A stretch of DNA of 64,000 nucleotides from an uncultured Aeromonadaceae bacterium (GTDB taxonomy: Bacteria; Pseudomonadota; Gammaproteobacteria; Enterobacterales; Aeromonadaceae): the NCBI GenBank assembly GCA_945957385.1, contig CAMFKP010000006.1, positions 1 to 64,000 of the forward strand, in the 5' to 3' direction. Shown here one piece after another: positions 1 to 64,000 of this stretch. Position 1 is the first letter of the stretch, and each line of letters starts with the position of its first letter. The translations under genes and the position numbers were made by a program. The notes below the pieces were generated by a model, which searched no databases, was not told where the DNA came from, and saw only the letters and a list, made by a program, of their open reading frames with translations.

Positions 1-40
1 GTGAAGGCGCATTATAGGGAGTCTTCTTCATGACTCAAGC
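1..40 (-). promoter_or_regulatory. rrn P1-like promoter, transcribing leftward out of the window
   Basis: Minus strand reads TTGAGT-N16-TATAAT-GCGCC: consensus -10, 16-bp spacer and GC-rich discriminator typical of stringently controlled rRNA P1 promoters. Confidence 0.55.
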
Positions 41-324
41 TCTTTGAGACACTGATTGGTTCGTTTGCTGAGTAAACGAACAAACTGGCTCGCCATAGTA
101 CATTTTTCGATAAAAAAATCTTCTATGACATTTCAAACAGTTGGTTCTAATCTTCAATTGAATCTGAATTTAAATTTTGATACTCAAAATAACGAAACTA
201 CGCAGTTTCAACTATTAGATGGAAAAGTCAGTTTGTGGGCGGCTGCTGTTTTCCGTCTCTCAATTACCGATACCAACCAGGAGTGTTGTGCTTCTCCGTA
301 GGTGGGTAAAAGGAGCACAAGGAT

Positions 325-1101
325 ATGTTCAATTTAGGATCACCAACACTAAAGGATGACGCACTCCGTTCGCGAATTACCCAAATCCGCGAATGCGCAT
401 CTGCCGACGCCCTTAATCATCTGATTGCTGAACTTGCTGAAGAAGCCAAATTTGACCATTACCAACTCAATTTGTTTCTACCTTCAGGTTTACTGCAGTC
501 GAATTTATCAATTTTCAGCCATGAGCCCTCTGACTGGCTGGACTACTACTGGGATAATCAGTTGGTGATGGATGACCCTCTTGTCACTCTATCATTTCGT
601 TTAAGCCAACCCATTATCTGGAGTGAGCTATCTCTGCTGGAAAATAATCTTTCTGATAATGCAGCCGCGGTGATGGCGCTCCGCGCTGAATACGGAATGG
701 CCGAAGGAATGACATTACCGATTCACAGTGGACAAGGGCATCACGGAATGTTGCACCTGAGTCGATCAGAACCAGGGGATGACCTGTGGTCTGCGCTGGG
801 AATCATTAGTCCACTACTGCCTTATTTGTTTAACAAAGCATGTGATTTGCTCACCCCTCCCCACCCCCGGCTATCCGACCGCGAGCGCGAATGCCTGTTC
901 TGGGTGAGCGAAGGAAAAACCTCTTGGGAAGCAGCACGCATCCTGGGTATTACCGAGCGTACCGTCAATTTCCATCTCAATAGCGCAATTCGCAAGACCG
1001 GCTGCAAGAATCGTTATCAAGCGATCGCTCGTAATGTCGCGGCTGGCCAATTGCGACCAGATATGCAGCGCTTGAATATCACGCGCATATTAAAAACGTA
1101 A
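325..1101 (+). CDS. LuxR-family transcriptional regulator with AHL-binding-type N-terminal domain
   Basis: Autoinducer-binding signature (WLDYYWDNQLVMDDP...W) and C-terminal LuxR HTH (LSDRERECLFWVSEGKTSWEAARILGITERTVNFHL). Confidence 0.9.
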   Translation: MFNLGSPTLKDDALRSRITQIRECASADALNHLIAELAEEAKFDHYQLNLFLPSGLLQSNLSIFSHEPSDWLDYYWDNQLVMDDPLVTLSFRLSQPIIWSELSLLENNLSDNAAAVMALRAEYGMAEGMTLPIHSGQGHHGMLHLSRSEPGDDLWSALGIISPLLPYLFNKACDLLTPPHPRLSDRERECLFWVSEGKTSWEAARILGITERTVNFHLNSAIRKTGCKNRYQAIARNVAAGQLRPDMQRLNITRILKT

Positions 1102-1137
1102 AAAACAAAGGGTGGCTGAGCCACCCTTTGTTTTTTA
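1100..1137. terminator. Bidirectional intrinsic terminator between luxR-like gene and kup
   Basis: Perfect inverted repeat AAAAAACAAAGGGTGGCT/AGCCACCCTTTGTTTTTT. Confidence 0.9.
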
Positions 1138-1198
1138 TCTTGCCAGTCACAAGCCTGCACATCACGTCGCTGGCACAGGTCCTCTGTTTGGCCAGCCA

Positions 1199-3070
1199 TC
1201 AACACTCTACCTGAACACCTAATTCAACCACCCGGTTGGCCGGAATATGAAAGAAGTCATTGGCACGCAGTGAATTCTTGCTCAACAAAATAAACAACTT
1301 CACGCGCAACATTGCAAAGAAAGAACGCCGTTGCGGGATCAGCGTTTCGCGCGAGAGGAAGAAGGATGTCCCCATTAAATTGAATGGCATCCCTTTTTGT
1401 GTGCAGCGACGGAACACCTCTTCGACATCCGGCGTTTCGTGGAAACCATACGTGGCATAGATGCGCCAGAAGTTATCGGAGAGCTGCTCGATCTCGATGT
1501 GCTGATCCGGTTCAACATAGGGGACATCCTGTGTGCGGAAAGACATGATGACCACCCGCTCATGCAGTACCTTGTTATGCTTGAGATTATGCAGCAAGGC
1601 CAGCGGCACACCATGCTGGGTGCGCGCCATATAGACTGCGGTTCCAGGTACTCGAGCCGGTTTGTCCTTGTTCAAGGACAGAATGAAGGCATCCAGAGGC
1701 ATACTCATGCGAGACAGCTGGCGGAATAGCAAAAAACGCTCCCATTTCCAGGTCGCCATTACGGTAAACATGATGCAGCCCAGCGCCAGAGGCAACCAGC
1801 CACCGGCCAACAGCTTGAGGACGTTGGCGGCGAAGAAAGGCACGTCGATGATCAGCAGGCATACCAGCACGACGCGCACCAGCAAAGGCGGCCAATCCCA
1901 GTTGTAACGCGCAACCGAACAGACCAGCAGACTGGTGATCACCATGGTACCGGTCACCGCAATACCGTAAGCGGCGGCCAGATTGCTCGATTCACGGAAA
2001 ATCACCACTACGACCAGCACGGCGACAAACAACATCCAGTTGATAAACGGCAGATAGATTTGCCCGGCTTCGCTTTCTGAGGTGTGTTTTATGGTCATGC
2101 CCGGCAGGTAGCCGAGACGCACCGCTTGGCGTGTCAGTGAGAAGACCCCGGAGATCACCGCCTGCGAAGCAATGACGGTAGCTAAAGTCGCCAGTATCAC
2201 TAACGGCACCAGCGCCCAGGGTGGCGCCAGATTAAAGAACGGGTTGCTGACCGCCTGCGGGTTTTGCAGCAACAACGCCCCCTGACCAAAGTAGTTCAAT
2301 AACAACGCAGGCAGCACCACCGCAAACCACGCGATACGGATCGGCAAACGCCCGAAGTGCCCCATATCGGCATACAACGCCTCGACACCGGTGATCGCCA
2401 GGACAACAGAGCCCAGGGCGACAAACGCAATCCACTTGTGGGCGGCAAAAAAATGTAACCCCCACATCGGATTCAATGCGGCCAGAATCTGCGGATGCTT
2501 AACGATAGCCACAGCGCCTAACAGCCCTAACGACACAAACCAGATCAGCATGACAGGCCCAAACAGCCGTCCGACCTTGGCGGTACCGTGTTTCTGTATG
2601 AAGAACAATCCGGTCAAGACGCCAATGGCCACAGGGAGTATGTAGGGCGTCAGCAACGGCGTCGCCACTTCCAACCCCTCCAGCGCCGACAGCACGGACA
2701 TGGCAGGGGTAATCACCACTTCACCGTAAAAGAAGCCCCCGCCGATCAACCCGAGTATTAATAGCAAGGTCGTCATGTTGGGCGGCGTATTGCGCCCTGC
2801 CAGCGACATCAAGGTCAGGATACCGCCCTCACCCCGGTTATCGGCGCGTAGCACCAGACACAGATACTTCAGTGAGACGACCAGAATCAGTGACCAGAAG
2901 ATCAGAGACAGGAAACCGAACACCACCTCCTGTGTCGGCTGCAGGCCAATGTGCGGAGAGAAACACTCCTTGAAGGTATACAGGGGGCTGGTGCCGATGT
3001 CGCCGTAGACCACACCGATCGCCGCCAGCGTAATCGCCGGTAAGGGTTGCTTGTTATGAGTATCCATCAT
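1199..3070 (-). CDS. kup: Low-affinity potassium transporter Kup
   Basis: 623 aa; [17 protein letters not shown] start and Kup-type transmembrane body. Confidence 0.95.
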
Positions 3071-3121
3071 TCAAGTCACGCGGCAGCCAGGTCTCCCCAC
3101 CGCCATATATAAGGAAGGAAA

Positions 3122-3712
3122 TTAACGCCGATCCGTCGGCTGTTGTGCTTCGAGCTGTTCCAGATAATCGTGCACCCGGAATCGTTTGTTGCGTGCGACC
3201 GCCGCGTCGCGACGCGGCGCGTGCGCCTCTTCATCGTCATCCGCCGCATCCGGTTCGCTACGTTGTGGTCGGCGTGACGGATGGCGAGACTTAACACGAG
3301 CCGGCGCGTCAGCAAACAGGCTACGCAGCACGGCGCGCAGCACCATGACCAGCACGACGATGCCCACCGCTGCCAGTATGGTGAAGAAGCGGGCAGCATC
3401 ACGCCCCATGCCATCGATCATGGCGGCATATTGGCTTTGCTGTTCAATGAACTCAACGATGTCACGCCGCAGGAAGATGCGCGTCAGAAACAGCGCATCC
3501 GCCAGCAGGAACATGATGACCCCCCAACGGAACATGCGCGGCCAGACCACCATGACCAAGCCGACGGCAAACAGCATACAGCCGCCGCCGATGAAACCCG
3601 TATCCAGAAAATCGCGTAATGGCATGGCACTGGCAAGGCCGGGCCAGAGTAACGACAGGGCGAGGCAACCTTTGGTGACGCGTGTCATTCGTTCAATCCA
3701 GTCAAAGAGCAA
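3122..3712 (-). CDS. Hypothetical membrane protein with charged C-terminal tail
   Basis: 196-aa ORF with several hydrophobic segments; exact start uncertain. Confidence 0.6.
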   Translation of the reverse strand: MLFDWIERMTRVTKGCLALSLLWPGLASAMPLRDFLDTGFIGGGCMLFAVGLVMVVWPRMFRWGVIMFLLADALFLTRIFLRRDIVEFIEQQSQYAAMIDGMGRDAARFFTILAAVGIVVLVMVLRAVLRSLFADAPARVKSRHPSRRPQRSEPDAADDDEEAHAPRRDAAVARNKRFRVHDYLEQLEAQQPTDRR

Positions 3713-3804
3713 GGGCCGGCAGAAGGGCTGGATGGCCCTTCTATGATTGCTGGCCAGTATACCGAGTTTCGATGACCATAGCCCAGCATTTAAGCATGTC
3801 GTCC

Positions 3805-3987
3805 CTAGAGTGACGGCTTGTTGAAACGGTCCCGATCACCGGGGTTTAACGGGCCTATGTCCTCCTGGCGACGACCATCGCCCTCGCGTCGATCCTCTTT
3901 GTCTGGTTCCCAGCGGATCTCGAGACGCCGATCCGCCTGTTGCCGCCGCTGCTGGCGGCGTCGCTCTTTGACTGCTCTGTCGGCCAT
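3805..3987 (-). CDS. Small highly charged hypothetical protein (60 aa)
   Basis: Internal ATG of the track ORF preceded by AGGAGGT; product MADRAVKERRRQQRRQQADRRLEIRW... Confidence 0.6.
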   Translation of the reverse strand: MADRAVKERRRQQRRQQADRRLEIRWEPDKEDRREGDGRRQEDIGPLNPGDRDRFNKPSL

Positions 3988-4108
3988 AGCCACCTCCTGC
4001 TTGCAGTTAAAGCATAGTGGAAAGCCAAGGCACACATGCCACCTGCTCTTTTGTCGCCACCCTGTGGTAACCTTGCCCGCTGATTCGTCATCTGACTGCG
4101 GAGGCAGC

Positions 4109-4882
4109 ATGATTCACTGGAATGCGGACCCGATTCTGCTACAACTGGGCCCTGTGGCCATTCATTGGTATGGCGTCCTGTTTGCCGGCGGTTTCTTGAT
4201 CGGCTATCAGCTGATGCAATGGATTTACCGGCGCGAAGGCTATCCGACCGAACAACTCGACAAGCTGCTGACCTACATCTTCATCGGTACCGTGATCGGC
4301 GCCCGCCTGGCCCATGTGCTGTTCTATGAACCGGACTACTACTTCAGCCATCCGATTGAAATCCTCAAGATCTGGAAAGGCGGGCTGGCCAGTCATGGCG
4401 GTACCGTCGGCGTGTTGCTGGCCATCTTGCTGTTCGTACGCCAGCACCCGGAAAACCGCATTCTCTGGCTGCTGGATCGGCTGGCCATCCCAACGGCCTT
4501 GACCGCCTGCTGTATCCGGCTCGGTAACTTCATGAACTCCGAGATCATCGGCCTGCCGACGGGGAGCGACTGGGGGGTCATCTTCGAGCGCGTCGATCAG
4601 CTGCCGCGCCACCCCGTACAACTGTACGAAGCGGCCTGCTATCTGCTGACCTTCATCGTGCTGCTGGCGATGTACCGTTGGAAGAAGGTGCAACGTGAAG
4701 GTTTTGCGTTTGGCTTGTTCATGGTGCTGGTGTTTGGCTCACGCTTCGTTCTGGAGTTTATCAAGACCGCGCAGGCCGATTATGAAGCCGGCTTTGCCAT
4801 CAGTGTCGGCCAGTGGCTCAGCGTGCCGTTTGTGCTGCTCGGCATCTATTACATGGTCAAAGCCCGCACGCCGCGGGTGTAA
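4109..4882 (+). CDS. lgt: Prolipoprotein diacylglyceryl transferase-like protein (short form)
   Basis: 257 aa; Lgt motifs GGLASHGG, RLGNFMNSEIIGLPT and LPRHPVQLYEA. Confidence 0.85.
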   Translation: MIHWNADPILLQLGPVAIHWYGVLFAGGFLIGYQLMQWIYRREGYPTEQLDKLLTYIFIGTVIGARLAHVLFYEPDYYFSHPIEILKIWKGGLASHGGTVGVLLAILLFVRQHPENRILWLLDRLAIPTALTACCIRLGNFMNSEIIGLPTGSDWGVIFERVDQLPRHPVQLYEAACYLLTFIVLLAMYRWKKVQREGFAFGLFMVLVFGSRFVLEFIKTAQADYEAGFAISVGQWLSVPFVLLGIYYMVKARTPRV

Positions 4883-4900
4883 TGCCACCCACAATAAACA

Positions 4901-4923
4901 GGGCCCACACGGGCCCTTTTTTA
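4901..4923 (+). terminator. Intrinsic terminator of lgt
   Basis: GGGCCC-acac-GGGCCC followed by TTTTTT. Confidence 0.85.
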
Positions 4924-4928
4924 TTTAT

Positions 4929-4946
4929 CCTGTCAACGATGACAGG
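4929..4946 (+). repeat. Intergenic palindromic repeat, copy 1
   Basis: CCTGTCA-ACGA-TGACAGG; also found at 18046 and 49985. Confidence 0.7.
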
Positions 4947-5163
4947 CGGCAGAAAATAATTATTCAGATAATGAACATGTTATTATTCACGCTGCATCCT
5001 GATGGCTAAGTTTATTTTCAACACCTGCATTAAATATGCATAACTTATTGATTTATATTTAAATAATATTTTATTTTCACCTGGCTATTATTTTCTAACC
5101 TGCCAATCGCACTATTATCCTACCGCGGCTACCACCCATTTTATCGGCGATAAATATCAAGGA

Positions 5164-5187
5164 AACCCCTGCCTTCCGACAGGGGTT
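5164..5187 (-). terminator. Putative terminator hairpin of cusA-like gene
   Basis: AACCCCTG-N8-CAGGGGTT just beyond the minus-strand stop codon; weak T-tract. Confidence 0.6.
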
Positions 5188-5191
5188 CACC

Positions 5192-8100
5192 TCAGGCACG
5201 TAGCCGGTACTGCCACTGGCGCAGCAGCGCATACAGCGCCGGAATTACCAGCAGCGTCAGCACGGTGGACGAGATCATGCCGCCGACCATGGGTGCCGCG
5301 ATGCGGCGCATCACCTCGGCCCCGGTGCCGCTGCCCCACATGATCGGCAACAAGCCGGCCATGATGGTCACCACCGTCATCATCTTCGGCCGCACCCGCT
5401 CAACGGCGCCATGCTGGATCGCCTGCCACAGATCGGCACGGGTCAGTTCACGCCCGTCGGCCGCGACCTGTTGCCGTACCGTCTGCCAGGCCTGCTCCAG
5501 GTAGACCAGCATGACGATGCCGGTCTCGGCGGCGACCCCGGCCAACGCGATGAAGCCGACGGCCACCGCGACCGACCAGGCATACTCCAACCACCACAGC
5601 AGCCAGATGCCGCCGATCAGGGCAAAGGGCACCGACAACAGCACGATCAGGCTGTCGGTCAGATTGCGGAAGTTCAGGTACAACAGCAGGAAAATCAGTG
5701 CCACTGTCACCGGCACCACCACCTGCAGCCGCGCCTTGGCGCGCTCCATGTACTCGAATTGCCCGCTCCACGCCAGATGGTAACCGGGTTGCAGCTGGAT
5801 CTGGCCGCTGGCCATCGCCGCCGCAACCGCCTGCTGGGCCTGCGCGACCCAGCCGCCGAGATCCTGGGTGTCGACATCGACATACAGATAACCCGCCAGC
5901 TCGGCATTCTCGGTACGGATACTCGGTGGCCCCGACTCCAGGCGCAACGACACCAGGCTACCGAGCGGGATCAGCCCGCCATTGGCGGTCGGCACCAGCA
6001 CCTCGCGCGCAATCGTCTGCGGGCTGTCGCGCAGCTCGCGCGGGTAGCGCAGCGTGACGCCGTAACGCTGCCGCCCTTCGACCGTGGTGGTGACGCGCTC
6101 GCCACCCAGCGCGCTCGCAATCACCTGCTGTACCGTCTCCATGCTCAGGCCATAGCGCGCCATCGCCTGGCGATCCGGTTGCAGGGTCAGGAAGTTGCCG
6201 CCCGTCAGGCGCTCGGCATAGGCGCTACGCACCCCGGGCAGCGGCTTGACCACCTGCTCGATCTGCCGCGCCAGCTGGTCGATTCCGGCCAAATCCGGGC
6301 CGAACACCTTGATACCGACCGGGGTACGAATACCAGTGGAGAGCATGTCGATGCGGGCACGGATCGGCATGGTCCAGGCATTGGCAATGCCCGGTAGGCG
6401 TACCGCCTCATCCATCTCGTTGACCAGTTTCTCCAGCGTCATCCCTGGCCGCCACTGTGCATGGGGCTTGAGGTTGATCACCGTCTCGAACATCTCCAGC
6501 GGCGCCGGATCGGTGGCACTGTTGGCGCGCCCGGCCTTACCGAGCACCGACTCCACCTCGGGGAAGGCGCGGATGATGCGGTTCTGCAGTTGCAGCAGCT
6601 CGGCCGCCTTGGTGACACTCAACCCGGGTAACGCCGCGGGCATGAACAGCAGCGATCCCTCATCCAGTTGTGGCATGAACTCGCTGCCGATATGTCGCAC
6701 CGGCCACAGGCTGGCCAGCATCACGGCCAGCGCCACTCCCAACGTCAACCAGCGCCAGCGCAACACGCCATGAATCAGCGGCCGATAGAGGCGAATCAAC
6801 AACCGGTTCAATGGGTTACGCTGCTCGGCGATGATCTTGCCGCGCACCAGACCGAGCATCAACACCGGTACCAGCGTCACCGACAGCAGCGCCGCCGCCG
6901 CCATCGCCAGCGTCTTGGTAAACGCCAACGGGTGGAATAACCGCCCCTCCTGCTCCTCGAGGGCAAACACCGGCAGAAACGACAGCGTGATGATCAACAG
7001 CGAGAAAAACAGCGCCGGCCCCACCTCAAGACAGGCCGCCAGTAACGCCGCACGTCGCGATTGTCCCGGCGCGGCACGTTCCAGGTGCTTGTGTGCATTC
7101 TCGACCATGACGATGCCGGCATCGATCATGGCGCCGATGGCGATGGCAATGCCGCCGAGGCTCATGATGTTGGCATTCAGGCCGAGACCGCGCATCGCCA
7201 AAAACGCCGTCAGCACCCCGACTGGCAGCACTAGGATCGCCACCAGCGCACTGCGGACGTGCAGCAGAAACAGCACACAGACCAGCGCGACGATCAGGCT
7301 CTCCTCAACCAGGGTATGGCGCAAGGTGGCAATAGCCCGTTCGATCAATGCCGAGCGGTCGTAACCGGTGACGATTTCGACCCCGGCCGGCAGGCTGGCC
7401 TGCAGCTGCTGCAGCCTGGTCTTGACGCTGTCGATCACCGCCAGCGCATTCTCGCCGCTGCGCGCCACTATGATGCCCGAGGCCACTTCGCCCTCGCCAT
7501 TGAGCTCGGCCAGGCCGCGGCGCTCGTCGCCAGTCAACTCGACCCGCGCCACATCGGCCACCCGGACCGGCGTGCCATTGACCTCCTTGAGCACCAGATC
7601 ATTCAGATCCTGTATGCCTTGCAGATAACCGCGGCCCCGCACCATGAATTCGGACTCCGCCAGCTCGATGACCCGACCGCCGACCTCCTGATTGCTGGCG
7701 CGGATGGCCTCCATCACCGTCAATGGCGACAAGCCGTAGGCCTGCAATTTGCGCGGATCCAGCACCACCTGATACTGGCGCACGAAGCCACCGACACTGG
7801 CCACCTCGGCGACACCGGGTGTCGCCGCCAGCGGATAGCGCAACACCCAGTCCTGCAACGAACGCAGGCTGTCGAGCGTCTGATCTTTGGCGCGCAGTGC
7901 ATACTGATAGACCCAACCGATGCCGGTGGCATCCGGCCCCAGTGTCGGGCTGACACCGGCCGGCAACCGGCTGCCGAGGCCATTCAGGTACTCCAGTACC
8001 CGGCTGCGCGCCCAGTAGAGGTCGGTCCCATCCTCGAAGATCACATAGACAAACGAGGCGCCGAAGAACGAGAAGCCGCGCACCACCCGCGCCTTCGGCA

Positions 8101-8332
8101 CCGACAACAGTGCCGAGGTCAGCGGATAGGTCACCTGATCCTCCACCACCTGCGGCGCCTGCCCCGGGTACTCGGTGTAGACAATCACCTGGACATCGGA
8201 GAGATCGGGCAGTGCATCGACCGGGGTGCGCAACAGCGCCAGGGTACCGGCCACCACCAGCAGGGCACTGACCAGCAACACCAGCACCGGATTGGCAAAC
8301 GACCAGCGAATGATAAAACGCAACATGGTCAC
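5192..8332 (-). CDS. cusA: CusA/CzcA-family heavy-metal efflux RND permease
   Basis: 1046-aa RND transporter; VDALPDLSDVQVIVYTEYPGQAPQVVEDQVTYPL typical of CusA. Confidence 0.93.
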   Translation of the reverse strand: MTMLRFIIRWSFANPVLVLLVSALLVVAGTLALLRTPVDALPDLSDVQVIVYTEYPGQAPQVVEDQVTYPLTSALLSVPKARVVRGFSFFGASFVYVIFEDGTDLYWARSRVLEYLNGLGSRLPAGVSPTLGPDATGIGWVYQYALRAKDQTLDSLRSLQDWVLRYPLAATPGVAEVASVGGFVRQYQVVLDPRKLQAYGLSPLTVMEAIRASNQEVGGRVIELAESEFMVRGRGYLQGIQDLNDLVLKEVNGTPVRVADVARVELTGDERRGLAELNGEGEVASGIIVARSGENALAVIDSVKTRLQQLQASLPAGVEIVTGYDRSALIERAIATLRHTLVEESLIVALVCVLFLLHVRSALVAILVLPVGVLTAFLAMRGLGLNANIMSLGGIAIAIGAMIDAGIVMVENAHKHLERAAPGQSRRAALLAACLEVGPALFFSLLIITLSFLPVFALEEQEGRLFHPLAFTKTLAMAAAALLSVTLVPVLMLGLVRGKIIAEQRNPLNRLLIRLYRPLIHGVLRWRWLTLGVALAVMLASLWPVRHIGSEFMPQLDEGSLLFMPAALPGLSVTKAAELLQLQNRIIRAFPEVESVLGKAGRANSATDPAPLEMFETVINLKPHAQWRPGMTLEKLVNEMDEAVRLPGIANAWTMPIRARIDMLSTGIRTPVGIKVFGPDLAGIDQLARQIEQVVKPLPGVRSAYAERLTGGNFLTLQPDRQAMARYGLSMETVQQVIASALGGERVTTTVEGRQRYGVTLRYPRELRDSPQTIAREVLVPTANGGLIPLGSLVSLRLESGPPSIRTENAELAGYLYVDVDTQDLGGWVAQAQQAVAAAMASGQIQLQPGYHLAWSGQFEYMERAKARLQVVVPVTVALIFLLLYLNFRNLTDSLIVLLSVPFALIGGIWLLWWLEYAWSVAVAVGFIALAGVAAETGIVMLVYLEQAWQTVRQQVAADGRELTRADLWQAIQHGAVERVRPKMMTVVTIMAGLLPIMWGSGTGAEVMRRIAAPMVGGMISSTVLTLLVIPALYALLRQWQYRLRA

Positions 8333-9789
8333 TGCCCTCCATGCTGAGCCGCCGAGGCGGCCGGTTGCAGCGCCCCGAGCGCCGCCCGCAGGTTACTTTC
8401 GCTGTCGAGCAGGAAGTTGGCACGGGTCACCACCTGTTCAGCGGGCAGCAGGCCTGAGCGGATCTGCACCCGACGCTCGCCACGTGCGCTTTCGCCTCGG
8501 CCGGCAACGACCACCTCGCGTGGCGCAAAGCGCCCCTCCCCCTGGGCCACCAGCACCAGTTGCCGGCGCCCGCTGTCGATCAACGCCGACTCCGGCACGC
8601 TGGGCAACGCCGGTGCATCCAGCGCCACCTGTAGCGTGACAGCGGCAAACATCTCGGGTTTCAGCCGCAGAGCCGGGTTATCCAACTCGATGCGGATCGG
8701 TACGGTGCGGGTATTGGCATTCAACGTCGGGTAGACGAACGCCACCTGGCCACTAAACGCTTCCCCCGGATAGGCATTGACTTGCACCGCTACGGACTGG
8801 CCGACGCGCACCGCCGCCAGATCCTGCTCATACACCTCGGCCAGCAGCCAGATGCGCGATAGATCGGCCAGCGTATACAGGGGATCGCCGGCATTGAAGC
8901 GCATGCCCTGCATCACCGATTTTTGCAGCACGACCCCGGAGAGCGGCGCCGCCAGCGGCAAGGTCCGCAGCACGGTACCGCGTTGCGCCAGCTGCTGTAC
9001 CACGCGCTCGGGCACATCCAGGAAACGCAGGCGTTGCAGCGCCCCCTCCGTCAGCGTCATGCGCCGGCCACCGGCCGGCGCCGTCTGCAATGGCAGCCGC
9101 CCCTGATTGTCACGGGCGATCAGGTACTCCTGCTGCGCGGCAATCAGCTCCGGACTATAGGTTTCCAACAAGGTCTGACCTGCGGTCACGGTCTGGCCGG
9201 TAGTGTTGACCGGTAACTTCTCGACCCAGCCGGCATACTTGGCCGTCACCGTCACCTGGCGCCGTTCATCGACCGCAAAACGGCCATTGGCACGCACCTT
9301 GAGCCACAGCGGCTCGGCCGTCGCCGGCGCTGTGGTGACCCCGAGCAGCTGGATGCGCTGGGGAGAGAGCGTCACCTGTGCCGGATCGGCGTCATCGGCA
9401 TAGACCGGGATGTAGTCCATCCCCATCTCGTCCTTCTTCGGCACCGACGAGATATCCGGTTGCCCCATCGGATTGCGGTAATACAGCACCTTGCGCGACG
9501 TCGGCATTGCCGCGGACGAGGCCGCCTCGTCGGCGTAGACCGGGATGTAATCCATCCCCATCTCGTCCTTCTTCGGGACTGGCGAGGTATCCGCTTGTCC
9601 CATCGGATTGCGGTAGTAAAGCACCTGGCGTACCGGCGCCACCGTCACGCCAGGGCTGGCATCCATAGTCCCCCCCGGCATCACTCCCGTACGTATCGCG
9701 CCCCACACCAGGACGCCGCCCGTCACAAACGCCAGCAACAGCCAGGCGCCGCCGGCAAGAGCCCGGCGGCGCAGTAAAGTATCACCCAT
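8329..9789 (-). CDS. cusB: CusB-like RND periplasmic adaptor with two tandem N-terminal heavy-metal-binding motifs
   Basis: Membrane-fusion protein body; two copies of VLYYRNPMGQ.D.S.VPKKDEMGMDYIPVYAD; overlaps cusA start by 4 bp. Confidence 0.9.
   Translation of the reverse strand: MGDTLLRRRALAGGAWLLLAFVTGGVLVWGAIRTGVMPGGTMDASPGVTVAPVRQVLYYRNPMGQADTSPVPKKDEMGMDYIPVYADEAASSAAMPTSRKVLYYRNPMGQPDISSVPKKDEMGMDYIPVYADDADPAQVTLSPQRIQLLGVTTAPATAEPLWLKVRANGRFAVDERRQVTVTAKYAGWVEKLPVNTTGQTVTAGQTLLETYSPELIAAQQEYLIARDNQGRLPLQTAPAGGRRMTLTEGALQRLRFLDVPERVVQQLAQRGTVLRTLPLAAPLSGVVLQKSVMQGMRFNAGDPLYTLADLSRIWLLAEVYEQDLAAVRVGQSVAVQVNAYPGEAFSGQVAFVYPTLNANTRTVPIRIELDNPALRLKPEMFAAVTLQVALDAPALPSVPESALIDSGRRQLVLVAQGEGRFAPREVVVAGRGESARGERRVQIRSGLLPAEQVVTRANFLLDSESNLRAALGALQPAASAAQHGGQ
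9393..9627 (-). repeat. Intragenic tandem duplication (period about 132 bp) of the metal-binding motif in cusB
   Basis: Near-identical segments at about 9393-9495 and 9525-9627. Confidence 0.85.
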
Positions 9790-9799
9790 GATCGTCGCC

Positions 9800-10141
9800 T
9801 CAGTGCTGGGATTGCCACGCCACGAGACGCGGCGAGTCCTGTGGTACCAGCTCAAAGCGGGCGGTGATCACCATGCCCGGTTTGAGCCCCTCACGCAGCT
9901 GGGCGTTGGCCAGGGAGAAGGGCATGGTCATCGCCGGCCAGCCCAGCGCGCTGACCGGCTGATGCGCCAGCACCACCTTGTCGCCCTGCCAGCTGATGAC
10001 GGTCGCCTGTAATGGATACGCGGCCGCAGACGCCGTCATGGCATGGTGGTCGTGGGTCGCCTCGGCGGCGAATACCGGTGTCAGACTCAACAGCAGCGCA
10101 CTGCACAATGCCGCGCGCATCAAACTAGAAATAGCAGTCAT
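9800..10141 (-). CDS. cusF: CusF-like periplasmic copper-binding protein
   Basis: Signal peptide; VSALGWPAMTMPFSLAN matches the CusF fold motif; GAGGAA RBS. Confidence 0.8.
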   Translation of the reverse strand: MTAISSLMRAALCSALLLSLTPVFAAEATHDHHAMTASAAAYPLQATVISWQGDKVVLAHQPVSALGWPAMTMPFSLANAQLREGLKPGMVITARFELVPQDSPRLVAWQSQH

Positions 10142-10242
10142 GTTAGGTTCCTCGGTCTGGTTACGGCGATGCACACAGGCATCTGGCTGCGTAACGCAAG
10201 GTTCAAACGGGCCAATAACGGATGGCCCGCGCCATGTCGGGT

Positions 10243-10659
10243 TCAGACCAGAGGTAAACAGGGGGGCGGGGAGGGTATCCCGGGGATGAAATCGGCGTAA
10301 CCGAGAGCAGGCAACGGCAAGACCCGTTCCGGCTCACGTGGTGCCAACACCAGCAACGGAGTGGTATCGGGCGCTTCGGCTACCATGGGAACACAGGCAT
10401 GGCAATGCTGGCCAGCCAGCTCCATGCCCAACCACATCGACAGGCCATTACAGTGATCGGGCGTCGAAGCGGTGGGCTGGGCATCATGACAGTCGACCGG
10501 CATGGCCGCGAGATCATGGTGCAATGAAGGGGTGCGGCTGACAGCGGAAAGGCGGGTATCAGTCATGACAGGCTGTTGCACAGACAGCACTGCCGTGGCG
10601 GGTTGCCAAAGCAATCCGCCTACCAATACCAAGGCCAATAACAGTGTCCAGCGTGACAT
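10243..10659 (-). CDS. Small secreted His/Cys-containing protein, DUF2946-like
   Basis: Signal-like N-terminus; VDCHDAQ...DHCNG...GQHCHACVP; upstream of cusFBA on the same strand. Confidence 0.6.
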   Translation of the reverse strand: MSRWTLLLALVLVGGLLWQPATAVLSVQQPVMTDTRLSAVSRTPSLHHDLAAMPVDCHDAQPTASTPDHCNGLSMWLGMELAGQHCHACVPMVAEAPDTTPLLVLAPREPERVLPLPALGYADFIPGIPSPPPCLPLV

Positions 10660-10698
10660 ATGATGTTAAGTCCAACCCGATCCGGAGGAGCCGCAAAG

Positions 10699-10716
10699 TA
10701 TCGTCACACGACGATA
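10699..10716. promoter_or_regulatory. Inverted repeat upstream of the DUF2946-cusFBA locus, candidate operator
   Basis: TATCGTC-ACAC-GACGATA, perfect 7-bp arms. Confidence 0.4.
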
Positions 10717-10779
10717 GGCCGATAGTAGAGCAATGCCCCTATAGCGGCAAGGCACAATCTGGCGTTTCCGAGTAACTGG

Positions 10780-11625
10780 CTAGCCGCTAGCCAGAGAACG
10801 AAGCCAGGCAATCTCGTCAGCCCATATTTCCGGCTCGACCGTCTCCAGAATCAACGGGATACGATCGAAGCGTGAATCCGCCATGATGTAGTGAAACACT
10901 GCCTCGCCGAGATTGCCCTGCTGCAGGCTGTGATGACGGTCGACCCGACTACCGAAACCGCTCTTGGCCCCATTGAGATGCATGCCTTTCAGATATTGGA
11001 ACCCCACCAGGCGTTCAAACTCGGCAAACACCTGTTCACACCCCTCTCGGGTGCGCAGATCGTAACCCGCCGCAAACGCATGGCAGGTGTCCAGACAGAC
11101 ACCAATGCGCGACTTATCCTCGACGCCGTCGATAATGGCGGCCAACTGCTCGAACGACCACCCCAGGTTGGTACCCTGCCCGGCGGTATTTTCGATCACC
11201 GCCGTCACGCCTTGGGTCTGTTCCAGCGCCCAATTAATCGACTCACTGACCAATTTCAGGCTCACCGCTTCCGGGATCTTGCCCAGATGACTGCCGGGGT
11301 GAAAATTCAGATAGCAGAGCCCGAGCAGCTCACAACGCCGCAACTCATCGAGAAACGCCTCGCGCGACTTGGCTAATCCCTCCGGTTCCGGATGCCCCAG
11401 ATTGATCAGGTAGCTGTCATGGGGCAAAATCTGCTCCGCTTGAAACCCAAACCGCACACAAGCGTCATGAAAGGCGCGTATGGTTTGGCTGGTCAGCGGC
11501 GGGGCCTGCCATTGACGCTGGTTTTTAGTAAACAGCGCCAATGCATTGGCGCCCAGCGCGGCAGCCCGCTCCAGGGCAAGTTCGACGCCACCAGCGGCAC
11601 TGACATGGGCTCCGATGAATTTCAT
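10780..11625 (-). CDS. nfo: Endonuclease IV
   Basis: [40 protein letters not shown]-terminal [21 protein letters not shown]. Confidence 0.95.
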
Positions 11626-11826
11626 GACGACTCCGACATTTTTACGATGCCAACCATTATGCAAGCGGACGGCCATGCCGCCAACCATGTAAATGGCATG
11701 GTCATTGCTTGAAAAGTCAGGAACAGAAAAGGGTGACGCAGTGTCGGTTTTTCGCACAACTGGCTTGTTATGGCGGCACGGATGTAGCACGCTGCGAGCC
11801 CATTTTGACGTTGTCAGGACGTACAC

Positions 11827-12027
11827 ATGACCACAATCAAGAGTGACATGGTTCGCGCCCGGATCGAGCCAGAACTAAAAGAACGGGCAGAAGCCGTTCT
11901 GGAACGTCTGGGTATGAGTACGGCAGATGCGATTCGCATCTTTCTGACCCAGGTTGCGTTACGTCAGGCATTTCCGGTGGAGTTAACACTGCCAGAAAAT
12001 GCCCGGCTACCGGAAACAAAGCAGTAA
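11827..12027 (+). CDS. RelB/DinJ-family antitoxin, no adjacent toxin
   Basis: 66 aa; [45 protein letters not shown]. Confidence 0.85.
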
Positions 12028-12148
12028 GGACGATATGGTCGTGACCGTGCTCACAGTCTCTTTTGACCTCAGCACACACAATCAATCAACAGGAATTTGA
12101 GTTTTCAAGGCTGCCAGCAGAAACAGCCTGTCGCACGGAGTACACAAG

Positions 12149-12733
12149 ATGGCCAACCGCATTTTGATCATCAATAACGAAAATGCCCAAGAACTGCCGA
12201 TGAATGTGATGGATCGCTTCCAGCAGGTTATGCTGGTGGTCAGCAAAGGGCAGAACAACCTGCCGGTTGAAGTCGTCAGCCAATTGCTGATGGCACAAGC
12301 CCAGCTGAAGGTCCAGATCGAGCTACTGGCGCTGAAAAACACCAACAAACCCACTTTTGACCTGCACTTTGCGATGCACCTCGGCCGCCTGGTCGAACGC
12401 AATCCGGATGGCCAATTCACCATACTGTCCCCGGATAACAGTTTGGATCCGTTGATCATCTCCTGTAAGGAACAGGGTATCCGCATCAATCGTGTCGAGG
12501 CGCTGCAACGCCTGAGTGCTGTTCAGGGCAACCAGGAGCTGTCGATGGAACCGGCCGATCTGAGCGCTGAACCAGAAGCCAGTCTGAATCGTGAACCCCA
12601 AACCAAAGCTGCCGCTGCAGCCGCTACTGCGACGCTGGAACCAACTGCCGAGCCAGAAAGCGCCAGCAGCCGTAATCACCGCCTGATCTCCAGCCTGATC
12701 GGCGGCAACCAGTCACTGGGCGCGCGCGGCTAA
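12149..12733 (+). CDS. Hypothetical protein with Ala/Glu-rich C-terminal region
   Basis: 194-aa ORF followed by a terminator; no recognised family. Confidence 0.7.
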   Translation: MANRILIINNENAQELPMNVMDRFQQVMLVVSKGQNNLPVEVVSQLLMAQAQLKVQIELLALKNTNKPTFDLHFAMHLGRLVERNPDGQFTILSPDNSLDPLIISCKEQGIRINRVEALQRLSAVQGNQELSMEPADLSAEPEASLNREPQTKAAAAAATATLEPTAEPESASSRNHRLISSLIGGNQSLGARG

Positions 12734-12755
12734 TTCCGCTCACCAGTAGACCACC

Positions 12756-12779
12756 AAAAAGGCCCTGACGGGCCTTTTT
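12756..12779. terminator. Bidirectional intrinsic terminator
   Basis: AAAAAGGCCC-tgac-GGGCCTTTTT between convergent genes. Confidence 0.9.
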
Positions 12780-13219
12780 CATTCTCTGTCTATGGCCGAC
12801 CCGCGACAACGGCCACAGACCCCTTTCAGTTCCAGAAACTGTGGCGCCAGCTGAAAATCCAGCTCCTCGGCCTGTTGCTGCAACGCAGTCAACAACGCGG
12901 CCGGCATCGCCACCTCTTGCACCTGGCCACACTGGACACAGATCAACAATTGACTGAAATGACTGCAATCACTGTGCGGACAGACCACGTATTTCTGAAT
13001 TGATTGCAGGTAGTGGGCCAGCCCCTGCTCTACCAGATAATCCAGCGCACGGTAGGCCGTCGGCGGCTGCCAGCTGACGCCATCCTGACGCAACAACTCC
13101 AGCAACTCATAGGCACTGAGTGGGCGCTCGCTACGCTGCAGTTGTTGTAACACGCGGCGACGATTGGGTGTCAGGTTAGCCGAGAGCGTCTCCCGGCAGC
13201 AGTCGTGGCGGCTGGCCAT
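12779..13219 (-). CDS. zur: Zinc uptake regulator, Fur family
   Basis: Fur-type HTH (TAYRALDYLVEQGLAHYLQSIQKYVVC); Cys pairs (CVQCG, CGRC); divergent from znu genes. Confidence 0.88.
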   Translation of the reverse strand: MASRHDCCRETLSANLTPNRRRVLQQLQRSERPLSAYELLELLRQDGVSWQPPTAYRALDYLVEQGLAHYLQSIQKYVVCPHSDCSHFSQLLICVQCGQVQEVAMPAALLTALQQQAEELDFQLAPQFLELKGVCGRCRGSAIDRE

Positions 13220-13297
13220 ACTTGTCCTCGATATCGGTACGGGTTTCCGGCGCCAGCATACCCTATTTCTTTTGTGGCAGGGATTGCATGTACCGGA

Positions 13298-13312
13298 TGT
13301 TATGTTATAACA
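13298..13312. promoter_or_regulatory. Putative Zur box
   Basis: TGTTAT-gtt-ATAACA between zur and the znu operon; resembles the gammaproteobacterial Zur core. Confidence 0.65.
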
Positions 13313-13344
13313 GCCGCCTGAAATGGATGAGAAGAATTCTTGAT

Positions 13345-13443
13345 ATGCACTCATTACTGTTGACCGGCATCGGCCTGCGCCTGGCCTCCGTCGCGCTCCC
13401 CATCGCCCTGATCTGGGGCGTTCTCTATTGGGCGATGGGATAA
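13345..13443 (+). CDS. Putative 32-aa single-TM microprotein, start of znu operon
   Basis: MHSLLLTGIGLRLASVALPIALIWGVLYWAMG; stop codon 2 nt before the znuC ATG. Confidence 0.5.
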   Translation: MHSLLLTGIGLRLASVALPIALIWGVLYWAMG

Positions 13444-13445
13444 AC

Positions 13446-14186
13446 ATGCTGCATTTTCACAACCTGACGCTCGGCTACGCGCGACACCCGGTGGTGCATC
13501 ACCTGCATGGTCAGGTGGCCAAAGGCAGTTTGCTGGCAGTGATTGGGCCCAATGGTGGTGGCAAGTCGACGCTGCTGAAGGGGATCCTCGGTCAACTCCC
13601 CCCGCTGGAAGGACGCATCGAGCTGGCAATTCCGCGTAACCAGATCGGTTATCTGCCGCAGCAAAGCCGCATCGACCGCCAATTCCCGGTCACGGTGCGA
13701 GAAGTGGTGGCCATGGGGTTATGGCGCCACTGTGGTCTGTTTGGTCGCCTGGCCCACGCCCAACGACGCAAGATTGATGGCGCCCTGGAGCGCGTGGGAT
13801 TGGCCGGCATGGCCGATGCCAGCCTCGATGCCCTATCCGGTGGCCAGCTGCAACGCGCGCTGTTCGCCCGCCTGAGCCTGCAGGATGCTCCGCTGATGTT
13901 GCTCGATGAGCCCTTCAGTGCGATCGATACCCAGACCAGCGAAGATCTGCTGGCCTTGTTGCGCGAATGGCAAGCGGAGGGCAAGACGTTGATTGCCGTT
14001 CTGCACGACATGCATCAGGTCAGTCGCCATTTTCCCCAGGCCATGTTGCTGGCCCGCGAAGTGATTGCGTGGGGCGCCACCGATGCTGTGGTCACCGAGA
14101 CCAACCTGAACCGGGCGCGCGGCCTGCCGACCGCTCCGAATCCGGACGCCCGCGAATGTCACCGCCCCACACCGGAGCACCCATGA
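13446..14186 (+). CDS. znuC: Zinc ABC transporter ATP-binding protein
   Basis: Walker A GPNGGGKST, signature LSGGQLQRALFARL, Walker B LMLLDEPFSAID. Confidence 0.93.
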   Translation: MLHFHNLTLGYARHPVVHHLHGQVAKGSLLAVIGPNGGGKSTLLKGILGQLPPLEGRIELAIPRNQIGYLPQQSRIDRQFPVTVREVVAMGLWRHCGLFGRLAHAQRRKIDGALERVGLAGMADASLDALSGGQLQRALFARLSLQDAPLMLLDEPFSAIDTQTSEDLLALLREWQAEGKTLIAVLHDMHQVSRHFPQAMLLAREVIAWGATDAVVTETNLNRARGLPTAPNPDARECHRPTPEHP

Positions 14187-15055
14187 TGATCCACGATCTG
14201 TTACTGGCGCCATTCAGTGATTTCCAGTTTATGCAGCGCGCGCTGGCAGGTTGCCTTGCGCTCTGTCTCTCGGCACCGGCGATCGGCGTCTTCCTAATGC
14301 TCCGTCGCATGAGTTTGACCGGTGATGCCATGTCCCACGCGATCCTGCCCGGTGCCGCCATCGGTTATCTGGTGGCCGGGCTATCGGTGGAGGCGATGAC
14401 GCTGGGCGGCCTGGTTGCCGGCGGTCTGGTGGTTCTGCTCTCCGGCGCCGTAGCGCGCAGCACCAAGAGTGGCGAAGACAGCTCGCTCGCCGCCTTCTAT
14501 CTGATTTCCGTGGCCCTCGGTGTGCTGCTGATTTCACTGCGCGGCAGCAGCGTTGACCTGTTACACGTGCTATTTGGCTCCGCCTTGGCGCTCAACGACA
14601 GCGCCCTGTGGCTATTAGGCAGCATCAGCTCGCTGACATTGATAGCGCTGGCGGTTCTGCTGCGGCCACTGGTGCTCGAATGCCTGGATCCTGACTATCT
14701 GGCCACCGTCAGCCGCGCCGGAAGCTGGGTCCACATGGCGTTCCTGCTGCTGGCCGTGCTGAACCTGATCGCCGGGTTCCATGCCCTTGGCACCCTGATG
14801 TCAGTCGGCATCATGATCCTGCCTGGCGCCGCACTGCGGTACTGGACTCGCCGCCTCGGCCCCATGCTGGTGGGGTCCTGTCTGGCGGCATTCGTCTCGG
14901 CGCTGAGCGGTTTGTTGTTCTCTTACCATCTGGGATGGCCCACCAGCCCGACCATTATTCTGACGTTGGGTGTCATCTACTTACTGTCGCTACTGGCCGG
15001 CCCGCAAGGCGGCCTGATGTGGCGTTATATCCGCCTGCGTCATCTCGAAGCCTGA
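14183..15055 (+). CDS. znuB: Zinc ABC transporter permease
   Basis: ABC-3 family; LRRMSLTGDAMSHAILPGAAIGYL; 4-bp overlap with znuC. Confidence 0.93.
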   Translation: MMIHDLLLAPFSDFQFMQRALAGCLALCLSAPAIGVFLMLRRMSLTGDAMSHAILPGAAIGYLVAGLSVEAMTLGGLVAGGLVVLLSGAVARSTKSGEDSSLAAFYLISVALGVLLISLRGSSVDLLHVLFGSALALNDSALWLLGSISSLTLIALAVLLRPLVLECLDPDYLATVSRAGSWVHMAFLLLAVLNLIAGFHALGTLMSVGIMILPGAALRYWTRRLGPMLVGSCLAAFVSALSGLLFSYHLGWPTSPTIILTLGVIYLLSLLAGPQGGLMWRYIRLRHLEA

Positions 15056-15079
15056 CCTCGCATTCAACAAGGAGCCGCT

Positions 15080-16024
15080 ATGTCACTGATCCGATCCTCA
15101 CTGCTGGCGCTAGGCCTGCTCATCAGCCCGCTGGCATTGGCCAAGGTGGCCGTCACCGCGACATTCAGCATTCTCGGCGATCTGGTGCAACAAGTCGGTG
15201 GCGACCAGGTGACCGTCACGACGCTGGTGGGACCGAATGGCGATGCTCACGTCTATCAGCCAACACCGCAGGATATCCGCACGCTGGCCCAGTCCAAACT
15301 GCTGGTGAGCAACGGCCTGGGGTTCGAAGGCTGGCTGGAGCGGCTGGACTCCGCCTCCGGGTTCCAGGGCGTCAAGGTGGTGGCCAGCCAGGGCGTGCAT
15401 CCCCACCAGATGCAGGATGAGGATAAGCACGCGGCCCATGACTCGCATCAACAGGCCGCACATGGTCATGACGACGACCATCACCAGCATGGTGGAATTG
15501 ACCCCCACGCCTGGAACAACCCGGCCAATGTGCTGATTTATGTCGACAACATCGCCCGCGGCCTCAGCCAGGTCGATCCTGAGCACGCCCGCCTGTATGC
15601 CGACAACGCCGCTCGCTACAAGGCGCAACTGCAGCAACTGGATGCCGAGTATCGCGCCCGCTTTGCCAAGCTGCCGGCGGACCGTCGCCGCGCCATCACT
15701 TCCCATGATGCCTTCGGTTATCTGGCACAGGCTTATCAGTTGACGCTGATCGGCGCTCAGGGTATTAGCACCGATGCCGAACCATCGGCCGCGGCCATCG
15801 CCGCACTGATTCGTCAGATCCGCAACGAAAAGATCCCGGCGCTGTTTATCGAGAACATCAGCAATCCCACGCTGATCCAGCAGATCGAGCGCGAAACCGA
15901 CGCCAAGGTTGGCGGCGAGCTCTACTCCGATGCCCTCTCTCCGGCAGGGGGCGACGCTGCCAGCTACCGGGCGATGCTGGAACATAACCTGAACACCCTG
16001 TTGGCCGCGCTGGAGAAACAGTGA
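15080..16024 (+). CDS. znuA: Zinc ABC transporter substrate-binding protein
   Basis: Signal peptide; VTVTTLVGPNGDAHVYQPTPQD; His-rich loop HGHDDDHHQHGGIDPHAWNNP. Confidence 0.93.
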   Translation: MSLIRSSLLALGLLISPLALAKVAVTATFSILGDLVQQVGGDQVTVTTLVGPNGDAHVYQPTPQDIRTLAQSKLLVSNGLGFEGWLERLDSASGFQGVKVVASQGVHPHQMQDEDKHAAHDSHQQAAHGHDDDHHQHGGIDPHAWNNPANVLIYVDNIARGLSQVDPEHARLYADNAARYKAQLQQLDAEYRARFAKLPADRRRAITSHDAFGYLAQAYQLTLIGAQGISTDAEPSAAAIAALIRQIRNEKIPALFIENISNPTLIQQIERETDAKVGGELYSDALSPAGGDAASYRAMLEHNLNTLLAALEKQ

Positions 16025-16027
16025 GCA

Positions 16028-16681
16028 ATGAAGCGCCTTGCCTGTGTTGGCCTGCTGGCCGGGCTTAGCCTCAGTGGCGTTGCGCTGCCGGTGGCGGCGC
16101 ACCCCCATAGCTGGATCGACATGGTCAGCCGGCTGCAGATCGACGATCAGCAGCGACTGACCGCATTGCGTCTGAGCTGGCTGTTTGACGAGTTTTACAG
16201 CGCGACCGTGTTCGATGAGGCCAAAGAAAAAGGGCACAGCGAACAACAGGAGCTAAAGTTGTTCCTGCAAGACACCCTGACCAACCTCGCCACCGAGAAC
16301 TACCTCAACCGCATGACGCTGGATGGCAAAAAAGTCCATTTCAGCCCGGCCAAAGAGGGCAGGGTCAGCGTCACCGACGGGCAGATCCGCATCGACTACA
16401 CGTTGCCACTGCCACAACCGCTACCGCTCGCCGGCCACACCCTGCAGTTTGCCATCTATGACTCCACCTACTATGTCGAGATGCTGCATCACACCGAGCG
16501 CGCCATCGAGCTGACAGGCCCGGGGGCTAGCCATTGCCAGCGACGTCTGCAATCACCGAACCCCAGTGCTGAACAGATGAGTTTTGCCATGTCACTGGAC
16601 AAAACCCAACAGGCGGATGACGGGCTGGGAACCGCGTTCGCCGAACACGTTTTCGTCACCTGTCAGCGGAGTGAAAAATAA
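16028..16681 (+). CDS. DUF1007-family periplasmic protein
   Basis: AHPHSWIDMVSRLQID...LSWLFDEFYSA is characteristic of DUF1007. Confidence 0.85.
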   Translation: MKRLACVGLLAGLSLSGVALPVAAHPHSWIDMVSRLQIDDQQRLTALRLSWLFDEFYSATVFDEAKEKGHSEQQELKLFLQDTLTNLATENYLNRMTLDGKKVHFSPAKEGRVSVTDGQIRIDYTLPLPQPLPLAGHTLQFAIYDSTYYVEMLHHTERAIELTGPGASHCQRRLQSPNPSAEQMSFAMSLDKTQQADDGLGTAFAEHVFVTCQRSEK

Positions 16682-16682
16682 G

Positions 16683-17687
16683 ATGCGCAGCTTGCGACTG
16701 ATCTGTTTAGGCACGGCGCTGCTGTTGATGCTGCTCGCCGCCGGGCTCTGGCTATACGGCAACTGGCCCGAGCTGACCTGGCGCCTGTTGCGCTGGCAGA
16801 TGCAATTTCACCGCGAGTTAGGGCAGCTGCTGCGCGCCGCCAGTCGCGATCCGCAGGGAACCGCACTGAGCCTGATCGGCGCCAGCCTCGCTTACGGTAT
16901 CTTTCATGCCGCCGGTCCTGGCCATGGCAAGGTGGTGTTAGCAACCTACCTGGCAACCCAGCCTGCCAGACTGATGCAGGCCGTCAGGCTCTCGGTCAGC
17001 GCCGCGCTGTTGCAGGCCCTGGTGGCCATCCTGCTGATCGGTGGCGCCGGCTGGCTATTCGGGCTCACCGGCCGTCAGGCCCAGGGAGCCGCGGTCTGGC
17101 TGGAGCGCGGCAGTTTTCTGCTAGTGGCGTTACTGGGTATCTGGCTGGCGTTTCGCGCCGGGCGCGGCCTGTATCGACAACTGCGCCGCCCGCTGCCACG
17201 CCGTCTCGGCCCCGTCCGCCAGATGGCACGCCCCGCTGACCACGCTGCCCCGCGCATTGGGGTCGCCATGCCCTCATTCGGTGCCAGCGAGACCTGCGGT
17301 TGTGGTCATGCCCATGTACCGGACAGCCAGCGTCTAAACGCCAGCCACCATTGGCGGGAGCGACTCGGCCTGCTGTTGTCGATGGGATTGCGCCCCTGCA
17401 GTGGCGCCCTGTTGGTGCTGGTGCTGGCCCGGGTAGTGAATCAGTTCTGGCTGGGAGTGCTGGCCACGCTGGGCATGGCCGCCGGCACGGCAGTGACAGT
17501 CACGCTGCTGGCGGTGCTGAGCCAACGGGCGCGCCATCTGTCGCAGCGGCTACTGGCTCGGCGGCATCCGGCGGCCGACTCGCTGCAGCTCGCCAGCCAG
17601 GGGGTGGCTCTGTTGGGCGGCCTGTTGCTGTGTGGCCTCGGCATCAGTCTGATGCTGGCACCCACCTCGCTGTTGCTACCACGCTGA
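16683..17687 (+). CDS. NicO/RcnA-family nickel/cobalt transporter-like membrane protein
   Basis: HAAGPGHGKVVLATYL motif; second conserved GLRPCSGALLVLV; abuts DUF1007 gene. Confidence 0.85.
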   Translation: MRSLRLICLGTALLLMLLAAGLWLYGNWPELTWRLLRWQMQFHRELGQLLRAASRDPQGTALSLIGASLAYGIFHAAGPGHGKVVLATYLATQPARLMQAVRLSVSAALLQALVAILLIGGAGWLFGLTGRQAQGAAVWLERGSFLLVALLGIWLAFRAGRGLYRQLRRPLPRRLGPVRQMARPADHAAPRIGVAMPSFGASETCGCGHAHVPDSQRLNASHHWRERLGLLLSMGLRPCSGALLVLVLARVVNQFWLGVLATLGMAAGTAVTVTLLAVLSQRARHLSQRLLARRHPAADSLQLASQGVALLGGLLLCGLGISLMLAPTSLLLPR

Positions 17688-17701
17688 CCCAGCGCCGGCC
17701 C

Positions 17702-17947
17702 TCAGTCGTAGCGACGCTGCTGACGGCTGAACAGGATCGGGCAGTCGAGATGATCGGTCAGCGCTGATTCGGCGAGCCGCTCATCGGCGAAGCCGACGCG
17801 CGCCCCCTTGGCATCGGTCAGGGCGACGCGCTGACCCTGCTGATCCGCCAGATCAACCACCCACTCCAGACTCAAGGGATCGAACTCGACGTGGGCGGCT
17901 TGCCATCCCCCTTCCCGGCTCAGCGCCGTGATTTCATCCAGTGTCAT
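17702..17947 (-). CDS. Hypothetical protein (81 aa)
   Basis: ORF between terminator-free intergenic regions; no family recognised. Confidence 0.5.
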   Translation of the reverse strand: MTLDEITALSREGGWQAAHVEFDPLSLEWVVDLADQQGQRVALTDAKGARVGFADERLAESALTDHLDCPILFSRQQRRYD

Positions 17948-18045
17948 AATGCCCCCTGTGATACAGATTCATGTCCTGATTTTCAACATACCCAAGACCG
18001 GGAAAAATGCAAACTTAATGCTATAAATATGCATTTTTAATCACA

Positions 18046-18063
18046 CCTGTCAGCGATGACAGG
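18046..18063 (+). repeat. Intergenic palindromic repeat, copy 2
   Basis: CCTGTCA-GCGA-TGACAGG. Confidence 0.7.
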
Positions 18064-18242
18064 GGCAGTTAAATAATCAGTTAATCGCTCATCATCTATC
18101 AAAAGATAATAAATAGCGCCGCTACCCCATTATTTTCTGACTCGATATTCCGAAGAATAAAACCAGTTTTTATTCATCATGTTACTTATTTATTCCACAA
18201 CGAAAAATGAGGAATAAATAACCACATCCATACCGAGAAAAT

Positions 18243-18270
18243 AAAAAAAAAGCCCGACCAGAGGTCGGGC
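18243..18270 (-). terminator. Intrinsic terminator of fru operon
   Basis: Minus strand GCCCGACC-tct-GGTCGGGCTTTTTTTTT. Confidence 0.92.
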
Positions 18271-18295
18271 AATAAAGGACATCGACTCAAATTGA

Positions 18296-20029
18296 TTAGG
18301 CTTTGCTACCTGCTGCCACCAGTGCCTTGTCAGCCGGCTTCAGCGCGGCATACAGCAGACCCGTCACGGCAGTACCGACGGCAATCGCCAGCAGGTACAG
18401 GAACACATGGTTGATGGCGTTCGGGATCAGCATGACGAACAGGCCGCCGTGGGGTGCCATCAGGGTACAACCCAGCCACATCGAGAGCGCACCGGTCACG
18501 GCGCCACCCAGCATGGTGGACGGAATCACCCGCATCGGATCACGGGCGGCGAACGGAATGGCCCCTTCAGAGATGAAGCACAGACCCAGCACAAAGGAGG
18601 CCTTGCCCGCTTCACGTTCGGCTTCAGTGAACTTGTTGCGCGCCACAAATGTTGCCAGCCCCATGCCCAGGGCCGGAACCATGCCCGCCGCCATCACGGC
18701 CGCCATCGGGGCATAGGTCTGGGACGCCAGCAGACCGACACCAAAGGTATAGGCCGCCTTGTTGACCGGGCCGCCGAGGTCAAAGCACATCATGGCGCCG
18801 ATCAGGATGCCAAGCAGGATGGCATTTGCAGATCCCATATCCTTCAAGAACTCGGTGAGACCGTTCATCACGGCCGCAACCGGACCACCGACGACATAGA
18901 TCATGATCAGACCGGTCACCAACGAAGCCGCCAGCGGGATGATCAGAATCGGCTTCAACGCCTCCATGGTCTGTGGCAGCTTAACGTTCTGCGCCACCCA
19001 CTTGGCGCTATAACCGGCGAGGAAACCGGCGACGATACCGCCGAGGAAACCCGCCCCCAGCGAGCTGGCCAGCATACCGCCGATCAGACCGGGCGCCAGA
19101 CCGGGACGGTCGGCAATCGAGAACGAAATGTAACCGGCGAGGATCGGCACCATCAACGCAAACGCCGACGCACCGCCGATCTTCATCAAGGCTGCCGCCA
19201 GGGTTCCTTCCTGTTTGAACGCCTCGATACCGAAGATGAACGACAGGGCAATACACAAACCACCGGCGACGACCAGCGGCAGCATATGCGATACCCCGGT
19301 CATCAGGTGCTTGTAGACGCCGGGCAGCTCTGCCTTGCCACTGGCTGACGGTGCAGAGCCGGCGGCCGCCGCACTCCACGGCTTGGCTTCGGCAAACGCC
19401 TTGTCCATCTCTTGCGCCGTCTTCTTCAGCGCGGCGCCGGTGCTGGTCTTGTACAACGGCTTGCCGGCAAATCGCGCCAGATCGACCTCGATGTCGGCGG
19501 CAATGATGACCAGATCGGCCGCGGCAATCTCTTCGGCAGTCAGCGCATTCTTGGCGCCGACGGAACCACGGGTTTCAACCTTGACCCAGTGGCCGCGCTT
19601 TTTGGCCTCATCTTCAATGGCTTCGGCCGCCATGAAGGTGTGCGCCACGCCGGTCGGACAGGCGGTGATGGCCACGATGCGCTTCTGGGCCGTCGTGGCC
19701 TGGGCCGCCTTGGCGACATGCTGGTAGGGCGCCGCTTCGACGCGCGCCCGCTGCAACAAACCGGTGGCATCGGGCAGCACGGCAGCGATCGAAGCCTGAT
19801 ACAGGGCTTTGCCGTTGAAGCGCGCCAGGTCGACACCGTCACCGACGACGACCACCATCTCGGCCAACGCTATCTCTTCTGCCGTCAGGGGTTGTACTGG
19901 ACTGACCTTGCTGTGGCACTCGATACGGGCCTGCCAGCCCAGATCTTTGGCCGCCTTTTCCAACAGACCAGCAGCGATGACGCTGTTGGCAATGCCGCTT
20001 GGGCATGTGGTAACAATCGCAACTCTCAT
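18296..20029 (-). CDS. fruA: PTS fructose transporter subunit IIB'BC
   Basis: Two IIB domains (TTCPSGIANS, TACPTGVAHTFMAAEAIE) and IIC domain. Confidence 0.95.
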   Translation of the reverse strand: MRVAIVTTCPSGIANSVIAAGLLEKAAKDLGWQARIECHSKVSPVQPLTAEEIALAEMVVVVGDGVDLARFNGKALYQASIAAVLPDATGLLQRARVEAAPYQHVAKAAQATTAQKRIVAITACPTGVAHTFMAAEAIEDEAKKRGHWVKVETRGSVGAKNALTAEEIAAADLVIIAADIEVDLARFAGKPLYKTSTGAALKKTAQEMDKAFAEAKPWSAAAAGSAPSASGKAELPGVYKHLMTGVSHMLPLVVAGGLCIALSFIFGIEAFKQEGTLAAALMKIGGASAFALMVPILAGYISFSIADRPGLAPGLIGGMLASSLGAGFLGGIVAGFLAGYSAKWVAQNVKLPQTMEALKPILIIPLAASLVTGLIMIYVVGGPVAAVMNGLTEFLKDMGSANAILLGILIGAMMCFDLGGPVNKAAYTFGVGLLASQTYAPMAAVMAAGMVPALGMGLATFVARNKFTEAEREAGKASFVLGLCFISEGAIPFAARDPMRVIPSTMLGGAVTGALSMWLGCTLMAPHGGLFVMLIPNAINHVFLYLLAIAVGTAVTGLLYAALKPADKALVAAGSKA

Positions 20030-20039
20030 CTGCGTTCCC

Positions 20040-20993
20040 TCAACGGATACGTGCAACTTCGATACTCGCCATCATGTCGGCAAGCTGTTTATGATCGGCA
20101 ATCCCGACCCCGATTTGTGTCACGGCCAGCGCCGAGACCGCCGAAGCCAGACGCAAGGTCTGCTCCGGGTCCCAATGCTGGTTCAAGCCCCAGGCAAAGC
20201 CGGCCACCATGGAGTCACCGGCACCGACCGTGCTGACGACCGGCATGCGCGGCGGACGAGCCTGCCACCAGATATCCTTGGCCAGCCAGAGCACGCCATC
20301 GGCCCCTCGCGATACCACCACGTGCTCGATCTGATAACGGGCCTGCAGCGCCTCCGCGGCGGCCATCAACGCCTCACTGTCCGCCAGCGGTTCACCCGCC
20401 CAGTCGGCCAGTTCATGTTCATTCGGCTTGATCAGCCAGGGACGCGCCTCAAGGCCGGCAGACAAGGCGGCGCCACTGCTGTCAAACAGCACACGCTTGC
20501 CCGCATCACGCAGCGTGCGCAACCACTGTTGCAGACGCTGTGGGCTGACACCGCGCGGCAGACTGCCGGCCAGCACCACGTAGTCAACGCCGGCACACAA
20601 CGTCAGCAGTTGCTGCTCGAAGTGTTGCAGTCCGGTCTCGTCGACCTCGACCCCGGGAAAGTTCAAATCCGTCACCCGACCATCTTGCTCGACCAGCTTG
20701 ACGTTGATGCGGGTGGCGCCTGGGACAACCAGAAACGCATCCTCGAGCGCCTGCTCCTGACACAGAGCATGGAACGGCGCCTGGTTCTCGGCGCCGAGGA
20801 AACCGCCGACCCGGACGTGTGCCCCCAGGTCTTTCAATACGCGCGCAACATTGATGCCCTTACCCGCCGGATGCAGATGGCCTGCGTTCATCAGGTTGAC
20901 GACACCGGGCTGCAGCAGATCGAGATGCCCGGTCAGATCCAGTGCCGGATTGGGTGTCAGCGTCAGCAGCGGTGCCGGAGTGTATTGGCTCAT
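20040..20993 (-). CDS. fruK: 1-phosphofructokinase
   Basis: LTLTPNPALDLT...GKGINVARVLKDLGAHV; PfkB motif VGAGDSMVAGFAWG. Confidence 0.95.
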   Translation of the reverse strand: MSQYTPAPLLTLTPNPALDLTGHLDLLQPGVVNLMNAGHLHPAGKGINVARVLKDLGAHVRVGGFLGAENQAPFHALCQEQALEDAFLVVPGATRINVKLVEQDGRVTDLNFPGVEVDETGLQHFEQQLLTLCAGVDYVVLAGSLPRGVSPQRLQQWLRTLRDAGKRVLFDSSGAALSAGLEARPWLIKPNEHELADWAGEPLADSEALMAAAEALQARYQIEHVVVSRGADGVLWLAKDIWWQARPPRMPVVSTVGAGDSMVAGFAWGLNQHWDPEQTLRLASAVSALAVTQIGVGIADHKQLADMMASIEVARIR

Positions 20994-22129
20994 TCTCCCG
21001 CTCCTTCGCCGAGGCCGGCGGCAATCGCCTGACCAATCTTCTCCAGCGCCAGCGGTGCATCGCTACCGTCGGCAGTAAAGTGCAGGCGGTGGCCTTGACG
21101 CACACCGAGGCTGACCAGCTTCATCAGACTCTTGGCATTGACCGGCTTGGCATCGCCGTCCAGATTGGCGACCCAAATCTGGCTTTCGAACTCTTTCACC
21201 GTCTTGACCAGCATGGCGCTCGGGCGAGCATGCAACCCATGCGGGTTGACGATGGTAAAGGTGGCTTCGTGACCGGTTGGAGCGATGATTTGCGGTACAG
21301 CACCCAGCATGGCGGGAACCGCCGCCAGATCCGCGCGCCACAGTTCATCGATGCGGCGCGCCGCCAGCAGCTCAATTACCGCACTCAACACCGCCTGGTG
21401 CTGGCTATCACGGGCCGCGATCAGCAACAGTCCCTGCACCGCCTGACCTGCCACCTCGAACGGCGCGGCGCAGCGCACCAGTGCGACAGCGGTGCGATGC
21501 ACATCATCAGCAACGCGCGCCAGCCACAGCCCCTGGCCGGCAGCCAGCGGGGCCTCGGCCACTACGGACTGGACAGCCACAGGGCCGATCGCACCGGCAT
21601 TGGCCAACAACCCCGCCGCCGCCGCCTGCAGTGTCAGCAGATCACGCGCCGGAAAAGCATCCAGCAGCGTGCTGGCATCCAGCAACAGCGGTTGGGATTG
21701 CTGTTCGCCATTCAGCAGGGCCGTCAATGACTCGGCCGAGGCGACGGTGCGCAGCTGCTCGGCAACGCTTTCATCGGACAGCACACGCGTCAACTGACGC
21801 AGGATGCCGAGGTGTTCATCTGATTTAGCGGCGATGCCGATCACCACATACGCCTTCTGCCCTTCGGCCCACTCGATGCCCTCGGCAAAGTGCAGCACTT
21901 TGACACCGGTCTGTTGCACCTGATCCCGGGTATCGGTGGTGCCATGGGGAATGGCGATGCCGCTACCCAGGTAGGTGGCGGTTTGGGCTTCGCGGCGCAG
22001 CATGCCGTCCACATAACCGGCGGCGACCAGACCGGCCTCGGTCAAACAGGCCGCGACCTGGCGAATGGCATCCTGCTTGTCGGTGGCCTTGGCCCCTAAA
22101 CGCACATCTTGCTGTTGCAGCGTCAACAT
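20990..22129 (-). CDS. fruB: PTS fructose IIA/HPr fusion protein
   Basis: IIA active site YLGSGIAIPHGTTDTRDQV; HPr domain NPHGLHARPSAMLVKTVKEF. Confidence 0.95.
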   Translation of the reverse strand: MLTLQQQDVRLGAKATDKQDAIRQVAACLTEAGLVAAGYVDGMLRREAQTATYLGSGIAIPHGTTDTRDQVQQTGVKVLHFAEGIEWAEGQKAYVVIGIAAKSDEHLGILRQLTRVLSDESVAEQLRTVASAESLTALLNGEQQSQPLLLDASTLLDAFPARDLLTLQAAAAGLLANAGAIGPVAVQSVVAEAPLAAGQGLWLARVADDVHRTAVALVRCAAPFEVAGQAVQGLLLIAARDSQHQAVLSAVIELLAARRIDELWRADLAAVPAMLGAVPQIIAPTGHEATFTIVNPHGLHARPSAMLVKTVKEFESQIWVANLDGDAKPVNAKSLMKLVSLGVRQGHRLHFTADGSDAPLALEKIGQAIAAGLGEGAGE

Positions 22130-22244
22130 GGTGTCTCACCTCGCTTAAATCACATCGGGTTGCTCCCTTCCTGTTCAGGTATAGAACCGGGCAAGAGCCG
22201 AAGCTAGCCGGACAGAGCCGGTTTTTAGCGCTTCAAATCACAAA

Positions 22245-22258
22245 TTAATCGTTTCAGC
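22245..22258. promoter_or_regulatory. Putative Cra/FruR site 1
   Basis: TTAATCGTTTCAGC (reverse complement GCTGAAACGATTAA) between fruB and cra. Confidence 0.75.
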
Positions 22259-22266
22259 ATCAATGC

Positions 22267-22280
22267 TGGATCGTTTCAGT
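22267..22280. promoter_or_regulatory. Putative Cra/FruR site 2
   Basis: TGGATCGTTTCAGT, 22 bp from site 1 (about two helical turns), same orientation. Confidence 0.65.
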
Positions 22281-22377
22281 GATATATTCAAGCTCGTCAC
22301 GGCAAGGAGATTTCCTTATTATGACGCAGCGCACATTGTGAACAGGGCGCTACGTCGATCGCCTGCGGAGAAGCAAG

Positions 22378-23364
22378 ATGAAACTAGAAGATGTCGCCCG
22401 ACTCGCCGGGGTATCTCGCACCACAGCCAGTTATGTCATCAACGGCAAGGCGGAGCAGCACCGCATCAGTCCGCAGACCTGCGAGCGGGTAATGGCGGTG
22501 GTGCGGGAGCACAACTATCGACCGGATCAGGCCGCCGCGGCGTTGCGTCTTGGCAGCACCCGTCTGATCGGCTTTATCCTGCCGGATCTGGAAAACCAGA
22601 GTTATGCACGGCTGGCCAAGCTGCTTGAAGCCCGCGCCCGGGAACAGGGATTTCAGCTGATCATCACCTGTTCAGATGACGATCCCGCCACCGAGATGGC
22701 GCTGGCGGATATTCTGGTGGCACGCCGTATCGACGCCCTGCTGGTCTCCAGTGTGCTGGAGGCGCAACACCCCTTCTATGCCAACATGCAGGCGCGCGGC
22801 ACGCCGGTGATCGCCCTTGACCGGGCGCTGGACCCGGCCCTGTTTGCCTCGGTGATCAGCGAGGATCTACAAGGCGCCCAACAGCTGACTGCGTCGCTGT
22901 TGACGACAGCACCGGCCAGCATCGGCTTGCTGGGCGCCGTCGCCGAGATGGCGGTTTCACGGCAACGGGAGCAAGGTTTTCGCGCCGCACTGGCCGCGAT
23001 GGCACCACAGCTGCAGCCCGATTGCCGCTACGGAGCCCACTTCAGCCGCGATGTTGGCGCCAGCGTGTGCCAACAATGGCTGGATGAAGGCACCCTGCCC
23101 GAGGCGCTGGTGACCACCTCCTATGTGCTGCTAGAAGGGGTGCTGGACGTGCTGGCGGCCCATCCCCAAAAGCTGGCCGCGATGCGGCTGGCGACCTTCG
23201 GCGATAACCGGCTGCTCGACTTCCTGCCGGTACGGGTCAATGCCCTGCCACAACAATTCCCGCTGATTGCAGAGCGGGCGCTGCAGCTGACGCTGGCCGC
23301 AACACAGCAGGATTACAGACCCGGTATCCAGGTCATCCCGCGGCTACTGAAGGTACGCAGTTAA
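22378..23364 (+). CDS. cra: LacI-family regulator Cra/FruR
   Basis: MKLEDVARLAGVSRTTASYVINGKAEQHRIS; divergent from fruBKA. Confidence 0.93.
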   Translation: MKLEDVARLAGVSRTTASYVINGKAEQHRISPQTCERVMAVVREHNYRPDQAAAALRLGSTRLIGFILPDLENQSYARLAKLLEARAREQGFQLIITCSDDDPATEMALADILVARRIDALLVSSVLEAQHPFYANMQARGTPVIALDRALDPALFASVISEDLQGAQQLTASLLTTAPASIGLLGAVAEMAVSRQREQGFRAALAAMAPQLQPDCRYGAHFSRDVGASVCQQWLDEGTLPEALVTTSYVLLEGVLDVLAAHPQKLAAMRLATFGDNRLLDFLPVRVNALPQQFPLIAERALQLTLAATQQDYRPGIQVIPRLLKVRS

Positions 23365-23431
23365 TCGCATACCGGTTTAAACCTACCCGAAGTCAGCCCG
23401 GGCAACGCGTCGGGCCACCAAGGAGTTACTG

Positions 23432-23893
23432 ATGAAAATTGCCGTTGCCAGCGATCACGCCGGCTTTGCATTGAAACAACAGGTTGCAGCCCAACTGGCC
23501 GAGATGGGGCACGAAGTGCTGGATTTCGGTGCCTACGATGAACAGGCCTGCGACCTGCCGGACAGCGTTTACCCGGCCGCCCAGGCCGTCAGCCAGGGCG
23601 TGGTCGAGCGCGGGATCTTCATTGACGGCGTCGGTTACGGCAGCGCCTTGATCGCCAACAAGCTGCCGGGCGTGTTCGCCGCCGTCTGTCAGGATCCGTT
23701 CTGTGCCGGCCTGGCACGCTCGCACAGTGACAGTAATGTGCTCTGTCTTGGCGGCAAGCTGATCGGCGCCGCAATCGCCACCGAAATCGTGCGCGTCTGG
23801 ATGACCACCGACATGCTGACCGAAGCCAAGTACCAGCGCCGGGTCGACAAGGTCAAGGCCATCGACCAGAAGCACAGAACCTGCACGCCCTAA
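23432..23893 (+). CDS. RpiB/LacA/LacB-family sugar-phosphate isomerase-like protein
   Basis: MKIAVASDHAGFALK...LDFGAY...DGVGYGSALIANKLPGVFAAVC. Confidence 0.88.
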   Translation: MKIAVASDHAGFALKQQVAAQLAEMGHEVLDFGAYDEQACDLPDSVYPAAQAVSQGVVERGIFIDGVGYGSALIANKLPGVFAAVCQDPFCAGLARSHSDSNVLCLGGKLIGAAIATEIVRVWMTTDMLTEAKYQRRVDKVKAIDQKHRTCTP

Positions 23894-23897
23894 CCAC

Positions 23898-23926
23898 CAG
23901 GCTCCAGCGGGAGCCTGTTTCATTTT
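23898..23926 (+). terminator. Intrinsic terminator
   Basis: CAGGCTCC-agc-GGGAGCCTG followed by TTTCATTTT. Confidence 0.75.
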
Positions 23927-24064
23927 CCGCGGTTCATGGCCGTTTCCGGCTTGGGATTCAGCCCAAATTTCAGCCACGTCTCGCATCGTGTTTGTGGCTG
24001 CTGACTCACATAAGCATCATTCGAGACTTGTCGTCGCCCAGGCTATTTCACTAGTTTGGCACAA

Positions 24065-24078
24065 GCTGAAACGATTCA
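24065..24078. promoter_or_regulatory. Putative Cra/FruR site upstream of DUF4432 gene
   Basis: GCTGAAACGATTCA; 13 of 14 bases identical to the strongest fru site. Confidence 0.65.
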
Positions 24079-24110
24079 TCTTGTACCCAATAGCCTACCT
24101 GGAGACAAAC

Positions 24111-25331
24111 ATGATCAAACCGCTCACCTCTGCCATCCTGCTGGCGCTGGCCAGTTTCTCTACCCATGCCGCCGAGTTTGTCCTGACTGACGCCGCCAGC
24201 GGGCGCGATGTCGGTAACTGGCAAGTCAGTAGCAAAAGCCTGGGCATCCAGACCGCAACGCCCTTCAGTATCGAAAAACGCCGGCTGCACGGTGGCAAAC
24301 AGGAAGGCGTCGATATTCTGGTGGTCAACAACGGCGTCATGACGATCACCCTGGTCCCGACCCGTGGCATGGGGATTTATCAGGTGAAGAGTGGCGCGCT
24401 GCGCCTCGGTTGGGACTCGCCGGTCAAGGAGATCGTCAATCCGGCCTACATCGACCTGGAGAGCCGCAATGGTCTGGGCTGGCTGGATGGCTTCAACGAG
24501 ATGATGGTGCGCTGTGGCTATGAGTGGACCGGTCACCCCGGGATCGACGATAACGGCCAGCTGCTGAGCCTGCATGGCCGCGTGCAGAACACACCCGCCT
24601 CCAGCGTCAAAGTCATCATCGAGGATAAGGCTCCGCACCGTATCCGCATTCTGGGCGAAGTCAGTGAACGCACGTTCAAGAAGGCCGAACTGGTGACCGC
24701 CACCGAGCTGAGTGTCGAACCGGGCAGCAATCGCTTCGAACTGCACGATGCGCTGACCAATCGCGCCGATTACGAGGATGAATACCAGATCATCTACCAC
24801 AGCAACTTCGGGACGCCGATTCTCGAGGCCGGCGCCCAATTCATCGCCGCTGCCAGCGAGATCTCGCCGTTTAACGATTATGCCAAGGCCGGCCTGCACA
24901 GCTGGCAAACCTATCTGCCGCCAACCAAGGGGTTTGACGAGATGGTATTCAACCTCAAGCCCAAGGGTGACAAAGCGGGCCAGTCGTTAGCCGTGCTGCT
25001 CAACAAGGCCGCCGATGCCGGCGTCGCCGTCGGCTATAACATCCGGCAACTGCCGGTGCTGACGCTGTGGAAAAACACGGACACCCGGCAGCAAGGCTAT
25101 GTCACCGGCATCGAACCGGGCACCAGCTATGCCTACAACACCAAATACCAGCGGCCATTGGGACTGGTACCCAAGATCCAGCCTGGAGAGACCAAACATT
25201 TCGATCTCAGCTACACGGTGCTGCGCAATGCCAGTGAGACCGCGGCTGCCGTCGCCGAGGTGGCTCATCTGCAGGGTACTGAGCCGGTACGTGAAATCAG
25301 CGAACCGCTGGTCGATCTGAGCAAGAAGTGA
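24111..25331 (+). CDS. Secreted DUF4432 / aldose-1-epimerase-like protein
   Basis: Signal peptide MIKPLTSAILLALASFSTHAAE; VPTRGMGIYQVKSGALRLGWDSP and FNEMMVRCGYEWTGHPG. Confidence 0.8.
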   Translation: MIKPLTSAILLALASFSTHAAEFVLTDAASGRDVGNWQVSSKSLGIQTATPFSIEKRRLHGGKQEGVDILVVNNGVMTITLVPTRGMGIYQVKSGALRLGWDSPVKEIVNPAYIDLESRNGLGWLDGFNEMMVRCGYEWTGHPGIDDNGQLLSLHGRVQNTPASSVKVIIEDKAPHRIRILGEVSERTFKKAELVTATELSVEPGSNRFELHDALTNRADYEDEYQIIYHSNFGTPILEAGAQFIAAASEISPFNDYAKAGLHSWQTYLPPTKGFDEMVFNLKPKGDKAGQSLAVLLNKAADAGVAVGYNIRQLPVLTLWKNTDTRQQGYVTGIEPGTSYAYNTKYQRPLGLVPKIQPGETKHFDLSYTVLRNASETAAAVAEVAHLQGTEPVREISEPLVDLSKK

Positions 25332-25432
25332 TACCTCAAGGGGCGCAACACGCGCCCCGCCTTCTGGCGCAACGGCGGCTACGACATCCCCCGCGCTGGC
25401 CGCAACCGGCCTGGCCTAACCCAGTCTTGCAA

Positions 25433-25873
25433 CTAGCAACACAACCCGTGCAGATAACGGGCAAAATCGCGGGTCGCCTCCAGATCAAAACTGCCATCGG
25501 CACGCTTCGTCGTTCTCAGGTATTGATACAGTGCCACCAGCAGCTTCAATGCCTTCTCATTGGAGAGCGGGGTATCGGCATCCAGTTGTTCCAATGCCAG
25601 CATCAACGCCTCTTCAAGCGCCGGCATATCCACCACCTCAGCCTGGCGGTATTGAAAGCCCTGACCGGTCGCCAGCCACTCCAGCGAACAATTGGCCTGG
25701 CGGGCGATCTGGTTAGCGCGCGAGAGTGTCGGTTCACTACCGTTCAGGTATTTGCGGATCATCGCCTCGGACAGGCCAACACGCCGCGAAAAGGCCGAGA
25801 CACTCTCATGCCCAATCAGCACTCGCAGGCGATCGGCAAAGCTGTTTTCGGTTTCCGGCGTGGCACAGGACAT
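25433..25873 (-). CDS. HTH (Xre/Cro-like) transcriptional regulator
   Basis: HTH SVSAFSRRVGLSEAMIRKYLNGSEPTLSRANQIARQANCSLEWLATGQ. Confidence 0.8.
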   Translation of the reverse strand: MSCATPETENSFADRLRVLIGHESVSAFSRRVGLSEAMIRKYLNGSEPTLSRANQIARQANCSLEWLATGQGFQYRQAEVVDMPALEEALMLALEQLDADTPLSNEKALKLLVALYQYLRTTKRADGSFDLEATRDFARYLHGLCC

Positions 25874-25918
25874 GAAAAACTCCGTTTCAGACGACAATTA
25901 TCGAACTTTAGTATTGAT

Positions 25919-25940
25919 TTCTCGCACCATAGTACGAGAA
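25919..25940. promoter_or_regulatory. Candidate operator between HTH regulator and AKR-GlcG-AKR operon
   Basis: TTCTCGCAC-cata-GTACGAGAA, 9-bp arms with one mismatch. Confidence 0.5.
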
Positions 25941-25987
25941 GCTATCGGCTACGCTAGTGTAGCAAAGGAACCCTTCTGGAGAAGAGC

Positions 25988-26962
25988 ATGAACCCGTCAT
26001 TTGTGTTGCAACGTGCATTACCGACCAGCAGCCGGCTGGTATTTGGGTGTATGGGTCTGGGTGGTAGCTGGGACGCCCAGCCGATCGGAGCCGACGAACT
26101 GCGCCATGCGGCCGCCGCGGTCGACGCCGCCCTCGAGATTGGCATCACGCTGTTTGACCATGCCGACATTTATACCCTCGGCAAGGCGGAACAGGTGTTC
26201 GGCCGCTTGTTGAAACAGGATCCGACGCTGCGCGAACGGCTGCTGTTGCAATCCAAGTGCGGGATCCGCTTCGCCGATGCCAACGGCCCGAAACGTTATG
26301 ACCTGTCGCGCGAGTACATCCTGGCCAGCGTCGACGGCATACTGCAACGTCTGGGCACCGAGTATCTGGATGTGCTGCTGTTGCACCGCCCGGATCCGTT
26401 GATGGATGCCGAGGAGATCGCCGAAGCCTGGCACCAACTGAAGGCCAGCGGCAAGGTGCGTCACCTCGGTGTCTCTAACATGCACAGCGGCCAGATGGCC
26501 CTGCTGCAACAGGCATTGCCGGAACCGCTGGTCGCCAATCAGCTGGAGATGAGTCTGCTCAAGCACGACTGGATCGAAAACGGCACCTGCTTCAATGACG
26601 ATCAAGGCAAGGGCGGCCGGGTCTGGAGCGATACGCTGCAGTACTGTCAGCGCCATGGCATTCAACTGCAAGCCTGGGGCGCCTTGGCGCGCGGCTGGTA
26701 CAGCGGTGCCGCACCGCAGGATGCTCCGGCCGCCGTGCACGCCACCGCCACCTTGGTGCAACAGCTGGCAGCACAGCATAACGTCGCGGCAGAAAGCCTG
26801 CTGCTGGCCTGGTTGCTGCGTCATCCGGCGGGGATCCAGCCGGTGATCGGCACCGCCCACCCCGGCCGCATCGGCGCCTGTGGCGCCGCACTGCAGGTGA
26901 AACTGAGCCGCGAAGAGTGGTATCGACTGTATGTCACCGCGCGCGGTCTGGAGCTGCCATGA
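25988..26962 (+). CDS. Aldo/keto reductase
   Basis: GCMGLGGSWD...FDHADIYTLGKAEQVFGRLLK; LLHRPDPLMDAEEIAEAW. Confidence 0.9.
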   Translation: MNPSFVLQRALPTSSRLVFGCMGLGGSWDAQPIGADELRHAAAAVDAALEIGITLFDHADIYTLGKAEQVFGRLLKQDPTLRERLLLQSKCGIRFADANGPKRYDLSREYILASVDGILQRLGTEYLDVLLLHRPDPLMDAEEIAEAWHQLKASGKVRHLGVSNMHSGQMALLQQALPEPLVANQLEMSLLKHDWIENGTCFNDDQGKGGRVWSDTLQYCQRHGIQLQAWGALARGWYSGAAPQDAPAAVHATATLVQQLAAQHNVAAESLLLAWLLRHPAGIQPVIGTAHPGRIGACGAALQVKLSREEWYRLYVTARGLELP

Positions 26963-27381
26963 TGCTCTGCCCATTACGCCTGCAGCCGCTGTTGCAAGCA
27001 CTGCTGGTTCAACAACAGGCGGCCGGAGCGGCGATCAGTCTGGCCATCAGTGACAGTCACGGTGAGCTGCTGCATTTCACGCGCATGGCCGGTGCCAGCC
27101 TGCACAGTGGGGAGTTGGCGCGCAACAAAGCCTATACCGCCGCCCGCGATCGCCAAGCGACACGCGATCTCGGCGCCTGGAGCCGTAGCTCAGGACGAAC
27201 CCTGAACTACTGGAGCGATGCGCGATTTACCGGCTTTGCCGGCGGGGTGCCCATCTGGCAGCAAGGGACCGTCGTTGCCGCCATCGGCATCAGCGGTCTC
27301 AGCGAAGAGGAAGACCATCAGCTGGCAGAACAGCTGGCCAGCGCCCTGCATGACCTGCTGACAACCGAGGAGTCTGCCTGA
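26959..27381 (+). CDS. GlcG/HbpS-family protein
   Basis: GAAISLAISDSHGELLHFTRMAGASLHSGELARNKAYTAA...GGVPIW; ATGA overlap with upstream AKR gene. Confidence 0.8.
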   Translation: MMLCPLRLQPLLQALLVQQQAAGAAISLAISDSHGELLHFTRMAGASLHSGELARNKAYTAARDRQATRDLGAWSRSSGRTLNYWSDARFTGFAGGVPIWQQGTVVAAIGISGLSEEEDHQLAEQLASALHDLLTTEESA

Positions 27382-27382
27382 G

Positions 27383-28279
27383 ATGGAGTACCGTCAATTT
27401 GGCCACAGCGGGCTGAACGTCTCGCTGTTGGGGTTGGGGGCCGGTCAGATCGGCGATGCACGCCTGAGTGAGTCAGACGTTGCTCACCTGCTGCATTTTG
27501 CTGTTGATCAGGGCATCACCCTCCTGGATACCGCCCGTGGTTATGGCCTGTCGGAAGAACGGATAGGCCGCCATCTGGCCAACAAGCGCCACCAGCTGGT
27601 GCTCTCCACCAAGCTGGGCTACGACATGCCAGATCATGCCGACTGGAGCGCCGGTTGCATCACCGCAGGTGTTGAGGCCGCACTACAGCGACTGCAAACC
27701 GACTACCTGGATATTGTCCACCTGCACTCCTGTTCGCTGGAGGTGCTGCAACGCGGCGAAGTCATTACTGCACTGCAAGCCGCCCAGCAAGCCGGCAAGG
27801 TGCGCGTCATCGCTTACTCAGGAGAAAACGCCGAGTTACGCTGGGCTGTGCACAGCGGACTGTTTGGTAGCGTCGAGCACTCGCTCAACCTGTGTGATCA
27901 GCGGGTTATTGATGATCCGCTGCCACAGGCGCAGGCGGCAGGACTCGGTGTCATCGCCAAACGACCTATCGGTAATGCTCCGTGGCGCTTTGCCAGCTGC
28001 CCGGTAGGTGAGTATGCCGAAGAGTACTGGTGGCGTTGGCACACCATGAGCCAGCGTGAGCCAGAGTTGTTACCGGCCGGAATGGATTGGCAGACACTGG
28101 CACTGCGCTTTAGTGCCTACACGCCAGGCGTCAGCAGTATCATCGTTGGCACCACCAACCCCAGTCATCTGAGGCACAATCTACAGCAGCTCTCGGCTCC
28201 TCTGCCCCCGGACGTCTATCAACGACTACGGGACGCCTTTACCCGTCACGATCCGGGCTGGTGGTACGGTCAGGTTTAA
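27383..28279 (+). CDS. Aldo/keto reductase
   Basis: GLGAGQIGDARLSESDV...GITLLDTARGYGLSEERIGRHL; LDIVHLHSC. Confidence 0.9.
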   Translation: MEYRQFGHSGLNVSLLGLGAGQIGDARLSESDVAHLLHFAVDQGITLLDTARGYGLSEERIGRHLANKRHQLVLSTKLGYDMPDHADWSAGCITAGVEAALQRLQTDYLDIVHLHSCSLEVLQRGEVITALQAAQQAGKVRVIAYSGENAELRWAVHSGLFGSVEHSLNLCDQRVIDDPLPQAQAAGLGVIAKRPIGNAPWRFASCPVGEYAEEYWWRWHTMSQREPELLPAGMDWQTLALRFSAYTPGVSSIIVGTTNPSHLRHNLQQLSAPLPPDVYQRLRDAFTRHDPGWWYGQV

Positions 28280-28285
28280 GCGGAT

Positions 28286-28320
28286 AAAAAAACGCCCCGC
28301 GGCACTCGCCAGCGGGGCGT
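28286..28320 (-). terminator. Terminator of the glycosidase operon
   Basis: Minus strand ACGCCCCGC...GCGGGGCGTTTTTTT. Confidence 0.85.
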
Positions 28321-28343
28321 CGATTCAACGTAGACCGAATCCG

Positions 28344-31300
28344 TTAACGGAATTCGCCAGCCTCGATGATGGTACGCAGTGCATTTTTGCTCTGCAGCAT
28401 CGGGAAGGTCAGACTGGTATCCGGCGTGGCAAATTGCAACGTCCCCAGCGTGCTGCGGTAATTGGCGCGCACCGTGGTCACGGTGGCGGCCTCGCCGTTG
28501 ATCGTGACACTGTTATGGCTGCGATCCTGCACAATCACCAGAGCAGTTCCGGCCGTAAGCGGATGATGGAAACCGATCTTGCTGCTGTCGCTGGCCGTCA
28601 GCTCCATGACCAGATCCAGCGTCTTGTCGAGCCCCTCCGCCTGCAGCGTATAGGTATCCACTTGCCCCGAACGGTTGAAGTTCACCTTCAGTTTGGCGGC
28701 AGAACCAAACGGCAATACCGCATCGAACTGGCTCCAGCTGTCCGGAATGGACGGCGTCAAGTTGACGATGCCACGCAGCAAGTTCGGCCGGAAGCCAACA
28801 TAGTCCTGATAGCCGTTACGATTGTACTCGGCGACGGACCAGGCCTGGGTGAAGGTGCCACCACCGGTCGTCACCTTGCCATCCTTATCCGGAAACGCAT
28901 CCAGAACCTCACTCATGGTGCCACGGTAGCCGAGGTTGAGGATCTGATCGCCCAGATTGCTGCTCAGCTGATACGCCAGATTGTTTTCGCCAAACCGCGT
29001 CAGGCTGGTGACGGTGAAACCGGCATTCCATCCCCAGATGGTCCCGTTGTGATAGGCCGCATCCTTGGCATACTCGCTACGCCCATCATGGTAGGGATGG
29101 AAATACTCATGGTGCTGGGACAACGAGGTGATCCCCCACGGGAACAGCAGCTCGGAGACCGCATTGTGCGTCACACGGGCACCGATGCCATCGTCGAGCA
29201 GATCGCCATCCAACGGCACACTGATGGCCATCAGCTGGTTCGGCCGTACCTTGGTATCGGCAGAACCATCGCTACGCAGACGATCGGCCATCAGGTTAGC
29301 CTGGCTATCCCAGAATTTGGCGACAAAGGCCGTCCGCGCCTTCTGCTGCAACGTGCGCCAGCGGGCTGCGTCCTCGGTCGCCCCGGTCAGATCGGCCAAA
29401 TCGGCCGCGACCTGCAACGAGTTGATCCACAACGCCTGAATATCCACGGCGCGACTGCCGCGAGCCGACCATGGCAACTTGCCATCGATCCGCGCATCCA
29501 TCCAGGTGTCCGCATCATCGTGAGTCAGCAAACCATCGGCATCCACATAGTGCGCCAGCGCCCCTTCCAGATAGGTTTTCACCGTCGGGTAGATGCTGGT
29601 GGCATAAGCCGTATCGCCGGTGTAGCGCAGGTATTCACCGATCTCGCGCACCATCCAGGGGGTACCGTCCGTGGTGTTGTAGATGATGTTATCCAGGCTG
29701 GTGACCCGATTCGGTACCCGACCGTAATCGCTACTGCTGCTGGTGGTGTTTTGCAATTTGGCAAAGTTGTCGATGATGGCCTTAGCCTTGGCAAAATCGC
29801 CGTTGACCAGGGTGATACCCGGCAGCGAGATAAAAGTATCCCGTCCCCAGTTATCCTTGAACCAGGACAGGCCGGCCCAGATACCATCCCCAAACTCTGT
29901 AGTCACCAATTGATAACCGGCCAGCTTGGCCCACAGCAGCGCACGGTTGTAGTGGGTATCACTGGTCCACAGGAAACTGTTGGTCAGACGGTCATACACC
30001 AGCTGTTGATGTAACAGACGCGCATTGCTCGCCACCAGATCGGTGGCCGCACCCGCGGCCTCATCGACGGTGAACCCGAAGGCGACATAGACGGTCAGGT
30101 CATTGACTGCTCCCTGACTGGTCAACAACGGTTTGACGTTGGCGCCATCAAGCTGCACCAGGCTGCCCAACTGCGGCATGCTGGCCAGCGTGGCCTCCTT
30201 GAAGGTCACAGGTTGATCGGCGGCGATGGCGACATAGGCCGGGGTATCGGCACTGCGCAGGCTTTCCGCCAGCGCATAGACCACCACGCCCTGTTCGCTG
30301 CGCTCGACCGTGCTGCCTTTGAGTTTCAGGTTCAGTTGCGGCACTATGCCGAGCTTGGCCGCCTTGCTGCTATGCACATGCAGCGCCACGGCGCGATGAC
30401 CGGCCAGCAGGCTCAGATCATCGCTGCTGCCGTTGGCATACTCGGTTTGACTGCCGTAAGGCTGGATCAGGCTACGGGTGGCGGCGGTCCGATCGTTGAT
30501 GCTCTCGTCCACCAGCGACGCAAAGGTCCCCAGCAACCAGCCACTCTTCAAATGGTACTTGCCGCCCCCGGAGAAGACGCCGGTGCGACCGTCATAGTAC
30601 CCATCCAGATTGTCTCCAAACACATAGTCCATCGGCTGGCTATCACTGATCGCCATGCTGTTGAACAGCGTTTCCGGTTCGGGTATCACACCGCCGCGCC
30701 CACTCAAACTGACCGCAGCCGGTGTAGCGGCATTCAGCGTCAGGTCGAGCAGGGGACGATCCGGAATGACGTCGCTATTGTCGCCACCCTGGGTCACGGT
30801 TAGCGGATGGCCCTGCGTCGTGTCTTCCGGCACCACAAACGTAAAGGTGTACAGGCCGGCGGTCCCGATCGTCAGCTGCAGGTTGTTGCCCATACCGGTA
30901 TAGGACTTCAGCGCTAACGCCTTGCCCAATTCAACGGCGGTCAGGCCGCTGCTGCTACCGGTAAACGCAAATGGCTCGGACCAATTGGCATCGCCCAGCT
31001 TGAACTCATGGGTGCCCACACTCAGGTTCAATACGGCGGTATAGGTCCTGTGGCCCTGATACATCAGTTGATCCGAGGTACCCCAGCCGTTGAAGCTGCC
31101 CCGCACATACAGATTGGTGTCATACGGCGGCGCATCGTAGGTGACCGTCAGCGAGTGCGGGTCAGTCAGCTTGTCCGGCACGGTAAACGAGAAATGGTAA
31201 TAACCCGCCTGGCTGACTACCAGTCGCATGTCATTGCCCATGCCCGAGGCTTGTACCAACGGCTGCGGACTATCCAGCGTCACGGTTGTGGCATTGCTGC

Positions 31301-31592
31301 TGTCGCCGGAGAAGGTCTTGTCGGCACTCCAGTCCGCATCCGAAATCTTGAAGGTGTAACTGTCGGCCGCCAGATAGGTACTGACCTCATAACGCCGTTT
31401 GCCCTGATAGACCAGGACGGCACTGGTATCCCAATTATTGAAGCTGCCGCGCAGATAAAGCGGCGCATCATAGGGGGCCGTATCGGTGGGCGTGGGCACC
31501 ACCGTATCTTTACTATCCGAGCCGCAGCCCCCTAACAAGGCCGTGCAGGCCAGCAGAGGTATCCACGCCCTGAGCCATTTCATTCCCAACAT
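28344..31592 (-). CDS. Secreted lipoprotein with tandem carbohydrate-binding-like modules and glycogen-debranching (amylo-alpha-1,6-glucosidase-like) domain
   Basis: Lipobox LLGGC; two LYLRGSFNxW modules; DGIWAGLSWFKDNWGRDTFISLPGITLVNGDF...NGTIWGWNAGF. Confidence 0.85.
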   Translation of the reverse strand: MLGMKWLRAWIPLLACTALLGGCGSDSKDTVVPTPTDTAPYDAPLYLRGSFNNWDTSAVLVYQGKRRYEVSTYLAADSYTFKISDADWSADKTFSGDSSNATTVTLDSPQPLVQASGMGNDMRLVVSQAGYYHFSFTVPDKLTDPHSLTVTYDAPPYDTNLYVRGSFNGWGTSDQLMYQGHRTYTAVLNLSVGTHEFKLGDANWSEPFAFTGSSSGLTAVELGKALALKSYTGMGNNLQLTIGTAGLYTFTFVVPEDTTQGHPLTVTQGGDNSDVIPDRPLLDLTLNAATPAAVSLSGRGGVIPEPETLFNSMAISDSQPMDYVFGDNLDGYYDGRTGVFSGGGKYHLKSGWLLGTFASLVDESINDRTAATRSLIQPYGSQTEYANGSSDDLSLLAGHRAVALHVHSSKAAKLGIVPQLNLKLKGSTVERSEQGVVVYALAESLRSADTPAYVAIAADQPVTFKEATLASMPQLGSLVQLDGANVKPLLTSQGAVNDLTVYVAFGFTVDEAAGAATDLVASNARLLHQQLVYDRLTNSFLWTSDTHYNRALLWAKLAGYQLVTTEFGDGIWAGLSWFKDNWGRDTFISLPGITLVNGDFAKAKAIIDNFAKLQNTTSSSSDYGRVPNRVTSLDNIIYNTTDGTPWMVREIGEYLRYTGDTAYATSIYPTVKTYLEGALAHYVDADGLLTHDDADTWMDARIDGKLPWSARGSRAVDIQALWINSLQVAADLADLTGATEDAARWRTLQQKARTAFVAKFWDSQANLMADRLRSDGSADTKVRPNQLMAISVPLDGDLLDDGIGARVTHNAVSELLFPWGITSLSQHHEYFHPYHDGRSEYAKDAAYHNGTIWGWNAGFTVTSLTRFGENNLAYQLSSNLGDQILNLGYRGTMSEVLDAFPDKDGKVTTGGGTFTQAWSVAEYNRNGYQDYVGFRPNLLRGIVNLTPSIPDSWSQFDAVLPFGSAAKLKVNFNRSGQVDTYTLQAEGLDKTLDLVMELTASDSSKIGFHHPLTAGTALVIVQDRSHNSVTINGEAATVTTVRANYRSTLGTLQFATPDTSLTFPMLQSKNALRTIIEAGEFR

Positions 31593-31644
31593 GGTGAGTC
31601 GTCCCTCAGATAAAAGTGTGTTGATTGCTCCTGCCTGATCCAAC

Positions 31645-31666
31645 GCGGCCACCTCCTTGTGGCCGC
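31645..31666. other. Intergenic hairpin between the two glycosidase genes
   Basis: GCGGCCAC-N6-GTGGCCGC, perfect 8-bp stem. Confidence 0.6.
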
Positions 31667-31684
31667 TTGTTGCATGGCAACCCG

Positions 31685-34600
31685 CTATCGCACCGCGGGG
31701 TCCGGTGCCAGCGGCAATAGCCGCAGCGCAGCGATATCGGCGCTGTTCATCGCACCACTGCTACCGCCATTGCCACCGAACGTGGCGTTATGCGCCAGAT
31801 AGCTCATGTTGAGGAAATCCGACAACACGACCTGGTAGCGGCCCGGCTGCAGCGTGACCGTCAACGGCGTGGAGTAGACCCAGGGTCGCTTGCCCTCTAC
31901 CGAGCGCGCATGGGGCATCTGCACTATGCCACTGGCCACCAACTGGCCATTGGCATCGGTCACGCGCATCCACTTGACGCCGTTTGTCAGCCCAAGATTG
32001 ATGGCGTTGGCCGCGTTGTGATACTGCAGCGACAGGGCGAAGCGACCGGCAGAACTCACGGTAAGATCGCTGAACTGCAGACGGTCCTGCGGCGCCCCCC
32101 AGTTATCGAGGAAGGGGGCATCCTGGGTGTCACTGGCCGGCGTCACCGTCAGGTTGCTGCTGACCCGGGCATCGGTGACCGGGATCACCTGCTGTGCCGC
32201 GCTATAACAGACCGGCTGGCTGTGATGGGAGCGGTTGCCACTGGCGGTGTAGACCGCCTCGGCGGCATAACAGGCGCCGGCCGTGACCGGATTCGGATCC
32301 AGCCAGTTGCCCAATGCCACGCCGGAGGCCAACAGTTGACCATCGCGATACAGGTTGTAGCTCACCGGTTGGCTATTGCGACTGTCGCTGAGCGCAACCT
32401 GCAGTTGCCCGCCCTGGAGCGTCACGCTATCAATCACCGGCTCACGCGGAGCAAACACCGCCGCATCTTCGGTGGCGGTCGGCTGCAGATCGCTCAAGCG
32501 GTGTATGCCGGACGCCACTGTCTGGGCATTGTCCAGGGTCACGACCAGGGTGTTGCTGTCCGCCAGCTCGCTCCACAGCAGATCCGGCCCATGTTCAACG
32601 CCGTTGAGCGTCAGCCCGGTGATCTGATAGGCACCGCTCTCGGCGGCGACGGCCGGCAGGTTCAGCGTGACATCCATGCGCTTGCCACGCAGCTGCAGAT
32701 CTTGCAGCGTGACGCTGTTCTGGCTGGCAAACCAGCGGCTGTGCATCGCCGCCGTCAGGTACGGCGCGACATGCACCCCTTGTTCATTCGGTTGCAGACC
32801 AAACAGCGAATTAACCACGGCCCCGATGTAGCCGCCCACCGACCACAGCTGGCGTTGTGAGTTGATCGCCGGTCCGGCCAGCTCCGGATGGGTGAAGTCC
32901 ACCAGGTTCGGCTTGCCGGTGATCCACTCCAGGTTCTCCATGTTGGACAGGTTCAACGCCGCGCCTTGCATCAAGCTGTCAAACCCGGCGGTGAACACCT
33001 CGGCATTCTTGACCTGTGCCGCGGCACGAATGCCATACGCGGTGACAAACGGCCAGACCGCCCGGTTGTGGTAGATCGCCATGTCCGGCTGTTGCGGGAA
33101 GATCACCGGCGCGCCCATGGGGCCGTGCGGATACTTGGCAACGATCGAGGCGGCCTCGCTGTCACTGGCGATGCCGGAGAGGATCACCAGCGACTCACCC
33201 AACCAGTCATACTTGTAGAGTGCGGCATCATCGTAAGCCCCCGCCGTCATGCTGCTGTACAGCCCGGTATCCGCCTGCCAGAAACGCTGTTTGATCGCGG
33301 TTTTCAGCGCGCTGGCCCAACCGCTATAGCGCTCGGCGCGCTGGCTATCGCCCGCGGCGTTAGCCAGTTCGGTTGCCTCGGTCAGCGCCAGATAGTGCAC
33401 CACGTTGGTTGATAGCGACTTGCTGCTGGCCAAGGCGGCAATGTCCTTGACGATCCAGCTGGCATAACTCTGATCGCGCCAGTCGAGGAACGACTGTTCA
33501 CCGCGATATAACCCATCGACGCTGTCATAGGCAGCCAGACGATCGTTCTCCAGCGTGTTGCTCAACGCCTCGAGCGCCACGTTGGCGAATTCGGCCCGCT
33601 CGCTATCCGACGGCAGGGTCGCCAGCACGGCGCCGGCCCCCAGCGCCCAGGTCACACGGTCGGTACTGGCCGGCCAGCTGCCACCGGTGCCGGTATCCTG
33701 CACGATTTGCCGCGCCGCGCCGAGATCGCCACTGCCGGCAGGTGCCGCCATGCCATCACGGTACCCGGATACCTTGAACAACAAGGAGTTACGAGCCCGT
33801 TGCGGATCCAGCAACGCCAACCCCAGGTGGGTGGCGTAAGAGAGGTCGCGGGTCCACACATAGGGCCACTTGGCGCCGGTCTGGAAACAGTCACAGGCGG
33901 TCGGCTTGCCACCGTTATAGTTGTCATCCGATATCTGGCTGACACTGTCATCCCGCGCTTCCTGTACCGCGAGCGCAAACAGCGCATCGAAGGCAATGCT
34001 GCCGGAGCGTACCCGCGGGGCGCCCGCCTGCTCGGTGACAGTCACATAACTGTTGCCCGGATCGCGTAAATCCTGGGTCGATGATTGGGCATAACTGCGC
34101 AGCGGATCGGCCAGTTTGGCCACGGAGAAAATCGCCTGCTCCTGCTTGCCGCCGGTGACGGCGTAGCTGAGGGTCTGAGTGGCCTCGTGGCCGGCATGGG
34201 GATCCACCGTCACGCCATCACCTCCGGTTGTCTTGCTGATTTTCATGACCGGATGGCTCGGATCGGCCGAGGCGTCCAGCGTGATGCGATAGAAGCCGCT
34301 CTCGGTGATCTGCAGCGCCGCATTGGCGCCATTGTCGCCGGTCACCAGCGGGTAGGCGGTATCCAGCTCGGCGGTGGTCACGCTATCCAGGTTAATGGTA
34401 AAGGCGTGGTCCCAGCCGGCATTGGCAATCTTGAACTCCTGCCGGCCCGGCGTGAACTGGGTGGTCAACGCATAGATACCATCCCCCTGATAGGTCAGCG
34501 GATAGGAGGTGCCCCAGCCATTGAAGCCCCCCCGCAGATAGAGGTCATAGCTCAGCGGCGGCACATCCTGGCTGAACGACAGCACCGGGTGCGCCGGATC

Positions 34601-35026
34601 ATCGACATTCAACTCGAAGTCGTATCGGCCGGCATTCTCGATCGCCAGAATCATATTCGCCCCTCCGTCTCCCGTGGTCAGCGTGGCCGGCGTGCCCGGC
34701 TGGATACGGGTCTCTTTTTCCAGATCGGCGGTGAAGGTGGTGGCCAGAGACCAGTCGCTGTCGGCCACCTTGAAGGCCGACAGGCTCTGTTTGAACAGCA
34801 CATTGTCGAGATGGTAGCGGCCGGAACGAAACGTGAACTTGTAGGCATCCTGTGCCGACCAGCTGCTGAATTCGCCCTTGAGATAGAGATCGGCGGTGTA
34901 GGGGGCCTTGGGATCCGTTGGTTTCCCCGGGTCAACCGGTGACGATGACCCGGAGTCATTACACCCGGCCAACGCCATTCCGGCCAGACACAACGGCACT
35001 ACGGTAAATGGCAAACGATGAGACAT
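31685..35026 (-). CDS. Secreted lipoprotein six-hairpin glycosidase-like enzyme with tandem N-terminal carbohydrate-binding-like modules
   Basis: Lipobox LAGC; LYLKGEFSSW and LYLRGGFNGW modules; AKWPYVWTRDLSYATHLGLALLDPQRARNSLLFKV. Confidence 0.8.
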   Translation of the reverse strand: MSHRLPFTVVPLCLAGMALAGCNDSGSSSPVDPGKPTDPKAPYTADLYLKGEFSSWSAQDAYKFTFRSGRYHLDNVLFKQSLSAFKVADSDWSLATTFTADLEKETRIQPGTPATLTTGDGGANMILAIENAGRYDFELNVDDPAHPVLSFSQDVPPLSYDLYLRGGFNGWGTSYPLTYQGDGIYALTTQFTPGRQEFKIANAGWDHAFTINLDSVTTAELDTAYPLVTGDNGANAALQITESGFYRITLDASADPSHPVMKISKTTGGDGVTVDPHAGHEATQTLSYAVTGGKQEQAIFSVAKLADPLRSYAQSSTQDLRDPGNSYVTVTEQAGAPRVRSGSIAFDALFALAVQEARDDSVSQISDDNYNGGKPTACDCFQTGAKWPYVWTRDLSYATHLGLALLDPQRARNSLLFKVSGYRDGMAAPAGSGDLGAARQIVQDTGTGGSWPASTDRVTWALGAGAVLATLPSDSERAEFANVALEALSNTLENDRLAAYDSVDGLYRGEQSFLDWRDQSYASWIVKDIAALASSKSLSTNVVHYLALTEATELANAAGDSQRAERYSGWASALKTAIKQRFWQADTGLYSSMTAGAYDDAALYKYDWLGESLVILSGIASDSEAASIVAKYPHGPMGAPVIFPQQPDMAIYHNRAVWPFVTAYGIRAAAQVKNAEVFTAGFDSLMQGAALNLSNMENLEWITGKPNLVDFTHPELAGPAINSQRQLWSVGGYIGAVVNSLFGLQPNEQGVHVAPYLTAAMHSRWFASQNSVTLQDLQLRGKRMDVTLNLPAVAAESGAYQITGLTLNGVEHGPDLLWSELADSNTLVVTLDNAQTVASGIHRLSDLQPTATEDAAVFAPREPVIDSVTLQGGQLQVALSDSRNSQPVSYNLYRDGQLLASGVALGNWLDPNPVTAGACYAAEAVYTASGNRSHHSQPVCYSAAQQVIPVTDARVSSNLTVTPASDTQDAPFLDNWGAPQDRLQFSDLTVSSAGRFALSLQYHNAANAINLGLTNGVKWMRVTDANGQLVASGIVQMPHARSVEGKRPWVYSTPLTVTLQPGRYQVVLSDFLNMSYLAHNATFGGNGGSSGAMNSADIAALRLLPLAPDPAVR

Positions 35027-35411
35027 GAGAGGCTCCTGAAGAGAGGACTGTCGTACCGGCATCCGAGCGTTCAGATGCCACATCAGGAGAGGTTCCGCAC
35101 CAGGGCGCCGGCATCACCGTCAGCCAGCGCAGTGCGGGCGCAGCGGCCTGGGCGCCGGGGAGATCCTCTTGATATGGAGGGTGACTGTATCGAGCGGCCA
35201 CGGGGTTCAATAATGCAATGCACCCGCAACGCCATAGATGGCATCTATAGCTACAGTGGCGATCGTGACCCAGCGCAAAAAAGCCGGTGAATTGGCACTT
35301 TTCCCGATGCTTGGAATTGGGATCTATCCGTCTTTTCAGCAACTTGAGCTGCCTTGGCGCCAATTGGCGAGCTGATTGACACCCGTGCGTGCGGATTCTA
35401 TTGTGCCCGCC

Positions 35412-36377
35412 ATGGAGACCGGCAAGACGCAAGGCTTGGCCATCGTGGATAAATTGCTGCAACAATTTCTGGAAGTCGCCAGCTGCAAGAACCTCAGCCA
35501 GGCGGCGAAACGGCTCTATCTGAGCCAGCCGACACTGACGCACAACATGAAGCGCCTGGAGGCCTCCCTCGGTCTGGAACTGTTTACCCGCTCCGCCAGC
35601 GGCATCACGCTGACCGAAAGCGGTGAACTGTTGCATGAGCAGGCTCGCATCATGCAACGCATCTATGAGCAGACGTTGCACAAGCTGGAATTTATCCGCC
35701 AGCGCAGTGAACGCGGTCTGCGCATCGGTGCCGGTCATGCATGGTGGCACCCCTTGCTGCGGCCGGTGCTGCAACAGTATCGGCAACAGCATGCGGCCGC
35801 ATCGCTGAACGTCGATCTCGGCAACCACCTGCGACTGCTGGATATGTTGCTCAACGGCGATATCGATCTGTTTGTCGGTCACGAGATCCACGGCCTGACC
35901 AGCAAGGCCGGGCTGCTGTTTGTGCCGCTGTTTCTCTCGCACGACGAGGTCTTCGTCCGCGCGGGCCACCCGTTGCTCGGTCGGCCCTGCCATCACAGCG
36001 ACCTGCTCGACTATCCGAGCCTGCTGGTCACGCCGGACGAAAACCGCTACCTGCATCTGGTGGATGATCTGCAGCCCAAGAAGCAGCAGCGCAGCCTGCT
36101 GCAACTGAACGAAAAAATCATCTACACCAGCAACTCCATCATGGTCAGCATCGATCTGATCCGCGACACCAATGCGGTGATGCCCTATCCCCGCGCCATG
36201 GCGCGCTTTTTCTACGAGTTCGGGATTCAACCTGTGACTATGGTGGAGCGCTATAACCAGGGGGTGGTCGGGGTCTATCTGCCACGCGAGACGGCTGACG
36301 ATCCCCATGTCACCCAGCTGCTGACGCTGATCCGCGATCAGGTCAATCACCTGGGGGAACGGATTACCACCTTCTGA
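35412..36377 (+). CDS. LysR-family transcriptional regulator
   Basis: LLQQFLEVASCKNLSQAAKRLYLSQPTLTHNMKRLEASLGLELFTRSASGITLTESG; start could also be TTG at 35376. Confidence 0.9.
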   Translation: METGKTQGLAIVDKLLQQFLEVASCKNLSQAAKRLYLSQPTLTHNMKRLEASLGLELFTRSASGITLTESGELLHEQARIMQRIYEQTLHKLEFIRQRSERGLRIGAGHAWWHPLLRPVLQQYRQQHAAASLNVDLGNHLRLLDMLLNGDIDLFVGHEIHGLTSKAGLLFVPLFLSHDEVFVRAGHPLLGRPCHHSDLLDYPSLLVTPDENRYLHLVDDLQPKKQQRSLLQLNEKIIYTSNSIMVSIDLIRDTNAVMPYPRAMARFFYEFGIQPVTMVERYNQGVVGVYLPRETADDPHVTQLLTLIRDQVNHLGERITTF

Positions 36378-36401
36378 CGCCTCCCGCCCGCTGTGGGGCG
36401 C

Positions 36402-36629
36402 TTAGCGCTGTACCTGGGCTATGGCGTCGAGACGAATGACCAGCGGAGTCTCGACACCGGGACATGACAGCCGCAGCCACTCACTCTTGTCGGCGCGGGT
36501 TTCGACATCCAGGATCCGCCCACGATGGACGGCCTGGTCATGCAGTATCAGTGTCACCTCCTGCCGCTGTAGGCAGGCCAACTCCAGTTGCTCGATCAGC
36601 GCGCAGCCGACCGGTTGATAGACTGTCAT
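36402..36629 (-). CDS. Rof-like (Rho-binding antiterminator) protein
   Basis: 75 aa; YQPVGCALIEQLELACLQRQEVTLIL resembles E. coli Rof (YQPINCDDYDNLELACQHHLMLTLEL); ATGA overlap with upstream gene. Confidence 0.7.
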   Translation of the reverse strand: MTVYQPVGCALIEQLELACLQRQEVTLILHDQAVHRGRILDVETRADKSEWLRLSCPGVETPLVIRLDAIAQVQR

Positions 36630-37435
36630 CTTGTCGCTCCTGAGTGCTGTGATACCGGGGGCGAGTTAAGCAAAAAAACCACTTCGCCGCGGTAGTTGGG
36701 CTGCGCGGCAAACTGGCGCTGCCAGCGCGGATCCCACTCACCATGCTGTACCAGACCAAGGCGAAACGGCAACGTCAATTGCCGCAATGCCGGCAGGTAG
36801 GCCGCATAATTGGCCACGGTGTGACGCCCGCGATAGGTCTGAACCACCAGCTCGTCCACCACGCCATGCAAACCGTTCAGCGTGGCGATGTCGCCATTGG
36901 CGCCCCAGTCGAGCAGCCCAGTGATGCCGAGCTGGCACTCGGCCGGCAGCTGCCGGCGCAGGTGGCGCAAGAAGCGGGCATAGTCGGCCAGGGCCGGCGT
37001 CGCGGCATCGAAATCAATCTGGATTCCGATCACCCGATTGCCCCGCGCCTGCCACGCCGCGCGCTGGCGCAGCAGATCCCGCACCACCTCCGGCGACCAG
37101 TCGAGGGTCGACACCCGGTAACTGAGCCACAGCTCCGGCACCGCCAGTGCCGAGGGCGGAACCCCCTGGGGCTGCAGCCGGCTGCGCCCGGCGTCACGCT
37201 GCACCTGGCCCTGCAACAGATAGAGCCGCTCGGCCTGCGCCAGTGCCGGCTGCGGTCGCACCCCGCCCCACAGCCAGAACGCGCGGTATGCCGCGGCAGC
37301 GACCCGGGTCACCGGCGGCGCCACGCCATCCGGTGCCTGGCTCCAGCGCACCAGGCCCGCCGTCATCAGCGCGACCACCACGACGACGGCCGCCCGCCAA
37401 CGGGTCACCAGTAATACTTCTGCTGCTGGGCCCAC
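36626..37435 (-). CDS. DUF3142-like secreted/membrane-anchored protein
   Basis: AFWLWGGVRPQPALAQAERLYLLQGQV...VIGIQIDFDAATPALADYARFLRHLR. Confidence 0.7.
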   Translation of the reverse strand: MGPAAEVLLVTRWRAAVVVVVALMTAGLVRWSQAPDGVAPPVTRVAAAAYRAFWLWGGVRPQPALAQAERLYLLQGQVQRDAGRSRLQPQGVPPSALAVPELWLSYRVSTLDWSPEVVRDLLRQRAAWQARGNRVIGIQIDFDAATPALADYARFLRHLRRQLPAECQLGITGLLDWGANGDIATLNGLHGVVDELVVQTYRGRHTVANYAAYLPALRQLTLPFRLGLVQHGEWDPRWQRQFAAQPNYRGEVVFLLNSPPVSQHSGATR

Positions 37436-39486
37436 GGCGATTGCGCATACTGCTTCTTCAGCGTCAGGAACCAGCGCTGGCGCTCCGCCTTCGGGATCTC
37501 CTCGCTACCACAGTGGTTATAACCGCTGGTGGCGAAGCAGTTGACGGCGCGGAACAACGCATAGCTGCGCTGATCCTGCGGCGCCTTAGCATCGGCGATC
37601 ACCTGCCGATAGAGCGCCAGCCGCCCCTGGGCCGCACCGGCAAACGGCTCGGCGGCGCCCCCCAGCAAGGTGGCACCGGGCTTGGCCCCGAGCGGTGACT
37701 CATCCCAGCCCTGGCGGTAGATAAACTCGCCCAGACAGTTGCGCGCCTGTGCCGTCGGCTGCTTGGCCAGCGTGGCCACGGTATCGGCCAGCGCCGGGCA
37801 GGCATACCCCTCCTCGCTGCGGGCGCCCTGGCTGAACGGCGCCAGGTCGAACGGCGTCGTACCGAGCGCCGGCTGCAACAGAGCCCGATCGGTGACGAAG
37901 TCACGGTATTGGCCATGCTGCAGATCCTTGTACAACAAGGTAAACAGCGCCGTGTTGCGCAGCTCGGTCGGCAGCTGCCCGTTCTGCGCCACCTGACGCA
38001 ACAACGGCGCCGGCGCCGAGAAGCGCAGCAACAGATCGCGCAGCGCCGGCCGCGTCACCGGGCTGTCGGCGGCGAACAGCTGGGCCACCTTGCCGGCGCG
38101 CTCCAGCGTCAGCGCCTGCGCCAGCTCAATCAACTGCTGCTGCAGGGCATCCGGGTGCGCCGCGGCCAGCTGCTGCCAATGGGTCTCGGCGGCGGGCCAC
38201 TGCTGCAGCGCCATCAGCGCCATGCCACGCAACACCTGCCGGCTGAACGTCAGCAGATCCAGAGACTGGCCCGCCGGCAGCGGCGCAGTGGCCGCCACGG
38301 CGGCATACTCCTTGGCGACATAGAAGCGTTGTGCCAGTTGCAGATAGTCAAACCAGGCGGCCGGCGTCAATGCCGCCTGCTGGGTTGCCAGCTCCTCGGC
38401 GGTCAACGGCTGCCAGCGGGTCTCGCCCTCCACATGGGGACGCAGGCGCCGCAGATCCTGCGCCAGCAACAGGCGCGGATCTGCGCTGCCCTTGCCATCA
38501 GCCAGCAGCTTGAGATCGATCTCGTTCCACAACGTCATGTCCTGCGGCGCCGCCAACGCCTGCTGGTAGTCCGCCGTCAGCTGGGCGCCGTCACCGGCTA
38601 ACCAGTGCACGCGGCGATAGAGCCCTTTGGCCGAGGCGGCATATTGTCCCTGGGGATAGGCCGCCAGATAGCGATCCAGCGCCTGGGCCGCCTCGCTGGC
38701 CTGCAGCGCATCCACCTTGGTCGGATCGAAGAAGCCGTACTCGTCCAGCGCATTCGCCTGGGCGGCGTTGATCGCCACCCGCGCCAGCATATATAGCGCC
38801 GTCTGCTGCGGCCAGGCGCTGCCCTGCTGGCTCAGCGCGGCAAAACGGGTCTGGGCCTCGGCGAAGTCGCCGAGATAAAAAGCCCGCGCCGCCAACAGAT
38901 AATCCCGATACGGCGCCGCCGCGGCCGAGGTCGGCAGCGCGGCATAGTCTGGCAGTCCGTCCGCCTGGCACTGCCCGAGCAACACCAGACGCGCCTCGGC
39001 CAGCGCGCGCGCCTCCTCTGCGCTCAGCCCGGCCTGTGACAGCGCCTGCAGGAAGGCACTGGCGGCGGCCGGACGGTTCAACGCACAGCGCCCCTCCAGC
39101 CAGCCGTCGGCCCGTTGCTGTGCCGCCTGCAGCACGGCCGGATCCACCCCGAGCGCCTGTGCCTGGGCCAGCCAGTCTGCACTGGCGGCGGCCGATTCGG
39201 GCGCCGCCAGATCGCTGACCGCAAACGGCACCGTCAGCGGCTGTGTCTTGCCGTCGCTATCGGCGGCGGCCAGCGTCGTCAACCCCTGCTCACGAGCCAG
39301 TAACGCCAGCGTGATGCGGGTGTCATTATCCGGTGACAGGAACGGCAACCCGGTCAGGCCGCACTGTTCGGCCTGCAGCTGCAACGTCAGCGGCGGTGAA
39401 CAGTCGATATCGGCACAGGCCGCCGCCGGGCCGGCACAAGCCAGCAGTACCATGCCGGCCAACGGCCGGTAAGCAAACGCGTTCAT
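37405..39486 (-). CDS. Large secreted hypothetical protein, TPR/alpha-helical repeat-like
   Basis: Signal peptide MNAFAYRPLAGMVLLACAGPAAACA; Ala/Leu/Gln-rich helical composition with repeat-like pattern. Confidence 0.65.
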   Translation of the reverse strand: MNAFAYRPLAGMVLLACAGPAAACADIDCSPPLTLQLQAEQCGLTGLPFLSPDNDTRITLALLAREQGLTTLAAADSDGKTQPLTVPFAVSDLAAPESAAASADWLAQAQALGVDPAVLQAAQQRADGWLEGRCALNRPAAASAFLQALSQAGLSAEEARALAEARLVLLGQCQADGLPDYAALPTSAAAAPYRDYLLAARAFYLGDFAEAQTRFAALSQQGSAWPQQTALYMLARVAINAAQANALDEYGFFDPTKVDALQASEAAQALDRYLAAYPQGQYAASAKGLYRRVHWLAGDGAQLTADYQQALAAPQDMTLWNEIDLKLLADGKGSADPRLLLAQDLRRLRPHVEGETRWQPLTAEELATQQAALTPAAWFDYLQLAQRFYVAKEYAAVAATAPLPAGQSLDLLTFSRQVLRGMALMALQQWPAAETHWQQLAAAHPDALQQQLIELAQALTLERAGKVAQLFAADSPVTRPALRDLLLRFSAPAPLLRQVAQNGQLPTELRNTALFTLLYKDLQHGQYRDFVTDRALLQPALGTTPFDLAPFSQGARSEEGYACPALADTVATLAKQPTAQARNCLGEFIYRQGWDESPLGAKPGATLLGGAAEPFAGAAQGRLALYRQVIADAKAPQDQRSYALFRAVNCFATSGYNHCGSEEIPKAERQRWFLTLKKQYAQSPWAQQQKYYW

Positions 39487-39650
39487 CGTCTCTCCCCAGA
39501 GCAAATTTGTTGTCATTTGAATCGAATTGTTGCCGCGGATTATGCCGTCCCGCGGCGCGGGCGGCCACCCCGGCCGGCGCAATTCGTCGTCGCACGCCAC
39601 TTTTCGCCGGCAACGGGGATTACACGAAAAAAGCACTGCCAAATTGCGGC

Positions 39651-39675
39651 GATTATTAAGTGAGATTTAATAATC
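39651..39675. promoter_or_regulatory. AT-rich inverted repeat upstream of the TPR-DUF3142-rof operon
   Basis: GATTATTAA-gtgagat-TTAATAATC, perfect 9-bp arms. Confidence 0.45.
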
Positions 39676-39709
39676 CAGCCAAACGGGCGGTGGCAGGCCA
39701 GAAATGACA

Positions 39710-39732
39710 AGCCCGGCACTGCTGGGCCGGGC
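39710..39732 (-). terminator. Putative terminator hairpin downstream of modD
   Basis: AGCCCGGC-N7/8-GCCGGGCT; poor T-tract. Confidence 0.45.
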
Positions 39733-39838
39733 TCGGGGACACACTCCTCAGGTAAATCACGGGTCTTGCCGCTCAAACTGACCGAGAAGTTGTTGCCCCC
39801 AGTATGGTTCATTCATCCGCCGGATGCGAGTCGCTGCC

Positions 39839-40693
39839 TCATTCGGGCGTGACCCGTACCTGGACATCGCGAGGCGGCGCCAGGTAGGGCGCCGTGGTGA
39901 CCAGCACATCCGCGCCGCTGGCGGCATAGGCGCAGACATTCTGCAGCTGGATGCCCCCGGCCGCGGCGATCAGCGGCACTCGCGCCAGCGACCCGAGCTC
40001 GGCGCGCAGCGCGGCGATCTGCGGCGGGGTGAACTTCTCCAGCTGCAACACATCGACGCCGGCCCGGGCCCACGCCAGCGCCTCGTCCGCGGTTGCCACC
40101 TCCACCACCAGCTTGCGCTCCGGCGTGTGCTGCCGGTAGTGCTGCACCAGCTCAACCGGGCCCAGCTGCGGCATAAACTGCCGGTGTTCGGCAAACAGCA
40201 ACAGGCTGTCGGAGAGCCCGAGCCGATGCGGCACGGCCCCACCACAGAGGATGGCCTTGATCGCCGCCGCCTTGCTGCCGGGGAAATGTTTGCGCGTGCA
40301 GCTGACCACCACGCCCGGCCGCGCCTGCTGCGCCAGCGCCACCAGCTCGGCGGTATAGCTGGCGATGCCGGAGAGGTACTCCATCAGCGTCTGGGCCATT
40401 TTCCACACCGCCATCAACTCGCTGGCCGTGCCGCCGAGGCTGAGGATCGGCTCGCCGGGCTGTAACCACTGCCCGCTGGCCGCCATGGCGCCCGAGCGCG
40501 TCAAACCGCGCAGCTGCCCCATGCGCAGCGCCTCCTCGCAGCCACACACCCGCATCGGATCGCGGGCGGTAAAGTGCAGGACGCCGCGCCGCTCGGAGAA
40601 GCCGAGCAGCAGGCCGGTCAGATCACCGGTCGGGGCATCCTCCAGCAACCAGCTGCTGAGCAATGCATCGGATAACAGATAGGGATTGAGCAT
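39839..40693 (-). CDS. modD: ModD, nicotinate-nucleotide pyrophosphorylase-like molybdenum-associated protein
   Basis: EDAPTGDLTGLLLG...VVSCTRKHFPGSKAAAIKAILCGGAVPHRLGLSDSLLLFAEH (NadC-like fold, ModD subtype). Confidence 0.88.
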   Translation of the reverse strand: MLNPYLLSDALLSSWLLEDAPTGDLTGLLLGFSERRGVLHFTARDPMRVCGCEEALRMGQLRGLTRSGAMAASGQWLQPGEPILSLGGTASELMAVWKMAQTLMEYLSGIASYTAELVALAQQARPGVVVSCTRKHFPGSKAAAIKAILCGGAVPHRLGLSDSLLLFAEHRQFMPQLGPVELVQHYRQHTPERKLVVEVATADEALAWARAGVDVLQLEKFTPPQIAALRAELGSLARVPLIAAAGGIQLQNVCAYAASGADVLVTTAPYLAPPRDVQVRVTPE

Positions 40694-40751
40694 GTCCTCT
40701 CCTTGCTGCGGGCGTCACAAACCCGACAACCGCTGTCGTATTTGTCGCCAC

Positions 40752-40777
40752 GCCTTATACATCCGGGGTGATAACGC
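40752..40777. promoter_or_regulatory. Putative ModE box between modD and Mop gene
   Basis: GCCTTAT-N12-ATAACGC; one arm mismatch, same arm spacing as the modA site. Confidence 0.45.
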
Positions 40778-40992
40778 CCGCTGGCGCACATCGAGTTAAA
40801 ACTCATTTTTTACCGCCACCACGTGGCCGCTATGGTGGCAAGACACTAACGAAGCCCCTTATTGTGCCCGTGAGCCCGCCAACCGGGCTCTGGTTTCCTC
40901 TCGCTGTCTGCTCGATCGCGCCTCGGTGTTACCGCCAGAATGCGAAAAGCAGGCCAGCTACCACAAAAGACAACAACGACAGGAGTCACATC

Positions 40993-41421
40993 ATGAACGT
41001 CAGCGCCCGCAACATTTTCTCCGGCAGCATTTCTGCCATCGTTCCCGGTAGCGTCAACGCCGAAGTCGAACTGACTCTGGCCGGTGGCGACAAGCTGGTG
41101 GCGATCGTCACCCTCGGCAGCATTGAGGCGCTGGGTCTGGCCGTCGGCGTGGCCGCCAGCGCGCTGGTCAAGGCACCCTGGGTCATTCTGGTCACCGGTG
41201 ACAGCGGACTGCGCTTCAGCGCCCGCAACCAACTGACCGGCACCGTCAGCGCCCTGGCCAAAGGCGCCGTCAACACCGAGGTCGCACTGACGCTGGGCGG
41301 CGGCACCGTGGTGCACGCCATCATCACCAACGAGGCGGTGCTGGAACTGGGGCTGAGCGTCGGCAGCCCTGCCACCGCGCTGATCAAGGCCAGCCACGTG
41401 GTGCTGGGCGTCCCCGCCTAA
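40993..41421 (+). CDS. Tandem TOBE/Mop-domain molybdate-binding protein
   Basis: Two Mop domains: SARNIFSGSISAIVPGSVNAEVELTLAGG and SARNQLTGTVSALAKGAVNTEVALTLGGG; AGGAG RBS. Confidence 0.92.
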   Translation: MNVSARNIFSGSISAIVPGSVNAEVELTLAGGDKLVAIVTLGSIEALGLAVGVAASALVKAPWVILVTGDSGLRFSARNQLTGTVSALAKGAVNTEVALTLGGGTVVHAIITNEAVLELGLSVGSPATALIKASHVVLGVPA

Positions 41422-41437
41422 GCGCAGCGCAGAGACA

Positions 41438-41465
41438 CCAGGGCCCCGCACCTGCGGGACCCTGG
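41438..41465. terminator. Hairpin between convergent Mop and porin genes
   Basis: CCAGGGcCCCGCA-cct-GCGGGaCCCTGG; no clear T-tract. Confidence 0.5.
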
Positions 41466-41481
41466 CATCACCCCCTCTCGA

Positions 41482-42621
41482 TTAGAAGTCGTAGCGCGCC
41501 GCGATCTGGTAATCATCGGCAGCATCCACCTTCTGTCCGGTGACCGGATCCTTCACCGCCGCGAACGAGTCGGCCTGCTTGCCATTCAGCCGGTACTCGG
41601 CCGCCACACTCAGCCGGCGGTTGAACTTGTAGCTGGCCCCCAGCGTGAGGTAGTCGACGGTATCGGTCTCGACGCCGTTATTCTTGCCGGCCAGCGCGCC
41701 CGAACCCTTCGCCACCTGCCGGTTCCACAGCGACATCAGGCCCACGCCATTGAGAAAGTTGTAACCGAGTGCCAGTTCATAGCCATCATGGTCATAACCG
41801 GGCTTGTACCACGCCTGACCCTGACCGTAACCGACCCCCAGATACCAGCTCTTGTCGTCATAGCGCGCATTCAGCGTCCACAGCCGAGCCGTCGGCTGTG
41901 CCCCTTGCTGACCCTCATTCCACGAACCACCGAGGTTGAAGGCCGGCGTCCAGCGGTAGACCGTCGCCACTCCCCAGGCACTGTTATCCTTGTCGACCGC
42001 GCTCTCCTGTTGCGGTTTGCCGGCACTGTCGAGGCTGGTGCAGGTACCATCGGCACAGGTGTCCTGATTGGTACGCAGCTTGTAACTCGCCTCGGCCCCC
42101 CACTGCTTGTAACTGGCGGCATATTTGAAGATATCCGACGAGCGCTTGGTGCCGAACTTGTCGACACCGACCCCCAGACCATGGTTGCCATAGCCATCGG
42201 TCAGGCTGACATCGGTCCAGCCGGTCACCAGCACGGCTGCCCCATTCTGCCGGCCAAAGGTCAGCGTGCCCCAGTCGGCATGACTGATGCCGCCAAACGC
42301 CAGCCGGGTGGCGACCGTGCTGCCCTTCTCGGTATCGAGGGTCGGCACCGTGCTCGGGCTCGACTTGTCACCGACGTTCAGTTGCCCCTCGTAACTGCCG
42401 ATGGCCGTCAGGGTGTCATCGATCTTGCTGCGCCCCTTCAGACCAAAGCGCAGGAAGGTGTTGGATCCATACATTTCGCTGTCACGATCATCGCCGAAAT
42501 AGTGACCGGCATAGGCACGGCCCGTCAGGTCGATGGCCCCATACGGGTTGTTGAGCACGGAAACGGCATGCGCCAGCCCTGCAGTGGTGCCCAGCGCCAC
42601 CGCCAAAATCCACTTTGTCAT
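41482..42621 (-). CDS. Gram-negative general porin
   Basis: Signal peptide; NPYGAIDLTGRAYAGHYFG, FGRQNG and C-terminal YQIAARYDF. Confidence 0.88.
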   Translation of the reverse strand: MTKWILAVALGTTAGLAHAVSVLNNPYGAIDLTGRAYAGHYFGDDRDSEMYGSNTFLRFGLKGRSKIDDTLTAIGSYEGQLNVGDKSSPSTVPTLDTEKGSTVATRLAFGGISHADWGTLTFGRQNGAAVLVTGWTDVSLTDGYGNHGLGVGVDKFGTKRSSDIFKYAASYKQWGAEASYKLRTNQDTCADGTCTSLDSAGKPQQESAVDKDNSAWGVATVYRWTPAFNLGGSWNEGQQGAQPTARLWTLNARYDDKSWYLGVGYGQGQAWYKPGYDHDGYELALGYNFLNGVGLMSLWNRQVAKGSGALAGKNNGVETDTVDYLTLGASYKFNRRLSVAAEYRLNGKQADSFAAVKDPVTGQKVDAADDYQIAARYDF

Positions 42622-42677
42622 AATTAATCCCTTACTTATTCAGAAGACAGAATCCAAGCACGCGGTTCAGCGCCGCA

Positions 42678-43427
42678 TTACAACAGGTAGCCGTAGCGCA
42701 ACATCACCGCCTTGGCGGCGTCGGTCCGCAGGTAGGCCAGCAGCGCGGTGGCCGCCGGATTGTCCTCACCCTTTTTCAGCAGCACGGCATCCTGGTACAG
42801 CGGGGCATAGAGGTCATGGGGTACCAGCCACATCGAGCCCTTGGTCACCTTGCCATCCTTGTAAACCTGGGACAGCGCGATAAAACCCAGCTCGGCGTTA
42901 CCGCTGTCAATGAACTGCTTGGTCTGGGAGATGTTGTCGCCCTGCACGAAACGCGGCTGCAGTTTGGTCGTCAGCCCGAGCTTGCCCAGCGTCTCCATCG
43001 CCGCCTGGCCGTACGGTGCAATCTTCGGGTTACCCAATGCCAGATGGGCAAAGGTGCCGTTGCGCAACACGCTGCCGTTGCCATCGATCAGCGCCGCATC
43101 GGCCGACCAGAGCACCAGCTGCCCACGGGCATAGGTGAACTGGGTGTCAGCCAGCGCCAGCTCGGCCTTGACCAGTTTCTTCGGCGTCTTGTTGTCGGCG
43201 CTGATCATCACCTCGAACGGCGCCCCATTCTGGATTTGGGTAAACAGCTGGCCGGTGGCCCCGGAGGTAATCGTCACGGTATGGGCGGTCGCCTTGGTGA
43301 AACCGGCGACGATCTCCTGCAGCGGAGCGAGGAAGTTGGCCGCCACCGCCACCTTGACGTCATCGGCATGCACCGAGAGGGAGGTGAGCAGTAACAGACC
43401 GAACAGCGAGCGGGAAGTCAGTTTCAT
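42678..43427 (-). CDS. modA: Molybdate ABC transporter substrate-binding protein
   Basis: VKVAVAANFLAPLQEIVAGFTKATAHTVTITSGATGQLFTQIQNGAPFEVMISAD. Confidence 0.93.
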   Translation of the reverse strand: MKLTSRSLFGLLLLTSLSVHADDVKVAVAANFLAPLQEIVAGFTKATAHTVTITSGATGQLFTQIQNGAPFEVMISADNKTPKKLVKAELALADTQFTYARGQLVLWSADAALIDGNGSVLRNGTFAHLALGNPKIAPYGQAAMETLGKLGLTTKLQPRFVQGDNISQTKQFIDSGNAELGFIALSQVYKDGKVTKGSMWLVPHDLYAPLYQDAVLLKKGEDNPAATALLAYLRTDAAKAVMLRYGYLL

Positions 43428-43459
43428 CTTATGGTTCCTTCTTGTTGGCTTATTGTCAT

Positions 43460-43489
43460 TGTCGCTATCCCGTTGTGGACATAACGACA
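43460..43489. promoter_or_regulatory. Putative ModE box upstream of modA
   Basis: TGTCGCTAT-N12-ATAACGACA; arms and spacing as in the ModE consensus (ATCGCTATATA-N6-TATATAACGAT). Confidence 0.7.
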
Positions 43490-43711
43490 ACCGCCACGAC
43501 CGACCAGCACTGGCACGGCAGCCGACATCCGGCTATCTCGGCGCGCATACAGCGCCGCTCTGGCCACGAGAAGCGCGCTATAACGCCCATCTCATCGGAT
43601 ATTGACACCTTGTCCGGCGCTGGTCGGGAGCAGGGCCGCATCCTGCGTCCGCTCCCGATCCCGGCGTGTGCAGTACAGGCGTTGCAAATTTGGCACCATA
43701 ACGCCGGCAAT

Positions 43712-43750
43712 AAAAAAACCGGCCCCGGGCAGTGCTGCCTCGGGGCCGGT
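43712..43750 (-). terminator. Terminator of ohr
   Basis: Minus strand ACCGGCCCCG...CGGGGCCGGTTTTTTT. Confidence 0.88.
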
Positions 43751-43779
43751 CGATACGGCTGCGCAGGGGGAGGAGCGCG

Positions 43780-44199
43780 TTACAACGGCTGGCCGTTGAC
43801 GCTCAGCGTCACCGCTATGTTGCCGCGCGTCGCATTGGAGTAGGGGCAAACCTGATGGGCACTGGCGACCAGTGCACGCGCCGTCTCCGCCGGCAGATCG
43901 AGAGTCACCGCCAGCGCCACGCTGAGCGCAAAGCCGCTGGCGGCCTGATGTAGACCGACGTCAGCCGTCACGGGCGCCGTCGTCAACGCCAGCTGTTGCT
44001 GCTTGGCGACAAACAGGATGGCATTGGAAAAACAGGCCGCATAACCGGCGGCGAACAGCTGCTCCGGATTGGTTGCGGTGCCGCTGCCACCGAGGGCTTT
44101 CGGGTAGGCCAGATCCAGGGCCAGCAAGCCATCGTCGCTGGCGACATGGCCCTGACGGCCGGAGGTGGCGGTGGCGCGGGTTTGATACAGGCTCGTCAT
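43780..44199 (-). CDS. ohr: Organic hydroperoxide resistance protein, OsmC/Ohr family
   Basis: TNPEQLFAAGYAACFSNAILFVA; VCPYSNATRGNI. Confidence 0.93.
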   Translation of the reverse strand: MTSLYQTRATATSGRQGHVASDDGLLALDLAYPKALGGSGTATNPEQLFAAGYAACFSNAILFVAKQQQLALTTAPVTADVGLHQAASGFALSVALAVTLDLPAETARALVASAHQVCPYSNATRGNIAVTLSVNGQPL

Positions 44200-44239
44200 A
44201 GTATTGTCCTCATAACGGATTTAAAAATCACACAATTAA

Positions 44240-44308
44240 ATTGCACACAACTTACTTCCCGCTCTTTATAACTGCGGATTACAATGAACGCAATAAGATT
44301 GCACACAA
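44240..44308. promoter_or_regulatory. Candidate OhrR operators
   Basis: Direct repeat ATTGCACACAA at 44240-44250 and 44298-44308, each flanked by AT-rich dyad symmetry, between ohr and ohrR. Confidence 0.55.
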
Positions 44309-44323
44309 TTTATTGAGGACGCG

Positions 44324-44764
44324 ATGACTCCGTCAGATGAACTGCTGCCGCTGGAACGACAGATCTGTTTTGCGCTGTATAGCGCCACCAATGCGCTGAT
44401 CCGCGCCTATCGCCCCTGGTTGGAGGCCCTGGATCTGACCTATCCGCAATACCTGGTAATGCTGGTGCTTTGGCAGCAGCAGGGGGTCAGCGTCAAACAG
44501 CTGGGCGAACAGCTGCACCTGGACTCCGGCACCCTGACGCCATTACTGAAGCGGCTGGAAGGCAAAGGCCTGGTCAGTCGAGGACGTAGCGAGGAGGACG
44601 AGCGGGTGCGGGTGCTGACCCTGACCAGCGAGGGCGAAGCACTGCGCAGTGCGGCGGCACGGATCCCGGCCGAATTGCGCTGCCAGCTGTCACTCTCCGA
44701 CGAGGCGTTGCGCAGCCTCAAGGCCAGCTGCGACGCTCTGACGGCCGACCTGCTGGCCAACTGA
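44324..44764 (+). CDS. ohrR: MarR-family regulator OhrR
   Basis: LLPLERQICFALYSATNALIRAYRPWLEALDLTYPQYLVMLVLW; divergent from ohr. Confidence 0.92.
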   Translation: MTPSDELLPLERQICFALYSATNALIRAYRPWLEALDLTYPQYLVMLVLWQQQGVSVKQLGEQLHLDSGTLTPLLKRLEGKGLVSRGRSEEDERVRVLTLTSEGEALRSAAARIPAELRCQLSLSDEALRSLKASCDALTADLLAN

Positions 44765-44777
44765 GCGCAGATAACAC

Positions 44778-44800
44778 AACACCGGCACAAGGCCGGTGTT
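44778..44800. terminator. Hairpin between convergent ohrR and glmS
   Basis: AACACCGGC...GCCGGTGTT. Confidence 0.6.
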
Positions 44801-44843
44801 GGCAGGGCTGCCACAGGCAGCCCGATTTGGCTGATCGGGTGAC

Positions 44844-46673
44844 TTATTCCACCGTCACCGATTTGGCCAGGTTGCGCGGCTGGTCGACGTCGGTGCCCTT
44901 GATGATGGCGACGTGGTAGGAGAGCAGCTGCAGCGGCAACGTGTAGACGATCGGGGCGATCAGCTCGTCGACCTTCGGCATCGGCATCACGCGCATGGTG
45001 GCATCGGAACGGAAACCGGCCTCCTGATCGGCGAAGACATACAGGATACCGCCGCGGGCGCGCACCTCTTCGACGTTGGACTTCAGCTTCTCCAGCAGCT
45101 CGTTGTTCGGCGCGACGACGATGATCGGCATATCGGCATCGATCAGCGCCAGCGGGCCATGCTTCAACTCACCGGCGGCGTAGGCCTCGGCATGGATGTA
45201 GCTGATCTCCTTGAGCTTGAGGGCCCCCTCCATCGCGATGGGGTACTGGCTGCCACGGCCGAGGAACAAGCTGTTGTGCTTGTTGGCAAACTCTTCGGCC
45301 AGGCTCTGGATCTGCTTGTCCAGCGCCAGCGCACTCTTCACCTGATGCGGCAGGTTGCGCAGCGCAGCGACCAGCGCCGTCTCGCCGGCGGCATGCAGGT
45401 TGCCACGGCAGACCCCGATCGACCCCACCAGCATCAGCAGGCCGGCCAACTGGGTGGTGAACGCCTTGGTCGACGCCACGCCGATTTCCGCCCCGGCGCG
45501 AGTCATGAACGCCAGGTCCGATTCCCGTACCAGCGAGGAGCCCGGTACGTTGCAGATCGCCAGGCTCGACATGTAGCCGGACTCCTTGGCCAGACGCAGC
45601 GCCGCCAGGGTATCGGCGGTCTCACCGGACTGCGACAGCGTGACCAGCAGCGAACCAGGGCGTGTGACCGACTTGCGATAGCGGTACTCGGAGGCGATCT
45701 CGACGTTACAGGTGACACCGGCCAGCTCCTCAAACCAGTAGCGCGCCACCATGCCGGAGTGGTAGGAGGTGCCGCAGGCCACGATCTGCACATGTTCGAC
45801 GCGGGAGAAGATGTCGCGCGCGCCGTTACCGAACGCCTCCGGTACCAGATGGTCGCCACTTAAGCGCCCTTCCAGCGTGTTGACCAGCGCGGCCGGCTGC
45901 TCGTAGATCTCCTTGAGCATGTAGTGGCGGTATTCTCCCTTGTCACCGGCATCGTGCGACAGCTCGGACTCCTGCTCGGCGCGCTGCACCAGCTGACCGT
46001 TGACGTCGAAAATCCGCACATCGCGACGGGTCACTTCGGCCACATCGCCCTCTTCCAGGAACTGGAAGCGGCGGGTTACCGGCAGCAACGCCATCTGATC
46101 CGAGGCGACGAAGTTCTCGCCGATGCCACGGCCGATCACCAGCGGCGAACCGGAACGGGCCACCACCATCCGCTCCGGATCGGCACAGTCGATCAGCACG
46201 GTACCGTAGGCACCGCGCAACTCCTTGACCGCCTGTTGCAAGGCCACCAGCAGGCTGGGCGCCGTCTTGCGGTAATGGTGCACCAGATGCACGATCACCT
46301 CGGTATCGGTCTGGGAGACAAACTCGTAGCCCAGCCCCTTGAGTTTCTCACGCAGCACTTCGTGGTTCTCGATGATGCCGTTGTGCACCACCGCCAGCGT
46401 GCCGGAGATGTGGGGGTGGGCATTGCCTTCCGACGGTTCGCCGTGGGTGGCCCAGCGGGTATGGGCGATACCGGTGCCGCCCTGTAACGGCGCGGCCTCC
46501 AGCGCTGCGGCCAACTCCTGCACCTTGCCCAGACGGCGGGTGCGTTGCAGCTGGCCGTCATGAATCACGGCGACGCCGGCAGAGTCATAGCCACGGTATT
46601 CCAGACGCCGCAACCCCTCGACCAGAATGTCCACCACATCGCGTTGGGCAACCGCCCCGACTATTCCACACAT
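44844..46673 (-). CDS. glmS: Glutamine-fructose-6-phosphate aminotransferase
   Basis: [50 protein letters not shown]-terminus. Confidence 0.98.
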
Positions 46674-46699
46674 GCTCGTATTCCTTGTTGTTCGCTTTA

Positions 46700-47482
46700 T
46701 TAGACAGGGACGGGGACACAGATCACCTGCACCCCCTGTTGTTCGATTTGCTGGCGCAGCGCCGGCGCCAGGCCGTCATCGGTAATCAAAATGTGAATGC
46801 GGCTCCACGGCAGCTCGAGGTTCGGGATCTTGCGCCCGACCTTGTGCGACTCGGCCAGCACGATCACCTCGCGTGCCACCTCGGCCATCACCCGGGATAA
46901 CCCCACCAGCTCGTTGAACGTGGTGGTGCCACGCAACGGATCTATGCCGGCAGCGCCGATGAACAGCTGGTCAAAATCATAGGAGCGCAGCACCTGTTCG
47001 GCGACCTGGCCCTGAAACGCTTCGGAGTGCGGATCCCAGGTGCCCCCGGTCATCAGCAGCGTCGGTTCGTTCTCCAGCTCGCGCAACGCGGCGGCTACCG
47101 CCAGCGAGTTGGTCATCACCACCAGGCCACGGCGTTTCGCCAGCTCGGGGATCAACGCCGCCGTGGTGCTGCCGGAGTCAATGATCAGACGGTTGTGGTC
47201 GCGGATCAGCGCCGCCGCGGCGCGGCCCAATGCTAACTTTCGTTTCGAAACCTCGTCCTCTTCCACCACCGGCGGTACCAGTTCGCTCGGCACCGGCACG
47301 GCACCGCCGTAGCGGCGCAGCAGCAGGCCGTTCTTCTCCAGTTCGGCCAGATCCTTGCGAATCGTCACTTCCGAGGTCTCGAACAGCCGCGCCAGTTCAT
47401 CGACGCTCAGCTCACCGCGTTCACCCAGCAGGGTGATGATGGCGTGACGGCGTTGTTGGGTATTACGCTTGCTGATGGTCAT
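46700..47482 (-). CDS. DeoR-family transcriptional regulator
   Basis: [58 protein letters not shown]. Confidence 0.92.
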
Positions 47483-47490
47483 ATCAATCA

Positions 47491-47535
47491 TTCGAAACGA
47501 AACAGTGCGCCGAGTATATGCTTTCGAAACGAAAG
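47491..47535. promoter_or_regulatory. Candidate DeoR-family operator repeats
   Basis: TTCGAAACGAAA at 47491-47502 and CTTTCGAAACGAAAG at 47521-47535, directly upstream of the regulator. Confidence 0.55.
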
Positions 47536-47639
47536 ATCAAGTCGAAACCAAGCCGATAGTTCGACATGCGGGCCATGGCTGCCGTTTCTGCCGACACCAT
47601 GCTAACGTGAGCGCCAGGATCCTCACGGAACAGAGCCTG

Positions 47640-48323
47640 ATGTCGCCACATACCGTCTGGCTGGTGGAAGATGACGCCGCCATCGCCGAAACCCTGATCT
47701 ACAGCCTGGAAACCGACGGCTTTGCCGTGCGCTGGTTTGACCGTGGCTTGCCGCTGCTGGCCGCCCTCGACACCGCGGCGCCGGAATTCGTGATCCTCGA
47801 TGTCGGCCTGCCGGATATCGGTGGCTTCGAGCTGTGCCGGCGTCTGCGCCAGATCAGCAGCGTGCCGCTGTTGTTTCTCACCGCGCGCAGTGACGAGATC
47901 GATCGCCTGCTGGGGCTGGAAATCGGCGCCGATGACTATGTCGCCAAACCCTTCTCGCCGCGCGAAGTCTCGGCACGGGTGCGCACCATATTGCGCCGTG
48001 CCCGGCCTGTTGCGCCGACACAAACCGCCTCACCGCCCCACCTCTTCCAGCTGGATGAGGCCCGCGCCAGCATCCAGTATCAGGGACAGCACCTGAGCCT
48101 AACCCGCTATGAATACCTGCTGCTGAAGTGGCTGCTGCAACACCCCGGCCATGTCTTCTCGCGCCAGCAGCTGCTGGACCATGTCTGGCAGGATGGCGGA
48201 GACAGCCTGGATCGCACGGTCGACACCCACATCAAGACACTGCGCGCCAAATTGAAGGCCATCGATGCGGAGGCCAATCCGATTCTGACCCACCGGGGTC
48301 TGGGATATAGCCTGTGCGCGTGA
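47640..48323 (+). CDS. creB: Response regulator CreB/BlrA-like
   Basis: VWLVEDDAAIAETLIYSLETDGF receiver and OmpR-type wHTH; next to creC and creD. Confidence 0.88.
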   Translation: MSPHTVWLVEDDAAIAETLIYSLETDGFAVRWFDRGLPLLAALDTAAPEFVILDVGLPDIGGFELCRRLRQISSVPLLFLTARSDEIDRLLGLEIGADDYVAKPFSPREVSARVRTILRRARPVAPTQTASPPHLFQLDEARASIQYQGQHLSLTRYEYLLLKWLLQHPGHVFSRQQLLDHVWQDGGDSLDRTVDTHIKTLRAKLKAIDAEANPILTHRGLGYSLCA

Positions 48324-49783
48324 GTCTGGGGCTGCGGGTCTTGCTCGGCTTTTTTTTGCTGCTGGCCATCGGCGGCTGGTGTCTGCTGGCGATCGTGGTG
48401 CAGGAAGTCAAACCCGGCGTGCGCCGCGCCACCGAAGCCGGCATGGTCGATCAGGCACGGCTGCTGGCCGAGCTAGTGAGCGCCGATCTCGGTGCCCGGC
48501 CGCCGAGCCGCGCGGCGTTGGCTGACAGTGCGCTGGCCCGCGCCGTGCACAACGCGCAAGCCAGCCCGCTGAGTGCGCAAATCGATGGTCTGCGTAAACA
48601 GACGCTGGATACCCGGATCTATGTCACCGACCGCGATGGCATCGTCATCTTCGACTCCAGCGGCCGCCACCTAGGTGCCGACTTCTCGCGCTGGAACGAT
48701 GTTTATCTGACGCTGCGAGGCCAGTATGGAGCCCGCAGCAGCCGCGATGATCCGGCCGACGACAGCAGCTCGGTGATGTATGTCGCCGCCCCGCTGCGCC
48801 AGCACGGCACCATCGTCGGGGTGCTGACGGTGGCCAAACCCAATCGCGCGCTGGCACCAGTGATCGCCCGCAGCGAACATAAGTTGCAGTGGACCGCCCT
48901 GGGCCTGCTGGCAACGGCACTGCTGGTCGGCGCCACCCTGGTCTGGTGGCTGAACCGTTCGATCCGCCGCCTGGAGGCCTACGCCCATGCGGTACGGCGC
49001 GGCGAGGCCGTCAGCCTGCCGGCGCTGGACAGCCCGGAGCTGGCAAGACTGGGAACCGCGCTGGAGCAGATGCGCCGGCAGCTTGATGGCAAGGCCTATG
49101 TCGAACAGTACGTGCACAGCCTGACCCATGAGCTGAAAAGCCCGTTGGCCGCCGCCCGCGCCGCCGGCGAGCTGCTGCTGGAGAACCCGCCGCCACCGGT
49201 GGCACGCCGCTTCGTGCTCAGCATCGGCGAACAAGTGGCGCGCATGCAGCACCTGATCGATCGCCTGTTGCAACTGGCCAGTCTGGAATCCAGACCGCCA
49301 CTGACGCTGACGCCGCAGCCACTGGCCACACTGGTACAGTCCCAGGTCGCGCTGGCGCAGCCTGCCGCCGCTCGCCGGCAGCAGCAGATCCGCTGCCAGC
49401 TGGCCGCAGCGACCGTGGCCGCCGATGCGCTGCTGCTGGGCCAGGCCATCGCCAGCCTGCTGGATAATGCACTCGACTTCGCCCCCGACCAGAGCGTGAT
49501 CCAGATTATTGGGCAGCATCAGGATGGTGGTTATCTGCTGACCCTCATCGATGATGGCCCCGGCATCCCGGACTACGCGTTGCCGCGGCTGTTTGAACGC
49601 TTCTATTCGCTGCCCCGTCCGCAACACGGCAAGAGCAGCGGCCTGGGACTGAGTTTTGTCCGTGAGGTCGTCGAACGTCATCAGGGAAGCATTGCCATCG
49701 ACAACCGTAGCGATGGCCACAGCGGGGCCTGCGTCCGCTTGTGGTTGCCAGTGGCCACCGCGTCGCAGATCGTGGCGGATTAA
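48314..49783 (+). CDS. creC: Sensor histidine kinase CreC/BlrB-like
   Basis: H-box HSLTHELKSPLAAARAAGELL; ATPase motifs GPGIPDYALPRLFERFYS, SSGLGLSFVREVVERHQG; overlaps creB. Confidence 0.9.
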   Translation: MRVSLGLRVLLGFFLLLAIGGWCLLAIVVQEVKPGVRRATEAGMVDQARLLAELVSADLGARPPSRAALADSALARAVHNAQASPLSAQIDGLRKQTLDTRIYVTDRDGIVIFDSSGRHLGADFSRWNDVYLTLRGQYGARSSRDDPADDSSSVMYVAAPLRQHGTIVGVLTVAKPNRALAPVIARSEHKLQWTALGLLATALLVGATLVWWLNRSIRRLEAYAHAVRRGEAVSLPALDSPELARLGTALEQMRRQLDGKAYVEQYVHSLTHELKSPLAAARAAGELLLENPPPPVARRFVLSIGEQVARMQHLIDRLLQLASLESRPPLTLTPQPLATLVQSQVALAQPAAARRQQQIRCQLAAATVAADALLLGQAIASLLDNALDFAPDQSVIQIIGQHQDGGYLLTLIDDGPGIPDYALPRLFERFYSLPRPQHGKSSGLGLSFVREVVERHQGSIAIDNRSDGHSGACVRLWLPVATASQIVAD

Positions 49784-49984
49784 TTATTTCCAGCACGGCA
49801 TAACCCATTAAATTCGCAGTCTTTGTCTTGCGCAAAATGGATTATTTCATGTGCAATCAAAATAAATTAACCCTTTATTATCAGATAGATAAACAAAAAC
49901 AATAACCGCGCATTTTATTCACTTCACGACGATTTAATTATTTCAGCGCCATCAACAGCAGTGCGCACTACCTATTTCCCGCCC

Positions 49985-50002
49985 CCTGTCATCGTTGACA
50001 GG
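49985..50002 (-). repeat. Intergenic palindromic repeat, copy 3
   Basis: Minus strand CCTGTCA-ACGA-TGACAGG. Confidence 0.7.
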
Positions 50003-50019
50003 GTCATTATTTTCACGAC

Positions 50020-50035
50020 TTCACACTCCCTTCAC
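50020..50035. promoter_or_regulatory. cre/blr tag upstream of creD
   Basis: TTCAC-ACTCCC-TTCAC matches CreB/BlrA tag TTCACN6TTCAC; extra TTCAC at 50012. Confidence 0.8.
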
Positions 50036-50099
50036 CGGACCTCATCACGCCTGCACATCACCACGGCAAGCTGGCTGGGTCGAACTCAAGGAGGGAATC

Positions 50100-51455
50100 A
50101 TGTTCAAGTCACTCATCAGCCACAAACTCACACTGCTGTTCCTGCTGTTTCTACTGCTACAGTTGCCGCTGCACAGCCTGCAGTCACTGACCTACGAACG
50201 CCAGTCCTACCGTAACCAGGCGCTGGAACAGATCAGTGCCAGCAGCAGCGGACCACAACGCCTGGTCGGGCCCATCCTGGTGATCCCCTATCAGCAACAG
50301 GAGAACCAATACAACGAGCAGGAGGGCAAATACCACGTCATCGTCCAGCAGCGCCAACTGCTGCTGTTGCCGGAGCAGCTCACCGTCAACAGCACGCTGC
50401 AGGTGGAGAGCCGGCAGCTCGGTATCTATCAGGCGCAACTCTTCAATGGCCCGCTGCAGCTGAGCGGCCATTTTGCCGCCGATGGATTGGCGCCACTGCT
50501 GCAAGATGAGCAGATCGCAATCGGGACCCCCTATCTGACGGTGCTGGTGACCGATGCCCGCGGTCTGTTGCAGGTGCCACGCCTGAAGTGGGGAGACGCC
50601 AGCCTGCCGTTCCAGCCCGGCGCACGCCTTGGCAGCCGCGAACAGGGGATCCATGCGCCGGTGTCACTGGCCACCCTGCAGAGCGGGCACAGCCAACCCT
50701 TTGCCTTCGAGTTGACCTTGCAGGGCAGTGGTAGCCTGGAAATGGTGCCTGTCGGCGCCAGCAGCACGCTGACGCTGCACAGCAACTGGCCCCACCCCAG
50801 CTTCATCGGCCAGTTCCTGCCACGTGAGCGCCAGATCGACAGCCATGGCTTCCGTGCGCATTGGGAAAGCAGCTGGTTTGCCAACAACCTGCAAGAGCGG
50901 ATCCAGGAGCTGGATCAACGCGGAAGCCAGGCGTTGCCAGCCTTTACCGTCAGCCTGATTGAGCCTGTGGACCACTATCAGCAGAACAACCGGGCGCTGA
51001 AATATGCCGAGCTGTTTATCGGCCTGACGTTCCTCAGCTTCTTCCTGTTCGAACTGGTGAAACGCCTGCGCCTGCACCCGATCCAATACGCGCTGGTTAG
51101 CCTGGCGCAGATCGTGTTCTATCTGGTGCTGCTGGCGCTGTCGGAACAGATTGGCTTCAGCCTGGCCTATCTGCTGGCCAGTATCGCCTGCGTCGGCTTG
51201 CTGAGCTTCTATGCCTGCTTCCTGCTCGGTAGCCTGCTGCGCGGCCTTGGCTTTGCCTGCCTGTTGAGCCTGCTCTACGCCATCCTGTACGGGCTGATGC
51301 AGGCCGAAGATTTGGCGCTGTTGCTGGGATCCGGTCTGCTGTTTATCGCCCTGGCGCTGGTGATGGTGATCACCCGACACGTCGACTGGTACCGTCTGGG
51401 ACGACGCCAGGCCGGTGACGACACGGCGCAGGACGATCCCGGCACTGCCGCCTGA
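50100..51455 (+). CDS. creD: Inner membrane protein CreD
   Basis: SYRNQALEQISASSSGPQRLVGPILVIPY; IEPVDHYQQNNRALKYAELFIGLTFLSFFLFEL. Confidence 0.93.
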   Translation: MFKSLISHKLTLLFLLFLLLQLPLHSLQSLTYERQSYRNQALEQISASSSGPQRLVGPILVIPYQQQENQYNEQEGKYHVIVQQRQLLLLPEQLTVNSTLQVESRQLGIYQAQLFNGPLQLSGHFAADGLAPLLQDEQIAIGTPYLTVLVTDARGLLQVPRLKWGDASLPFQPGARLGSREQGIHAPVSLATLQSGHSQPFAFELTLQGSGSLEMVPVGASSTLTLHSNWPHPSFIGQFLPRERQIDSHGFRAHWESSWFANNLQERIQELDQRGSQALPAFTVSLIEPVDHYQQNNRALKYAELFIGLTFLSFFLFELVKRLRLHPIQYALVSLAQIVFYLVLLALSEQIGFSLAYLLASIACVGLLSFYACFLLGSLLRGLGFACLLSLLYAILYGLMQAEDLALLLGSGLLFIALALVMVITRHVDWYRLGRRQAGDDTAQDDPGTAA

Positions 51456-51475
51456 TGCCGGCGGCCGTCACAACC

Positions 51476-51495
51476 GGGGCACCTTGCGGTGCCCC
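51476..51495. terminator. Hairpin between convergent creD and glmU
   Basis: GGGGCACC-ttgc-GGTGCCCC. Confidence 0.55.
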
Positions 51496-51509
51496 TGGTG
51501 TAGTGCGGT

Positions 51510-52874
51510 TTATTTCTTGATTTTCACCGGTCGCTGCCAGTTGGCGACATGGCGTTGTGGCACCCGGGTGATGACCAGCTCATTCTCGCCCACTTCCCGC
51601 GTGACCGTGGTGCCAGCGCCGATGGTCGCCCCTTTACGCACTGTGACCGGCGCCACCAGCTGGGTATCGGAACCGACGAAGACGTTATCCTCGATCACCG
51701 TTTTATGCTTGTTGGCCCCGTCATAGTTACAGGTGATGGTGCCGGCACCGATGTTGACGTCGGCACCGATGTCGCTGTCGCCCAGATAGGAGAGATGGCC
51801 GGCCTTGGTGCCGACGCCGAGACGGGCATTCTTCACCTCGACAAAGTTACCGACATGCACGCCATCGGCCAGCTCGCAGCCGGGACGCAGACGGGCAAAC
51901 GGGCCAATCGTGGTGCCACGGGCCAGTTGTGACGCCTCGATCACCGTATAGGGACTGATGATGCTGTCATCGGCGATGGAACAGTCTTTGAGCACACAGC
52001 CAGCACCGATCTGCACGCGGTGGCCGAGCGTCACCTGGCCTTCGATGATGACGTTGGCATCGATGATCACATCTTCGCCGCAGCTCAACTCGCCGCGCAG
52101 ATCAAAGCGCGCCGGGTCGAGCAGAGTCACGCCATCGAGCATCAACTGCTGGGCCGCACGCTGCTGATAGAAGCGCTCCAGCGCCGCCAGCTGGACACGG
52201 TTGTTCGCCCCTTCGGTCTCGCGGGCATCGCTGGCCTGGGCAGTGACAATGGCGGCACCGGCATGATGAGCGGCGGCGATGACATCGGTCAGGTAATACT
52301 CGCCCTGGGCGTTCTGGCAGGTCAACCCGGCCAGCCAGCCCTTCAACTTGCCCGCCGGCGCCACCAGTACCCCAGTGTTCACCTCGCGGATCGCCAACTG
52401 CTCGGCCGTCGCATCCTTCTGTTCGACGATACCGACCACGGCACCCTGTTCACGCACGATGCGGCCATAGCCGGTCGGCTCGTCCAGCGTCACCGTCAGC
52501 AAGCCGATGCCGCCCTCCGGCTGTACTGCCAACAGGCGTTGCAGTGTCGCCGCGGTAATCAGCGGGGTATCACCGTACAACACCAGCACCTTGGCATCGT
52601 CGGGGATCGCCGGTGTCGCTTGCGCAACAGCATGGCCGGTGCCGAGTTGTTGCGCCTGCAGTACCCAGTGCACGGCACTGTCAGCCAGACGCTGCTGCAG
52701 CAGTTCACCACCGTGGCCATAGACCAGATGGACAGCCGCCGCGCCCAGCGCCTCGGCGGTGGCGATGACATGGCTGACCATGGGACGACCGGCTACCGGG
52801 TGCAGCACTTTCGGCAGCGAGGAGCGCATGCGGGTACCCTTACCCGCGGCGAGAATGACGACGTGTAGAGACAT
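51510..52874 (-). CDS. glmU: Bifunctional UDP-GlcNAc pyrophosphorylase / glucosamine-1-phosphate acetyltransferase
   Basis: [32 protein letters not shown] and left-handed beta-helix C-terminal domain. Confidence 0.97.
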
Positions 52875-53031
52875 AGACCTATCCTTTGCGCAACATGAGC
52901 GTTCACTGCGCGGCATGATACCGCAACTCCACTCGCTCTGCCTCGGTGCTTCCGTCAACGTACAAATTGGTTAAGTTGCACCAGATTAGCCACTTATCAG
53001 CGTGCAATGGCCAGCTTTGTGGTCCGAAAAG

Positions 53032-53060
53032 GCCAGCCAAACCGCCGTTTAAAGGCTGGC
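53032..53060 (+). other. Leader hairpin upstream of porin
   Basis: GCCAGCC...GGCTGGC. Confidence 0.5.
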
Positions 53061-53110
53061 ACGACTCCTGCTGTAACTTTTTTGCAACAACCCATATCCC
53101 TGGCACCGAT

Positions 53111-53150
53111 GCCCACCCATCCTCAACGGATGCGGTGGGCTTTTTATTTT
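53111..53150 (+). terminator. Strong intrinsic terminator directly upstream of porin start (attenuator or sRNA terminator)
   Basis: GCCCACCCATCC-tcaac-GGATGcGGTGGGC then TTTTTATTTT; ends about 23 nt before the ATG. Confidence 0.8.
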
Positions 53151-53172
53151 CAACCGCAATGGAGTGCATCTC

Positions 53173-54384
53173 ATGATCTCTCGATCCACCCTGTCACTGC
53201 TGATTACCGCCACCTTGGCCACCACAACACCGCTGCAGGCAGAAACATTAGCTGAAGGCATCGCTTCCGCCATCAAATGGGGCAATGCCAGCGTCAGTGA
53301 ACGTTATCGCTACGAATACGTCGATCAGGAAGGCATTGCCAATTTCGCCAACGCCTCGACCTTGAAATCCAGGTTCACTTGGAATAGCGGCACAGTCGCC
53401 GGCATTAAAGGGCTATTTGAGGTCGATAATGTCACCAGCATCGGCGACGATCGCTATAACAGCACCGTCAATGGCCGCAAGACCTACCCTGTGGTTGCCG
53501 ATCCCGAAGCAACGGTAGTTAACCAGATAGCGCTTGGCTATAGTGCCGAAAAGTGGAACGGCTTAGTCGGACGCCAACGGATCAAGCAGGGTAATGAACG
53601 TTTCGTTGGCAGTGCGGCCTGGCGCCAGCTGGAACAAACCTTTGATGCGGCCCACGTGATCCTGGTGCCGGACACCCGTTTTACTCTGGACTATGCCTAC
53701 AGCTGGCGTATCAATACCGTGTTTGGTCCGGATAACCCGAACGGTCAACTGGACGGTGACTTTCACCTGCTACGTACCGATTACCAGCCGAATGGTAATC
53801 ACGCGCTAGCTGGTTTTGCCTACCTGCTGGACTACAACCAACCGGCAACAAATTCAGCCAACACTTACGGCGTCGAGTATACCGGCAACCTGCTGGATCG
53901 TCTGAAAGCCCATCTAAGCTACGCACGTCAATCCGATAGTGGTGCCGCACCGGTCGATTACAGCGCCAACTACTATCTGGCCGAACTGACCGCCTCCTGG
54001 CATGGTTATTACCTGAATCCTGGCTACGAAGTGTTGGGCTCGGATGATGGCAAAAAAGGTTTTGCCACACCGCTGGCCTCATTACACAAGTTTCAGGGCT
54101 TTGCCGATAAGTTCCTAACTACGCCGAAACAGGGGATCCGCGACAGCTATCTGACACTGGGCGGAAAGAAGTACCAATGGGAATTTGCAGTCACCTGGCA
54201 TGACTTCAACAGCGATGAAGGCGATCTGGATCTGGGGCATGAGCTGGACCTGATAGTCAGCCGGCCGATCAACAATTATCTGAGTGCCCTGGTCAAATAT
54301 GCGCACTATCAAGGCAGCCATGAGAGCGCCCCCCTGGCGAAGGACACAGATAAGGCCTGGATGATGTTGACCGCAACATTTTAA
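53173..54384 (+). CDS. Outer-membrane porin, alginate-export/OprD-like beta-barrel
   Basis: Signal peptide; SVSERYRYEYVDQEGIANFANASTLKSRFTWNSG; YGVEYTGNLLDRLKAHLSYARQSD; terminal Phe. Confidence 0.75.
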   Translation: MISRSTLSLLITATLATTTPLQAETLAEGIASAIKWGNASVSERYRYEYVDQEGIANFANASTLKSRFTWNSGTVAGIKGLFEVDNVTSIGDDRYNSTVNGRKTYPVVADPEATVVNQIALGYSAEKWNGLVGRQRIKQGNERFVGSAAWRQLEQTFDAAHVILVPDTRFTLDYAYSWRINTVFGPDNPNGQLDGDFHLLRTDYQPNGNHALAGFAYLLDYNQPATNSANTYGVEYTGNLLDRLKAHLSYARQSDSGAAPVDYSANYYLAELTASWHGYYLNPGYEVLGSDDGKKGFATPLASLHKFQGFADKFLTTPKQGIRDSYLTLGGKKYQWEFAVTWHDFNSDEGDLDLGHELDLIVSRPINNYLSALVKYAHYQGSHESAPLAKDTDKAWMMLTATF

Positions 54385-54401
54385 GTTCTCGCCGAGAACA
54401 T

Positions 54402-54428
54402 AAAAAAAAGCGGCCCGCAGGCCGCTTT
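54402..54428. terminator. Bidirectional terminator between porin and atpC
   Basis: AAAGCGGC...GCCGCTTT with A- and T-rich flanks. Confidence 0.85.
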
Positions 54429-54444
54429 GTTGTCAGCAGAGGAA

Positions 54445-54870
54445 TTAGCGGTAGTTTCTGCGGGTGAGTTCCACCACACGCAACTGCGCCATGGCCTTCG
54501 CCAATTCGGCGATGGCCTCGGCATAGTCGACATCGCCAGACTTGCCGTTCATCTTCTCCTCGGCTGCGCGCTTGGCTTCCTGAGCCTTGGCTTCATCGAT
54601 ATCCGCCGCACGGATAGCGGTGTCCGCCAGCACAGTCACCGTCTCGGGTTGCACTTCCAGCATACCGCCAGAGATGTACATCACTTCCTCGACACCGTGC
54701 AGCTTGATCAGACGCACCAGACCAGGCTTGATGGATGTCAGGAGCGGCGCGTGACCATGACGGATGCCCAGCTCCCCTTCCGCACCTGTGACCTGAACGG
54801 ACTCAACACGACCGGAGAACAACATCTCCTCGGCGCTGACCACGTCCAGGTGGAAGGTAATCTCAGCCAT
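54445..54870 (-). CDS. atpC: ATP synthase epsilon subunit
   Basis: [50 protein letters not shown]. Confidence 0.98.
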
Positions 54871-54888
54871 AGATCCTCCTGCCCGGGA

Positions 54889-56304
<1,416 letters not shown>

Positions 56305-56310
56305 TTAGCC

Positions 56311-57174
56311 CTAGACCGCTGCCGCACCGGACACGATTTCGGTCAGTTCCTGAGTGATACCGGCCTGACGGGCCTTGTTGTATACCAGTTGCAGATCGTT
56401 AATCAGTGTGTCGGCATTTTCGGTAGCTGACTTCATCGCGACCATACGGGCCGCTTGCTCGCTGGCCAGGTTCTCGACAACCCCCTGGTACACCTGAGAC
56501 TCGATGTAACGGCTGAGCAATTGATCCAGCAGTGCTTTTGGATCCGGCTCGTACAGGTAGTCCCAATGGCGCTTGGCCATCTTGTCGTCTTTGGCTTTCG
56601 GCAGCGGCAGCAGTTGGTCAACAACAGGTTGCTGCACCATGGTGTTTACAAACTTGTTGTACACCAGATACAGACGATCAATCTCGCCGTTGTCGTAGGC
56701 CTGCAGCATGACGCGTACCGAGCCAATCAGATCGTTGACGGTCGGGTTGTCACCAAAACCGGAGGCCTGGGCAAGCACCTTGTAGCCGAAGCGACCAAAG
56801 AAGCCACATGCCTTGGAACCCAGTAGAGCCAGACTGGCGTCTGCTCCCTGATCTTTCCACTGCTTCATCGAACCGAGGGTTGCCTTGAACAGGTTGATGT
56901 TCAAACCACCACACAGACCACGGTCTGTCGATATGATGATGTAGCCCACTCGCTTAGCTTCGCGCTCTTCAAGGTAGGGATGCTTGTATTCCAGGTTCCC
57001 CAGGGCAATATGACCGATCACCTTACGCATACTGACGGCATAGGGGCGGCTGGAACCCATCCGCTCCTGAACTTTCCGCATCTTGGACGCGGCAACCATC
57101 TGCATTGCGCTGGTGATCTTCTGAGTGTTCTTCACACTTCCGATCTTGTTGCGTATTTCTTTAGCGCCGGCCAT
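56311..57174 (-). CDS. atpG: ATP synthase gamma subunit
   Basis: [34 protein letters not shown]. Confidence 0.98.
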
Positions 57175-57220
57175 CTCAAACTCTCCATTCCAGGTGGCTG
57201 CACCTCGCAGCCACTATGAC

Positions 57221-58762
57221 TTACCAGGTCTGAGTAGCCTTGAAGCTGTCGAGCAGTGCAGTCAGCTTAGCTACAACATCATCGTTGTAGTCAGCCTTGG
57301 CATTGATCTCGGCCATCAGGTCGGCATGCTCGGTACTGGCATAGGAGAGCAGAGCGGCTTCGAAATCACCAATCTTGTTCAATTCCACGTCGGCAAGATA
57401 ACCACGCTCTGCAGCGAACAGAACCAGGGCCTGATTGGCTACGCTCATTGGCGCATACTGCTTCTGCTTCATCAGCTCGGTAACCTTCTGACCATGATTC
57501 AGCTGGTTACGGGTCGCATCATCCAGATCGGAAGAGAACTGAGCAAAAGCGGCCAACTCACGATACTGAGCCAGTGCGGTACGGATACCACCGGACAGTT
57601 TCTTGATGATCTTGGTTTGCGCCGCACCACCTACCCGGGATACGGAGATGCCTGGATCTACCGCTGGGCGGATACCCGCGTTGAACAGTTGGGTCGTCAG
57701 GAAGATCTGACCATCGGTGATCGAGATAACGTTGGTCGGAACGAACGCCGACACGTCACCCGCTTGGGTTTCAATGATAGGCAGGGCCGTCAGTGAACCG
57801 GTCTGGCCTTTTACTGCACCCTTGGTGTAAGTCTCTACATACTCTTCGTTGACGCGAGCAGCACGCTCAAGCAGACGTGAGTGCAGATAGAAAACGTCCC
57901 CAGGGAAGGCTTCGCGTCCTGGCGGACGACGCAGCAGCAGAGAGATTTGGCGGTAAGCCACGGCGTGCTTGGACAGGTCATCATAGATGATCAGCGCATC
58001 TTCGCCACGGTCACGGAAATACTCACCCATGGCACAACCGGCATACGGTGCCAGATATTGCAAAGAAGCGGATTCGGAAGCAGAAGCAACTACGACGATA
58101 GTGTTCTGCAGCGCGCCATGTTCTTCCAGCTTGCGTACCACGTTAGCGATGGTAGAGGCCTTCTGACCAATAGCAACATAGATACATTTAATGCCAGAGT
58201 CTTTCTGGTTGATGATCGCATCAATCGCCAGAGCGGTTTTACCGGTCTGACGGTCGCCGATAATCAGCTCACGCTGACCACGACCGATAGGGATCATGGA
58301 GTCAACCGCCTTATAACCGGTCTGTACCGGTTGAGAGACAGACTTCCGCGCGATAACGCCAGGAGCAATGACTTCGATCGGCGAGAAACCGTCGTTATCT
58401 ACCGGCCCCTTACCATCGATCGGCTGTCCCAATGTATTGACGACACGGCCCAGCAGACCACGACCAACCGGCACTTCCAGAATACGACCAGTACCGGTAA
58501 CCTTCTGACCTTCAGCCAGATCGGCGTAAGGTCCCATGACGATAGCGCCGACAGAATCACGTTCCAGGTTCAAAGCCAGACCGTAACGATTACCCGGCAG
58601 TTCAATCATTTCGCCCTGCATGACATCGGCCAAGCCGTGGATGCGGACGATACCGTCGCTGACGGAAACGATGGTACCTTCGTTCCGTGCTTCGGTTACA
58701 ACTTCAAATTGCTCGATACGCTTTTTAATCAGCTCGGCAATTTCAGTGGAATTCAGTTGCAT
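57221..58762 (-). CDS. atpA: ATP synthase alpha subunit
   Basis: [37 protein letters not shown]. Confidence 0.99.
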
Positions 58763-58776
58763 GCTCTAATCCCCAA

Positions 58777-59310
58777 TCAAGATTGCAGCGCTTCCGCCAA
58801 GCGGTTGAGTTTGCTACGGACACTGGCATCGATAATCTCGTCACCGGCCTTGATCACCAATCCGGCCATTAAAGCCGGATCAACGGTGCAGTTCAGTTTC
58901 ACGGTTCTACCGTAACGCTTCTCGAGAGAAGCCTGAATCTTGGCCATGTCCACATCACTCAACGGGCTGGCTGAGGTCACCTCTGCATCGAGCTGTTTAT
59001 CAAGCTCGGACTTCAGGGCAACAAACTCTGCCAGCACCGCAGGCAATACACTCAAGCGTCCGTTTTCAGCCATCACTTTCATCAAGTTCTGACCGTGTTC
59101 ATCAAGCTGTTCACCGCAGATACGCACGAAAAGGTCACCCAATTCACTCGCCGCCAGTGCGCCCTGAAACAAACTCTGCATAGTGTCGTTTTTTGCTACT
59201 TCGGCAGAAAACGCCAACATGCCAAGCCATTTGTCCAGAGCCTTGTGCTCAACAGCAAAATCGAACGCCGCTTTGGCGTAGGGGCGAGCAATGGTAGTCA
59301 CTTCAGACAT
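58777..59310 (-). CDS. atpH: ATP synthase delta subunit
   Basis: MSEVTTIARPYAKAAFDFAVEHKALDKWLGML. Confidence 0.97.
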   Translation of the reverse strand: MSEVTTIARPYAKAAFDFAVEHKALDKWLGMLAFSAEVAKNDTMQSLFQGALAASELGDLFVRICGEQLDEHGQNLMKVMAENGRLSVLPAVLAEFVALKSELDKQLDAEVTSASPLSDVDMAKIQASLEKRYGRTVKLNCTVDPALMAGLVIKAGDEIIDASVRSKLNRLAEALQS

Positions 59311-59324
59311 AGCCCCAAGCCCCC

Positions 59325-59795
59325 TTACAGTTCTGCAACCAGTTTATCGACCAATTCGCTATTAGCGGCTTTGTCGATCTGACGTTCCAGGATTTTTTCG
59401 GCACCGGCAACGGCCAATGCGGCCACATGCTTGCGCAGATCTTCTCTGGCACGATTGCGTTCGGCTTCAATCTCGGCTTGAGCTTGCTTGAGGATCTTCT
59501 CACGCTCGCCCATAGCTTCCTGATTGGCCTCATCGATAATCTGGGCACGACGCTTGTTCGCCTGCTCAATGATCTCTGCAGCCTGTTGTTTGGCTTCCTT
59601 GATCTGCTCCATGGCCTTGTTTTGGGCCAAATCCAGATCTTTCTTCGCCCGTTCTGCAGATGAGAGACCGTCAGCAATTTCTTTTTGACGCTTCTCAATG
59701 ACAGCCAGTAATGGCGGCCATACAAACTTCATGCAGAACCAGACAAAAAGGATAAACGCCAACGTCTGGCCGAGGATGGTCATATTGATATCCAC
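59325..59795 (-). CDS. atpF: ATP synthase b subunit
   Basis: [44 protein letters not shown]. Confidence 0.98.
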
Positions 59796-59847
59796 GACAC
59801 AACTCCTCTAGGTGGAATAAATTGACACAAGGTGTTCAGGAGTCGAG

Positions 59848-60078
<231 letters not shown>

Positions 60079-60123
60079 TTATCTCCAATTTTCAGAAAAA
60101 ACGCTAAATATCAGCAAAAAGAA

Positions 60124-61301
<1,178 letters not shown>

Positions 61302-61597
61302 CAGCTTTCTCCGATTTTTTGAAGCGCTTGCAAAACAGGCGCCTTAATAACATAAAAATAACATTTTCACAGCCCCTTAATAACGCAAAAATAAAGGTGT
61401 TAAATAGATGTAACTATTTGCTGTGTAATGATTTTTTATGATGAATCAACATAGCCCAACCACCAGTTAAAAACCAGCGAATTGTGAGCTGGCTCAAGCT
61501 GTGTTGACGCTTTATTCAGCGAATATATTCGGAAAAAGTACCCGCCTATTCAGTAGACGCACTCTCCCTAGCTGCGGCTATTTACCCACCCTCGATA

Positions 61598-61631
61598 ACA
61601 AAAACGGGGAATAACCATTCCCCGTTTTTGT
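61598..61631. terminator. Terminator downstream of parB
   Basis: Perfect 15-bp stem ACAAAAACGGGGAAT-aacc-ATTCCCCGTTTTTGT. Confidence 0.92.
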
Positions 61632-61636
61632 TTATG

Positions 61637-62545
61637 TCAATGTAGTCCGAAATGGTTCAACAGGCGTTCTAGCTCTGTTTGGTTATCAAACGCGACAACC
61701 AACTTTCCCTTATCTGGACCAGATGAGATAAAGCGAGCAGTTAACCCCAACCGATTGGAAACACCTTGTTCCCATTGTTGCAAATTGATCGGTTGTCGTT
61801 GCGGTTCAACGTCAGGTTTAGGATGGAGTAACTTCTGCACCAGGCGTTCGGTATCTCGCACTGTCATTGCTTTTTGCGCAACCTGTCGAGCCAATTCAGT
61901 TTGAACGGGCCCATCCAGCGCCAACAGCGCACGAGCATGGCCCATTTCCAAATCGCCATGTTCAACCAGTCTTTTGACATCATCATTAAGTTGATTCAAA
62001 CGCAACAGATTGGATACTGCACTTCGGGATTTACCAACGGCATCGGCAACTTGCTGATGGGTCAGCTCAAACTCCATCATTAAACGCTGCAAAGCAGACG
62101 CCTCTTCTATGGCATTGAGATCTTCGCGCTGGATATTCTCGATCAAAGCGATAGCCACAGCGGCATTATCTTCGACATCTTTGACCAGACACGGAACGGT
62201 TTCCAACTGAGCTAATTGGCTTGCGCGCCAACGTCGCTCTCCCGCGATGATTTCATAACGCTGTTCAGATACCTTGCGCACCACTATCGGTTGAATCACG
62301 CCTTGAGCTCGGATCGAACTGGCTAACTCTTCAAGCGCATCCTGCGACATATCTTTACGCGGTTGATATTTGCCCGGCTGTAGACAGGTTACAGCTAACT
62401 GACGTAAATCGCCCTGACCTTGCGATGCAGCTAACTGAGCCTCATCGCCACGCATATCATCCAGTAATTGTTTCTGACGAGCAGCGGTACTGGTTCCCAG
62501 CAACGCTTCTAGTCCTTTTCCCAGTCCGCGTTTCTTTGGTGTCAT
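61637..62545 (-). CDS. parB: Chromosome-partitioning protein ParB
   Basis: KKRGLGKGLEALLG; ERRWRASQLA; LTHQQVADAVGKSRSAVSNLLRL. Confidence 0.97.
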   Translation of the reverse strand: MTPKKRGLGKGLEALLGTSTAARQKQLLDDMRGDEAQLAASQGQGDLRQLAVTCLQPGKYQPRKDMSQDALEELASSIRAQGVIQPIVVRKVSEQRYEIIAGERRWRASQLAQLETVPCLVKDVEDNAAVAIALIENIQREDLNAIEEASALQRLMMEFELTHQQVADAVGKSRSAVSNLLRLNQLNDDVKRLVEHGDLEMGHARALLALDGPVQTELARQVAQKAMTVRDTERLVQKLLHPKPDVEPQRQPINLQQWEQGVSNRLGLTARFISSGPDKGKLVVAFDNQTELERLLNHFGLH

Positions 62546-62559
62546 GTTGCTTCCCGAAC

Positions 62560-63351
62560 TCAAACTGATGCGTGAGCGGCTTGTTCTTCACGCCGCAATA
62601 TTTCGCCGGCCAACGCCAGATAGGCTTTAGCACCGACAGAGCTCTTGTCGTAATACATGGCAGGAGTACCGAAACTAGGTGCCTCAGCCAAACGAACGTT
62701 ACGAGGAATTACCGTGCGATATACCTTGTCACCAAAATGCTGTTTCAGCTGATCGGACACATCATTGGATAACCGGTTACGGTGGTCAAACATGGTACGG
62801 AGTATGCCTTCAATCTTGAGGTCTGGATTCACGACAGCCACCAGTTTACTGATGGTATCCACCAGCGCAGTGAGCCCCTCAAGAGCAAAGTATTCACACT
62901 GCATGGGTACAATCACTGAATCTGCCGCTGACATAGCATTCACCGTGAGTAGATTCAGAGACGGCGGGCAATCAATAAAGATGTAATCGTATTGATCACG
63001 AATCGCCGCCAAGGCATTCCGCAACCTAATCTCGCGAGCAAAAAACTCAAGAAGACGAATCTCTGCCGCAGTTACATCCTGATTAGCCGCAACCAGATGG
63101 TAACCTCCGGCCGTCTCCGTAATGATGACATCCTTAGCCGGAATCTCATCTACCAACAGCTCATAAGCGGTACGTTCAACATCGTATTTGTCGATACCAC
63201 TAGCCATAGTGGCATTACCCTGCGGATCCAGATCAATCACCAGAACCTTGCGCCGCGTAGCGGCCATGGAAGCGGCCAGATTGACACAGGTTGTTGTTTT
63301 CCCAACCCCGCCTTTCTGGTTTGCAATGGCGATAATCTTACCCACAAACAT
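62560..63351 (-). CDS. parA: Chromosome-partitioning ATPase ParA
   Basis: GKIIAIANQKGGVGKTTTCVNLAASMA. Confidence 0.97.
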   Translation of the reverse strand: MFVGKIIAIANQKGGVGKTTTCVNLAASMAATRRKVLVIDLDPQGNATMASGIDKYDVERTAYELLVDEIPAKDVIITETAGGYHLVAANQDVTAAEIRLLEFFAREIRLRNALAAIRDQYDYIFIDCPPSLNLLTVNAMSAADSVIVPMQCEYFALEGLTALVDTISKLVAVVNPDLKIEGILRTMFDHRNRLSNDVSDQLKQHFGDKVYRTVIPRNVRLAEAPSFGTPAMYYDKSSVGAKAYLALAGEILRREEQAAHASV

Positions 63352-63368
63352 CCCCTGAAGTGTATAAA

Positions 63369-63992
63369 CTACTGTTTTTTAATAAGAATTAAATGACGTT
63401 CACCATCAAGTTCAGGCACTTTTAGCTCATGGCTACCAACAAACACAAACTGCTCAGGCAGCAACTTTAGCTCTTCTTGGGGATAGACCCCTTTGAGCGC
63501 TAAAAAACACCCTTGCTCTGCAGGTAGATGATGGCACCACTGTAGCATGTCCCCCAATGAGGCAAATGCCCGGCTTAGTACACCATCAAATCCGGCAGCG
63601 TCGTGGAAATCCTCCACTCTGGATTGGACCGGAGTGACATTTTTGATTCCCAACTCAAGGATGGCCTGACGAATGAACCGGATGCGTTTGCCCAAACTAT
63701 CAAGCAACACGAATTGCTTGTCTGGATTGGCTATAGCTAACGGGAGCCCAGGTAAGCCGGGGCCTGTACCGACATCGATAAAGCGAGAACCAGACAGGAA
63801 AGGAGAAACCACCAGGCTATCAAGGATATGCTTGACCAGCATGGCATCAGGCTCTCTAACCGATGTCAGATTGTAAGCCTTGTTCCACTTGTGCAGCAAC
63901 CCGACAAGGCCCAGCAACTGCCGTTTCTGCTGATCGGACAACTGAATACTGGTCTGGGCCAGTAATGAATCGAAACGTAATTCCAAAGACAT
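63369..63992 (-). CDS. rsmG: 16S rRNA (guanine-N7) methyltransferase
   Basis: [43 protein letters not shown]. Confidence 0.97.
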
Positions 63993-64000
63993 CTTAAGCA

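Follow-up and report, generated by a model that had tools for sequence, protein, structure and literature searches.

A GC-rich hairpin with a T tail stands directly in front of a porin start codon in the window (the whole 64 kb stretch of DNA analysed here), and the question raised by this locus is whether the hairpin is an attenuator, which must be overcome by antitermination, or the 3' end of a free-standing small RNA. We assign a probability of about 85% to an attenuator of a specific type, in which the region 53057-53172 would be a sigma54-driven transcription-attenuation leader of the porin belonging to the ANTAR (NasR/NasT) class. The porin gene (53173-54384, plus strand) encodes 403 aa of the Alginate_exp family (Pfam PF13372, E 1.8e-6), for which a sequence search gave no solved structural relative, and its Shine-Dalgarno sequence GGAG is read at 53161-53164 on the same strand. 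In the window it is located alone between glmU and atpC; in two Tolumonas loci (L101 and L103) the porin is between cheB and atpC, sharing the atpC side with the window and not the other side. The hairpin had previously been placed between glmU and the porin, which is right for its intergenic position but imprecise, in that glmU (51510-52874, outside the element) is on the minus strand with its start at about 52874. Since glmU is divergent from the porin, the terminator can act only on a plus-strand transcript begun within about 240 nt upstream.

The intrinsic terminator is a stem-loop at 53111-53140 (plus strand; 12 bp with one bulged C, GCCCACCCATCC-TCAAC-GGATG(C)GGTGGGC), followed at 53141-53150 by the T-tract TTTTTATTTT, which is likewise read from the plus-strand sequence and ends 22 nt before the porin ATG. 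With a folding energy of -22.9 kcal/mol (z = -5.3 relative to dinucleotide-shuffled sequences) and this spacing, the original description of a GC-rich 12-bp hairpin with one bulged C and a T tail just before the porin start is confirmed. A simple terminator scan gave no match at 53111-53140, presumably due to the bulged C.

A second hairpin, GGC[ACCGAT]GCC (53102-53113, plus strand), has the features of a P2-type ANTAR recognition hairpin, namely a stem of at least 3 bp, a hexaloop with A at position 1 and G at position 4 (A1/G4), and a C:G closing pair. These features mark the element recognised by ANTAR antiterminators such as NasR, NasT, AmiR and EutV; a hairpin of this type was obtained by SELEX for NasR (PMC7496416) and has likewise been described for EutV (PMC3369931). 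In isolation, the window's loop can shrink from a hexaloop to a tetraloop by A1-U6 pairing. Since the 3' arm of P2, GCC, is also the start of the 5' arm of the 12-bp terminator (3 nt in common), the two structures are mutually exclusive. When the window leader was shuffled 3000 times, terminators by a loose rule arose in 112 shuffles and a terminator with an overlapping hexaloop hairpin in none. Across 1.87 Mb (counting both strands) made up of the window, L098 and 80 porin loci, the combined motif gave 35 matches; most of these matches precede porin or nitrate-type genes, and exactly one of them is in the window.

Upstream of P2, a sigma54 -24/-12 promoter, TGGCACG-actc-CTGCT (TGGCACGACTCCTGCT), is predicted at 53057-53072 on the plus strand. 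It has the GG N10 GC core in a TGGCAC/TTGCA context, with correct spacing and one mismatch to the consensus TGGCACG-N4-TTGCW, and the pattern TGGCACRNNNNYTGCW has this single match in the 64 kb window where 0.18 are expected. From the promoter position, the transcription start is predicted at about 53083-53084. A sigma54-like site is found ahead of all 11 homologous porin leaders scanned, with 29-83 nt from the -12 element to the loop. A search for NtrC sites found weak sites only; the possible half-site TGCACCA (52977-52983, plus strand), in which 10 of the 14 positions of the full consensus are matched, is suggestive only. The upstream hairpin at 53032-53060, which the sequence-only reading had assigned to the same leader, does exist (-14.8 kcal/mol, z = -2.9), but a place in the leader RNA is improbable: since it overlaps the -24 box and is ahead of the predicted start, it is probably outside the transcript. 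No counterpart of it was seen in the Tolumonas leaders.

The canonical ANTAR substrate consists of two hexaloop hairpins, P1 and P2 (PMC7496416, PMC3369931). In 52870-53102 we found no P1, defined as a second A1/G4 hexaloop hairpin with a stem of at least 3 bp, and by the strict rule there is none in the Tolumonas porin leaders. The nrtA leader of the same genome carries one, CCTC[AACGGC]GAGG. Since P1 is absent from the porin leader though present at nrtA, we call the former a P2-only variant, which is predicted to work like an ANTAR attenuator but falls outside the canonical two-hairpin class. For NasR, binding to P2 alone is about twelvefold weaker than binding to P1P2 (PMC7496416), and the porin leader may therefore be recognised more weakly or differently. 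Near-miss P1-like hairpins were seen by eye in two marine porin leaders (L020 and L027), and these are not claimed as P1. In the window, the Shine-Dalgarno sequence falls within the loop of a very small hairpin, GCA[ATGGAG]TGC (53156-53167), and the equivalent in Tolumonas L100 and L101, GTA[ACGGAG]TAC, again has an A1/G4 loop with one compensated pair; since the fold is weak (z +0.47), this mini-hairpin may be due to chance.

Conservation was examined with porin homologues gathered on protein similarity alone. Homologous porins of Tolumonas, Corallincola and marine gammaproteobacteria, located in differing gene neighbourhoods, are preceded by a sigma54-like promoter and then a hexaloop hairpin that overlaps a terminator, so that the hairpin passes the check on relatives that had been proposed for it. 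In ten homologous loci, nasT, the gene of an ANTAR response regulator, is directly 3' of the porin; in two of these (L022 and L027) the next genes are a nasS-like gene and then nrtA, the latter with a second hexaloop-terminator leader. Among porins next to nasT, the nine whose upstream DNA could be read all have the leader motif, compared with 3 of the 69 other porin loci (Fisher 1.2e-9, a kind of value that overstates independence since homologous leaders have a common ancestry). The three motif-bearing porins without adjacent nasT are from Tolumonas (two) and Corallincola (one), and the porin-bearing Tolumonas-like genomes, searched as a whole, have one ANTAR gene each, elsewhere in the genome.

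Over a set of 34 leaders, the terminator stem varies in sequence at nearly every position while its pairing is kept, and the P2 stem also shows pairing-preserving changes, such as GAGC/GCTC in L023. This set was partly gathered with the motif pattern, and loop positions 1 and 4, which were imposed by the scan, are no evidence themselves. Between the window and Tolumonas, the hexaloop, the terminator and the following porin are conserved, unlike the 5' part of the leader; with the window leader as query, a search of the DNA of 61 relatives gave short pieces and no full-length match. Six Rheinheimera loci (L085-L089 and L095, at about 800-950) have a hexaloop-terminator leader several kb ahead of the porin homologue and a longer ANTAR protein (about 430 aa, a NasR-like length) further downstream. 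In L040 (about 3780-3850), a locus that showed no ANTAR gene, a porin homologue is preceded by a terminator-like stem with a hexaloop lacking G4; decay of the leader is possible there.

The window's genome encodes one ANTAR protein (185 aa, PF03861, 66.8 bits), and its gene is in the nrtA-nrtB-nrtC-nirB / nasA cluster on contig C50. Matches were obtained between this protein and NasR (4akk) as well as two response-regulator antiterminators, 1s8n and 6wsh; it has no recognisable receiver domain and no NIT domain match. A search for NasS in this assembly, which is 94% complete, had NrtA as the sole match; nasT beside a NasS sensor gene is seen in the marine relatives and was not found here. The nrtA and nasA leaders of the same genome each have a sigma54-like site and a hexaloop hairpin with an overlapping terminator. 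Searched genome-wide, the pattern matched three sites: the porin leader, the nrtA leader and a site inside a transporter-like coding frame (C13:47640), the last of which was judged to be chance. Aeromonadaceae nrtA leaders were gathered irrespective of the motif; it occurs in 24 of the 25 genomes with an ANTAR gene and in one of the five without, that one being 87% complete. Four loci of one genus of the family (g2; L130, L134, L135 and L136), from genomes without an ANTAR gene, have nrtA with a sigma54-like promoter and without the terminator and hexaloop, an apparent loss of the attenuation step.

These data strongly support the earlier proposal of an attenuator needing antitermination, and a specific mechanism, regulator class and promoter can now be predicted from sequence. 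Under nitrogen limitation, sigma54 polymerase would start near 53083, with NtrC as the presumed activator. By default, the terminator with its T-tract (53111-53150) would form and an RNA of about 67 nt would be released. In the presence of nitrate or nitrite, the ANTAR protein from contig C50 would bind P2 and hold the 5' arm of the terminator, whose formation would thus be prevented, and polymerase would read on through the porin gene. Nitrate or nitrite, or another substrate needed with them, would then cross the outer membrane through the porin, and the pore would be made only under nitrogen scarcity with nitrate available. At somewhat less than even odds, we tentatively propose that single-hexaloop ANTAR antitermination, with only about 20 nt before P2 and in departure from the two-hairpin rule, couples the porin to the nitrate regulon as a nitrate/nitrite-uptake pore.

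The main competitor is that the terminator ends a free-standing, trans-acting sRNA of about 67 nt made from the sigma54 promoter, the porin having its own promoter or being rarely expressed. A short transcript is indeed bracketed by the promoter and the terminator, and terminated leaders may double as sRNAs. However, a scan of 51000-56000 found no sigma70-like site, the T-tract is only about 22 nt away from the ATG, and what is conserved between the window and Tolumonas is the hexaloop, the terminator and the porin rather than the 5' part of the RNA. A conserved RNA body or a known family would mark a trans-acting sRNA, and neither was found: Rfam searches at the gathering threshold and at a permissive E-value gave only sub-threshold matches. 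These, Bp2_287 (on the other strand) and a fluoride riboswitch (12.9 bits), were judged to be chance, and sigma54 sRNAs of the Qrr, CrcZ and GlmY types are without Rfam support. We consider the sRNA explanation improbable, and the suggestion of a stand-alone sRNA end between glmU and the porin is unsupported, while termination should still give the RNA of about 67 nt.

Attenuation might instead be exerted by a riboswitch, by an RNA-binding protein of another family or by translation of a leader peptide, as might be thought from the short predicted leader before the terminator and the missing P1. We rate this lower still, as no Rfam riboswitch exceeds the threshold, the predicted segment of approximately 19 nt before P2 is too short for an aptamer and offers no ATG for a leader peptide, and the A1/G4 hexaloop together with the ANTAR-gene linkage specifically fits an ANTAR protein. 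Intergenic terminators are common, and an unregulated terminator, constitutive or a relic, could insulate the porin from upstream transcription; but the upstream gene is divergent, so that no gene transcript has to be stopped there, and conservation across lineages is seen for both the sigma54 site and the hexaloop that overlaps the terminator, which makes this the least probable of the three.

If the ANTAR attenuation leader is real, a signal and a promoter class can be assigned to an uncharacterised porin family, together with a likely substrate theme, and the link to nitrate has come from RNA logic and not from the gene neighbourhood. Part of the Alginate_exp-type family would then let nitrate or nitrite in through the outer membrane, and this step is usually omitted from accounts of bacterial nitrate assimilation. 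The missing P1 would also provide a clean natural test of the two-hairpin requirement for ANTAR proteins.

The switch type itself is known. Our literature search found no porin described as a target of an ANTAR protein or NasT and no P2-only form, a result that does not prove their absence. The NalA leader of Pseudomonas nirBD, which is regulated by NasT/NasS, is similar in being started by sigma54/NtrC, in having a terminator that NasT, an ANTAR protein, opens and in serving nitrate genes (PMC12830290). It differs in that NalA controls nitrite reductase, whereas the window leader precedes a porin, no NasS was found in this genome and the ANTAR protein is without a recognisable receiver. The nasF leader of Klebsiella oxytoca, regulated by NasR, shares nitrate-responsive attenuation and an A1/G4 P2 that is closed by a C:G pair and overlaps the terminator (PMC7496416, PMC3369931), but it has both P1 and P2 where the porin leader has P2 only, and NasR is a one-component NIT-ANTAR protein where the protein of the window's genome has 185 aa and no NIT domain match. 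In the eut leaders of Enterococcus faecalis, two-hairpin ANTAR attenuation by EutV also extends to ef0120, which lies away from the main locus (PMC3369931), as is proposed here for the porin; these leaders differ in their ethanolamine signal, in the use of a phosphorylated response regulator and in the presence of P1.
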